The translations under genes were made by a program, and so were the position numbers. Below are positions 1 through 64,000 of a stretch of DNA of 64,000 nucleotides, piece by piece. This DNA is from Castor canadensis (Eukaryota; Chordata; Mammalia; Rodentia; Castoridae), in the NCBI RefSeq assembly GCF_047511655.1, contig NC_133398.1:50845638-50909637 (forward strand), read 5' to 3'. Positions within the stretch are counted from its first letter, which is position 1; the number at the start of each line of letters is the position of its first letter. The notes beneath the pieces were generated by a model. The model searched no databases, was not told where the DNA came from, and was given only the letters and a program-made list of their open reading frames with translations.

Positions 1-905
1 TGGCTTTATCTTGTTCTTGTTTTTCTAGTAGTTTGAGATGCAACAATAGGTTGTTTATTTGAAGTCTTCCTGTGCTTATAATATAAGTATTCATGGCTGT
101 AAACTTTCCTCTTAGCACTGCCTTTGCTGTGTTACATCAGTTCCAATTGATTATGCTTTCCTTCTTATTAAATTCCAGGAACTTTCTGATTTCCTCCCTT
201 ATTTCTTTGATGACTTCATGGAGCAACATGTTGTTTAGTCACCAGGTATTTGAGTATTTTCTCCTGTTTCTTTTGTAATTGAGTTCTAGTTTTATGCCAT
301 TGTGGTCAGATAGTATGCATGAGTTTATTTCAATTTTCTTATAAATGTTAAGACTTGCTTTGTGACCTAAAATATGTTCTATTTTGGAGAAAGTTCATGG
401 GCTGCTGAGAAGAATATATATTGTGTTGTTATAGGATGGAATACTCTATAGACATTGGTCAGGTCATACAATTCTAAAGTTTCTTTGTTGACTTTTTGTC
501 TGAATGACCTATCTATTGGTGATAGAGGAGTACTGAAGTCTCCTACTATCACGGTGTTGGGGTCGTTTTGTGTTTTTAAATCCAATAGTGTATGTTTGAT
601 GAAGTTGGGTACACTGACATTAGGCACATGTAAGTTAATGATTTTTATTTCTTCTTGGTGTATTGCAAATATTATTAGTATGTAGTGACATTCTTTGTCA
701 CTTCAGATTAATTTAGATTTGAAGTCTACTTTGTCTGATATAAGTATAGTTACTCCTGCCCTGTATTCAGGGGCCATTAGCTCGGTAAATCTTTTTCTCC
801 CCTTTCACCCTAAGCCAATATTTGTTTCTGTCTGTAATTGGGTTTCTTGTAAGCAACAACTCCTCAAATATTCCTTTTTAATCCACTTAGTAAGAAATTT
901 TTGAA
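1..905 (-). mobile_element. Old L1 fragment (ORF2 endonuclease region), cut by window edge
   Basis: The minus strand encodes decayed L1 ORF2 endonuclease sequence, including a GDFSTPLSPIDRSF segment (about 379-627) that matches [14 protein letters not shown] of the younger L1 copies in this window. The frame is broken many times. The same old L1, with the same right-hand end, recurs at 24300-27325, so it was present before the flank was duplicated. It continues beyond the left window edge. Confidence 0.85.
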
Positions 906-1344
906 AGATGGAAACACCTGTCACCACTCTGTTTATCAGAACCTGGTAAAGCACAACACATGGTCATATTTGAAAGTCACTGTTAGTAAGAGAAAATGTA
1001 AGAATATTGTATGTTAAAGATTGTATTTGTGTAATTGTTATGAAGTCTGTGAAATTTATAAATCTGAAAAGATAAAGAGCTTTCTCTCAACAAAACTGTC
1101 AAATAGGCCTAACAATGCTTACTCAAGGAGACAAATCCAGAGAACAAAGGAGGCAAAAAGACCTCATGATAAGAGGTGAGCTTTTGTTTTTAGAAGATCA
1201 CTATTTACCTGGGTTTGACTTTATCCTAGAGACTTTTCTCATTGACATACTTAAACCCATTGCTTGAACAACTGAAGTTTTTTAAGAAAAATTAAACTCA
1301 AATTTTAAAACAACAGAAAAGATTAATTCTATTATTTTTTGTCC

Positions 1345-1425
1345 TGTAAGGTTTGAACTCAGGTGTTTGTGACATCTGGGCAGGAATTCTTACCACTTGA
1401 ACAACATACCCAGCCCCTTTTTCTC
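1345..1425 (-). mobile_element. tRNA-derived (ID/B4-like) SINE fragment
   Basis: On the + strand the block reads GTTTGAACTCAGG ... ACCACTTGAACAACATACCCAGCCCC, the reverse of an ID/B4-type tRNA SINE with B-box and A-box remnants. The copy in the duplicated flank lies at 27770-27855. The family call is from memory of rodent SINE consensus features. Confidence 0.55.
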
Positions 1426-2010
1426 TAGTTATTTTGGTGATAAGGTCTTTGTTATGCTTGGCTTGTGCTGTCTATTTATGCAGCTTGAAAGGCTCACACT
1501 AACAGGTTCAATCATTGCTTGAGATGTGGGTGTGGGGATGTCTCACAAACTTATCAATATTTAAGAGAAAAAGTAAAGTTAGGTGAAAACACGCTTTTGA
1601 AATAAAAGATTATACCACAGAACCCACAAATAGCAGTCAGAAAACAAGAGAATATGTAATTTTTAGATTAAAATATGTCAGAATTTCAAAATATGAGACT
1701 TATTAATTGATTAAAACATACAATATAGGATTCTACATTAGATTCTAGACTCTGCCAACCCATATATTTGATCCTCGGTAATTCATTTAACTTCTCTGAG
1801 CCTCAGTTTTCACAAATGTAATGTAGAGTGGACATATTCATATAGTTATCCATATCAAACACTCTAAAACTTTTAGAAGCCCTTAGCAGAGTATCTCCTC
1901 ATTCCCTGTGAGTGAGGGATAAGAGATTGTCACTATTCTCTTATTTATTCCTAAGGACCTGTATGTCAATAGGGAACTCCCCTATTTCTCTGATGGTAAA
2001 GTGCAAGCAG

Positions 2011-2850
2011 TAATATAAATTATAACAACTACTATGGAAATCTAGTAACACTAGAAGTGTTATATGATACAGCAATACTACCACTCCTGATAATAAATCA
2101 GAAGGAATGTAAGTCAGGATATAATAGAAACACTTGCACACCCATGTTTATTATAGCACTATTCACAATAACCAAGCTATGCAAATAACCCAATGCCATA
2201 AGACTGATATATATAATTCAGCCATAAAGAAAAACAAAATTACGTAGTTTGCAGCTAAATGGATGGAACTGAAGATCATCATGTTAAGTGAGGGAAGCCA
2301 GGTTCAGAAAGACAAAGTTCACATATTTTTTCTCATATGTAGAAGATAGATCCAAAGGTTAAACATATACACAAATATATAAATGATCCTATGTAGGTGT
2401 GGGTGGGTGTGCATAAAACATGCTGTAACAATGAGCTGTTTGAGGGTAAAATGATAGGGGGAAGGGAAGGAAAAGAGAATGATAGAGTATGAATAATAAA
2501 AATACATTGAGTCTATGTAGAAAGATGGCACTGAAAGTCATTGGATAACAGGAGATTGGGGGGGAAGGGAAAGGGAAAATAATACAGGGTGTTTGATTAA
2601 GGTGCAATATATTCATGGGTGAAATATCATGGCAAAACCCTTTTGAAAAATCAATATACACTTTAGAAAATGCAGGACAAGAATATAAAACAAGGGGATG
2701 AGTGAGAATGATGGTGGCAGTGAAACTGTAACCAAGGAATGTTCTAAGTATGCATAAAAATGTCACAATGAAACACCCTGTACAACTAATATATGCTAAT
2801 AAAATGTTTTAAAAAAAATAAATCATTTAAAATATCAAAAAAGAATGAAT
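2011..2850 (+). mobile_element. 5'-truncated L1, ORF2 C-terminus, 3' UTR and A-rich tail
   Basis: The sequence matches the 3' part of the L1 fragment at 18710-19640 (cccatgtttatt..gcactattcacaata, aaatggatggaactg). It ends with ctgtacaactaatatatgc, an AATAAA-like signal and an A-rich tail. It sits exactly where duplication copies 1 and 2 stop matching, so it inserted at, or accompanied, the breakpoint. Confidence 0.8.
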
Positions 2851-4100
2851 CATTAAATCATATTGGAGTAGATTAGAGGTGAATAAGAGAAATTAGTGAG
2901 ACAACATCCAGTAGACACTTGGTATCCACAGGTATATGGTTCCAAGATCACCACTGAGGAAAAATCATGATTACTCAGGATGCATAGGGTTCTATGCTGT
3001 ACTAGGAATTCTTGATTCATTTTTCCCTTAACACCACCCAACTTCCACAAAAAATATGTCATCTTTCAATAAATTTCAGATTTTTACTTTATCACTTCAA
3101 ATAAACATAATTCACTTTTACCTTGCTGTTTGGACACCTTTTAGCTTTAAGGAAGCAGATTTTCACAAAATTAAGGACAGGGAAATTCTCAGCAGATCAC
3201 ACAGGAATTAAAAATCAGTGACTATAATGAGGATCTGACAGAAACATTAGCTGCATCATTTGAGCTGTGAAATGTACATGGTTCATTTAAAATATCTGTT
3301 TTTGAAATTTCTTTTTATATTTATTTATTTGTTAACATACTTGGTCAAAACAGCATATGATAAATCCATATGTAAGGTGGCATTACTAAGTATAAAAAAT
3401 AATGCTGAGAGGTTGGCCTTGCAAAATGGAAGCGACAAGTAGGGTTGGATCTGAGAAAGAATGTCAATTATTTTTCTCTACCCAGTTTTTTCTTTTGTGG
3501 AATATGCTTCAGTCCAAATACAATTCATGGACTTAATGTACTTATACATCAAACACATATTAATGTGCTTCATATTTTATTTTTAAATCATGATCGATTC
3601 AATAACAATGATAATTTATAATTATTTTGCTTAGTACTACATTGAATACCAGTGAGCTGCACTATGGATAGACACCATCATTACAGTGAGAAAGCAGAAT
3701 TGTGACAGCTGCATAAGTAGAGTTAAGGAGTAAAAATGACACTGGGGTTTAAGGAAAGTGAAAAGGATGAAAGAAGCCTACCATTGTCCTTTTCTCTCCC
3801 AAGGAGTCAATCACTTTCCTGCTTCCACTTTCACTATATTCATATTAGTATTTGTTTTCCTTTTCCTCCATGCTCTGACCTGTAATAGAAGATTTCCAGG
3901 AGTGTTGACTGGAGAAAGAAAAACAGTAATACATCAAAGATGATTGAGAGTAATTGTTCAGGACCTTTGTGTTATCACTTTTACTTTGCTTACTTTATTT
4001 CTAATCCCAAGATACAGAGAAAGTAAGACAAAGGCAGGAGAAGTCCAAGTTTAAATTAGTAGGGACACCCTCTCCCAAAAGCAACAGTCAAAAAGAACAA
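2851..4100. other. Unassigned intergenic DNA
   Basis: AT-rich sequence without a recognisable gene, RNA gene or repeat family. Open frames are under about 90 codons and look random. No counterpart was recognised in units 2 and 3. Confidence 0.5.
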
Positions 4101-4107
4101 CAAAAAG

Positions 4108-4195
4108 GGTGAGGGTATAACTCAAGTGGTAGAGCACCTACCTAAAAACTATTTCAAAAGCAGGCTAACTTCATTTACCCTTGTACTCTGAGTTT
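4108..4195 (+). mobile_element. ID-like tRNA SINE (decayed)
   Basis: The block gagggtataactcaagtgg followed by tagagcacctacc resembles the tRNA-derived head of an ID element (A-box region ctcaagtggtagagc). The B-box half is weak and no clear A-tail is left. Confidence 0.5.
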
Positions 4196-4397
4196 CATTA
4201 TGCCACATCAGCTCTGCGACATGAGGACCCAAAAGCACAGTTGAAATGGCCTTGTTTTATGGACAGGTAGAAGAGTAGGTAAAGACAGCAGACGTAAGTG
4301 CCTGAAGAGGAGAAGGCAAAGGAGAGAACGGGATATGGGGTTTTTTTTATCATACTTTTCCCTTTTTTGCAATACACAAAAACCACCTGGTCTCCTA

Positions 4398-5010
4398 AAT
4401 AGATGAAGAAAAAGTCTTTGGCAAAATTCAATACTCTTTCATGAAAAAAGCTCTGAAGAAATTAGGACTAGACGGAATGCTCCTCAACATAATATAAGTT
4501 AAATATGACAAACCTAGAGCCTACATTATACTAAATGGAGAAAAACTGAAACCATTCCTCCTTAAGTCAGGAACAAGACAGGGATGCCCACTTTCCCCGC
4601 TTCTATTCAATATAATTTTGGAATTCCTAGACAGAGCAATAAGACAAGAGCAAGAAATAAAAAGGATTCAAATAGAGAAAGAAGAAGTCAAACTATCCCT
4701 ATTTGCAGAGGACATAATCCTATACCTAAAAGACCCTAAAAACTCTACCACCAAAGTATTAGAAATCATACTCTTGGCAAAGTGGCAGGATACAAAATTG
4801 ATATACAGAAACCAATATCCTTCTTATATACCAACAATGAACAGACTGAGAAAGAAATCAGGGAAGCAATCCCATTTACACTAGCCTCAAAAGAATAAAG
4901 TACCTCAGGATAAATTTTAAAAAGGAAACCAAAGATCTTGTCAATGAAAACTATAAACCACTGAAGAGACCCACTGTTCATGAGTTGTTAGAATCAACAT
5001 TAATAACCTT
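4398..5010 (+). mobile_element. Internal L1 ORF2 fragment (reverse transcriptase)
   Basis: In the + frame it encodes decayed reverse transcriptase: a [20 protein letters not shown] block near 4570-4630 and an altered [15 protein letters not shown] (FADD in intact copies) near 4700-4745. Both element ends are missing. It is older than L1 copies A-C by divergence. Confidence 0.8.
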
Positions 5011-5138
5011 AATAATTGCTTATAATAATAGTTTATCACATATTTAATCAACAACACTTTACTCACCATTAATAAACAAAGTCTATTTTTTGTAACTTTT
5101 TAAAATTTTATTATTATTTTTTAGCAATGGGAGATACA

Positions 5139-5163
5139 GTTTATTTATTTATTTATTTATTTT
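5139..5163. repeat. (TTTA)n simple repeat
   Basis: A run of about six TTTA units just left of L1 copy A. Confidence 0.85.
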
Positions 5164-5763
5164 TATGGAGGTTATTGTTCTGTCTCCCCTCTGAATATCC
5201 ATCACTGATTATTCCAAAGGAATGTTAATCAGGGAGACTGGATTCCCAGGACGGACCTTTTATTTTTTTTTTTCATTTTTCTTTTATTATTCATATGTGC
5301 ATACAAGGCTTGGATCATTTCTCCCCCCTGCCCCCACCCCCTCCCTTACCACCCACTCTGCCCCCTCCCTCTCCCCCCTACCCCCTCAATACCCAGCAGA
5401 AACTATTTTGCCCTTATTTCTAATTTTGTTGTAGAGAGAGTATAAGCAATAATAGGAAGGAACAAGGGGTTTTGCTGGTTGAGATAAGGATAGCTATACA
5501 GGGCAATGACTCACATTGATTTCCTGTGCGTGGGTGTTACCTTCTAGGTTAATTCTTTTTGATCTAACCTTTTCTCTAGTACCTGTTCCCCTTTTCCTAT
5601 TGGCCTCAGTTGCTTTAAGGTATCTGCTTTAGTTTCTCTGCGTTAAGGGCAACAAATGCTAGCTAGTTTTTTAGGTGTCTTACCTATACTCACCCCTTCC
5701 TTGTGTGCTCTCGCTTTTATCATGTGCTCATAGTCCAATCCCCTTGTTGTGTTTGCCCTTGAT

Positions 5764-8700
5764 CTAATGTCCACATATGAGGGAGAACATACGATTTTTG
5801 GTCTTTTGGGCCAGGCTAACCTCACTCAGAATGATGTTCTCCAATTCCATCCATTTACCAGCAAATGATAACATTTCGTTCTTCTTCATGGCTGCATAAA
5901 ATTCCATTGTGTATAGATACCACATTTTCTTAATCCATTTGTCAGTGCTGGGGCATCTTGGCTGTTTCCATAACTTGGCTATTATGAATAGTGCCGCAAT
6001 AAACATGGGTGTTCAGGTGCCTCTGGAGTAACAGTCTTTTGGGTATATCCCCAAGAGTGGTATTGCTGGATCAAATGGTAGATTGATGTCCAGCTTTTTA
6101 AGTAGCCTCCAAATTTTTTTCCAGAGTGGTTGTACTAGTCTACATTCCCACCAACAGTGTAAGAGGGTTCCTTTTTCCCCGCATCCTCGCCAACACCTGT
6201 TGTTGGTGGTGTTGCTGATGATGGCTATTCTAACAGGGGTGAGGTGGAACCTTAGCATGGTTTTAATTTGCATTTCCTTTATTGCTAGAGATGGTGAGCA
6301 TTTTTTCATGTGTTTTCTGGCCATTTGAATTTCTTCTTTTGAGAAAGTTCTGTTTAGTTCACGTGCCCATTTCTTTATTGGTTCATTAGTTTTGGGAGAA
6401 TTTAGTTTTTTAAGTTCTCTATATTTGCTGGTTATCAGTCCTTTGTCTGATGTATAGTTGGCAAATATTTTCTCCCACTCTGTGGGTGTTCTCTTCGGTT
6501 TAGAGACCATTTCTTTTGATGAACAGAAGCTTTTTAGTTTTATGAGGTCCCATTTATCTATGCTATCTCTTAGTTGCTGTGCTGCTGGGGTTTCATTGAG
6601 AAAGTTCTTACCTATACCTACTAACTCCAGAGTATTTCCTACTCTTTCTTGTATCAACTTAAGAGTTTGGGGTCTGACATTAAGATCCTTGATCCATTTT
6701 GAGTTAATCTTGGTATAGGGTGATATACATGGATCTAGTTTCAGTTTTTTGCAGACTGATAACCAGTTTTCCCAGCAGTTTTTGTTGAAGAGGCTACTAT
6801 TTCTCCATCGTATATTTTTAGCTCCTTTGTCAAAAATAAGTTGCTTATAGTTGTGTGGCTTCATATCTGGGTCCTCTATTCTGTTCCACTGGTCTTCATG
6901 TCTGTTCTTGTGCCAGGACCATGCTGTTTTTATTGTTATTGCTTTGTAATATAGTTTGAAGTCAGTTATTGTGATACCTCCTGCATTGTTCTTTTGACTG
7001 AGTATTGCCTTGGCTATTCGTGGCCTCTTGTGTTTCCATATAAATTTAACGGATTTTTCAATCTCTTTAATGATTGTCATTGGAATTTTGATGGGAATTG
7101 CATTAAACATGTAGATTACTTTTGGGAGTATAGACATTTTTACTGTGTTGATTCTACCAATCCATGAGCATGGGAGATCTCTCCACTTTCTATAGTCTTC
7201 CTCAATCTCTTTCTTCAGAAGTGTATAGTTTTCCTTGTAGAGGTCTTTCACATCTTTTGTTAGGTTTACACCTAGGTATTTGATTTTTTTGAGGCTATTG
7301 TAAATGGAATTGTTTTCATACATTCTTTTTCCGTTTGCTCATTGTTAGTGTATAGAAATGCTAATGATTTTTCTATGTTGATTTTATATCCTGCTACCTT
7401 GCTATAGCTATTGATGATGTCTAGAAGCTTCTGAGTAGAGTTTTTTGGGTCTTTAAGGTATAGGATCATGTCGTCTGGAAATAGGGATATTTTGACAGTT
7501 TCTTTACCTATTTGTATTCCTTTTATTCCTTCTTCTTGCCTAATTGCTCTGACTAGGAATTCCAGTACTATATTGAATAGGAGTGGAGATAGTGGGCATC
7601 CTTGTCTGGTTCCTGATTTTAGAGGGAATGGTTTCAGTTTTTCTCCATTAAGTATAATGCTGGCTGTAGGTTTGTCATATATAGCTTTTATAATGTTGAG
7701 GAACTTTCCTTCTTTTCCTAGTTTTCTTAGAGCTTTTATCATGAAATGATGTTGGATCTTATCAAAGGCTTTTTCTGCATCTATTGAGATGATCAAGTGG
7801 TTTTTGTCTTTGCTTCTGTTAATGTGGTTTATTACATTTATTGATTTTCATATGTTGAACCACCCCTGCATCCCTGGGATGAAGCCTACTTGGTCGTGGT
7901 GAATAATCTTTTTGATGTGTTGCTGAATTCGGTTTGCCATTATTTTGTTGAGGATTTTTGCATCAATGTTCATTAAGGAGATTGGCCTATAGTTCTCCTT
8001 TTTGGAGGTGTCTTTGCCTGGTTTTGGGATAAGTGTAATACTGGCTTCATAAAATGTGTCTGGCAGTTTTCCTTCCCTTTCTATTTCATGGAACAGTTTA
8101 AGGAGGGTTAGTATCAGTTCTTCTATAAAGGTCTGAAAGAATTCAGCAGAGAATCCATCAGGTCCTGGACTTTTCTTTTTGGGGAGACTCTTGATTGCTG
8201 CTTCAATTTCATTTTGTGTTATAGGTCTATTCAGGTGATTAATTTCCGCTTGGTTCAGTTTTGGATGATCATATGTATCTAGAAATCTGTCCATTTCTTT
8301 TAGATTTTCAAATTTATTTGAATATAGGTTCTCAAAGTAGTCTCTGATGATTTCCTGGACTCCCATGGAGTTTGTTGTTATCTCCCCTTTTGCATTCCTA
8401 ATTCTACTAATTTGGGTTTTTTCTCTCCTCATTTTAGTCAGGTTTGCCAGGGGTCTATCGATCTTGTTTATTTTTTCAAAGAACCAACTTTTTGTTTCAT
8501 TAATTCTTTGTATGTTTTTTTTGGTTCCTATTTCGTTGATTTCAGCTCTTATTTTTATTATTTCTCTCCTTCTATTTGTTTTGGGATTTGCTTGCTCTTG
8601 TTTTTCTAGGAGTTTGAGATGTATCATTAGGTCATTGATTTGGAATCTTTCAATCTTTTTAATATATGCACTCATGGCTATAAACTTTCCTCTCAAAACT

Positions 8701-9563
8701 GCCTTAGCTGTGTCCCATAGGTTCTGGTAGGTTGTGTTTTCATTTTCATTGACTTCCAGGAACTTTTTAATTTCCTCTTTTATTGCATCGATGATCCATT
8801 CTTCATTAAGTAATGAGTTATTTAGTTTCCAGCTGTTTGCATGTTTTTTGTCTTTACTTTTGTTGTTGAGTTCTACTTTTACTGCATTGTGGTCAGATAG
8901 TATGCACGGTATTATTTCTATTTTCTTATATTTGCTGAGGCTTGCTTTGTGCCCTAGGATATGATCTATTTTGGAGAAGGTTCCATGGGCTGCTGAGAAG
9001 AATGTATATTGTGTAGAGGTTGGATGAAATGTTCTGTAGACATCTACTAGGTCCATTTGATCTATTGCATATTTTAGATCTTGGATTTCTTTATTGAGTT
9101 TTTGTTTGGATGACCTATCTATTGATGATAATGGGGTGTTAAAGTCTCCCACAACCACTGTGTTGGCGTTTTTATATGCTTTTAGGTCTTTCAGGGTATG
9201 TTTATTGACAATGGGTACATACAGATTGATGATTATTATTTCCTTTTGGTCTATTTCCCCTTTTATTAGTATGGAATGTCCTTCTTTATCTCATTTGATC
9301 AATGTAGGTTTGAAGTCTACTTTGTCAGAGATAAGTATTGCTACTCCTGCCTGTTTTCGGGGGCCATTGGCTTGGTAAATCTTCTTCCAGCCTTTCATCC
9401 TAAGCATATGCTTATTTCTGTCGGTGAGATGAGTCTCCTGTAAGCAACAAATTGTTGGATCTTCTTTTTTAATCCATTTTGTCAAACGGTGTCTTTTGAT
9501 GGGTGAATTAAGTCCATTAACATTAAGCGTTAGTACTGATAGGTATGTGGTGATTCCTGCCAT
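5764..9563 (-). pseudogene. ORF2: L1 copy A ORF2 (endonuclease/reverse transcriptase), broken
   Basis: Homologous over its whole length to the 1271-codon ORF2 of copy B. It would encode an apurinic-type endonuclease, reverse transcriptase and C-terminal cysteine-rich domain. Lesions seen: TGA at 9291-9293 (codon 91, shared with copies B and C); an approximately 16-nt deletion near 9210; a stop just upstream of the 7848 frame break; loss of one T in the run near 7290, which shifts the frame; and a stop near 6010. The catalytic motif reads FPDDMILYL rather than FADDMILYL. The CCHC-like segment [18 protein letters not shown] is retained. ORF2 starts 50 nt after ORF1. Not expected to give active protein. 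Confidence 0.9.
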
Positions 9564-9613
9564 TTAGTTATCTTAGTTGTTTGAAGGTTTGATTGTGTGT
9601 ACCTAACTTGATG

Positions 9614-10816
9614 TTACTCTCTACTGTCTTGCTTTTTCTTATCCTGTGGTTTGGTGCTGCCTGCTTTTTCATGGTTAAGTTGGGTGTCATTTTCTGTGTG
9701 CAGGATCCCTTGCAGAATCTTTTGTAATGGTGGCTTTGTGGTCACATATTGTTTTAGTTTCTGCTTATCATGGAAGACTTTTATTGCTCCATCTATTTTG
9801 AATGATAGCTTTGCTGGGTAGAGTATCCTGGGGTTGAAGTTATTTTCATTCAGTGCCCGGAAGATCTCACCCCATGCTCTTCTTGCTTTTAATGTTTCTG
9901 TTGAGAAGTCTGCTGTGATTTTGATGGGTTTACCTTTGTATGTTACTTGTTTTTTCTCTCTTACAGCCTTCAATATTCTTTCCTTAGTTTCTGAACTTGT
10001 TGTTTTAATGATGATATGTCGTGGAGTAGTTCTATTTTGATCTGGTCTGTTTGGTGTCCTGGAGGCCTCTTGCATTTGTATGGGAATATCTTTCTCTAGA
10101 TTTGGGAAATTTTCCGTTATTATTTTGTTGAATATATTACACATTCCCATCGCTTGCAACTCTTCTCCTTCTTCGATGCCCATGATTCTCAAGTTTGGTC
10201 TTTTGATGGAGTCAGTGAGTTCTTGCATTTTCTTTTCACAGGTCTTGAGTTGTTTAATTAATAGTTCTTCAGTTTTTCCTTTAATTACCATTTCATCTTC
10301 AAGTTCTGAGATTCTGTCTTCTGTTTGTTCTATTCTTCTGGATTGGCCTTCTGTTTTGTTTTGCAGTTCTGTTTTGTTCTTTTTTCTGAGGTTTTCCATA
10401 TCCTGGCAGTTTTCTTCTTTAATGTTGTCTATTTTTGTCCTGAGTTCATTTATCCATTTATTCATTGTGTTCTCTCTTTCACTTTGGTGTTTATACAGTG
10501 CTTCTATGGTTTCCTTTATTTCTTCTTTTGCTTTTTCAAAATCTCTATTTTTATTGTCTTGGAATTTCTTGAGTGTCTCCTGTACATTTTGGTTGACCCT
10601 ATCCAGTATCATCTCTATAAAATTCTCATTGAGTACTTGTAGTATGTCTTCTTTTAAATTATTCTTGTGGGCTTCATTGGGTCCTTTGGCATAGTTTATC
10701 TTCATTTTGTTGGAGTCTGGATCTGAGTTTCTGTTCTCTTCATTCCCCTCTGGTTCCTGTACTAATTTTTTGCTGTGGGGAAACTGGTTTCCCTGTTTTT
10801 TCTGTCTTCCCATCAT
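9614..10816 (-). CDS. ORF1: L1 ORF1 protein (RNA-binding chaperone), copy A, open
   Basis: An uninterrupted 400-codon frame starting MMGRQKKQGNQFPHSKK. L1 ORF1p binds L1 RNA as a trimer in the cytoplasmic ribonucleoprotein. Visible parts: a basic N-terminus; a Lys/Glu-rich heptad region (about residues 50-210) expected to form the coiled coil; the RRM-like core around RPNLRIMGIEEGEE; and the C-terminal domain with TYKGKPIKITADFSTETLKA. The length equals ORF1 of copies B and C, which supports the start. Expression here is doubtful because the element is decayed. Confidence 0.85.
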   Translation of the reverse strand: MMGRQKKQGNQFPHSKKLVQEPEGNEENRNSDPDSNKMKINYAKGPNEAHKNNLKEDILQVLNENFIEMILDRVNQNVQETLKKFQDNKNRDFEKAKEEIKETIEALYKHQSERENTMNKWINELRTKIDNIKEENCQDMENLRKKNKTELQNKTEGQSRRIEQTEDRISELEDEMVIKGKTEELLIKQLKTCEKKMQELTDSIKRPNLRIMGIEEGEELQAMGMCNIFNKIITENFPNLEKDIPIQMQEASRTPNRPDQNRTTPRHIIIKTTSSETKERILKAVREKKQVTYKGKPIKITADFSTETLKARRAWGEIFRALNENNFNPRILYPAKLSFKIDGAIKVFHDKQKLKQYVTTKPPLQKILQGILHTENDTQLNHEKAGSTKPQDKKKQDSRE

Positions 10817-11327
10817 TGTCTTGATGTTGTTACTATCCCTGTACTGTGTGCAATTAACTATTTTCTAGCTTGTAATAATAACAATGGTAATATTTAGAAT
10901 GGAAGGGTGAGCTGAGATGCAAAGCAAGAAGTTAAAGAAAAGGGGAAAACAAATCTACAGACAAGAGGGAGAAAGAAGAACAAGGTATCAGACAAGAGAG
11001 TTTCAAAGGTATAAACAGGGAGTGTTAGTGTACTAATCGACAGTAAGCTGAACAGACATTAGAGAGACAGAGAGAGGATTGAAAATCAAAGAAAAAAATA
11101 AAAAAATAAGTAAATGAAAGTAATATCTATATATAAAAATGAATTAAAACAAAATGGAAAATAGAAAATTAAAAAAAAAAAAAAACTTCCAAGTTTATAT
11201 GCAATGCAGTTTCAGTCTTAATAATTTGGGTGTCTGTCTCAATCTCCAGTCCTGGAGTCGGTGCCTCAGATGTTGTTCTGTAGTTGTCTCATCAAAAGGG
11301 ATGCATAAAGTAGTACAAAACTACACA

Positions 11328-11329
<2 letters not shown>

Positions 11330-11373
<44 letters not shown>
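11330..11373. repeat. (AC)n microsatellite in L1 copy A 5' UTR
   Basis: A run of 22 AC/CA dinucleotides. Copy C has only a short GT-rich stretch at the matching place (about 59100-59120), so the run expanded in copy A after insertion. Confidence 0.95.
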
Positions 11374-11377
<4 letters not shown>

Positions 11378-11717
11378 CCCCACCAAGTGTCCTAAGTTCA
11401 AATGCAATACAGTTTCAGTAAGTTTTTTGGCTTGCAGGTGTAATTCGGTTGTTCTCTCATCAAAGGTAGGGAGAAAAAGAAAAAAAGCGTCTGGAGGCAG
11501 TTCTGAGAGTGGTATCTGCAACTGTGGCTTGCCTGCCTGCTGCTCTCAGCCTGTAGCTGGTGGCGTTATTTATGCAGATCTCTGGGGTGAACTTAGCACT
11601 CACCTGGTCACACAGGCTTTCTTTGCTCAGAGTTCTCTTGTGCGGGAGCCTCTGCTACAGCTTTCCCCTTTCCAATCACTGGGAAAGGTGACACTGCCCA
11701 AGCGTTGTCAGGCCTGC

Positions 11718-11975
11718 ATGTTTATTTACAGTTCATGTGGGAGGTGGGTCTTCCCCCCTCTCCTGTGGAGTTTTCCTCCCACTGCCACTTTTACAGGCTT
11801 TCCTGCTCCTGCTTACTGGGTGGTGCTGCTGCTCCTGCCCGCTGCCATGTTTATTTACAGTTCACGTGGGAAGTGGGTTTTTCCTCCTCTCCTGTGGAGT
11901 TTTCCTCCCTCAGCCACTCTCACAAGCTTCCCTGCTCCTGGTTGCTGGGTGCGCCCCGCTCCCACCAGAGGCTCT
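11718..11975 (-). repeat. Two 129-bp tandem units in L1 copy A 5' UTR
   Basis: The segment starting catgtttatttacagttca at 11718 repeats at 11847, exactly 129 bp on. A third, partial match begins near 11991. Copy C carries the same two units at the same spacing (matching points 58615 and 58744). 129 is divisible by three, so an antisense frame stays open across the repeats. Internal tandem units in an L1 5' UTR recall the promoter monomers of mouse L1; a promoter role here is inference. Confidence 0.8.
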
Positions 11976-12680
11976 CCGGCCCGCCCGGCTTGTTTATTTA
12001 CAGTCCGGGGAAGGATTCCCTTCCCCCAATCTTCAGCACTCAGGGCGCCCCACCCTCTTTCCAGCGTGCCTTAACTGTTCTTATTGCTTATTACTCAGTT
12101 TCTCTTTTTTCCCTGGGTGGAGGTCAGTCTGTCCAGGGGGCTATGCTGCTCTGGCTCAGGCTTGTCTGTGGGGGTACCGCGGTACCGTGAAGCTCACCTG
12201 GTCCGCGTCTTCCCAAGCCGTATGGGCGCTGGCCACTGGCGGCTCCGGGGGCCCTCCTCGTTTCTCTGTTTAACATGAAGTGGGGATTCTCTGCACCAGC
12301 TGGAGATGTGGAGGGGTCAAAGTTATGCCTTTTCTCAGTGATTATGCCTGCAAAGTGTATCTCCTGCGTCTCTCCAAGATTTCATTATAGGAGGGTCGCT
12401 TTCTGCTTCCTACCTCTAGCCGCCATCTTGGAATCCCCAGGACTCCAGTTTATTTATAATAGCTGCAATAGGGGCCAGGAAAACACACAGTTAATCAGCT
12501 ATCTGTATAGGATAGATTACTTATGCAAAAATAAGAATCTCCAAAACAAAGAACCTGGTGAGTTTCATACTACAATCCCCCAATGATCCCAGCATGAGAT
12601 AATGCCAGGCCTTAGCCCCTGGGCATGCAGTGGTGAGAACTAATGTATGGAAGAAAAAGCCACAAACCACAGAAAATTTA

Positions 12681-14202
12681 TTTTTTTATTTTTTATTTTT
12701 TTTGTATTTTACTTTTTTTCTTCTATTCATATGTGCATACAATGTTTGGGTCATTTCTCTCCCCTTTCTCCTGCCCCTTTTCTCCCCCCCTCCTTCTCTA
12801 TCCCCCAACCCCCTTGCTACCAGGCAGAAACTATTTTGCCTTTATCTCTGATTTTGCTGAAAAGAGAGTATAAGCAATAATAGGAAGGACCAAGGCTTTT
12901 GCTAGTTGAGATAAGGATAGCTATACAGGGTGTTGACTTGCATTGCTTTCCTGTACATGTGTGTTACCTTCTAAATTAATTCTTCTCAAACTAACCTTTT
13001 CTCTAGTTCCTGGTACCCTTCTCCTATTGGCCTCTGTCACTTTAAAGTATCTGCTTTAGTTTCTCTGCATTGAGGGCAACAAATGCTATCTAGTTTTTTG
13101 GGTGTCTTACCTATCCTCATACCTTCCTTGTGTGCTCTCGCTTTATCATGTGATCAGAGTCCAGTCCCCTTGTTGTGTTTACCCTTGAGCTAATGTCTGC
13201 ATATGAGGGAGAACATACAATTTTTGGCCTTTTAGGCCAGGCTAACCTCACTTAGAATGATGTTCTCCAATTCCATCCATTTACCTGCAAATGATAACAT
13301 TTCATTCTTCTTCATGGTTGCATAAAATTCCATTGTGTATAAATACCACATTTTCTTAATCCATTCATCATTAGTGGGGCATCTTGGCTGTTTCCATAAC
13401 TTGGCTATTGTGAAAAGTGCTGCAATAAACAAGAATATGCAATCTCCTTGATGAATGTCATTGGGATTTTGATGGGAATTGCATTAAACCTGTAGATTGC
13501 TTTGGGGAGTATAGATGTTTTTACTATGTTGATTCTACCAATTCATGAGCATGCGAGATCTCTCCACTTTCTATAGTCTTCCTCAATCTCTTTCTTCAGA
13601 ATTTTATAGCTTTCCTCGTAGAGGTCATTCACATAATTGTTAAGTTTACACCTAGGTATTTCTTTTTTTTTTTTTTGAGGCTATTGTAAAAGGAATTGTT
13701 TTCATATAGTCTTTCTCAGTTTGTTCATTATTAGTGTATAGAAATGCTAATGATTTTTCTATGTTGATTTTATATCCTGCTACCTTGCTATAGCTGTTGA
13801 TGGCATCTAGGAGTTTTTGAGTAGAGTTTTTTGGGTCTTTAAGCTAGAGGATCATATTGTCTGCAAATAGGGATATTTTGACACTTTCTTTACCTATTTG
13901 TATTCCTTTTATTCCTTCTTCTTGCCTAATTGTGCTGGCTAGGAATTTCAGTACTATGTTGAATAGGAGTGGAGATAGTGGGCATACTTGTCTGGTTCCT
14001 GATTTTAGAGGGAATGGTTGCACTTTTTCACCATTAAGTATAATGCTGGCTGTAGGTTTGTCATATATAGCTTTTATAATGTTGAGGTACTTTCCTTCTA
14101 TTTCTAGTTTTCTTAGAGCTTTTCTCATGAAATTGGTGTTGCATCTTATCAAAGGTTTTTTCTGCATCTATTGAGATGATCAAGTGGTTTTTATCTTTGC
14201 TT
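12681..14202 (-). mobile_element. 5'-truncated L1, copy D, with internal deletion and TSD
   Basis: Minus-strand L1 beginning with a T/A-rich tail near 12681 and a 3' UTR like that of copy A. ORF2 C-terminal sequence runs to about 13430, then jumps to an upstream ORF2 part (13440-14200), so roughly 1 kb is missing internally. The 5' end is truncated in the reverse transcriptase region. A target-site duplication brackets it: CCACAGAAAATTTA at 12667-12680 and CCACAGAAATTTA at 14203-14215, differing by one A. ORF2 has several stops. Confidence 0.85.
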
Positions 14203-14215
14203 CCACAGAAATTTA

Positions 14216-16850
14216 AAGAATCCCTTTCGCCTATATGCACACACCCACTCAAACACATACACTCAAGATATATAATAGGATTACAGGGTGATCAAAACAA
14301 TAGAAGAGGGAAGGACAGGAATTCTGCTGTTACAGGGAAGATAGGAAGGGAAAGAGAGAGTTCCTAACCACTGTCAACCATAACAAGTTTGTCTCCTCAG
14401 GGCATCTGCTGAACTGGGACAACCTTATACCTATGCAGAGCAGGGGGCTATATTACCCTAATGGTGGTGGTAAGGAGGGGATCAAAACAACAACAACAAA
14501 AGGTTAAGTTATGTGAACAAAGCATTACTTAAAACTACTTCCCACATCTTCCTTCTCTAACCAGAAAGGCAGAGAGAATACATTAAAGTCATGATCTGAT
14601 TTCCCTATCTAAAAGAAGAATGAGAAGACCACTGCCTTTTACTGTTTTCAAAACAGGAAGTAGGCCAGAGTCTCATTTAGACACTCTTTTCCCTCAGCAT
14701 TTCTGTTAGGAGATGTCCACAAAAAATTCAATGGTAAAGATAGCTATAAATTATTTTAGCTCCTGCCAAGATTTTATTCTTTACAGTTACAATAATTCTT
14801 TGATCGAAGACAAAAATGTATACATAGGCCCCAACCCTGAGAAGGAAAACTCTAGGAAGAGAAGGCAATAACAGACAATCTCAAGTCTTAATCACTATGG
14901 TTTCCTTAACTCTCTAGAGAATGTAGCACAAATCAGTCCACATAGCCCAAACAGCTCTTTCTGGGATAAAGAAATATATACACAGCAAGGTGTAGAGAAA
15001 GTGGATAAGGGCCAACTCCATGTACCTGTGCCCTGTGTGCTAGTCAGCCTTTACTGTTCTTCTGCTTAAGTCCATCCAAGTGGAGGTGGGAAGATAGAAT
15101 TCATGAAGACAAAGAAGGAGAGTATACTAGTGACAGTCCTACAGAGGAGATATGCTTAGGCATGACGCTACCTTATAAATACAAAAAAAAATTAAAGGTT
15201 TTCCATCCCAATCCAAACAAGGGGAGCCATGGGTCTCTCCTCTAAGTCTTCCACAAAAACAGATTAAAAACAAAAACAACATAAAAACTTAAAGGAAAAG
15301 GGAGAGGAAGTTGAGCAGGCTTCAGAAAGAATCGGGAGCATTAAGAAAGATGAACTGAAACTGGTCAAAGTGAAAGGTAGAGTGGCAAGCAATACCTGGA
15401 ATTATGAGCTGCACCAGATAGGCAGTAGAGCAATGGAAAGGAACATGGGTCAAGCCAGAAAAATGAGGCTGTGTTCTTTACTGAGGCACAGAATGAGGTA
15501 AGAAACATGCCAAATAAAGCAGCACCATTCCACTCACTTCAGGACTCCCACACACCTATCCTTTCCAAACCTTCACTCAGGGATTAAAACACAACATAAT
15601 TTTAATATGTGATTCTCACTTCCAATCCTTTCCTATTTCAAATCCTAAAGCCAGAGGATTTGGAAGTCTTGTCCTGACTTCAAACAACAAAAAGACAGCA
15701 CTAGCTGTCAAGAAGTACCAAAAGGGACCAAGTGGAAAGGATTACTCTTTGTAAGGGGCAGAGAAAGTGGTGACAGTTTGAATGTTCACCATAGCAGAGC
15801 TCTGACTGCCAATCACAAGGAAGAGGGGCATTCAACAGGATTCTACACTTAGTCAGATGAGAGATGACCCAGTCCCACTCCTTAGCTCCTAGCACTAAAC
15901 CATTCACATTACTGAGGGCACTGGAAGAGGTCCCCTTTGGGCTCAGTTTTCAAACATCCTCTTGCAAGCCATGATGCTCTTCTATAGTTTAGTAACACCA
16001 CTGGAGTAGGAGGCACATAGTGACCTGGCATAATAGCCAAGTCAACCCATGGACTGTCTATGGCACTAATAATTCGAGTGATAAAGGACTGGCCCAGCAA
16101 ACAAGTCCACACCACAATACATATGAATCTTCCAGTAGGAGACAGTATGTATTTGCAGAGGTCTCTACTACCTCTGCATGGGATCACAACTAAATCCTCT
16201 GCCTGTCTAGACAAGCAAGTTGTCCTTTGCCAAGCCTAAGCCACTGGGTGGAAGGGAATGAAAGAAGGTTCTGCTCAGCCAAAGGCCAAGCCTGGTCCCA
16301 AGGAGTGCTAAAATCATCACAAATGTTGGAAAACAAGTGGTTTTGAACTTTTTCTTCTTGCAGTCAAGACCACAGTTTCTCTACCAAATTCAACTGAGAA
16401 ATCTTTTCCTTCATTGTCCCAAATTGACATTGTTAGTCTCCATATCTCATTTCTTTCATTTCTATAAGAGAAGCCCAAATCAGAGAAATAGAATTTAGAG
16501 GAGCAGTCCCACTCAAGCTCATTGATAAATGTCCAAACTGTTCAAGAAGTCCTTGACATTAAAAAAATAGGAACAAAAAGATTTTATATGCCAGGCCTTC
16601 ACCTGCTGTCCTGTGCATTGAGAGGGCAATACAGGGATCTTGTGTACATCCAGGTGTGCTTAGAGATAAAACACATCACATGCTTCCCAGGATGTGCACA
16701 TTTTTATGCCCAGGGTTTCAGGGATGGCCTAGGTACACTTAAAAATGAATCAGAATTTCTATATTCACCACATTGGGATTTTCAATTGCTAGGATTTCAA
16801 GGGATGGGGGGAATTGGGACTTTTGTCTGATTTACTCTCCCTTTTTTTTC
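14216..16850. other. Unassigned intergenic DNA
   Basis: No recognised gene or repeat. Minus-strand frames of 101 codons (15909-16214) and 68 codons (15701-15907) have no recognisable domain. The stretch could be 3' UTR-like material downstream of the candidate retrocopy at 16855-17566. Confidence 0.4.
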
Positions 16851-16854
16851 TCCC

Positions 16855-17566
16855 CTACTTAGCTTACTCCTCCATGCCATGAGACCAGTCTACATGATTG
16901 TTCTGGTCACTCTCTGACTCTGCCATGTTGCAGTTACTGGAATTCTGGAAGGGAGCACTGCAGCTGCTGATCAGGCATATTCCCGGGTTCTCCAGGAAGG
17001 TTGCAGAGAGGCAGGCGGCATGCTCCTTTGCTTTCCACTAGCTCAGTGAAATGCCAAAAGCCTTAATGCTACCAGTCTCTGTGAACTCCAGGTAGAAGTA
17101 GCCACACTTGACTGCCTGGTGTATCTCATTGCAGAATTCCAAACAAGAATCCTCTATCAGGTCTACATATATCTCCTGAGCAATGGCCTTTAGCTTGTTA
17201 GTATCCAGGTTGGCCAATGAAATTTCCTCTATCTTAACTTGCAAATGACTGTGGAGAGGGCACACTTTACTCACTACAGCAGAACATGGGCTTGGTGGGC
17301 CATGCTTAGGCCAGGATGCTTCTCAAGGCCATGTCATGTAGCAGCATTACAATTCATTACCTATTCTCATACAGCTAGAAATCGTAAGAATCATTGAAGC
17401 TATACTTGTCATTTTCCAGGTTTATGAATATTACAATCTCACATGAATCCAAAAATAAGGAAATTGCCATAGGTGTAAAGACATAAAATGAAAGGAGAAA
17501 AATGGAGCACTGAATGTCTTCCACATTACACAAAAAAGGAAAAAAATTACAATTGGTCAAAACCAT
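16855..17566 (-). pseudogene. Candidate retrocopy of an unidentified host gene (broken)
   Basis: On the minus strand several consecutive pieces read like real protein interrupted by stops: INLENDKYSFNDSYDF (about 17375-17430); then [20 protein letters not shown] and [20 protein letters not shown] (17038-17274); then, after a stop, [16 protein letters not shown] and AESESDQNNHVDWSHGMEE (about 16865-17035). The residue mix and lack of low complexity suggest a decayed coding sequence without introns. I do not recognise the parent. Translated search against mammalian proteomes would settle it. Confidence 0.4.
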
Positions 17567-17967
17567 TTATAAATACAACATGGACCAAAGAAACCCACAG
17601 AACAAGAGAGAAGTACATATAATTTCAGAGTAAAATGAGTTCACCTATAACAGTAATCCAGAATACAAAATTTGCAAATTCACCTGTATCTCAGAAGAAA
17701 AAATTTGGTACTGAAATCTCGTTCTGCCTGGATGGAAGTGGTGAGCTGCTAAATGTTTTCAGCTGATTGGACACAACACGAAATGATCCTGTCTTTAGCA
17801 ATAGGAGTGATGATGAGGTCCTGAGAATGAGATTTCAGGGCCACCTAATAAAATAAGCATTAAAATTGTCAATGAGTCCCCAGAAATTGTCACACGTCAT
17901 TTCTCTCAGTTGTAAAAGTGCCAGTCATGAAAATATCATTCCATTTGTCCTCTTAAAACCAGGGCAG

Positions 17968-18170
17968 AGCCAGGTGCCAATGCCTCATGCCTGTAATCCT
18001 AGCTACTCAGGAGGTAGCGATCAGAAGTATCACAGCTCCAAGCCAGCCTGGGGAAATAGTTCATGAAATCCTATCTGCATAAAACGCATCACATCACACA
18101 AAAGGACTGGAGGAATGGCTCAAGGTGTAAGCCCTGACTTCAAACCCCAGTACTGCCAAAAAAAAAAAAA
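17968..18170 (+). mobile_element. Composite B1/tRNA SINE with perfect TSD
   Basis: The left half (catgcctgtaatcctagcta, gccagcctgggg) is 7SL/B1-like. The right half (atggctcaaggtgtaagccc, ttcaaaccccagtac) is tRNA-like with A and B boxes, followed by an A-tail. A 13-bp direct repeat AAAACCAGGGCAG flanks it at 17955-17967 and 18171-18183. Confidence 0.92.
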
Positions 18171-18185
18171 AAAACCAGGGCAGGA

Positions 18186-19648
18186 AGATCCTTTGAAACT
18201 TCTGCACTGGGAAATAGTAGGAAATACACTGGACCTTATAGGCATAGGCAATAACTTCCTAAATAAAACTCTAATGGCTCAATAACTAAGAGAAAGGGAC
18301 TTTTTTCTGAAACTAACAGGCTTCTGCACAGCAAAAGAAATGGTCACCAGCTTGAAGAGGCAGCCCACAGAATGGGAGAAAATCTTTGCCACCTATAGCT
18401 CTGACAAGGGATTATTAATAAACAGGATAAAACAGTAAGTTCAAAAAAACTAAACTCCCAAAATATCAATGACCCAATGAAGAAATGGGCAAATTAACCA
18501 AAGATTTTTCAAAGAATGAAATCTAAATGGCCAAAAAAATACATGAAGAAAGCTCAGCATCCCTGCCATAAAGGAAATGCAAATCAAAACCACATTAAGA
18601 TTCCACCTTACTCCTGTCAGAATGGCTATTATGAAGAAAACAAGCAACAACAAATGTTGGCAAGGATGTGGGGTAAAAGGAACCCTCACAATGTTGGTGA
18701 GGAATTAATACAACCACTGTGGAAAACAGTATGGAGGCTCCTCAAAACCTAAAAATAGAACTGTCACATGATTCAGCAATTCTACTCCTAGGGATATAAC
18801 CAAAAGAATGTGAGTCAGGTTATAACAAAGACACCTGCATACCCATGTTTATTGCAGCATTATTCACAATAGTCAAGCTCTGGAAACAACCAAGATGCTG
18901 CACTACTAATGAATGAATTAAGAAAATGTGGTTATTTATATATAATGGAATTTTATTTCACATATAAAATGAAATTTTGTCATTTGCTGGTAAATGGATG
19001 GAACTGGAGAACATCATCTTAAGTGAAGTTAGCCAGGACCAGAAAACCAAAGGCTGCATATTTTCTCTCATGTGAAAGTATAAACCCAATACAAATAAGA
19101 GCAATATCACATATAGAGAAATATGTACAGAACATGTATCCAAACGTGGGAATGGTAAAGGAGACCAAGGGAGGAGGAAACAAAAGAAAGGAAGATAGTG
19201 AATAATAATGAAGCACATCACATCTGTATAGGAAGAAGACACAAGGAAACATGCTGAAAACTTTTATTAAACAACACAGGACAGGAGGAAACAGTGAGGA
19301 AGTACAGTTGAGGGGGGTTACACTAACTTAAGTACTACGCATGGATAGGAATACTACCAAGACAAAAATCCCAGTGAACAATGAACAGACACTAACTAAT
19401 AGGGGACAAGATGAAAAACAGGTCATATTAAGGGGAGGATACTAACCAGAGGCAGTGTTAAAAGAAGGAAGTAAAGAAGGTGAATATGGTTGATGTATTT
19501 TCTATACAAGAATGAATATAGAAGTTTTAAACCTGTTGAAATCATCATGAAAAGACGACTAAAGTAGAAAGGAGAAAAATGGACATGAACCAATTCAGGA
19601 TATTACATACATGGATAACATATACACGGAAATGTCATAATCAAACTC
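18186..19648 (+). mobile_element. L1 3' fragment (ORF2 C-terminus and 3' UTR), 3' end lost
   Basis: The + strand encodes decayed ORF2 from the [12 protein letters not shown]-like stretch through the C-terminus, then 3' UTR. It stops at ccctgtacag (about 19648), about 30 bases short of the normal 3' end seen at 2790-2810, and joins directly to CpG-rich DNA. That indicates a rearrangement rather than a simple insertion end. Confidence 0.8.
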
Positions 19649-20148
19649 CCTGTACAGATACCTCCAAGTCCTTTTCTAAAACTCTGCCTTCGCAGGTTCT
19701 GCGCAAACCTAGCCCAAACCTGAGGGCGACCACAAAATGCGGGTTCTGTGATACTGCGTTGCTGTGCACAAAGACATCTCGGTGGCTATCTGGTTGACTC
19801 ATTCCTCTGTGGTCAGGAGCAGCTCCCTTCCCTGACCTTGGAGTCCTTTTCTACACCTCAGCCTCCTGGGTTTCCCCGCAGTGGCAGCCCAAAGCCGCGG
19901 ACGTCCCCAAAGTGCGGCCCCGCGCTGCTGCCCACGAACACGCCGTCCCGGGCGCTGGCGGAGCCTGGCTGCTCTGACGTCCGGAGCGGCCGTCCTGGAG
20001 GATTAAATATGAAAGCAGCACAGGGCGACATGGCCAGCCGCCAGCGCCTCGCTCTCCCGCTGCCGGACTCCCTAATCCTGAGAGCCGCCAGCTCGCCCCC
20101 TAGAGGCCGTAGAGAGAATCGCCAAACTCACTGTGCTCACACCTGCTC
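19649..20148. other. CpG-rich block of unknown origin
   Basis: A GC- and CpG-rich segment (densest about 19875-20060, for example GCCGCGGACGTCCCC and CACGCCGTCCCGGGCGC) in an otherwise AT-rich locus. It lies between a truncated L1 3' end and the start of the IFN pseudogene. It is absent from the corresponding place in unit 3. It resembles a CpG-island or first-exon fragment. No long convincing frame was found. Confidence 0.6.
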
Positions 20149-20700
20149 ATGGCAGGAGTGATGCTCAGCTCCAGCCCTGCCTGCTCCCTTGGGGCACACG
20201 CCTTGGAGGCGTGGCCCTGAAAACAGGGATGCCCTTCAGCTCTTAAGTCAGCTGAAAAGAATCCCCTCTCACAACTGCCTGAACCACAGAGCCAGTTTCA
20301 AATTTCCTTGGAAAAGTGAGACTATCATCCCAATGCAGAATAAGGAAACCACCTGTTTCCAGAGGCAGATGCTGCAACAGATCTTCAGCCAGCTCAATGC
20401 ACAGGACAACCGCGCTGCTTGGAATAATACCGTCCTGGATAAACTCCTGTCTAAGCTTGGTCAGAGTCTGAAATGAGGGAAGCCAAGAAATGAAGAAACT
20501 GCGTTCTGTTGATACTAGGGAGTTGCTGTCCGGAACTATTTCCAAGCAATCTTCCCCTATCTGAAGAAAAAGAATGTAGCGCCTGTGCCTGGAAGATTGT
20601 CGGGGGGACCTCGAAGAGTCCATTTCCCTCCTCAGCAATCCTCAAAGAAAAGCCAGCAAGTAGAGAACAAAGCTACAATCTTGGGTCTTTCTAAGCACAT
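20149..20700 (+). pseudogene. Type I interferon pseudogene, delta-like (unit 1)
   Basis: A degenerate intronless type I IFN. A signal-peptide remnant MAGVMLSSSPACSLG starts at 20149. After a frame change the mature region reads LKRIPSHNCLNHRASFKFPW, then TTCFQRQMLQQIFSQLNAQD and NRAAWNNTVLDKLLSKLGQS up to a stop at 20474-20476. A later frame gives VAVRNYFQAIFPYLKKKN, and another SACAWKIVGG, the family's (S)xCAWEIV signature. At least three frame breaks or stops. The FKFPWK and TTCF..LQQIF pattern differs from IFN-alpha and, from memory, fits IFN-delta; the subtype is uncertain. Paralogues: 37790-38060 and 45718-46250. Confidence 0.85.
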
Positions 20701-22985
20701 ATGTAATTTTTTCTAGTTCAGGAAAGAAACCTCAGCTCTGATTTTTGCATCAATGGAAAAATAGCTGAAGACAAATCCATAAGAATATTTGAAAAATGTG
20801 CTGTACATTAAGTATTATGAATTTGCAAGAATATTGAGAGAGAATGTAAACAATCTTCTTAAGTAAATGATGTTATGATTTATAATTCAGTGTATTTGTT
20901 TTAATACTTGTGGGTAAGTATAAATTTGAAGAAAATGTCCCAAAGTCAATGGGTCTCTGTTCCACATTTCTCTGCGAAATCTTGAATGGTAATATTTCTT
21001 GAAGGACCAGGAAGAATTTAAAAGTACAATGAGATCTATTGGCCTCTCAACTCATATAGGTACTACATATTCCTATTATATTTCCACCATTATTATACTG
21101 ATTCCCTCAAAAACATAAACTAAGCTCCTGAAGTGATAAACACCTAGCTAAAATGCCAGGACACAAGGTTGAAAAAATAGTTTCTTCCTCAGAAGTATTT
21201 TACCAATTCCTCAAGAGGTAGTCTTCAGCATACATTGCTCAGGTATTCCAGTCCCTATGTCTGGCTGTATATCCAGTAGGTAGAAGTGAAAGGATACACA
21301 TGCATAAAGAGGAATGAGAACTATTGGGACCATAGTCCTGAAGTAGAGCTCTAATTATAGTGAAGTTTCCAAAGTCAAATTGAAGTGAAATGTGTTGTCC
21401 ATAAAAACAGAAACAGTAAGCAAATGATCATTTCCCATTTCTGCGTGGATCTGTGGAGACTTCAGTGAGTCAAGGGATAAGAATATTCATAACATAAAGG
21501 ATAATATCTACATGAATACCTACCAGTAGGAAGAGAAAATCTGGGAAATAGCTACTGTATAAATTACTCTTGAATGGATACACTGGGTACTGAGGACAAT
21601 ACAGTAAATAAGACTATTAGGGAGTTAAAAAAAAAGAGCTGATTTGTTAAAGATAGTCCCATACCAATAAGGAAACTGGCTCTAGTGGTAGAGTCCCTAT
21701 CTAGCAAGAAGTGGTCCTGGTTTCAAACCCTAGTATTGCAAAAAATAAATTAATTAATTAAAATAGAAAAGATATTCTTAATTGGCATGCCAACTATTGT
21801 AAAAGAAGGAATCTAAAGGACTGAGCCAATCTAACTCCATATGCAAAATAAAAAGGAAAGCCAGAGCTCAGTATCAGGGCTGAATCTTAATGCCTAACAC
21901 GGCAATACACAATATTTATCCAGTTTTGAACTTAATCCAAGATGGTTTCTTTTGTTTGGTAAGAATCTTCTTTGTTGGAACCCATGAAATTCCTTTTGGT
22001 AAGTTATACTTTCAGGAAAATACACAAGAAATGTTCAAATTGATGATATTGTATGAATTACATGTTATCATTGGCCATGACATCACTTCCAAAGGTCCAA
22101 AAACTTGTTCCTAGGGAATTGCAGAAATCTGAGAAGACATGATAGTTCATGGTACTCCAAAGCACAATTCTATACAACAAAATCTTGTTCCTTATTATTC
22201 CTTTTTCCTGCTGGGTTAGCACTGAGTCACTTGAGAAGCACTGACATTGTCTTCATGGAAAACAGGCAAAATATTTGCAAGACTAGAACATGTGGTGAGG
22301 TTGTCTTTGGTTCATATGGGCTGCCATTGGCTCTCTTGTTGGCTTAGTTGATATCTCAGTCTCTGAGCTGCTGAACATAAGTTAGGTTTACAAATTACAG
22401 TGAATAGTTTATAGTCTGTTGTATAATTTTACTAAAGTGTTTTAATAACACATTAATAATTTTGTGGAAATACTGAAAGAGAACTATTAACAGTCTTTTG
22501 ATGAATATCAGCTACTGAAGTTAAAAATTATTTTTCCATATGAAACAAAAGTAAAACAACTACAACAAAAGCTATGTGAGGAAAATAACTTAATTTTCCA
22601 CTTTAAAACAGTCTGAATGCTTTTGAAGTACATCACTTTATCAATAAAATTATTTTGTATTTAGAAATTTACTTTCAACATTATGTGATACATTTTAATT
22701 TATATCTATGTAAATTAAATTAAAAGTCACTCTGAAAATTGTGTTACAAAATTAAAGATGAAAATATATTAAGCATAAGTGTTACCTTAAGTTTTATCTT
22801 TTTTAACTCTTCTTTTGACAAGAAGAGTAAACTTCACAGTTTTAATATGTATAGTAGAGGTGTAGACATGATATATAGATAAATATATAGTAAATATATC
22901 TAATTAAATTTAATAGAAATTTCAGCAAGAAAAAACATTTTTACAAAGGATTTGGATGAGGGGAGCACAGGAGGGAAAAACAATA
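20701..22985. repeat. Unit 1 spacer between the two IFN sequences
   Basis: Non-coding AT-rich DNA. Its left part matches the DNA after the pseudogene at 38060-38220. Its right part (about 22200-22985, e.g. the gcactgacattgtcttcatgg area) matches 39550-40900 and 55540-56500. This collinearity is the main evidence for the three-unit duplication. Confidence 0.7.
21665..21755 (+). mobile_element. ID-like tRNA SINE
   Basis: The segment ggctctagtggtagagtccc, then gtttcaaaccctagtattgc and an A-rich tail, has tRNA A-box and B-box spacing like the other ID-like copies here. Confidence 0.6.
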
Positions 22986-23004
22986 ATGAAAACCAAAATG
23001 CAAG

Positions 23005-23093
23005 TAGAAAATGCAAGAAGGAAGTAAAAGGAGAAGCAGAAAGTAAGGGGAGGGCAATCAGAAAATGGAACATGGAATGTTCCCTACTTAAGT
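23005..23093 (+). promoter_or_regulatory. IFNA promoter (unit 1): virus-response region and TATA-like box
   Basis: A purine-rich stretch with repeated GAAA/GTAA motifs (agaaagtaagggg, cagaaaatggaac) corresponds to the IRF-binding virus-response element of IFNA genes. The TATA-like box TACTTAAG lies at 23086-23093, 98 bp before the ATG, the same spacing as in units 2 and 3. Unit 3 has TATTTAAG. IRF3/IRF7 control is family knowledge. Confidence 0.75.
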
Positions 23094-23183
23094 CAACTGA
23101 GCACATCAGGTCTTCAGAGAACCTAGAGGCTGAGATCCAGGATCACCCACCTCATCAGGGCAGCAGCAGCTGCAACATCCGCC

Positions 23184-23762
23184 ATGGTCTTGCCCTTTGC
23201 TTTACTGGTGGCCCTGGTGGTGCTGAGCAGATCAGTGTGTTCCCTGGTCTGTGACCTGCCACACGGCCATAGCCTTGGTAATAAGAGGGCCTTGATTCTC
23301 CTGGGACAAATGAGGAGAATCTCTCCTTTTTCCTGCATGAAGGACAGAAATGACTTCGGATTCCCCCAGGAGCACTTTGATGGCAGCCAGGTCCAGAAGG
23401 CTCAAGCCATCTCTGCCCTTCATGAGATGACCCAGCAGATCTACAACCTCTTCAGCACAAAGGACTCCTCTGCTGCTTGGGAGAAGACCCTTCTGCAAAA
23501 ATTCTGCACTGGTCTCTCTCAGCAGATGGAAGACTTGGAAGCCTGTCTGACACAGGAGGTGGGGGAGGAAGAGCCTCCCATGATGCATGAGGACTCCACC
23601 CTGGCTGTGAGGAATTACTTCCACAGGATCACTCTCTACCTGGAAAAGAAGAAATACAGCCCTTGTGCCTGGGAGATTGTCAAAGCAGAAATCATGAGAT
23701 CCTTGTATTTATCAGCAAACTTGCAGGAAGGATTAAGGAATGAGACTTGGTCCACCATGTAA
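23184..23762 (+). CDS. IFNA: Interferon alpha (unit 1), intact
   Basis: A single-exon gene of 192 codons. It encodes a secreted antiviral four-helix-type cytokine that signals through IFNAR1/IFNAR2. A 22-residue hydrophobic signal peptide precedes the mature start [10 protein letters not shown]. The conserved cysteines are at residues 23, 51, 121 and 161 (mature 1, 29, 99, 139, forming 1-99 and 29-139), with an extra Cys at mature 86. Family blocks: [39 protein letters not shown] and [16 protein letters not shown]. The start has a strong context (gccATGg). The C-terminus is odd: compared with paralogues, a 7-nt deletion replaces RNEE-stop with RNETWSTM-stop and creates an N-E-T glycosylation sequon. 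Confidence 0.96.
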
Positions 23763-24160
23763 ATGGCTTTAGGGGACTAATACACTATCTCATTTACACA
23801 GCTTTGCAATTACAAGGATTGATTTCTGATGTAGCTGTGATATGAATTCAATCCATTTGTTAAATGATTTTAGGAGCATTAAGCAACACTGTGTTCAACT
23901 CCTTAGCATTTTGTTCATATCCATACAGTATATTTATATATCTAACTGTGTATTTATATAAATGTATATTTAGTATTTATTTAATATCCTGTTCAATATT
24001 GCATGGCATTATTTATGCATTTACTTATATCATATGGATATTAAATTTACATTATTTGTACTGTCTATATAATGTAGATATAATATTTAAGTATTTATCT
24101 ATTTAATATCCTGTGCAATTTTACATTGCATTAATTTAATAAAAAACTTGATATATAATC
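23763..24160 (+). promoter_or_regulatory. IFNA (unit 1) 3' UTR with AU-rich elements and poly(A) signal
   Basis: Many ATTTA pentamers (e.g. tatttatataaatgtatattt, tagtatttatttaa) follow the stop. They are AU-rich elements that destabilise cytokine mRNAs by family knowledge. An AATAAA lies at 24138-24143. Confidence 0.7.
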
Positions 24161-24299
24161 AATTACTTTGTTTTGTTTGTAATGTTTTACAATAGAAGAT
24201 TTGACATACTTTACAGTCTTATAAATTTTATGAATTTATTTTTATATTAATACATAAAAACATAAATTTTCTATACATGAAGGGATTACAATATAACTT

Positions 24300-27200
24300 C
24301 AATACATATATACGTTATATTATGTTGAAGTCATGGTAAACAAATTTTTCTCCTGTATCATTTTTCACTTCCTATGGTGAAAAATCCTCAAAATCTCTTC
24401 CTCTAGCTTTTTTGAAGTGTGCAGTACATTATTCTGTACAGTCACTATACTGTACAACAGTACACTAGGGCATCTTGCTGGTGTCAAATTGTAACTTTGG
24501 TCAACTTTTTCCCATCCTTACCCTGCCTCTCACTCTGAGCCCTCAAATAACCACTTTTCTAACTCTCAACTTCTATGAAATTAACAATTTCAGATTGCAC
24601 ATGTGAGTGTGATCATGAGTTACTCTTCTGTCTGTATCTGACCTATTTCACTAATCATCATGACTTCCATATCCATCCATGTTGCAGCAAATGCCAGGCT
24701 CTCTTCTTTTTATGCCTGAAGAACATTACATGGTGTGTATGTTCTGCATTTCCTTTATCTATTCACCAGTTGATGGACCCTTATTTTGTTTCCATCTCTT
24801 GCCCATGGTGAAGAGTGCTGCACAAACATGGGAGTATATATGTCCCTTCCACAGACTGATTTCATTTTGTTTGGATATATACCCAGTAGTGGAATTGCTA
24901 GAACCTATGGCAGTTTTACTTTTGATACTTTCAGAAACCCCCATACTGTTCATCATTACATGCTAAATTCCTATGCCATCAATAATGTGCAAGGATTCCC
25001 TTCTCCTTGGAAGCAGCTATGTTTAGTCAGGTTGACAATTGCCTTTCTTAGTGGGGTGATGTGATGTGTTTTTGTGATCTACATTTCCATGATTAGTAAT
25101 CTTAAGCATTTTTCCTGAACTTGTTCACTGTTTGTGTTTCTTCTCTTGAGAAATGTCTACTGAGATCTATTGCTCATTTTTTATTGAATTTGTTGTTTTT
25201 TTGCAGTTGAGGTTTAGGGGTTCCTGATTCTGGTTATCAACTGCATTTTAACTCATCCAAAAGAAATTCTATCCTGAGTTTGCAAAGAATCAATGGCATT
25301 ATAAATTTGCCCATTATCATGATTTTGAAATTACAAATAAAAATAGACATCCTCTAGGCCAAGATCATGTCATCTGCAAATAAGGACAGTTTGACTTCTT
25401 CCTTTCCCATTTGAATTCCATATAGTTCTTCTTCCTGTTTTATTGCTCTGATTTGGAATGTCAGGACTATATTGAATAAGAGCAGAGAGAGAGGACACTC
25501 TTGTCTCATTCTTGGCTCTTGACTTTAGAGGAAATTGTTTCAGTTTTTCTGAATTTAGTATGATGTTGGCTATAGGTTTGTCATGTGTAGCCTTTATTAT
25601 GTTAAGGTACATTGCTTCTCTTCCTAGCTTCATCAGAGCTTTGATAATGAAAGGATGTTGAATTTGTTGAAGGCTTTTTCTGCCTCTACTCAGATGATGA
25701 TGTCATTTTTCCATGCTTCTGTTAATATATTGTATTATGTCTAATGATTTGCATATGTTGAACCACCCCTGCATTCCTGGGATGAAATCAACTTGATCAT
25801 GGTGTATGATCCTTTTGACATGTTGAATTAGTTTTGCCAACATCTTATGGAGGTTAAAGAGATCAGCTATAATTTTCTTTTTTTGTTGTGTTCTTGTCTG
25901 TTTTGGGGATGAGTGTAATACTAGTTTCATAGAATGATTTAGGCAGTGTAACCTCCCTTTCTACTTCATGGATAAGATTGAGGAGTGTTGGTATTACTTA
26001 CTGTTTAATGATTTGATATAATTCAGCATTTAATCCTTCAGATCCTGGTCTTTTCTTTTTTAGGAGACTCTATTGTTTCCTACCGATACTTGTAGGTAAT
26101 TTATGTTCTTTAGGTTCAATTTTAGTTGGTCATACATGACTAGAAATGTGTCCATTTCTTCTAGATTTTCCAATTTAATTGAATGTAGGTTTTCAAAGTA
26201 ATCCCTAATGATTCCCTGGATTTCCTTGGTGTTTGTTGTAATATCTCCTTTTTTTCTAATTTTATTAAGGTGGGTCTTTTTCCCTCCTCATTTTAGTCAG
26301 ATTTACTAATTTTATTTATCTTTTCAAAGAACCAGCCTCTTTTTGTCTTGATTCCCTGTATGGTCTTTTTTTTGTGTGTCTCTATTTCAATGATTTCAGC
26401 CCTTATTTTTATTTATCTCCTTATGCTACTTTGGCTTTCGTTTGTTCTTGGTTTTCTAGGAGTTTGAGATGCAACATTAGGTTATTTGAGATTTACTGTG
26501 CTTTTAATATAAGTATTTAAGGCTATAAACTTTCATCTTAGCACTGTCTTTGCTATGTTACATCAATTCTGATAGATTGTGTTTTCCTTCTTATTAAATT
26601 CCAGGAACTTTCTGATTTCCTCCCTTATTTCTTTGATGACTTCATGGAGCAACATGTTGTTTACTTACTAGGTTTTTGAGTATTTTCTCCTGTTTCTTTT
26701 GTTGTTGAGTTCTAGTTTTATCCCATTGTGGTCAGACAGTGTGCATGGGTTTATTTCAATTTTCTTATAAATGTTAAGAATTTCTTTGTGATCTAAAATA
26801 TGAAAGTTTATGGGCTTCTGAGAAGAATGTATATTGTGCTCTTACTGGATGGAATACTCTATAGACATCTGACAGGTCCAGTTGATCTATGGTGTCATTT
26901 AATTCTAAAGTTTCTTTGTTGACTTTTTGTCTGAATGACCTATCTATTGGTGATAGAGGAGTACTGAAGTCTCCTACTATCACAGTGTTGGGGTCTATTT
27001 GTGCTTTTAAGCTCATAGTGTATGTTTAATGAAGCTGTGTGCACTGACATTAGGCACATACAAGTTAATGATTGTTATTTCCTCTTGGTGTATTGCTAAT
27101 TTTTATAGCATGTAGTGGCCTTCTTTGTCACTTCAGAGAAATTTAGATTTGAAGTCTACTTTATCTTATGTAAATATAGTTACTCCTGCCCTGTATTCAA

Positions 27201-27325
27201 GGGCCACTAGCTTGGTAAATCTTTTTCTCCCCTTTCACCCCAAGCCAATATTTGTTTCTGTCTGTAAATTGGGTTTCTTGTAAGCAACAAGTCCTCAAAC
27301 ATTCCTTTTTAATTCACTTAGCAAT
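24300..27325 (-). mobile_element. Old L1 with internal deletion
   Basis: Minus-strand L1: 3' UTR and ORF2 C-terminus at about 24300-25330, then a jump into the reverse transcriptase region (25360-26350) and the endonuclease region (26400-27300; GDFSTPLSPIDRSF near 26930). It is much decayed. Its end near 27325 is shared with 1-905. Confidence 0.85.
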
Positions 27326-28461
27326 TAATTTTTGAAAGATGGAAACACTTGTTACCGTTCTGTTTATCAGAACCTGGTAAAGCACAACACATGGTCATAT
27401 TTGAAAGTCACTGTTAGTAAGAGAAAATGTAAGAATATTGTATGTTAAAGATTGCATTTGTGTAATTGTTATGAAGTCTGTGAAATTTATAAATCTGAAA
27501 ATATAAAGAGCTTTCTCCCAACAGAACTGTCAAATAGGCCTAACAATGCTTACTTAAGGAGACAAATCCAGAGAACAAAGGAGGCAAAAAGACCTAATGA
27601 TCGGAGGTGAGCTTTTGTTTTAGAAGGTCACTATTTACCTGGGATGGTGTTTATCATAAAGGCTTTTCTCACTGAAATACTTAAACCCATTGCTAGAACA
27701 ACTGAAGTTTCTTAAGAAAAATTAAACTGCAATTTAAAAAAAACATAAAAGATTAATTCTATTATTTTTTATCTTGTAAGGTTTGAACTCAGGAGTTTGT
27801 GACAGCTGGGTAGGAACTATACCACTTGAGCAACCAACATACCCAGTCCTTTTTTCTCTAGTTATTTTGGTGATAAGGTTTTCTGTTATGCTTGGCCTGG
27901 ACTATCTATTTATGCAGCTTGAAAGGCTCACACTAACAGGCCCAGTCATTGGTTGAGATTTGGGTTTGGGAGCTCTTGCAAACATACCAATATCTAAAAG
28001 AAAGAGTAAAATTGGGTGAAAACATGTTTTTGAAAGAAAAGATTATACCATAGAATCCACCAATAACAGTCAGAAAACAAGAGAACATGTAATTTTTAGA
28101 TTAAAATATGTCAGAATTTCAAAATGTGAGACTTAATGAATTGATTAAAACATACAATATAGGATTCTACATTAGATTCTAGACTCTGCCAACACATACC
28201 TTTGATACTGAATAATTCACTTAACTTCTCTGAGCCTCAGTTTTCACAAATGTAATGCAGAGTGGACATATCCATATTTGATATGGATAGAGTTATCCAT
28301 ATCAAACACTCTAAAACTTTTAAAACCCCTTAGCAGAGTATCTCCTCATACTCTATGAGTGAGAGATAAGAGATTGTCACTATTTTCTTATTTATTCCTA
28401 AGGACCTATATGTTAATAGTGAACTACCCTATTTCTCTAACTGACAGTAAATTGCAAGCAG
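26432..28461. repeat. Segmental duplication, copy 2 of the IFN-unit flank
   Basis: Aligns to 1-2010 (see there). Beyond 28461 the sequence continues as flank that is recognisable in unit 3: 28740-29400 resembles 44990-45715, ending at the shared gacagctctgtgggaaga just before the pseudogene start. Confidence 0.85.
27770..27855 (-). mobile_element. tRNA-derived (ID/B4-like) SINE fragment, duplicate
   Basis: The duplicated counterpart of the fragment at 1345-1425, with the same boundaries and small differences. Confidence 0.55.
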
Positions 28462-28619
28462 TCTAAAAAACAGAAGTTGGAATTGTCCTGGAAAAGACTC
28501 ACATTAGGTACATTTGACATGAAAATAAGTCATTGAAGTTAATATTCAATCAACAATTGATGCGTCTTATATATCTTGTACAAGGATTAGTGTCTTAAAT
28601 TGAAGTTGAAAGTACATTT

Positions 28620-28700
28620 GTATAATGACATATTATATATATATGAGTAGTATATATTATAAAACACAGTATAAAATATATAATGCTAAGTATTATACAC
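28620..28700. repeat. AT-rich low-complexity tract
   Basis: Alternating TA/AT runs (tattatatatatatgagtag, tatattataaaacac) without coding or RNA-gene signs. Confidence 0.7.
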
Positions 28701-29400
28701 AATGTATACTATGTGTAAATACATGCACATATCTAATTTGTAGATTCCTGTATGTGCCACACCCACCTTGTCCCTCTGCTTTACTAGACCCCATTCTTCC
28801 ACTCTCATATCACAACAATGCCCTACCTCCCGTAGTGCAGAAATCCTCAAGTGCTTTCCTCATTCCTCACTAACTTGCCCTGCTCATTATACAGCTCCTT
28901 CCTCTTCCACCTTGATTTCTCACTGTCAATTTTCCTTAAAGTGTGCTCAACCACCAAGTGAAAGAACAGATTGAACGATCTAGGCTTGTCTAAAACTCCC
29001 CTACGAGGAGCCTATTTCTGCTCCTAGGAAGTATCTTTGTGAATGAGGAAATGTTCTTGCCAGACTGATGTAACAGAAGCTGTTGCAGAAATGAAACAAA
29101 AGAAGGATCCCTTTTACCCTGGGAGATATTGTGACATTTGAAGAGAATGAGAGCCACCTACTGATCAACATGGGCAAAGACAGGGGCCAATCAAGTATGG
29201 CAATTAAGTTTCTGTTCTGTACAGAAGTTTGTCTATGCTGGCTTTTTTCTCTAGAACTAAAACAGATACTTTCCTGAAAAGAACTCACCCTGACAATGGA
29301 AGAGTCCATTTCCTTAACTGTGTATCTTAAAGAGGGAAAATCCTCCCACCTTCAGGAAGATCCTGTCCTCTTTGGGCATAGGACAGCTCTGTGGGAAGAC

Positions 29401-32400
29401 AAAGATCAGTATATATTCCTTGCCTGAAGTCTTCTATGAATTCAAATTCTTTGAAGAAGCCATCTCTGTGTTGAAAATTCTCAGATCTGCTTGTCTGACA
29501 AGAATGTCACAATGGTAGAGGATGGAATATTGCAAATCAATGGCCAAAATTATCTTGTGTTGTTTAAGTCCCCTTAATAGTCATTTACTATCAACTTCTA
29601 TATCAAATCAAACATCCTTGTGACTATCAGGCCAAACCATTGGAGTATATGGATAGATTTTGGAGAATACTACCTTTCATCAACCTTAAGCTAAGAATGT
29701 AATAACATCTAAAATCATAGAAAAGACTTCCCCATTTGGCCATAACATGACATTCCCACCAATGTCTCTGGTAAACAAATTTTTTTATGACTTTCTTTGT
29801 TCTGTGACTATAGTACTTCATGAAAACTCCTCCATAATGGAACATGTCATGCAAAGTAACCTGAACTCGTGTTCCTAAGCCATGGTCTCTAATATTGGGC
29901 ACAGAATAAATTATTCCTTACTTCACTTGGAGCAAGATTTGTGTTTTGTGTTATCATTGCTAAGCAGGCCAGAACCTTCTGACCCATAAGTCCCTATGGG
30001 TTCTGCAGGATACATGGAGGGAGGAGGAGCTTGCCCATATGGGTGTGGAGCGACAAGGAAAAATCTCCTGGTTAATGGTGCATTAGCTCTTTCCTAAGAG
30101 TAAATTGCCCATTTGACAAATTCCTTCCTACACTCAGATTATGTCCCTAGACATCCCAATCAGGAGAAAGTTCTCTCTGTCACTTTCAATAGGAACATAC
30201 TTGCATCAGTGCTACCTTGACTGGTCCCTCAGGGAATGGACATAAGTGAAGAAATTTCAGAGAATAATAGAATTGCCTGCTGTCAACTGTGGTCTATCAG
30301 TTTGGGTAGAACAGGAAGGTACCAAAGTCATGGACACTGTAATTAAAGAAGTGAATAAGAAAAGTGGGGCTGAATTGCTTAGGTATGAGGAAGGGCCTTC
30401 ACTTCAACTGGGATCTCCCTAATCTCTGCCTGGGGTTACAGACCTGTAATTTAGATGGCTTCTCTCCTGCTATCATAGGGCCTAATTTACATGTGAAACA
30501 ATTTTTGTCCCTTGCTTTCTTTCCTTCCACTTTTAAAGAAACTACTTTAGGAGTAGGGCTACCTAACATTTCTTCATAAACTTGGCTGTTTTATGATTGC
30601 TTAACACTGTTCTAATATGATGACCCTTTCATTCTTAGCTTGGTGCTTACTTTTTAATGTAATTTTCATTATATTTATATGATGTTTTATGCAAAAATCC
30701 TGACTTAACTCCATATGGTCATCTTACCCTGAAAATCTCTATAGCCACCAATTATTTCATATCTCAGACTTATTAACATTTTAAATATTGAACAGTATAG
30801 GTAAACTGAGAGGTAAGGCTGGAGGTACCAGGAAAGGGATGCTATGGATTACTATCCACTGAGCTACCCTGTACAGAACCTCCCAGAGGCCTCCCAGGCC
30901 TCTATACAACCTGAGTTAACTCATCCAGCCTGCAAAACCCACCACCACGTCTAATCCTCCTAACACCAGCAGCAACAAGCAGACACAAGTGCCAAGGAAG
31001 AGATGGATAGGGATCAAGAAGCAGTATGTTCTGGAGATGGCAAAGGTTTTCAACAATCAGGACCAAGGATCCAAATGTGGACACACCTAGATCCTTCCTA
31101 TCATTTCATTCCAAAGAGGTAACAGTCAAACCCACTGATTTGCAGCCAGGCCTAGAAACAGTAAGCAAAGGAAGCCCTGCCCACATGTCTACCAGTGATG
31201 ACCTGCTAAAGACTGAAGATGTGCACCTGTAACCCTGTCTAGTTTTCATGTTCTGAGTTCACTAGAAACAGACTGCAATAGATACAGCACTCTGATTTGT
31301 TCAAAAGACCATAGTATACAAATGTGAAAATATTGAAGGGTCCAACTCGAGAACATGGCTGGAAACAGAGGTATTTGGAAAGTCTACTGGAGCAGTGTCC
31401 AATGAATGGATTGTTCCTTCAGATTCCAAGATCTGAATTCTGGAATCAGAATCCTTCAGATTTTTCTCCCATAAGAGGGAGAAGGATTGAAGTAGTGCTG
31501 AGAGCACATGATTCTCCCACCATGACCTGCGCAACATCAACATCACCAGCTGGATGATACTGAGACCAAGCAGCCTTCACAGTATTGGAAGGGCCCAGGG
31601 ATTCTCCAGGGGACAGAGCCTATCATCACAGAACAAGGGAAGTATTTGTAAGACAAGCATCATCCATGGAATCTCTTAAATTTTAGATTCATCCTTTCTT
31701 AAAAAAAAACAGATCATGGACAAGGACTTGTATACATTTAGAAAAATTGAGGCAGAGCCTCTTTAGGAGGACAAATACTAACAATGTGCATATAAGATCA
31801 CAATTTCTAATGGCAAAGACCATTGAGAAAATTTATTTAAATTCATTCATTGAAAAGAGGACATTGGTGAATCAATTCTCACTCTTTTTCTTCTAGCATG
31901 TAAATGCTGCACTGTTTGGGCATGTTTAGAATTTAGGACCCTTGCTGAAGATAAGTATCCACAATGCAAAGAATACAGAACCTACACAAATAACAGATTA
32001 AAGCCATTCACCATTAATGTATCTAAACAGCTATTTTATCTCATGCTGTACAAGTTAACCATAAATATAACAATGATGGAATTTTTAAGAAGATCAAGTA
32101 CAAAGAAGACAAAAAATCAATTTCTTTTAAAGGAAACTCCTGTGGAGACCTTAAAGCATCATCATGAGCTCCACTTGCTCTGACTCAGTGTAAAGCAAGC
32201 ACATCTAGTACTGAGGGCTTAGATCACCTTCCCAACTCCCCAGACAGAACTGTGTTGCCCAAGCATCATGGTTTTTACCACACATGGTCTTTAAGAGTAT
32301 AGTCTGGGGCCAAAGGAAAAGTTCTGTGTGACTCTGTACCTCTGTGGGTCATTTATGTTGTGCATACACAGAGACAGGCCAACATCTCAGCAATGATGGT

Positions 32401-33417
32401 GTCTTTATTTCAGATTTTTGTAAATGTTTGCACAACCAAAATGGCATCTTTTAAGGCTAAAGATACATAGAGAAGGTAGAGACCAAGTTGTGGGGAAATC
32501 ATCTATTTGGATGCCTCATTTAGACAACTGTGTTAAGGTAATTTATTTCAGAGTGAAAGGCAACCCTGGTTGGTTCAGGAGTTGTTTAAAAGTGCTCACC
32601 ACTTCCTTACAGGAAGTACATAATGTTCTTCCTCTGAGTCATAAAAAAGGTCTTTTGGACCATGACAACTGAACATGGGATGAAAAGAAAAAGAAGAGAA
32701 TCATCACTGAGTTTTTTCAACAGAGGACAGGAAACTCCATCTAGTCTGGAGAAGAGAAACTGCTTTATTGTCGTTGGAAATTAGAACAGCCAACTGACCA
32801 GAAGAGGTCTCATATAGAATCACTGAGGACCCAAAAGAGATAAGTCATAGCCCACATAGATGGACTATGGGTAGAATGGAAAATGTTAGCTGCTTTTTGT
32901 TTATTCTTAAATTCACACAAAAGAGTAAATGAGTATACCTCTAGAATCCAAAATCAATTGACTTCCAGATAATTATAGTTAATGAATTAATAAACTGTTT
33001 TGAATATAGTTTTGAGAAATGTCTTACTAAATTTTAGACTTTTCTTGGTTAGTAGAAAAGGCCACTTCTCATAACAATTTAAAAGATACTTTGTTTACTT
33101 TTTCTTAGGATACAAGAACATGAGTCAGTCAGATCAATTCATTTATACCTCAGCATCAATTCCTAGAAAAATGAACAGCAATTCTGTGGCATTTTTGGTG
33201 TTACTCAGATAATTTGTCATCTCAACCTTCCTGTTCTACTGATGCCATGTCACAGCATCTCCTTGGTTCATAAATTCTTGATCATTTCCATTCTTTACTT
33301 TCTTTAATAGGTCTTCCAGAGAAGCCTATCTCTCAGCTTTCCCCAAGGTATCCACTTTGGATCTTTAGTCTATCCTTCACATTTACATTTCTCTCCAAAG
33401 AGTTGTATAAATCAATC
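29401..33417. other. Unit-2-specific DNA without a recognised gene
   Basis: Flank homology to unit 3 ends at about 29400. The following 4 kb shows no long frame, no tRNA or rRNA and no repeat family I can name. Stretches such as 31020-31240 and 31340-31600 have protein-like composition on one strand but are not recognisable. Ancient retroposed material is possible. Confidence 0.4.
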
Positions 33418-33610
33418 CTGTGGCCCATGCCTGTAATCCCAGCTGCTCGGGAGGCAGAGATCAGGAGGATCACAGTTCAAAGCCAGCCTGGGCAAATAGT
33501 TCCCAAGACCCTATCTCAAAAAAACCCATCACAAAAAAAGGACCGGTGGAGTGGCTCAAGGTGTAAGCCCTGAGTTCAAGCCCCAGTACCAACAAATAAA
33601 TAAATAAATG
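33418..33610 (+). mobile_element. Composite B1/tRNA SINE
   Basis: The full dimer is seen: B1-like gcctgtaatcccagctgctc ... agccagcctgggcaaatag, an A-rich linker, then tRNA-like gtggctcaaggtgtaagccc and gagttcaagccccagtacc, ending in (aaat)n. It is the best-preserved copy in the window. Confidence 0.93.
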
Positions 33611-35159
33611 AACAGTTATATAAAAAAAATAGTTGTATAAATGAGTGCCATCCAGATAGAGGACTGAGGTAATGCTGTCAAATATTTTTAAAAACAGGTG
33701 GTCCTTATTTAGCAGGCAATAAATTTCTGTTTTCATTTTTTAAATGTCATTATTTTCCAAAGTGATAGTAGAATTTTTTGGTATAATCTAGATTCCCTTC
33801 TTTACATTTCTAGGATTCTGAAAGTAGCCTTTTCATTGTCTGAATGGATTATTAAATAGGAGGAGTGGTCAGGTAAGGATAATATTATTACCTTGCCAGA
33901 CAAGCTTAGTGTTCTAGTGAATAAAGCCGGGTTATCAGTCCTCTTGTGTTGATAGCTTCGAAGCAGGATAGATCAGTGAAATTGAGGCATGGGAAATAGT
34001 AACCAGCAACTACAGGAAGTATACTACAATACTATAAGTATTGTAGTAATGAATAGCTTGACAAAAACCATATAGGTATTGCTTTCTTTGCTTAGAATAT
34101 CACACTGCCTCATTAGACTAAAATATATAGTGAAAACCAAACAAAGGGGCAGGGCAAAAGCAGCTCTCTCCCTCTTTCCCCAAAACAATTACCTGCTTTC
34201 CCCAAAACAATTAGTGCCCTCTGAGAACTGAGCAAGGAGAACTTAAAGACAGACATTTATCCCAAGGAGAAAACTCTTGGGAAAATTACTCCTCTGGGCA
34301 CAAAAATTTTCCCCTCTACAAAGAAAAATACTTATCCAAAGGATGGACACCTGTCTTTAAAGAAGCATCTGGCAGGACTCAGTCTTTTTTAAAGGGGTAT
34401 TCAAACATGATGTAATTGTGACCCAAATTTAAGGAGCCTGCCAACCTTGAAATCTTTGGGTTTAATTGATGAGATAGGTAACAGCAGCAAAAATGACTAA
34501 TTATACCTAGTGTCAGAACAAAGGGTGGTCCTTTTCCTAAGGTGAATTAGAGCCAAAACTCATTACCCACCTTTCTTGCCATAAATACCACTGTTGGAAG
34601 AATTGCTCCATGTGTTTCTCTCAGAGTACCCATGCTCTGCATATTACAATGTGCCTTTGTGTTCTACTCACTTTAAAGCTCGGCCTAAATTTTCTCACCA
34701 TTGTGACTTGTCCAGAAATTCTTATTCGGTCATCCAACCTAAGTGGTTCCTATCTTAAAGTGAAACTTCACAAACACCAGCCACCGATGACAGTTTGACT
34801 CTTTTCTTATTGCCCAAGGGGAGATCACATCTGGATTAATTGGAAGAACAGACAGGTGGAAAGTCTTGCAAAACTGAGGGCCAATCATTGATCCAGGGGT
34901 TGCTCTTCTTTGTGGTTCTTGCAGTAGCAGCAGTCTTGTGACTTTTGTGCACTTCAGCATTTGCCTTCATTGTTCCCCTCTCCCATACCGATCAGTCTCC
35001 AACTTTTGCTAACACTTTGCATTTCTCAGGGGAAATTCACTGCCCTTCTTTCATTTTCATAACATGCAGACTCACATTGATTTTCATTTTGCCCCCAAAC
35101 AACTGTGGAGTTTTGCTTTCTAGAAAAGTTGAAATGAGAAAAAATTCTAATATCTTAGC

Positions 35160-35275
35160 TGATGTGGTGGTTCATGCCTGTAATTCCACCATTCCAGGAG
35201 GCTGAGGCAGAAGGATCATAAGTTTTAGGCCACCCTGGGCTACATAGGCAGACCCTATCTCAAAACAAAATAAAA
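35160..35275 (+). mobile_element. B1-like SINE monomer
   Basis: A single 7SL-derived unit: gatgtggtggttcatgcctg, gaggctgaggcagaaggatc, ccaccctgggctacatag, ctatctcaaaa, followed by an A-rich tail. It lacks the tRNA half of the composite SINE. Confidence 0.85.
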
Positions 35276-35829
35276 CAAATCTTATGTCTTATAAATTATA
35301 TAGAAAATAGTGCAGCTCTTTGCCTTTCTTATTCAATTAACCTTAACATAAAGTAGAATGTAATACAGAGGCAGCAAGGTTCACCTTGGCCAATATACCA
35401 GTATGTAAAAGAGAAGTTATAAAAATTCTTTAGTTATTGCTGTTTAGATCTAAAATAAAAAATTATGAATAAACAAGGAAATAAAATTTACTACTGTTTA
35501 GCATATTAGGCTGGGACTCCTGCCCTGCATTGTCAGAGTGGATTATAAATAAGCAGAGCAAACAAATAGAACTGAAGGTCATTAGCTTCTGTAACATTAG
35601 CTTCTAATGAAAGACAATATCATCAATAAATCCCATGTCCCAAAATCAGAAAATGTGAGAAACATAAGAGCTCAATAATTTACAAATTGGAGAAAAAGGA
35701 CTACATTTAAAAATTATTTGCTTGCTGAAGGTAAAATGGCTTTTATTGGGAAAGACCTTTAACTACATAGACAATAAAAATTTGCTATCAACATCTCAGG
35801 GCTGCTAACACTTTTGATACCTGCAGACA

Positions 35830-36235
35830 TATGTCAGGAGAGCAGATGGTCATTACTAAAAGCCAGGATCCTTCAGGCAAGCATACAATTGATGTTCCAT
35901 CAGTTCTCCAACCTCTTCTACCATGACACTCCTCTGCTAAATGGAACATGACCCTCCTAGATGAACTCAGGACTAGGCTCCATCAGCAGTTGGAAGAAAT
36001 GAGGACCTTCTTGGTATGGGTGATTGGAGAGCAAGAATCTGTTCTGGCAAACAGGGATCTTATGTGGGCTTAAAGAACTACTTCCAGGAAATCCATTTCT
36101 GCCAGGAAGGGAAGAAACACAGTGACTGTGCCTTAGAAATGGTCAGAGTGAGATCATGAGAATCTTCTCTTCTTCATCAAAGTTGCAAGAAAAGTTTAGA
36201 AGTAATGATGGTGACCCTGGGTCATCTTGAAATGA
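35830..36235 (+). pseudogene. Type I interferon pseudogene, omega-like
   Basis: A 5'-incomplete, broken intronless IFN. Recognisable pieces: MFHQFSNLFYHD (helix C region, matching MLQQIFNLFYTE-type sequence); LLDELRTRLHQQLEEMRTFL at about 35952-36010; LKNYFQEIHFCQEGKKHSDC (about 36068-36130); and ALEMVR, which replaces CAWEVVR and changes frame afterwards. The LLDELxxxLHQQLE and YFQ blocks resemble IFN-omega more than alpha; this is a memory-based subtype call. Several stops or frameshifts. It lies in the unit-2-specific insert and has no partner in units 1 and 3. Confidence 0.75.
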
Positions 36236-36239
36236 GTTT

Positions 36240-37789
36240 CCCTGACTGATTGGCTGTATCACACTTGTACATGTGTCCTTGGTCACTAAATAAGATGTTA
36301 CTTATGTTTTAGTCAGAGTTTATTAAATCAGTGGTGACAGATGTGATATTTATTTGCATTTTATTCTTTCATCTAACCATATTCATATTATTTTATTTTT
36401 CATACAACAGATGTTTCTTTTATGTAATATGAAAATTGTAAAACACATTCACTGTTCCAGTTTACTAAATATTGTGTCTTGTTATTTATTATAAAACTAG
36501 GTTTTGTTGTTTCTAAAATCAAAATCTAAATGCCAGTTTTCTGAACCAAACTGAAAAATGGATAGTAATATTTTCCCTCATTCATTTACTCCATTCACAT
36601 CATAAATATAAAGTATCAATCTGGCAGATCTTGGAAGCACTGTCAAGAAATACAGAAGAATAAAACACAGTTCCTTCTCTGCTGAAACTTTCAGGCTTAC
36701 AAAGAAAGAAAAACACTGAAAGGCCACTTACATGAACTATTACACAGAGAAGTAAGGAATCATTAAGTACAAATGATGCAAGACAGGAAAATAATACTAG
36801 ATGTCCTCTCTAAATTATCAGAACACAAAAGATCAGAAATATGATCTAGAATGTACAGCAAATGGCATGGGCAGGAGGTATCAAGTTATGATTTTTCATT
36901 GCATATCTCAAGGCATGGAAATGGATATGGTTATCCACAAATAGAGGGACAAGAGATGAGGACTTACACTTTGTCCTGTAGATCCTCAACATTTAAAGGA
37001 GAGTCAGAGAAGGCAGTCTGCAAGTGGCACTGAGGTAGAGATGCCAGTGCAGTGAGAAGGAGAAACAGGGAAGTGTTTCTCCTTCCCAGTGGAGAAATGC
37101 ATGGAAGGAAGGTGGTGGTATCTTCAGGGGTGGTAAGATCTAAATTGTTCCAGTTTACCTGAGAACAGATGACAGTGGTGTCTTCAGCAGAATCTGTTAT
37201 AGTGGAAACAATGGAGTAGAAACTGTTTGGGAGTAGAATGAAAAGGAAACATAAAAGGTGAAGTTAGAACACTGTGCACTGAAAATTATTTGGAAGCTTG
37301 TTTGTTGAGAAGAATGAATTCTCCTGGAGAAGAATGTGGCTTAATACCACCTGCAATTTGTTTTCATGCTTTTGCAATGTTTTCAACGAATCATGCTCAA
37401 CAAGCAGGTGACATAGTAGTTTATCAGGGTTCTACTTAATACCACTTTGTAATAATCTTCCATGATAATTATTTCCTTAACAATTTCACTTACTTTTCAA
37501 TCAAACATTAAGATTTCTTTGTGTAATTTAACTTATTAATGTCTTTATATTGGATATTTACACATTTATGATTTTGTAATGTCTAATCATTGACATACAT
37601 ATTTTCTGAAAATTATAAACATGTTGCCTTGATAGATGATGGGCTTTTTAAAAAAAACTTTACCTGTGTACAAAGGACTAGACTGTTCCTTTTTTATTTG
37701 AATTATGGAATGTCAAGGTAAGGGAATCAATCTTTTCCATAATCATATACCTCTTTTGACCTGAAATATATTCAGTACCCTCTCTTGTA
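36240..37789. other. Unassigned spacer
   Basis: AT-rich non-coding DNA between two IFN pseudogenes, with frames of at most 60 codons and no recognised repeats. Confidence 0.45.
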
Positions 37790-38060
37790 AATTTGTGTTT
37801 ACATTATATTCTTATCCTTGATAAATTACTCCACAGGCTTCATCAGAGTCTGGAATAACTAAGACTGAGTTGCAAGGAAAAACTATTTTGTCCTTATTTG
37901 GGGATAGTGGTCCACATGTATTTCCAAGGAATCATCCACTATTTCCAGAAAAACAATGAGTTAACAACAGCTCCCAAGCCAGCAAGGTTTCAGAGGAGAA
38001 AGTGAAGTGCCCTTTTCCCTCATTAGGAATCCTCAAAGAAAAGTCAGTAAGTAAGGAAGA
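37790..38060 (+). pseudogene. Type I interferon pseudogene fragment, delta-like (unit 2)
   Basis: The 3' third only, aligned to 45990-46250 and 20440-20690: cttatccttgataaatt, caggcttcatcagagtctgg, tatttccaaggaatcatcca, ccctcattaggaatcctcaa. The 5' two thirds are missing; the equivalent flank ends at about 29400, so the gene is split or cut by about 8.4 kb of other DNA. Downstream homology continues to about 38220. Confidence 0.75.
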
Positions 38061-40940
38061 AAGAGACAGTCGTGACTCTCTCAAAGCAATTACATCATTT
38101 CCTAAGTCCAAAAAAGAAATCTCAACTCAGATTTTTGCACTAACAGAAAAATATCTGAAATCAAAATCATGAGATTATTTTTAAGTATGTTGTAATGATG
38201 CATTATGAGTTTGCAAAGTTTTAGAGAATAGAACATTGTTTGCTTTTTTAAATAATGTTTTGATTTATAATTCTATTTGTTTTAATTCTTAAGAGGTATT
38301 TGCAATTTAAAAATTTTGAAAGTTAGTTTTTATAGGAAAAATTCTTTATGACATTAAGTTTGAAGATATTTGTCAGATATTTGCAACAGATTTAGAAATC
38401 ACCAGTAATTGGATTGTAATGCACATTTGTCTTTCCTGCATATACAAACTCAATGCAGGGACTCATAATCAGATGATTTCTTAGGTTAGGCCACCTCCAA
38501 ATAATCTTTCAAGTACCTGGCACATCTACTTTTTGGCTTGCCATCTTCAACATGTAACTACAAAAGTGACTGTGGTACTTGAGACTATTCTTCTCAGTGG
38601 CAAAGGAGGAGAGAGCAATATGGTGAGTTACATGGGAGTGTATTTAGAGGCCAAGAGTGTAAAGGAAAAAATCACTGTCATCCATATTAAAATGGCCTGA
38701 ATTTAATCTAATATGATACCTAGGTAAAGATGGTGAGGTAGGAAGTCTATTTGTGTGACTGACAGGAAGAAAGGACAAGTTCTTTGAATGAAAGCATTCT
38801 TCATTTTTTACCTATTTATAATGATGTTTAAGGAAGAAAATTAACCTTTTTTGCTGCAGACACACTGCTAAAAATATTCCATCCCAAAGTCTAAGTCCAC
38901 AATTCAAATTCAAGTAAGATGTCATTTATTAAAGTTCACTGCATCATTGACTACTTTAAGGAAGAACTTAAGTTGGTGCCCAAATGCATAAAGTTAAAAA
39001 TGGCCAAGAAGATGGGAATAATGTCTTTGACATTATAAATTTCAAGTTGTGTCTTATGATTATCCATTGGGCAAAATGATGAAATCCCTCTACATTACTA
39101 CTTCCCTTCTTTCATTTTTGTCACATTCAGGCATTATATTGTTATCTTTGTCCTCAGTCATTGCAATACAAAAAGTGACAACTTTTGCTTTCTATGAATG
39201 TGAACATGAGAAAGAAAGCTGTATGCTGTATTGCCTGCTATACAGGAAAACTGTACACTCCATTAGCTTATTATCTATATTCAATTATTATCATTAGTTC
39301 ACAGTTTTCTTTCCTTTTGCAATATTTGCCTAGAGCTTGAATCTTTTTGAGAAATTTGAACTCTAATGCAAAAAATTTTCTTTAAACATCAAAGAAATAT
39401 TTTCTCAGTCTTGCATTCTTATTGGGGATGCTGTACCTCCCAATTAGTTTGAGGTATATGAACAAATCTTAGCTATTGCAAAGCTTAGTGGCTCTCCAAA
39501 TTTGAACTCTAATAAAAATCTTTTTATTAGTGTTTATTTCTGTTTTGGGGTTTCCTTTTGTATCCTTAGAGAAGTATTGACATTGAATTCATGGAAGATG
39601 CAGAAAAAATATATGTAACATCTCAGCTACAAATCTATAGATAATATGTGACTGTGACTGATAGGACTGATGGATGAAGTCCTTCTCTTCATTACATGAT
39701 TGATCACAGAATTGGTCTGCCATTTGCTATATTGTAAGCATTGTTTATGTTTGAACTTCAGTGTTTCCAAATGTGCTATGAGAGTTAAACACAAAATATT
39801 GTATTTTTTAATTTAGTAAAGGTATTCAACACATTAATAATTACATCAATTGATTTTGATATTTTCTAGGAGCTGGTGAACTTAAAAATTATTTTCTCAT
39901 GTGAAGCAAAATTAAATGTTTTTATACTAAGAACAGAAGGTAGAATACTTTTATATTAAATATTTTGTGAGTTTTGAAAGATTTATGGATTTCTTTACAA
40001 ATTTTAAATTATATAATAATGTAATTTATTCATTTACCTAAGTACACACATGCATTAAAAGTTACTGAATTACAAGTAAACTATAATTTATAAAAATCAC
40101 AATTTCTAAGTAAATTAATTCCACTTAAAACAAAAATATATTAGCCAATGCAAGGATATTCAGAACACATGCTAATAAAAATGAAATAAAGGCTATGAAG
40201 AAATTTTAAAAATTAAGAGTGTAATGTACTTATATTTTATCAACACTAGAAAAAATATTTTATTTTATTATTTATTTATTTATTTATTTATTGAGGTGCT
40301 GGGGTTTGAACTCATTTTTTGTGATTTTTTTTATGTGTGTAAGATAGGGTCTTGAGAATTATTTGCCTTGGCTGGCTTCTAACTGAGATTGTCCTTATCA
40401 CTGCCTCCTGAGGCACTAGGATTATATGCATGAGCTACCAGTGCCCAGCTACTTATTTTACTAATTTTTTGTCACCTAATTGCTGATTACTTGTGAAATA
40501 CAGAGAGTGACTTTTTTCTTATTTTATACTATATTTGAAGATGTTCTAGGTATTACATTACTAGTGGAAATGAGAAATAATATTTTATATAATATCCTTT
40601 ATACTGAGAATGCTTTAAGGCACTTTACAAAGTAAACATTTGTAGTGAATAAAAAAAGTATGTTAATAAAGCCAAATTAAATATTGATGGCTTTTAAATT
40701 TAACTTTCAACTTAAAATTTTTGTTGTCATTTTAAATATTTGCACTTTCCTTTTCATGTATAGAGGAAAGTATAGCTAGTGTACATAGTTTTCCATTTAT
40801 CTGTGTTATTGAATTGTAATAAGGATTTCTACTAGGAAAAAAATATCTAAAAGACTCTGGCAGCATAAGGAGGGAGTGCAATGATGAAAGTAAAGTGATT
40901 GAGAACTGCTCATTTAAAACCAAGTAGTGAAAGCATAAAG
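38061..40940. repeat. Unit 2 spacer
   Basis: Collinear with the unit 3 spacer: 38400-39050 matches 52560-53330, 39100-39290 matches 54860-55250 around a SINE, and 39540-40940 matches 55530-56530. No gene. It retains only short AT-rich frames. Confidence 0.65.
40260..40450 (-). mobile_element. Composite SINE, decayed, next to (ATTT)n
   Basis: An (ATTT)n run (40262-40290) is followed by gaggtgctggggtttgaact, gatagggtcttgagaattat, tggctggcttctaactgaga and gagctaccagtgcccagc, the reverse complement of the composite SINE. Confidence 0.8.
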
Positions 40941-40942
40941 GA

Positions 40943-41013
40943 AAGCAAGAAGAGAAGCAGAAAGTGAGGACAGAGCATTCAGAAAATGGAACCTCAAATG
41001 TTCCCTACTTAAG
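40943..41013 (+). promoter_or_regulatory. IFNA promoter (unit 2)
   Basis: The purine-rich virus-response region (gaagagaagcagaaagtgag, cagaaaatggaacc) is followed by TACTTAAG at 41006-41013, 98 bp before the ATG. Nearly the same arrangement as unit 1. Confidence 0.75.
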
Positions 41014-41103
41014 TCAAATGCACATGAAGGTCTTCAGAGACCAAGAGGCAAAGGTCCAGGATCACCCACCTCAGTCAGGCCAGCAGCATCTGCAACATTT
41101 CCA

Positions 41104-41670
41104 ATGGCCTTGTCCTTTGCTTTACTGGTGGTCCTCGTTCTTAGCTACAGGTCAACCTTCTCTCTGGGCTGTGATCTGCCTCAGACTCATAGCCTGGGTA
41201 GCAGGAGGTCCTTGATACTCCTGGGACACATGAGGAGAATCTCTCCTTTCTCCTGCATGAAGGACAGAAATGACTTCGGATTCCCCCAGGAGGACTTTGA
41301 TAGAAACCAGATCCAGAAGACTCAAGCCATCTCTGTCCTCCATGAGATGACCCAGCAGATCTACAACCTCTTCAGCACAAAAGACTCCTCTGCTGCTTGG
41401 GAGAAGACCCTTTTGCACAAATTCTGCTCTGACCTCTCTCAGCAGATGAAAGACCTGGAAGCCTGTCTGACACAGGAAGGAAGGGAGGAAGAGCCTCCCA
41501 TGATGCATGAGGACTCCACCCTGGCTGTGAGGAAGTACTTCCACAGGATTACTCTCTACCTGGAAGAGAAGAAGTACAGCCCTTGTGCCTGGGAGATTGT
41601 CAGAGCAGAAATCATGAGATCCATCTTGTCATCAGCAAACTTTGAGGAAAGATTAAGGAGTGAGGAATGA
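41104..41670 (+). CDS. IFNA: Interferon alpha (unit 2), intact
   Basis: A single-exon gene of 188 codons encoding a secreted antiviral cytokine acting through IFNAR. A 22-residue signal peptide is followed by [19 protein letters not shown]. Cysteines at 23, 51, 121 and 161 give the conserved disulfides; Cys108 (mature 86) is also present. Motifs: [32 protein letters not shown] and [17 protein letters not shown]. It ends LRSEE-stop, the usual IFNA type of ending, unlike the extended unit 1 product. No N-glycosylation sequon was seen. The central part is very close to unit 1, with most differences in the signal peptide, around residues 32-75 and at the C-terminus. The start codon matches the family and the promoter spacing. 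Confidence 0.96.
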
Positions 41671-42065
41671 GACCTAGTCCAACATATAAATGACTCTCAG
41701 TGACTAATACACTGCATCATCAACCTGTTCTGCCACTGCAAAGACTCATTTCTGTTACATTTGTAACATGACTTCCATAAGTATGTCAGATGTTTAAAGG
41801 AGTATTAGGAACATGTGTTCAACTCGCAGGACACTTTTTCCTTTCACCCATGCAGATATATCTATCCATCTATTTAATTATTTATTTAACTATTTATAAA
41901 ATTTAAATTGTTTTATACATGTATTATGTGTACCTTTACATTGTGGTGAATACAATATGCTTTTGTATATAGTTAATTTCTTATTTTGCTTAGTTCATTG
42001 AAGTTTTGTTATAGACATTTCTCACTTGTGTTTATTCTTTAAACAAAATTTCTAAGACATTATGG
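41671..42065 (+). promoter_or_regulatory. IFNA (unit 2) 3' region with AU-rich elements
   Basis: Clustered ATTTA/TATTTA motifs at about 41870-41905 (taattatttatttaactat) follow the stop, equivalent to those of unit 1. No canonical AATAAA was found in the first 400 bases, so the poly(A) site is uncertain. Confidence 0.55.
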
Positions 42066-42070
42066 AACTT

Positions 42071-42262
42071 TATTTTTTTTTTTTAGTACTCAGGTTTGAA
42101 CTCATGGCAACACGTTGAGCCACTCTACCAACCCTTGTTGTGTTGGGTGTTTTCAAGATAGGGTCTCACAAACCATTTGCCTGGGTTGGCTTCAAACCAC
42201 AATCATCCTGATCTCTGCCTCCTGAGTAGCTAGGACTATAGGCATGAGCCACCAGTGCCCAG
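42071..42262 (-). mobile_element. Composite B1/tRNA SINE
   Basis: On the + strand: poly-T, gtactcaggtttgaactcat, cgttgagccactctacc, gatagggtctcac, tgcctcctgagtagctagg and gagccaccagtgcccagc. Short direct repeats GAACTTTATTTT and GAACTTATTTT flank it (about 42065 and 42264). Confidence 0.9.
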
Positions 42263-42290
42263 CAGAACTTATTTTAAAAAAGGAAAAGTA

Positions 42291-42372
42291 GGGTTGGGCT
42301 TGGGGCTCCAGAGATAGAGCACCTGCTTTGCAAGTGGGAAGCTCTTGAGTTTAAAACCCAGGAAAAAAAAAA
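42291..42372 (+). mobile_element. ID-like tRNA SINE
   Basis: ggggctccagagatagagca, then ctgctttgcaagtgggaagc, gagtttaaaaccc and a poly-A tail. This has the length and box order of an ID element derived from a tRNA. Confidence 0.75.
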
Positions 42373-42786
42373 GAAAGGTAGATTGTAATTACTTTCCAAA
42401 TAAGAAATGACAAGTACCTTTTATTCCTAAAGAAATGGTGACAAGTAGTTCAAGCCCCAGAACCACTAGAACAAAAAATAGATAAATAAAATAAAATGAA
42501 AGAATTACAGACATACCAAGAAGTATAATTAACCATTAAGTAGCTTCAAACTGAATTATTCTCATATTTGCAAACAGATTCTGTTGCAATTACATGTTTT
42601 GTAAAGGGTAAACAGAGAATAGGTGTTGTTTCCCTTGTTCAAAGATTAGAAAAATTAGGTTTAAACAAGGTAAGTACTATAGAAGGAATACAGTTTGTAG
42701 AAACTCCTGGTTCTTAAACCTGAGTGTATATTAGTCCTACCTGGAATGATAGCTTAAAAAAACAACTAAATAAAAATGACTGACTC

Positions 42787-42880
42787 TGGGATAGAGGCAT
42801 GGCTCAAGTGGCAGAGCATCCGCCTAGGGAGCAGGAGGTCCTGAGATCAATCCCCAGAATTTTTGCCAGAAAAAAAAATA
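42787..42880 (+). mobile_element. ID-like tRNA SINE
   Basis: ggcatggctcaagtggcaga, then catccgcctagggagcagga, gagatcaatccccag and an A-tail. Confidence 0.7.
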
Positions 42881-45540
42881 CACATTATCAAGCAAATCCA
42901 AGGCCCTGAGTCCAAATTCCAGTCCCACCAGGGGACAGGTAACAGTATAATTACATAAATAAACTTGCTTAGAAGAACCAGGGGATTCAGAGAAGGTGTG
43001 GACCAAACCCGCCCCCTACTTATGAAAATAGATGGCAGTGGCAACACATGGTAGAATTAATCAACAGAAATCATTTTTGAATAGTTGGAAATAAGAGAAG
43101 TTATTGATACTAAAATGAAGCAAACAGAATGGATTACATACAGAATGGGCTATTTTTTCTATGTATAATTTTCACTCTGCAATATGTTTTTTTTCTGAAT
43201 AGATTTTGAGGAAATGTTATGCTAAAATTATGTAAATATATTCAACATTTTTTAAAATCACACCATATTTACTTTCAGCAATAACTTATCATCTTCTGAA
43301 ATAATACTACTTTGAATATCATTCAAGTTTTACTAATTTGTTGTGCAGATATAGAAATTTAATACAAACCTATATCCTCATACCTCACTGCTGATGATAT
43401 AAGGAGCCCTGGAATTATTGGATATAAGAAGTCAATTTAAATTATCTTCACACTGTCATATTACAAAAACTTCCAAATACATTTCATTCTCAGGTACAGA
43501 TAAATCTGATAAGAATTCTTTCACATTATCCCTTGTAATATTTCTGGTTTGCTAATTATTACAATTTCATTTGGTTCCAGAAATAATCAAGATACCATGG
43601 ACATAAAAGCTGATACATTTTCTTTACAAAATGAAAGTACAAAGCTGATCAGTGTATATCTTACCCAATGCTCAAAAAAAGTCAAAACCAGACAAAAATA
43701 TATGAATCATGGAAATATAAAAACCTGGTGAGGATTGTGCAATTCCACACCAAGTAGAGGGATATTTAATAATTTAAACAACATAATTTAATAATTATAA
43801 CCAAAATTCACAACACAAAACCTAACAAGTATTTGTAACTCAGAATAAAGAGTTCTACATTGAAATTCCATTCTCCTTGGACATATGTGTTATGTGGAGC
43901 AAACCATTCCATCTTTCCAAATCTCAGTTTTCTCATAAATTAAATGGATTCAAAATATTTATTCAGTTGTCAATAGTAAATGAAAACATGCATTTTTGAG
44001 CACTTAGCATAGTATCCTTCATAGAATAATATTCAAACTATGGTAGGCCTTTTTCCAATTTTTCTTCACTGTGTAGAAGACTTATCATTTGTCTTCCTCT
44101 AAAATTCTAAGGGACTATTTCCAACTTCTCAGTGAGTGGCCTCCAAAAGAGTTGGTCTAAGAAAGGATAATTCTTTCTTCAATTGTAGACATGCTGAAAA
44201 TTTATCACTCTTCATTTAAAGGAGTGTCCTATATATATTCAGTCAAGAAAAGGAGTCTGCTATAAACATCTGGAAATGGAAATAAACATCTGGGTGGAAA
44301 TACAGAAGACCTATGATGTCAGAGAGAATGACCTTTGTCATTCTCCTCCTTCACCTTACCACCTATTCACTTGGAGCTTCCTTCTGTTCTATTGTGCAGA
44401 AGTTAAATTAAATGTCTGCATTTCATAGAATATTTACTGTAGAGCTTTCCTTAATTTCTATTTCATGTGATTTAATAATGGCCAACCTACCAGGAACAAA
44501 AAGCAGGATCCCGTGTGTGCACACTAAGGAAAACTGAAGAGCTTTGCTGGTGGTCACCTGTGTCAAAGGCAGCAAGCAACCAAGACTCAGGATCAATACA
44601 GAAATCTCTTCACGCTTCAAAGATATTTTTTATAGTCATAATGGTTATGATTACCATATAATATAGTAACTGTTTTCTTATATTTTCATAAAGATACATA
44701 TCAGAATTGTGAACTCTCCCAAAACTATCTTAGCAGCCACCTGCAAAACATGGCAGTTAAAGAGTAAAAAGGAATTCTTGGAAGAGTCCTGAAGAAGACT
44801 GAAGCATAGTCTCCCTTCACATGGAAGTTTAATTTTGTATTCCAGGAAATGGGAGCCTGCAGAAATACCTGGAAGAGACATTAGTCTCCTTTCTGAAGTA
44901 AAATGTAGTGTTTCCTTGCTGATTCTGATGTCTCACATGATTTCCCCTTTCTCTCTATTTTTCTGAATCATGCTCTTTGATACTGGAATCACAATATGCT
45001 TCTTCCCTTTGCTGTACAAGTCAATTCAGTGCTCTCTTCATCCACTCCCCATTAACCTGCCCTGTGTATTCAGACAGCTGTTTTCTCTTCCCCTGTGGGT
45101 TTTACCCACCAATTTCCTGTTAAGACTACAATCCACTGATTAAAAGTGAAACTTGAGTGAAAGTTTTTGTTTTATCAGAAACTCCTATCTAACAGATATT
45201 TTTTTCTTCCAATGAGTATTTTTGGAAACGAGGAAATTTTTCCGTTACAATGATGTAATTGTTGCTGCAGTCAAAAGGAAATAGAAAACAGGATCCATTT
45301 TACTCAGAAACTGAAAGATTCATGTAAGTGGATAGCCACCTACTGACCATGACAAAGGAAGATAGTGTCCAGTCTGGAGGGTGGTTTCATTCTGTTTGTA
45401 GAGAAGCCTGACTCCTTTCCATTGACAGTCATTTTACTTTTCTCGGAGTTGAGAAAACAAGCTCTTTCCTAGTGTCAACTGACCTCAGGACTGGAATGAA
45501 CCTGTTTCGTTGGTTTTTGTACAGTATAGGAAAAACAGTT
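42881..45540. repeat. Unit 3 flank, non-coding
   Basis: Diverged relative of the unit 1/2 flank: 43860-44040 (accattccatctttccaaat, tcagttttctcataaat, gcacttagcatagtatcctt) resembles 28190-28350, and 44990-45540 resembles 28740-29330. No gene was recognised. Confidence 0.55.
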
Positions 45541-45635
45541 GGGCAGGGGCCATGGTTCAAGTGATAGAGTGATAGCCTGGTATGTAGGAGGTCCTAGATT
45601 CCATCTGTAGTGTCAAAACCAAAATACAAAAAAGA
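45541..45635 (+). mobile_element. ID-like tRNA SINE
   Basis: ggggccatggttcaagtgat, tagcctggtatgtaggaggt, cctagattccatctg and an A-rich tail. The copy is moderately decayed. Confidence 0.6.
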
Positions 45636-45717
45636 GGAAGAGAGAAAAGAAAGAAGGGATATGATTTTCTACTTCAGTCAGGTCGTATCCTCTAAAGACA
45701 GCTCTGTGGGAAGAGAA

Positions 45718-46250
45718 ATGGTCAGGTGTGTCGATGAACTCCACCCTGCTCTGCTCCAGCCTACCTGTGCACCTGTGAAGCAAATGCTTTGGAGCCATGA
45801 TCTGGAAAACAGGCAGAACTTTCAGCTATTCATCAGCTTAAAAAAACCCTCTTAGAAATGCCCAAATGACAAACAGATTTCAAATTTCCTTGGAAAAGAT
45901 AGACTATCATCTAAACCCAAAAGGCAGAAACCACCTGCTTCTACCAGCAGTTGCTCCTACAGATCTTCAACCTGTTCAAGTCACAGGACAACTGTGCTGC
46001 TTGGGATCTGATCATCCTTGATAATCTATTCTCCAGGCTTGGTCAGAATTGGAAACAACTGAAGCCTGAAAATGAAGAAAATCCATTTTGTTGGTATTTT
46101 AGAGTTGCTTTCTAGAACTATTTCCAAGGAATCATCCATTCTCTGCAGGAAAAAGAATACAGAGACTGTGCCTGGGAGGTTGTCAGGGAGGAAATTGAAG
46201 CATCATTTTCCCTCATCAGCAATCCTCAAAGTAAAGTTAGAAGGAGACAA
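45718..46250 (+). pseudogene. Type I interferon pseudogene, delta-like (unit 3)
   Basis: Intronless relative of 20149-20700. After a disrupted signal region the mature part reads LENRQNFQLL, then [77 protein letters not shown] and [15 protein letters not shown], spread over more than one frame with in-frame stops (for example after the LEMPK and FPWKR stretches). The [12 protein letters not shown] motif is the family signature. It is the most complete of the three paralogues. The delta-like subtype is from memory. The L1 copy B target site lies about 250 bp downstream. Confidence 0.85.
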
Positions 46251-46500
46251 TAAAAATATACTCATGGGTCACACTAAGCAATCTCATTGTTGCTCCCTAA
46301 GTCCCCACACCAAGAAATCTCAAATATTTTCCCCAGCTGAAAAATATCTGAGAGCAAAATCAGAAGATTGTTTTTAACATATGCTTTACATTATGCATTA
46401 TGAGGTTACTAAAAGTGTGTAGGAGAACATGATTTATATTCCTAAATAGATAATGTTATAACAACTTATTCACTCATTTAAAATCTTGAGGTTCCAACTT

Positions 46501-46515
46501 TCAAATTGAATTTTT
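46501..46515. repeat. Target-site duplication, left copy (L1 copy B)
   Basis: TCAAATTGAATTTTT, identical to 52547-52561. The last T run merges with the poly-T of the element, so the right edge is ambiguous by a few bases. Confidence 0.93.
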
Positions 46516-47004
46516 TTTTTCATTTTTCTTTTATTATTCATATGTGCATACAAGGCTTGGTTCATTTCTCCCCCCTGCCCCCACCCCCTCCCTTACCACC
46601 CACTCCACCCCCTCCCGCTCCCCCCCTCAATACCCAGCAGAAACTATTTTGCCCTTATCTCTAATTTTGTTGTAGAGAGAGTATAAGCAATAATAGGAAG
46701 GAACAAGGGGTTTTGCTGGTTGAGATAAGGATAGCTATACAGGGCATTGACTCACATTGATTTCCTGTGCGTGGGTGTTACCTTCTAGGTTAATTCTTTT
46801 TGATCTAACCTTTTCTCTAGTTCCTGGTCCCCTTTTCCTATTGGCCTCAGTTGCTTTAAGGTATCTGCTTTAGTTTCTCTGCGTTAAGGGCAACAAATGC
46901 TAGCTAGTTTTTTAGGTGTCTTACCTATCCTCACCCCTCCCTTGTGTGCTCTCGCTTTTATCATGTGCTCATAGTCCAATACCCTTGTTGTGTTTGCCCT
47001 TGAT

Positions 47005-50000
47005 CTAATGTCCACATATGAGGGAGAACATACGATTTTTGGTCTTTTGAGCCAGGCTAACCTCACTCAGAATGATGTTCTCCAATTCCATCCATTTACC
47101 AGCGAATGATAACATTTCGTTCTTCTTCATGGCTGCATAAAATTCCATTGTGTATAGATACCACATTTTCTTAATCCATTCGTCAGTGCTGGGACATCTT
47201 GGCTGTTTCCATAACTTGGCTATTGTGAATAGTGCCGCAATAAACATGGATGAGCAGGTGCCTCTGGAGTAACAGTCTTTTGGGTATATCCCCAAGAGTG
47301 GTATTGCTGGATCAAATGGTAGATCGATGTCCATCTTTTTAAGTAGCCTCCAAATTTTTTTCCAGAGTGGTTGTACTAGTCTACATTCCCACCAACAGTG
47401 TAAAAGGGTTCCTTTTTCCCCGCATCCTCGCCAACACCTGTTGTTGGTGGTGTTGCTGATGATGGCTATTCTAACAGGGGTGAGGTGGAATCTTAGTGTG
47501 GTTTTAATTTGCATTTCCTTTATTGCTAGAGATGGTGAGCATTTTTTCATGTGTTTTCTGGCCATTTGAATTTCTTCTTTTGAGAAAGTTCTGTTTAGTT
47601 CACATGCCCATTTCTTTATTGGTTCATTAGTTTTGGGAGAATTTAGTTTTTTAAGTTCCCTGTATATTCTGGTTATCAGTCCTTTGTCTGATGTATAATT
47701 GGCAAATATTTTCTCCCACTCTGTGGGTGTTCTCTTCAGTTTAGAGACCATTTCTTTTGATGAACAGCAGCTTTTTAGTTTTATGAGGTCCCATTTATCT
47801 ATGCTATCTCTTAGTTGCTGTGCTGCTGGGGTTTCATTGAGAAAGTTTTTACCTATACCTACTAACTCCAGAGTATTTCCTACTCTTTCTTGTATCAACT
47901 TAAGAGTTTGGGGTCTGATATTAAGATCCTTGATCCATTTTGAGTTAATCTTGGTATAGGGTGATATACATGGATCTAGTTTCAGTTTTTTGCAGACTGC
48001 TAACCAGTTTTCCCAGCAGTTTTTGTTGAAGAGGCTGCTATTTCTCCATCGTATATTTTTAGCTCCTTTGTCAAAGATAAGTTGCTCATAGTTGTGTGGC
48101 TTCATATCTGGGTCCTCTATTCTGTTCCACTGGTCTTCATGTCTGTTTTTGTGCCAGTACCATGCTGTTTTTATTGTTATTGCTTTGTAATATAGTTTGA
48201 AGTCAGGTATTGTGATACCTCCTGCATTGTTCTTTTGACTGAGTATTGCCTTGGCTATTTGTGGCCTCTTGTGTTTCCATATAAATTTAACGGATTTTTC
48301 AATCTCTTTAATGAATGTCATTGGAATTTTGATGGGAATTGCATTAAACATGTAGATTACTTTTGGGAGTATAGACATTTTTACTGTGTTGATTCTACCA
48401 ATCCATGAGCATGGGAGATCTCTCCACTTTCTATAGTCTTCCTCAATCTCTTTCTTCAGAAGTGTATAGTTTTCCTTGTAGAGGTCTTTCACATCTTTTG
48501 TTAGGTTTACACCTAGGTATTTGATTTTTTTTGAGGCTATTGTAAATGGAATTGTTTTCATACATTCTTTTTCCGTTTGCTCATTGTTAGTGTATAGAAA
48601 TGCTAATGATTTTTCTATGTTGATTTTATATCCTGCTACTTTGCTATAGCTATTGATGATGTCTAGAAGCTTCTGAGTAGAGTTTTTTGGGTCTTTAAGG
48701 TATAGGATCATGTCGTCTGCAAATAGGGATATTTTGACAGTTTCTTTACCTATTTGTATTCCTTTTATTCCTTCTTCTTGCCTAATTGCTCTGGCTAGGA
48801 ATTCCAGTACTATGTTGAATAGGAGTGGAGATAGTGGGCATCCTTGTCTGGTTCCTGATTTTAGAGGGAACGGTTTTAATTTTTCTCCGTTAAGTATAAT
48901 GCTGGCTGTAGGTTTGTCATATATAGCTTTTATAATGTTGAGGAACTTTCCTTCTATTCCTAGTTTTCTTAGAGCTTTTATCATGAAATGATGTTGGATC
49001 TTATCAAAGGCTTTTTCTGCGTCTATTGAGATGATCAAGTGGTTTTTGTCTTTGCTTCTGTTAATGTGGTTTATTACGTTTATTGATTTTTGTATGTTGA
49101 ACCACCCCTGCATCCCTGGGATGAAGCCTACCTGGTCGTGGTGGATAATCTTTTTGATGTGTTGCTGAATTCGGTTTGCCATTATTTTGTTGAGGATTTT
49201 TGCATCAATGTTCATTAAGGAGATTGGCCTATAGTTCTCCTTTTTGGAGGTGTCTTTGCCTGGTTTTGGGATAAGTGTAATACTGGCTTCATAAAATGTG
49301 TTTGGCAGTTTTCCTTCCCTTTCTATTTCATGGAACAGTTTAAGGAGGGTTGGTATCAGTTCTTCTTTAAAGGTCTGATAGAATTCAGCAGAGAATCCAT
49401 CAGGTCCTGGACTTTTCTTTTTGGGGAGACTCTTGATTGCTGCTTCAATTTCATTTTGTGTTATAGGTCTATTCAGGTGATTAATTTCCGCTTGGTTCAG
49501 TTTTGGATGATCATATGTATCTAGAAATCTGTCCATTTCTTTTAGATTTTCAAATTTATTTGAATATAGGTTCTCAAAGTAGTCTCTGATGATTTCCTGG
49601 ATTTCCATGGTGTTTGTTGTTATCTCCCCTTTTGCATTCCTGATTCTACTAATTTGGGTTTTTTCTCTCCTCATTTTAGTCAGGTTTGCCAGGGGTCTAT
49701 CGATCTTGTTTATTTTTTCAAAGAACCAACTTTTTGTTTCATTAATTCTTTGTATGGTTTTTTTGGTTTCTATTTCGTTGATTTCAGCTCTTATTTTTAT
49801 TATTTCTCTCCTTCTATTTGTTTTGGGATTTGCTTGTTCTTGTTTTTCTAGGAGTTTGAGATGTATCATTAGGTCATTGATTTGGGATCTTTCAATCTTT
49901 TTAATATATGCACTCATGGCTATAAACTTTCCTCTCAAGACTGCCTTAGCTGTGTCCCATAGGTTCCGGTAGGTTGTGTTTTCATTTTCATTGACTTCTA

Positions 50001-50820
50001 GGAACTTTTTAATTTCCTCTTTTATTGCATCGATGATCCATTCTTCATTAAGTAATGAGTTATTTAGTTTCCAGCTGTTTGCATGTTTTTTGTCTTTACT
50101 TTTGTTGTTGAGTTCTACTTTTACTGCATTGTGGTCAGATAGTATGCACGGTATTATTTCTATTTTCTTATATTTGCTGAGGCTTGCTTTGTGCCCTAGG
50201 ATATGATCTATTTTGGAGAAGGTTCCATGGGCTGCTGAGAAGAATGTATATTGTGTAGAGGTTGGATGAAATGTTCTATAGACATCTACTAGGTCCACTT
50301 GATCTATTGCATATTTTAGATCTTGGATTTCTTTATTGAGTTTTTGTTTGGATGACCTATCTATTGATGATAATGGAGTGTTAAAGTCTCCCACAACCAC
50401 TGTGTTGGCGTTTATATATGCTTTTAGGTCTTTTAGGGTATGTTTGATGAAATTGGGTGCGTTGACATTGGGTGTGTACAGATTGATGATTATTATTTCC
50501 TTTTGGTCTATTTCCCCTTTTATTAGTATGGAATGTCCTTCTTTATCTCATTTGATCAATGTAGGTTTGAAGTCTACTTTGTCAGAGATAAGTATTGCTA
50601 TTCCTGCTTGTTTTCGGGGGCCATTAGCTTGGTAAATCTTCTTCCAGCCTTTCATCCTAAGCATATGCTTATTTCTGTCGGTGAGATGAGTCTCCTGTAA
50701 GCAACAAATTGTTGGATCTTCTTTTTTAATCCATTTTGTCAAACGGTGTCTTTTGATGGGTGAATTAAGTCCATTGACATTAAGTGTTAGTACTGATAGG
50801 TATGTGGTGATTCCTGCCAT
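47005..50820 (-). CDS. ORF2: L1 ORF2 (endonuclease and reverse transcriptase), copy B, one in-frame TGA
   Basis: A single frame of 1272 codons, from [20 protein letters not shown] to the terminal stop, interrupted only by TGA at 50548-50550 (codon 91). Endonuclease: [39 protein letters not shown]. Reverse transcriptase: [67 protein letters not shown] and an intact FADDMILYL. The C-terminus has [18 protein letters not shown]. The product nicks target DNA and copies L1 RNA at the nick (target-primed reverse transcription). Starts 50 nt after ORF1. Whether the TGA is a lesion or a subfamily feature is open, since copies A and C have it too. Confidence 0.92.
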
Positions 50821-50870
50821 TTAGTTATCTTAGTTGTTTGAAGGTTTGATTGTGTGTACCTAACTTGATG

Positions 50871-52073
50871 TTACTCTCTACTGTCTTGCTTTTTCTTATC
50901 CTGTGGTTTGGTGCTGCCTGCCTTTTCATGGTTGAGTTGGGTGTCACTTTCTGTGTGCAGGATCCCTTGCAGAATCTTTTGTAATGGTGGCTTTGTGGTC
51001 ACATATTGTTTTAGTTTCTGCTTATCATGGAAGACTTTTATTGCTCCATCTATTTTGAATGATAGCTTTGCTGGGTAGAGTATCCTGGGGTTGAAGTTAT
51101 TTTCATTCAGTGCCCGGAAGATCTCACCCCACGCTCTTCTTGCTTTTAATGTTTCTGTTGAGAAGTCTGCTGTGATTTTGATGGGTTTACCTTTGTATGT
51201 TACTTGTTTTTTCTCTCTTGCAGCCTTCAATATTCTTTCCTTAGTTTCTGAACTTGTTGTTTTAATGATGATATGTCGTGGAGTAGTTCTATTTTGATCT
51301 GGTCTGTTTGGTGTCCTGGAGGCCTCTTGCATTTGTATGGGAATATCTTTCTCTAGATTTGGGAAATTTTCCATTATTATTTTGTTGAATATATTACGCA
51401 TTCCCTTCGCTTGCACCTCTTCTCCTTCTTCGATGCCCATGATTCTCAAGTTTGGTCTTTTGATGGAGTCGGTGAGTTCTTGCATTTTCTTTTCACAGGT
51501 CTTGAGTTGTTTAATTAATAGTTCTTCGGTTTTTCCTTTAATTACCATTTCATCTTCAAGTTCTGAGATTCTGTCTTCTGTTTGTTCTATTCTGCTGGAT
51601 TGGCTTTCCGTTTTGTTTTGCAGTTCTGTTTCATTCTTTTTTCTGAGGTTTTCCATATCCTGGCTGTTTTCTTCTTTATTGTTGTCTATTTTTGTCCTGA
51701 GTTCATTTATCCATTTATTCATTGTGTTCTCTCTTTCACTTTGGTGTTTATACAGTGCTTCTATGGTTTCCTTTATTTCTTCTTTTGCTTTTTCAAATTC
51801 TCTATTTTTATTGTCTTGGAATTTCTTGAGTGTCTCCTGTACATTTTGGTTGACCCTATCCAGTATCATCTCTATAAAATTCTCATTGAGTACTTGTAGT
51901 ATGTCTTCTTTTAAATTATTCTTGTAGGCTTCATTGGGTCCTTTGGCATAGTTTATCTTCATTTTGTTGGAGTCTGGCTCTGAGTTTCTGTTCTCTTCAT
52001 TCCCCTCTGGTTCCTGTACTAATTTTTTGCTGTGGGGAAACTGGTTTCCTTGTTTTTTCTGTCTTCCTGTCAT
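50871..52073 (-). CDS. ORF1: L1 ORF1 protein, copy B, intact
   Basis: 400 codons starting MTGRQKKQGNQFPHSKK. It has a basic N-terminus, a long Glu/Lys-rich coiled coil (about residues 50-210), the RRM-like core RPNLRIMGIEEGEEVQAKG and a C-terminal domain ending in KPQDKKKQDSRE. ORF1p is the RNA-binding, nucleic-acid chaperone partner of ORF2p. The frame stays open upstream to 52253 but without an ATG, so the ATG at 52073, shared by position with copies A and C, is chosen. Confidence 0.93.
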   Translation of the reverse strand: MTGRQKKQGNQFPHSKKLVQEPEGNEENRNSEPDSNKMKINYAKGPNEAYKNNLKEDILQVLNENFIEMILDRVNQNVQETLKKFQDNKNREFEKAKEEIKETIEALYKHQSERENTMNKWINELRTKIDNNKEENSQDMENLRKKNETELQNKTESQSSRIEQTEDRISELEDEMVIKGKTEELLIKQLKTCEKKMQELTDSIKRPNLRIMGIEEGEEVQAKGMRNIFNKIIMENFPNLEKDIPIQMQEASRTPNRPDQNRTTPRHIIIKTTSSETKERILKAAREKKQVTYKGKPIKITADFSTETLKARRAWGEIFRALNENNFNPRILYPAKLSFKIDGAIKVFHDKQKLKQYVTTKPPLQKILQGILHTESDTQLNHEKAGSTKPQDKKKQDSRE

Positions 52074-52304
52074 TGTCCTTGGTGTTGTTACTGTCCCTGT
52101 ACTGTGTGTAATTAAATATTTTCTAGCTTGTAATAATAACAATGGTAATATTGAGAACGGAAGAGTGAGCTGAGATGGAAAGCAAGAAGTTAAAGAAAAG
52201 GGGAAAACAAATATACAGACAAGAGGGAGAAAGCAGAACAAGGTATCAGACAAGAGAGTTTCAAAGGTATAAACAGGGAGTGTTAGTGTACTAATCGACA
52301 GTAA

Positions 52305-52306
52305 GC
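52305..52306 (-). other. Exon-exon junction in L1 copy B 5' UTR
   Basis: The sense strand reads GCGGACCAG|CTTACTGTC. Left of the bar equals copy A up to its donor (AG|GTGAGC); right of it equals copy A from its acceptor (TTCAG|CTTAC). A 3-base identity (CAG) at both edges allows a shift of up to three bases, but the GT-AG placement is exact. Confidence 0.85.
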
Positions 52307-52546
52307 TGGTCCGCGTCTTCCCAAGCCGTATGGGCGCTGGCCACTGGCGGCCCGGGGGCCTCCTCGGTTCTCCGTTTAACGTGAAGTGGAGATTCTCTGC
52401 GCCGGCTGGAGATGTGGAGGAGTCAAAGTTATGGCTTTTCTCGGTGATTATGCCTGTAAAGTGTGTCTCCAGCGTCTCTCCAAGATTTCACTGTAGGAGG
52501 CTCGCTTTCTGCTTCCTACCTCTAGCCGCCATCTTGGAATTCCTCC

Positions 52547-52561
52547 TCAAATTGAATTTTT
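52547..52561. repeat. Target-site duplication, right copy (L1 copy B)
   Basis: TCAAATTGAATTTTT, identical to 46501-46515. It continues into tataggaaagattctt, which matches the unit 2 spacer (tataggaaaaattctt, about 38330). Confidence 0.93.
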
Positions 52562-55500
52562 ATAGGAAAGATTCTTCAAGGTATTATTTATTAAAGACAC
52601 TTGCCAGTGCAATTGATGCTAGTTTCTGTAACACATAAACAAAATTTTTTTTCATCAATTAGATCATAATACAAATTTATCTTTCCTTTATAAAGAGGCT
52701 CAGTGTAGGAATTTCAGATCAGATGACTGCTTGGTTGGGTGTCCTCAGTGGAGGCCAACAATGCTTCAAGCTCCTGAGGACCACCTATTTTGGGGGTTTG
52801 CCATGTTCAACATATAACTGCAAATCTGACTGTGATGCATGAGCACATTCTACTTCTACCAAAGCTGTGAAAATGTGATAAATCACATAGAATTGAATTT
52901 AGGTACCATGAAGATATAGGACAAGAGTCACTTCCACCATATTAAATTTATCTGAATTTATTCTCATATAATATCCAGGTGCAAAACAGTGGGAAAGGAT
53001 TTCCATATGAGTGTCTTATGTAGAGAGATGGCAAAATTTTTAATGAGAACACTCTCCATTTTTACACTATTTGCATTAATACTATCTTAGAAGGAAAAAT
53101 TGCCTTTTGTGCATCCCACACTTATTTTAAAAATCCTAGGCCAAAGTCTTGTTCCATGATTTAAACTAAGGGATGATGTCCTTCATTAATGTTCACAGAA
53201 TCATTGACTCTTTGAAAGAAGCACTTAAGTTGGTTCCCAAGACATAGGATGAAGTTCAAAACAGCCAAGAGTATAGGGAAGACAGACTTGAAACACGTGC
53301 CAGTGTTCAAATTGTGTCTTTATTACCTGATGAGGGGTAGAGTATGATCAGGTAACTCCTTACTGGACCTTGAGGATCATCACAACATAGAGAGTGAGTA
53401 TTCCAATGATAACCAGACCCTTCTTTCTCATGCTCATATCTGAGACAATAAAAATAGAAACTTTGAAAAATCAAATAGCTAGTCTTTTTTTAAATACTCT
53501 GCACAATCTTCAATTACAAGTTTAGGGAAGAATGATGAGGATGTAAGTATATTTAGGTCATCATCATCTAAAATATATTCTGTATGTATTGAAGTTACTT
53601 TTGCTATCATTATTAAAATGATGACTCTAGAAATATTGACTGGGTTCTTAAAATGATAGGATCTGGGCTAAAATGCTTAGGAAACAATGGTGGATACGAT
53701 GTTTTATCTGCTCAAATATATTTTGCAAATTCCTGGAGAAGTATTCTAAAGAGAAAATAAGTCAGGTCATGAAAGGCTTTATCTTTGGTGGTTAGAGGTG
53801 TGACTACAGCCATATACAACAAAGAATACAAACCATTGCAGGCTAAAACATTGGACCAAGGACTATTAACAAGTATGCACAAAGAGTTTTATAAACACAT
53901 TCAAGGTTACAAATGTACATACTGATAAAGACAAATCCCATAAGATATTAGATGAGTAAAACAGTGAATTTAGTGATTATGTAACATATGTGGCATAAGC
54001 AATGGGGTTTTTAGTGAAGAAGAGGACAAGGAGTTGAAGAGGAAGACTGTCATTACTTAGGACACTGCTGGAAACAACTGATCAGCCTTGAATCATCTCT
54101 GTTTCTTATGGCCAGAAATATCCTGGAGAGTATGGAAGAGCTGAGGATTTTGAGTAAGATTCTGTAGGTGCCAACTGTGGCCCCACAGTTCATTAGCTCT
54201 GAGTGCTTTCATTTCTCTTTTTAAATGGTCATAGTAGTAGGCCTCCTGTCCTTTACTGACTGATGTTCTCAGTGATTCAGTGTGGCTGGGCACATGATAG
54301 GGGTGCAAGAGATATTAAAAAATGTAGTGATCTTCACAGGGTAAAATGAGAATTGATTGGATAAGTGCCAAGAACACTGACTGATGATAAAGACTCTAAA
54401 ACTTAAATTCATTCTTGTTAGGAATACTATATTTTTATTTAACTCTGTTTAACTCTAACGTATCCTTTGAAATTATCATTTTCTTTACTTCTTGTCAGAC
54501 ATGGCAAGAAGAATATTACTTCTGAATTAATTTATGCACCAGCTGAGAAGTTGTTACAATTAACACTTGTACATTATCCAGAGCAAATATATACCCTCAC
54601 AAATTTGCCTTTCTTGTGTATAAACTCATGTTTGGTTGTTGGATCTTCTTTGACTCATTGTGAAGACTGGATTCAGAAAAACTGAAAATAATCCGTGGAC
54701 TCAGGAATGATTACTTTTCATTGAGACCATGTCTCTTTGTTATCTTTCTCTACATTCCTTCAGCCATATTACCTTTATATCATCATTTAACCTTCATCTT
54801 GCTGATTTGAATGTATCCAATTTATATTACATCACTAATTTTCCCAGTGGAATATTGCTTTGTTTCTTTCATTTTTCATGACACTTAGGCATATTTTTTA
54901 TTCCTTTCATTTCTAGTTACTGGGATGCAAAATGTGACTTTTTTTTTGCAGAACTTCAGCTTGAACTCAGGGCCCACACCTTGAGCCACTCCACCATCAC
55001 TTCTTGTTTTATGTTGCATATTTTTGAAAGAGGGTCTCATGAACTATTTGCCTAAGCTGGCTTTGAACCACCATCCTCCTTATCTCTTCCTCCTGCGTAG
55101 CCTGGATTATAGGTATGAGCCACCAGCACCCAGAAACAATTTTTGTTTCCTAAGAAAAAGGAAATGAGAAAGAAGGATATCTACTATATTGTATTCTATA
55201 CAGGACAATTGTACCATCCATTTGTTTCAGTATATTTATACCACATTGTTGACATTAGGACAAAAAGTTTTCTTTTATTTAATAAGAATTAACTATACTT
55301 AAAATCACTAAGGATTTTTTGGAAAATGAATTCTGATGCAATTTTTTTTAAAAAATCAAAGTGATGTTTTACCAATCTTGTGTTCTCATTGGGTGTGATA
55401 TAGCTCAGTTGTAGGAAAAAAAGTAGTTGGTAAGAGAGAAAAACATCTCATATGTCTCAATGGTTTTTGCCTCTGCAAAACTCGACTATAACAACAGTTT

Positions 55501-56530
55501 ATTCCTTAGCATTTACATTCATTTCTTGGGTTTCCCTGAGTATCCCTGAGTATCATTGATACTGAATTCATGAAAGACACACAAATTGTATACAAGATCA
55601 GTGCTACAAACCTTAAAAAATAGATGACAGCAATTGGGGGACATTCTCTCCATGACATGCTTGATCTCTAACTGTAGGAATATTCAACTCTTATTTGCTA
55701 TCTTGGGTGTGTTCTTGATCTTAAGTGCTTCAGAATGTTCCTGCTATGGGAACTGAAGACAAATTGAGTGCATTATTTATTTAATTATACCAGGGTTTTT
55801 CAACACATCAGTAAATATGTCAACTTCTAAAACAAAGATAAGTTAACTATGAAGACTATTTAGCAGCTAGTGAAGGTAAAAATACTTTCTTGCATGAAAC
55901 AAAATTAAAAGTTACTTATAATAAAAATAAATGTTAAGAAAATAAGAGATGGCATAAACCATGTATATACATAAGAATAAATGAATAAACAATTTTAAAA
56001 AATTTTCAAAAAAAAAATATTTTTAAAGAAAATAATTTATATTTTCAATTATTTTAGCACTATTGAAAGATACTTAAAGATTTGCTTAAAGTGGCATTTT
56101 ACATTTTAAAAATTTATATACTGGAATATGCAATGTGATTCATTACAATTATGTAACTATATTTAGTCAATAAATAATTTATAAGAAAATAAATCCTAAT
56201 TTATAAGTAAATAAAAAAAACAAAAGTACTTTTGTAAACTCAAATTGAATATATGGCATCTAAATTTAATTTTCAGCTTAGAATTTTTAGTCATTACTAA
56301 CCCTAAACTTAATTAAAAACTAAGCTCTTCAATTTCTTTTTAATGTATAAAGTAAAAATATAAGTACAGAACTCCTGTTTATTTCTTTAGATATGTGCTA
56401 TTAAATTTTAATGCAGGGGTCAAATAAGAAAATTACCTAACAAGGTTCTGATGGCATGCGGAGGGAGGGCAATGATAAAAGCAAAATGGTTGAAATCTCA
56501 CCCCAAACCTAATTAATGAAAGCACAAAGG
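52562..56530. repeat. Unit 3 spacer with extra 1.5 kb
   Basis: Collinear with the unit 2 spacer except for about 53340-54840, which unit 2 lacks. That extra piece contains short minus-strand frames (71 codons at 54093-54308; 25 codons at 53360-53437 encoding RKKGLVIIGILTLYVVMILK, a membrane-like segment) and a minus-strand AATAAA at 53319-53324. No gene was identified. Confidence 0.55.
54940..55132 (-). mobile_element. Composite B1/tRNA SINE
   Basis: The poly-T run is followed by cttgaactcagggcccacac, cttgagccactccaccatca, gagggtctcatgaactattt and gagccaccagcacccag. It interrupts spacer sequence that is continuous in unit 2 (near 39180). Confidence 0.88.
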
Positions 56531-56602
56531 AAAGCAAAAAGAAAAGTGGAAAGTAAGGGCAGGGCATTCAGAAAATAGAACTTCCAAAGTTTCCTATTTA
56601 AG
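56531..56602 (+). promoter_or_regulatory. IFNA pseudogene promoter (unit 3)
   Basis: The virus-response region (aaaagaaaagtggaaagtaa, cagaaaatagaac) and TATTTAAG at 56595-56602, 98 bp before the ATG, are well preserved although the gene is broken. Confidence 0.7.
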
Positions 56603-56692
56603 TCAAATGAGCACATCAGGTCTTCAGAGAACATAGAGACAAAAGTCCAGGGTCACCCACCTCACAGGCCAGCAGCATCTGCAACATCCACA

Positions 56693-57240
56693 ATGGCCTT
56701 GCCCTTTGCTTTACTAATGGCCCTGGTGGTGCTCAGCTGCAGGTCAGAGTGTTCCCTGGATTGTGACTTGCCTCATAAGCATCCTGGATAGCAGGTGGGC
56801 CTTGAAACTCCTGGGACAAATGAGGAGAATCTCTCCTTTCTCCTGCATGAAGGACAGAAATGACTTTGGATTCCCCCAGAAGGAGTTTGATGGAAAATAG
56901 GACCAGAAGGTTCAAGTCAACTCTGTCCTCCATGAGATGACCCAGCAGATCTACAACCTCTTCAGCACAAGGGACTCCTCTGCTGCTTCAGAAAGACATT
57001 TCTGCACAAATTCTGCAGTGGCCTCTCTCTGCAGCTGACAGACCTGGAAACCTGTCTGACACAGGAGGTGGGGGAGGGAGAGCCTCCCCTGATGCATGAG
57101 GATTACACAGTGGCTGTGAGGAAATACTTCCAAATGATAGCTTTTTACCTGAAAGGGAAGAAATACAGCTCTTGTGCCTGGGAAGTTGTCAGACAGAAAT
57201 CATGAGACCCTTCTCTTTATCAGCAAACTTGTAATAAAGA
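56693..57240 (+). pseudogene. IFNA: Interferon alpha pseudogene (unit 3)
   Basis: Starts [20 protein letters not shown], then [10 protein letters not shown] and a TAG at 56789-56791 (codon 33), caused by loss of two bases relative to units 1 and 2 just after CDLPHKH. Further damage: a TAG in place of the N/S-Q codon pair near 56897; a small deletion in the SAAWEK region near 56985; and a one-base loss before the EIMR codons near 57195. Blocks [19 protein letters not shown] and [11 protein letters not shown] remain legible across frames. Recent inactivation is suggested by high similarity to the intact genes and a preserved promoter. Confidence 0.93.
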
Positions 57241-57247
57241 TTAAGGA

Positions 57248-58047
57248 ATGAGGAATGAGACTGGCTTCAACATGGAAATGACTCTCAGCGATTAATACAC
57301 TGTATCTAACTTCTACAATTCTGCATTTCAAAGACTAAATTTATGTGGTAATTATGACATCAATTCAATGAATTTGTCAGATGTTTTCAAGTATATTAAG
57401 CAACTCTTCTTCAACTTTACTTACAGATCTCCACATACATGTGTTTATTTACCTGGTCCAATATTTATTCATTTAACTAGTTGTAATATTTAAATTATTT
57501 TTGACATTATAATAGTATTTGCACTTTTACATTGTGGTTAATATAACAAAATGCATTCTTTATAAATAGTCCATTTATTTTTTTTGCTTTGCTCATTAAA
57601 TTTTTACTACAGAAGCTACTTGTGTTTATTCTTTAAAAAGAAATTCTAAGCCTTATTGCACAACCTTATAAAAAAGTGGAAGGTGGAATTTCTTTATCCA
57701 TCATTATTATATTCAAATTATACAGTAAAACTGACTTTCTCACATATTGGGAATGCAACTTAGTAAAACAGTTCTTACCTAACAGTATTGTGGCCCTTGG
57801 ATGGAAATCCAACACTTAAAAAAATTCTCTAAACCAGGTTGAATGCTGACCTCAGGATATAGAGGCAAACTTAATACAGATTCTTCTTTCTTTTATCTTT
57901 GATTTTCATAGATAAAGAAACCTAAAAACATTAATCCTACTTAGTTAATACCAGCTGTTAACTTGTTCAATGGGAAGAAGGAAAAACCACAAAATTTGTT
58001 CAGAAAAAGACAGACTGTGGCATGTGAGGACTTAAAAATGAAAGCAA
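57248..58047. other. 3' flank of IFNA pseudogene
   Basis: Homologous to the DNA downstream of the unit 2 IFNA gene (taatacactgtatc, tttgtcagatgtttt, ATTTA-rich stretch near 57440-57490) until about 57660. The remainder is unassigned AT-rich DNA up to the L1 copy C 5' end. Confidence 0.55.
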
Positions 58048-58289
58048 GGGGCAGATTCCAAGATGGCAGCTAGAAGGAGGAAGCAGAAAGCGAGCCTCGT
58101 ATAGTGAAATATTGGAGAGATGCTGGAGACACATTTTGCAGGCATAATCACTGAGAAAAGGCATAACTTTGACCCCTCCACATCTCCAGCCAGTGCAGAG
58201 AATCTCCACCTCACGTTAAACGTAGAAACCAGGAGGGCCCCGGGCCACCAGTCGCTGGCACCCAGACAGCTTGGGAAGATGCAAACCAG

Positions 58290-59394
58290 GTGAGCTTCGT
58301 GGTACCGCAGTACTCCCACAGACAAGCCTGGGCCAGAGCAACATAGCCCCCTGGACAGATGACCTCCACCCCGGGGAAAAAAAGAGAAAATGAGTAATAA
58401 GCAATAAGAACAAATAAGACACGCAGGAAAGAGGGTGGGGCACCCTGAGTGCTGAAGATTGGGGGAAGGGAATCCTTCCCAGGACTGTCCCTCTGGCAGG
58501 AGCAGGGGCGCGTGCCCAGCAACCAGGAACGGGAAAGCTTGTGAGAGTGGCAGAGGGAGGAAAACTCCATAGGAGAGGAGGGAAGACCCACTTCCCACGT
58601 GAGCTATAAACAAACATGGCAGCTAGCAGGAGCAGCAGCACCGCCCAGTAATCAGGAGCAGGAAAGCTTGTGAAAGTGGAGGTGGGAGGAGAACTGCACA
58701 GGAGAGGGGGAAAGACCCACCTCCCACATGAACTGTAAATAAACATGCAGGCCTGAGAATGTGGGTGCAGTGTCACCTTTCCCAGTGCTTGGAAAGGGGA
58801 AGGCTTGTAGCAGAGGCGCACACACAGGAGAAATCTGAGCAAACAAAGCCTGCAGGTCCAGGTGAGTACTAAGCTCACCCCAGAGATCTGAATAAATAAC
58901 GCCTCCAGCAACAGCAGGCTGACAGCAGCAGGCAGGCAAGCCACAGTTGCAGATACCACTCTCAGAACTGTCTCCAGACTCTTTTTTTTTTCCTTTGTCT
59001 CCCTACCTGTGATGAGAGAACAACCGAATTACAACTGCAAGCTAAAAAACTTACTGAAACTGTACTGCATTTGAACTTGGGACACTTGGTGGGGTTTTTT
59101 TTGTGTGGGTGTGTGTAGTTTTGTTCTACTTTATGCGTCCCCTTTGATGAGACAACTACAGAACAACATCTGAGGCACCATCTCCAGGATTGGAGACTGA
59201 GACATCACTGCATTTGAACTTGGAGGTTTTTTGGTTTTTTGGTTTTTTGGGTTTTTTTAATTTTCTATTTTTTCATTTTATTTTAATACATTTTTATATA
59301 TAGATTTTTCTTTCATTTACTTGTTTTTTATTTTTATTCTTACCTTTTTTTTTTGATTTTCAAACCTCTCTCTGTCTCTCTAATGTCTGTTCAG
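58290..59394 (+). other. Predicted intron in the 5' UTR of L1 copy C
   Basis: Donor AACCAG|GTGAGC (58290-58291 = GT) and acceptor ctctctgtctctctaatgtc..TGTTCAG|CTTAC (AG at 59393-59394). The 1105-nt block is the counterpart of 11048-12197 of copy A and is absent from copy B. Exon 1 would be about 242 nt; exon 2 reaches the ORF1 ATG after 231 nt. Confidence 0.75.
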
Positions 59395-59625
59395 CTTACT
59401 GTCAATTAGTACACTAACGCTCCCTGTTTATACCTTTGAAATCTTCTTGTCTGACACCTTGTTCTGTTTTCTCCCTCCAGTCTGTGTATCTATTTCCTCC
59501 TTTCTTAAATTTCTTGCTTTCCATCTCAGCTCACCCTTCCATTCTAAATATTACCATTGTTATTATTACAAGCTAGAAAATACTTAATTGCACACAGTAC
59601 AGGGACAGTAACAACACCAAAGACA

Positions 59626-60828
59626 ATGACGGGAAGACAGAAAAAACAGGGAAATCAGTTTCCCCACAGCAAAAAATTAGTACAGGAACCAGAAGGGAAC
59701 AAAGAAAACAGGTACTCAGATCCAGACTCCAACAAAATGAAGATAAACTATGCCAAAGGACCCAATGAAGCCCACAAGAATAATTTAAAAGAAGACATAC
59801 TACAGGTACTCAATGAGAATTTTATAGAGATGATACTGGATAAGGACAACGAAAATGTACAGAACACACTCAAGAAATTCCAAGACAAAAAAAATAGAGA
59901 ATTTGAAAAAGCAAAAGAAGAAATAAAGGAAACCATAGAAGCACTGTATAAACACCAAAGTGAAAGAGAGAACACAATGAATAAACAGATAAATGAACTC
60001 AGGACAAAAATAGACAACATTAAGGAGGAAAACAGCCAGGATATGGAAAACCTCAGAAAAAAGAATGAAACAGAACTGCAAAACAAAACGGTAGGCCAAT
60101 CCAGCAGAATAGAACAAACAGAAGACAGAATCTCAGAACTTGAAGATGAAATGGTAATTAAAGGAAAAACCGAAGAACTATTAATTAAACAACTCAAGAC
60201 CTGTGAAAAGAAAATGCAAGAACTCACCAACTCCATCAAAAGACCAAACTTGAGAATCATGGGCATCGAAGAAGGAGAAGAGGTGCAAGCAAAGGGAATG
60301 CACAATATATTCAACAAAATAATAATGGAAAATTTCCCAAATCTAGAGAAAGATATTCCCATACAGATGCAAGAGGCCTCCAGGACACCAAACAGACCAG
60401 ATCAAAATAGAACTACCCCACGACATATCATCACAAAAACAACAAGTTCAGAAACTAAGGAAAGAATATTGAAGGCTGAAAGAGAGAAAAAACAAGTAAC
60501 ATACAAAGGTAAACCCATCAAAATCATAGCAGACTTCTCAACAGAAACATTAAAAGCAAGAAGAGCATGGGGTGAGATCTTCCTGGCACTGAATGAAAAT
60601 AACTTCAACCCTAGGATACTCTGCCAAGCAAAACTATCGTTCAAAATAGATGGAGCAATAAAAGTCTTCCATGATAAGCAGAAACTAAAACAATATGTGA
60701 CCACAAAGCCACCACTACAAAGGATTCTTCAAGGGATTCTGCACACAGAAAGTGAAACCCAACTTAACCATGAAAAGAAAGGCAGCATCAAACTACAGGA
60801 AAAGAAAAAGCAAGAAAGTAGAGAGTAA
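59626..60828 (+). CDS. ORF1: L1 ORF1 protein, copy C, open
   Basis: 400 codons starting MTGRQKKQGNQFPHSKK, the same length as in copies A and B. The coiled-coil region is Glu/Lys-rich and the RRM-like core RPNLRIMGIEEGEEVQAKG is intact. It carries more substitutions than copy B (e.g. ITKTTSSETKERILKAERE). RNA-binding chaperone role by family. The host element has a dead ORF2, so this ORF is a relic even though open. Confidence 0.88.
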   Translation: MTGRQKKQGNQFPHSKKLVQEPEGNKENRYSDPDSNKMKINYAKGPNEAHKNNLKEDILQVLNENFIEMILDKDNENVQNTLKKFQDKKNREFEKAKEEIKETIEALYKHQSERENTMNKQINELRTKIDNIKEENSQDMENLRKKNETELQNKTVGQSSRIEQTEDRISELEDEMVIKGKTEELLIKQLKTCEKKMQELTNSIKRPNLRIMGIEEGEEVQAKGMHNIFNKIIMENFPNLEKDIPIQMQEASRTPNRPDQNRTTPRHIITKTTSSETKERILKAEREKKQVTYKGKPIKIIADFSTETLKARRAWGEIFLALNENNFNPRILCQAKLSFKIDGAIKVFHDKQKLKQYVTTKPPLQRILQGILHTESETQLNHEKKGSIKLQEKKKQESRE

Positions 60829-60878
60829 CCTCAACTTAGGTACACACAATCAAACCTTCAAACAACTAAGACAACTAA

Positions 60879-63800
60879 ATGACAGGAATCACCACATACA
60901 TATCAGTACTAATGATTAATGTCAACGGACTTAATTCACCCATCAAAAGGCACCACTTGATGAAATGGATTACAAAGGAAGATCCAACAATTTGTTGCTT
61001 ACAGGAGACCCATCTCACTGACAGAAATAAGCATAGGCTAAGGATGAAAGGCTGGAAGAAGATTTACCAAGCCAATGGCCCCTGAAAACAGGCAGGAGTA
61101 GCAATACTTATCTCTGACAAAGTAGACTTCAAACCTACATTGATCAAATGAGATAAAGAAGGACATTCCATACTAATAAAAGGGGAAATAGACCAAAAGG
61201 AAATAATAATTATCAACCTGTATGCACCCAATGTCAACACACCAATTTCATCAAACATACCCTGAAAGACTTAAAAGCATATATAAACGCCAACATAGGG
61301 GTTGTGGGAAACTTTAACACCCCATTATCATCAATAGATAGGTCATCCAAACAAAAAATCAGTAAAGAAATCCAAGATCTAAAATATGCAATAGATCAAA
61401 TGGACCTAGTTGATGTCTACAGAACATTTCATCCAACTTCTATACAATATACATTCTTCTCAGCTTCCCATGGAACCTTCTCCAAAATAGATCATATCCT
61501 AGGGCACAAAGCAAGTCTCAGCAAATATAAGAAAATAGAAATTATACCATGCATACTATCTGATCACAATGCAGTAAAAGTAGAATTCAACAACAAAAGT
61601 AAAGACAAAAAACATGCAAACAGCTGGAAACTAAATAACTTATTACTTAATGAAGAATGGATCATCAATGAAATAAAAGAGGAAATTAAAAAGTTCCTGG
61701 AAGTCAATAAAAATGAAAACACAACCTACCGGAACCTATGGGACACAGCTAAGGCAGTCCTGAGAGGAAAGTTTATAGTCATGAGTGCATATATTAAAAA
61801 GACTGAAAGATCCCAAATCAATGACCTAATGATACATCTCAAACTCCTAGAAAAACAAGAACAAGCAAATCCCAAAACAAATAGAAGGAGAGAAATAATA
61901 AAAATAAGAGCTGAAATCAACAAAATAGAAACCAAAAAAACCATACAAAGAATTAATGAAACAAAAAGTTGGTTCTTTGAAAAAATAAACAAGATCGATA
62001 GACCCCTGGCAAACCTGACTAAAATGAGGAGAGAAAAAACCCAAATTAGTAGAATCAGGAATGCAAAAGGGGTGATAACAACAAACACCATGGAAGTCCA
62101 GGAAATCATCAGAGACTATTTCAAGAACGTATATTCAAATAAATTTGAAAATCTTAAACAAATGGACAGATTCTAGATACAAATGAGCATCCAAAATTGA
62201 ACCAAGAGGAAATTAATCACCTGAATAGACCTATAACACAAAATGAAATTGAAGCAGCAATCAAGAGTCTCCCCAAAAAGAAAAGTCCAGGACCTGATGG
62301 ATTCTCTGATGAATTCTATCAGACCTTAAAGAAGAACTGATACCAACCCTCCTTAAACTGTTCCATGAAATAGAAAGGGAAGGAAAACTGCCAAACACAT
62401 TTTATGAAGCCAGTATTACACTTATCCCAAAACCAGGCAAAGACACCTCCAAAAAGGAGAACTATAGGTCAATCTCCTTAATGAACACTGATGCAGAAAT
62501 CCTCAACAAAATAATGGCAAACCGAATTCAACAACACATCAAAAAGATTATTCACCACGACCAAGTAGGCCTCATCCCAGGGATGCAGGGGTGGTTCAAC
62601 ATCCAAAATCAATGAACGTAATAAACCACATTAACAGAAGCAAAGACAAAAACCACTTAATCATCTCAATGGATGCAGAAAAAGCCTTTGATAAGATCCA
62701 ACACCACTTCATGATAAAAGCTCTAAGAAAACTAGGACTAGAAGAAAAATACCTCAACATTATAAAAGCTATATATGACAACCTACAGCCAGCATTATAC
62801 TTAACGGAGAAAAACTGAAACCATTCCCTCTAAAATCAGGAACCAGACAAGGATGCCCACTATCTCCACTCCTATTCAACACAGTACTGGAATTCCTAGC
62901 CAGAGCAATTAGGCAAGAAGAAGGAATAAAAGGAATACAAATAGGTAAAGAAACTGTCAAAATATCCCTATTTCCAGATGACATGATCCTGTATCTTAAA
63001 GACCCAAAAAACTCAACTCAGAAGATACTAGACACCATCAATAGCTATAGCAAGGTAGCAGGATATAAAATCAACATAGAAAAACCATTAGCAATTCTAT
63101 ACACTAATAATGAGCAAACTGAAAAAGAATGTATGAAAACAATTCCATTTACAATAGCCTCAAAAAAAAATCAAATACCGAGGTGTAAACCTAACAAAAG
63201 ATGTGAAAGACCTCTACAAGGAAAACTATACACTTCTGAAGAAAGAGATTGAGGAAGACTACAGAAAGTGGAGAGATCTCCCATGCTCATGGATTGGTAG
63301 AATCAACATAATAAAAATGTCTATACTCCCAAAAGTAATCTACACGTTTAATGCAATTCCCATCAAAATTCCAATGACATTCATTAAAGAGATTGAAAAA
63401 TCTACCGTGAAATTTATATGGAAACACAAGAGGCCACGAATAGCCAAGGCAATACTCAGTCAAAAGAACAATGCTGGAGGTATCACAATACCTGACTTCA
63501 AACTATATTACAAAGCAGTAGCAATAAAAACAGCATGGTACTGGCACAAAAACAGACATGAAGACCAGTGGAACAGAATAGAGGACCCAGATATGAAGCC
63601 ACACAACTATAACCAACTTGTCTTTGACAAAGGAGCTAAAAATATATGATGGAGAAATAGCAGCCTCTTCAACAAAAAAACTGAAACTAGATCCATGTAT
63701 ATCACCCTATACCAAGATTAACTCAAAATGGATCAAGGATCTTAATGTCAGACCACAAACTCTAAAGTTGATACAGGAAAGAGTAGGAAATACTCTGGAG

Positions 63801-64000
63801 TTAGTAGGTATAGGTAAGAACTTTCTCAATGAAACCCCAGCAGCACAGCAACTAAGAGATAGCATAGATAAATGGGACCTCATAAAACTAAAAAGCTTCT
63901 GTTCATCAAAAGAAATGGTCTCTAAACTGAAGAGAACACCCACAGAGTGGGAGAAAATATTTGACAGCTATACATCAAACAAAGGACTGATAAACAGAAT
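60879..64000 (+). pseudogene. ORF2: L1 copy C ORF2, broken and partial
   Basis: Starts MTGITTYISVLMINVNGLNS, 50 nt after ORF1. Lesions include TGA at 61083-61085 (from CGA), TGA at 61149-61151 (codon 91, shared with copies A and B), a frameshift near 61250, a stop near 62174, and small indels near 62330, 62610, 62790 and 63170. The reverse transcriptase motif is FPDDMILYL, as in copy A. Around 63680 a stretch encoding the NCWENW region is missing. The C-terminus is outside the window. Confidence 0.92.

Follow-up and report, generated by a model that had tools for sequence, protein, structure and literature searches.

Three L1 copies and a junction within the 5' UTR

The window, a 64,000-nucleotide stretch of Castor canadensis contig NC_133398.1, carries three L1 copies (A, B and C) of one family. 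Element B spans positions 46516–52546 on the minus strand, and its identity as LINE-1 is supported by a domain scan of its ORF1 and of its reverse transcriptase part. ORF1 (50871–52073, minus strand) is open over 400 aa, in keeping with its description as intact in an earlier note on this DNA, and holds Transposase_22 and Tnp_22_dsRBD, the RBD-like and dsRBD-like domains of L1 ORF1p. The largest open part of ORF2 that begins with a Met (47008–49917, minus strand; 970 aa) holds the reverse transcriptase domain (RVT_1, E = 2.5e-47), and an interruption of the frame lies upstream, near the start of ORF2. The element is bounded by a perfect 15-bp target-site duplication (TSD), AAAAATTCAATTTGA, whose copy at the 3' end (46501–46515) is identical at 15/15 bases to that at the 5' end (52547–52561). 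A short poly-A tail, read in its context at 46510–46520 (minus strand), merges with the first As of the TSD; duplication and tail had both been claimed in the earlier note.

The 5' UTR of B comprises two parts. The first, here called exon 1, is a retained stretch of 241 nt read in the sequence (52306–52546, minus strand), and the second, exon 2, is a stretch of 232 nt aligned with unspliced copies and reaching the start of ORF1 (52074–52305, minus strand). The two are joined as GGACCAG/CTTACTGTC at 52306/52305 on the minus strand (the slash marks the junction), with the last base of the first part at 52306 and the first base of the second at 52305. The word GACCAG/CTTACTGTC occurs once within the window (52297–52311, minus strand). 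Close to the 5' end, exon 1 contains the word AAGATGGCGGC (52525–52535, minus strand), which we take to be similar to the YY1 site of human L1.

Relative to the unspliced copies measured, B lacks a block of 983–1150 nt at this junction. In copy A the block is 1150 nt long (11048–12197, minus strand; GT starts at 12197 and AG ends at 11048), and in copy C it is 1105 nt long with the same two edges (58290–59394, plus strand); these coordinates and lengths agree exactly with those reported earlier. Both blocks begin with CAG/GTGAGC and end with TGTTCAG/CTTAC, and B joins their outer edges precisely, again as claimed. Since CAG stands at both edges, the placement is ambiguous by 3 nt, and one of the possible placements is GT...AG. 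The donor consensus is CAGGTRAGT, which the donor of the block matches at 8/9 positions, and a pyrimidine-rich stretch lies ahead of the acceptor. The young unspliced copies measured have the donor CAG/GTGAGC (26/26) and the acceptor TGTTCAG/CTT (26/26), with an intron length of 983–1001 nt in these 26 ORF1 relatives of B. The exact GT-AG edges relative to unspliced relatives, together with the TSD and the poly-A tail, are features of SpIREs (spliced integrated retrotransposed elements), and copy B is a SpIRE by those features that can be tested in sequence.

In each of the 26 young copies that were measured, the block contains 25–33 CpGs and 3–4 ATGs. Exon 1 of an unspliced leader (L041) contains 15 CpGs; loss of the block takes away most of the leader CpGs.

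Genome-wide counts of the junction and of the intact edges

The frequency of the two forms was estimated with 27-mer patterns allowing up to 2 mismatches in the 2.81-Gb genome, using reversed patterns as controls. The junction pattern matched at 319 places, at least 100 of them exactly, and its reversed control at 0, so the junction is not a product of chance. The intact-donor pattern was found at 6562 places (control 0) and the intact-acceptor pattern at 8421 (control 0), the latter count also including copies truncated at the 5' end whose sequence stops within the block. Of the copies reaching the donor edge, spliced ones thus make up 319/6881, or 4.6%, as counted by 27-mers and not from annotation. 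Most copies that reach this edge keep it, the reverse of the picture that the earlier note had set against its own reading, namely a subfamily mostly without the block and with varied breakpoints.

If the block were a later insertion, the short form would be ancestral, and the spliced copies L015 and L016 do branch next after C and A in a midpoint-rooted tree of the sample. The block is nevertheless present in both A and C, which diverge most among the alignable copies in hand, the older copy C differing by 4.8% from the copy nearest to it in the sample; this runs against absence of the block from the ancestral form, which the earlier note had named as a second outcome that would tell against it. 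The edges of the block are moreover splice sites, and the donor is found at 6562 places. On these grounds a later insertion was rejected, and we regard its probability as close to negligible.

Deletion between two CAG words, by DNA microhomology or by reverse transcriptase template jumping, would explain the CAG at both edges, and the alignments of unspliced neighbours of two spliced copies (L023 and L017, discussed below) start at the shared CAG. A 3-nt word, however, occurs very often in 1 kb, and such a process would be expected to yield many different breakpoints, whereas identical GT-AG edges are found at 319 places. Exon-1 ends joined to neither the donor nor CTTAC were found at 21 places genome-wide, with a pattern that takes exact ends only, excludes joins with second base T, fourth A or fifth G, and therefore sees about 42% of random joins. 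Judged by their first five bases, 13 of the 21 resemble small changes of the donor: four (GCTCA) a one-base donor loss, seven (ACCTT or ACCTG) a three-base change before GT, and two (GCTCC) another small change. The remaining 8/21 consist of three ACACC joins and five single cases, one of which is GGACA. Copy A has an AG/ACACC that precedes the main acceptor by 186 nt, and L041 and C have an AG/GGACA that follows it by 208–209 nt, near the ORF1 start; these two joins are possible uses of other splice acceptors, five bases being too few for a claim of splicing. The counts so far indicate that one edge pair dominates, and with the recurrent GT-AG edges and the 21 alternative joins seen by this pattern, deletion between CAG words was rejected as highly implausible.

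Spliced copies among their unspliced relatives

Many independent insertions sharing one junction had been proposed as a check on the splicing reading, and such insertions were found. A search with the junction region of B gave 1551 candidates, of which 40 were scored. All 40 span the junction; B is one of them, and from the remaining 39 a set of 20 was retrieved together with the flanks. The exact 14-base core of the junction is present in 20/20 of these, their 5' flanks differ when compared by eye, and 19/20 have an L1 start of the AAGATGG type. TSDs of 11–17 bp were found by script in 14/21 spliced copies (B and 13/20 others), and in 7/20 fetched copies the script found no TSD or no L1 start. 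Both reading frames are open in 7/20 (ORF1 400 aa; ORF2 1271–1272 aa, as against at most 970 aa from a Met in B), and in the sister spliced copy L018 endonuclease and reverse transcriptase lie in a single frame of 1272 aa. Individual copies differ in other respects. The downstream part of L026 does not align with the other spliced copies (about 35% different), and at the diagnostic sites L013 is a mosaic that reads in order as 5 older, 3 young, 1 older and 3 young, so that it may represent either an intermediate or a recombinant lineage. The sequence after the tail of L028, in its 3' flank, resembles by eye what is presumably a GAPDH processed pseudogene.

The closest relatives of B by ORF1 are mostly unspliced. 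Among the best 40 matches listed, 30 loci were read, and these comprised two spliced copies (B and L033) and 28 with an intact acceptor, 26/28 of which also have the donor. Over about 2.9 kb, spliced L033 and unspliced L041 are 0.03% apart; for B the figure is 0.27%. A 260-kb interval (C7:83.30–83.56 Mb) contains seven of the 28 unspliced relatives (L045–L051) as near-identical copies, probably as a tandem or segmental duplication and not as separate insertions, so these seven are not independent among the 28.

Similar mixtures were observed elsewhere in the family. For L019, a copy of group II, 30 of the best 40 ORF1 matches fall within the portion of the genome covered by a complete list of exact junctions, and L019 alone is in that list, a check that passes over mismatched junctions and truncated copies. 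The haplotype of L009, L012 and L018 is found at 11 places, five of which have the young background by eye; three of these are spliced (the copies named) and two, read directly, have an intact acceptor. The haplotype of L017 and L020 likewise has 11 carriers, of which three are spliced, five are unspliced and three were not classed.

Whole-element neighbours were scored for two spliced copies, counting as unspliced any alignment that starts at or next to the CAG before exon 2, the block itself being seen in fetched copies only. The 24 scored neighbours of L023 comprise 20 unspliced, two contiguous (L023 itself and C2:145942318) and two truncated, from a query that included all of exon 1 and is thus biased towards spliced copies. 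For L017, whose query included 25 bases of exon 1 and is slightly biased in the same direction, 25 were scored, with six contiguous (L017 included) and 19 unspliced. The five other contiguous neighbours of L017 and C2:145942318 are all in the independent junction list, and one of the 19 unspliced neighbours, C1:15943863, is also in the genome-wide donor list. The neighbours of L023 show no excess of spliced copies (1/21). Those of L017 are spliced in 5/24 cases vs 4.6% overall (p ~0.004 by a plain binomial test that takes no account of relatedness, of how L017 was chosen or of the small scoring bias towards spliced copies).

Shared 3' transductions provide a further link between the two forms. 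A 115-nt stretch of foreign 3' sequence precedes the final tail of L017 (plus-strand 388–502). An unspliced element at C8:139504317-139510238, which carries the L017/L020 haplotype, aligns from the edge of exon 2 into this transduction and stops two bases before its end (query 23–5947 of 5949), so one source lineage gave both spliced and unspliced forms. Three more alignments, one spliced (C12:20557916) and two unspliced (C4:152952710 and C16:86808954), end about 45 bases into the foreign stretch, and these alignment ends suggest an earlier and shorter transduction. L023 has a 304-nt 3' transduction (plus-strand 265–568), which besides L023 matches C20 at 126.28 and 126.52 Mb, two places separated by 243 kb. 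At both places it maps in two pieces with 58 extra genome bases at the same point, and the break (GTATAT/GTTAAA) does not look like a splice. No match to C20 at 126 Mb was found among the 24 scored neighbours of L023.

A tree of 45 sequences gave a contrary result, which bears on the possibility that one splice or deletion event founded a self-propagating lineage of spliced L1, B included. The spliced label changes five times on this tree vs a mean of 15.2 when labels are shuffled, with 0/500 shuffles as low, and its well-supported branches force only two changes. In addition, most spliced copies of group II are closer to one another than to any unspliced copy in hand. The tree left out the cluster duplicates L046–L051 and the rearranged L026, and its sample combined unspliced copies nearest to the ORF1 of B with spliced copies nearest to its 5' UTR, without unspliced copies of group II. 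Such a choice makes the tree weak in either direction, and the clustering of labels is in part a sampling effect. Position-based checks speak for unspliced members within group II. With this sample, the case for recurrence rests on the L009/L012/L018 haplotype, the L017/L020 haplotype and the neighbours of L017.

Clustering of the spliced copies in the sample in hand would fit a single founder, as would a junction common to 319 copies, the open reading frames in 7/20 fetched copies and a retained 241-nt stretch that still contains CpGs and a YY1-like word. Such a founder would not place the same derived haplotypes on unspliced copies in three separate groups, since a spliced lineage cannot give the intron back. 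Gene conversion aside, the unspliced haplotype carriers rule out one spliced founder as the sole cause, and we consider this origin very unlikely. Unspliced members occur in both haplotypes and in the young lineage, and as the intron cannot be regained, at least three independent events of splicing followed by retrotransposition are required if gene conversion and repeated mutation are left out of account. There were probably many more than three. The distribution of copies thus supports recurrent splicing and not one event or one spliced lineage, and some secondary spread of spliced copies within the haplotypes may have occurred alongside it.

Proposed origin and comparison with human SpIREs

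The best explanation, in which we have high confidence, is that L1 RNA was spliced within its 5' UTR and then retrotransposed, repeatedly and in different sublineages. Retrotransposition of a spliced L1 RNA had been put forward in the earlier note for copy B; it stands as the best reading with 319 junction places vs 6562 intact-donor places, and is here refined to recurrent events. A full-length, unspliced L1 of the young subfamily would be transcribed, and the spliceosome would take out about 1 kb of the 5' UTR, from CAG/GTGAGC to TGTTCAG/CTTAC, the removal at the RNA level being deduced from genomic copies. The spliced RNA would still have served for the production of ORF1p and ORF2p, and these proteins, probably made from the same RNA (cis-preference), would have reverse-transcribed it into a new site. 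Integration would have proceeded by target-primed reverse transcription, giving the TSD and the poly-A tail. The process would recur in different sublineages, with the unspliced form staying the main propagating one. Spliced products may have a weak promoter here and be dead ends; the 241 nt of the first leader part are kept with their YY1-like word, so any loss of promoter function is presumptive.

A further idea on why the intron persists, namely that it benefits the element, draws on the HUSH-type silencing of intronless L1 RNAs (PMC13174262). Splicing of a share of the RNA could label the transcript as one that bears an intron and protect it from this silencing, with the unspliced RNA continuing to propagate the element. 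We consider such a benefit improbable. If it were true, spliced insertions would be its visible by-product and would be more frequent in some subfamilies.

A search of the open-licence literature, by titles and the starts of abstracts, found no report of SpIREs outside primates among the entries listed. As an independent case, with splice sites other than the human ones, hundreds of copies and a share near 4.6%, the present elements would point to splicing within the 5' UTR as a general leak in the mammalian L1 life cycle and not a quirk of primate L1. With shared 3' transductions linking spliced and unspliced siblings, source loci with high splicing could also be named.

According to Larson et al. 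(2018; PMC5860796), human SpIREs within the 5' UTR use the donor G98U99 with the acceptors A620G621 or A788G789. The elements described here resemble human SpIRE97/622 and SpIRE97/790 in being full-length, in lacking a GT-AG block within the 5' UTR, in having an untouched ORF1, a TSD and a poly-A tail, and in being recurrent yet only a small share of full-length copies (PMC5860796). They differ from these human elements in an exon 1 of 241 nt in B and a block of 983–1150 nt, as compared by positions and not by alignment of the 5' UTRs, which agrees with the expectation of different sites in the earlier note. The share of 4.6% obtained with 27-mers is somewhat higher than the approximately 1.8% reported for human SpIRE97/622 (116/6609 annotated full-length L1PA1–L1PA6; PMC5860796), the two counts having been made differently. 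Human SpIRE97/976 is likewise a retrotransposed spliced L1 RNA, but it splices from the 5' UTR into ORF1 and encodes a truncated ORF1p, whereas ORF1 is intact here (PMC5860796). In humans the promoters of the spliced products are weak, and the same paper terms these products dead ends (PMC5860796). In the RAP1GDS1/L1PA2 chimeras, a human SpIRE that had borrowed a gene promoter was involved in further retrotransposition (PMC13174262).
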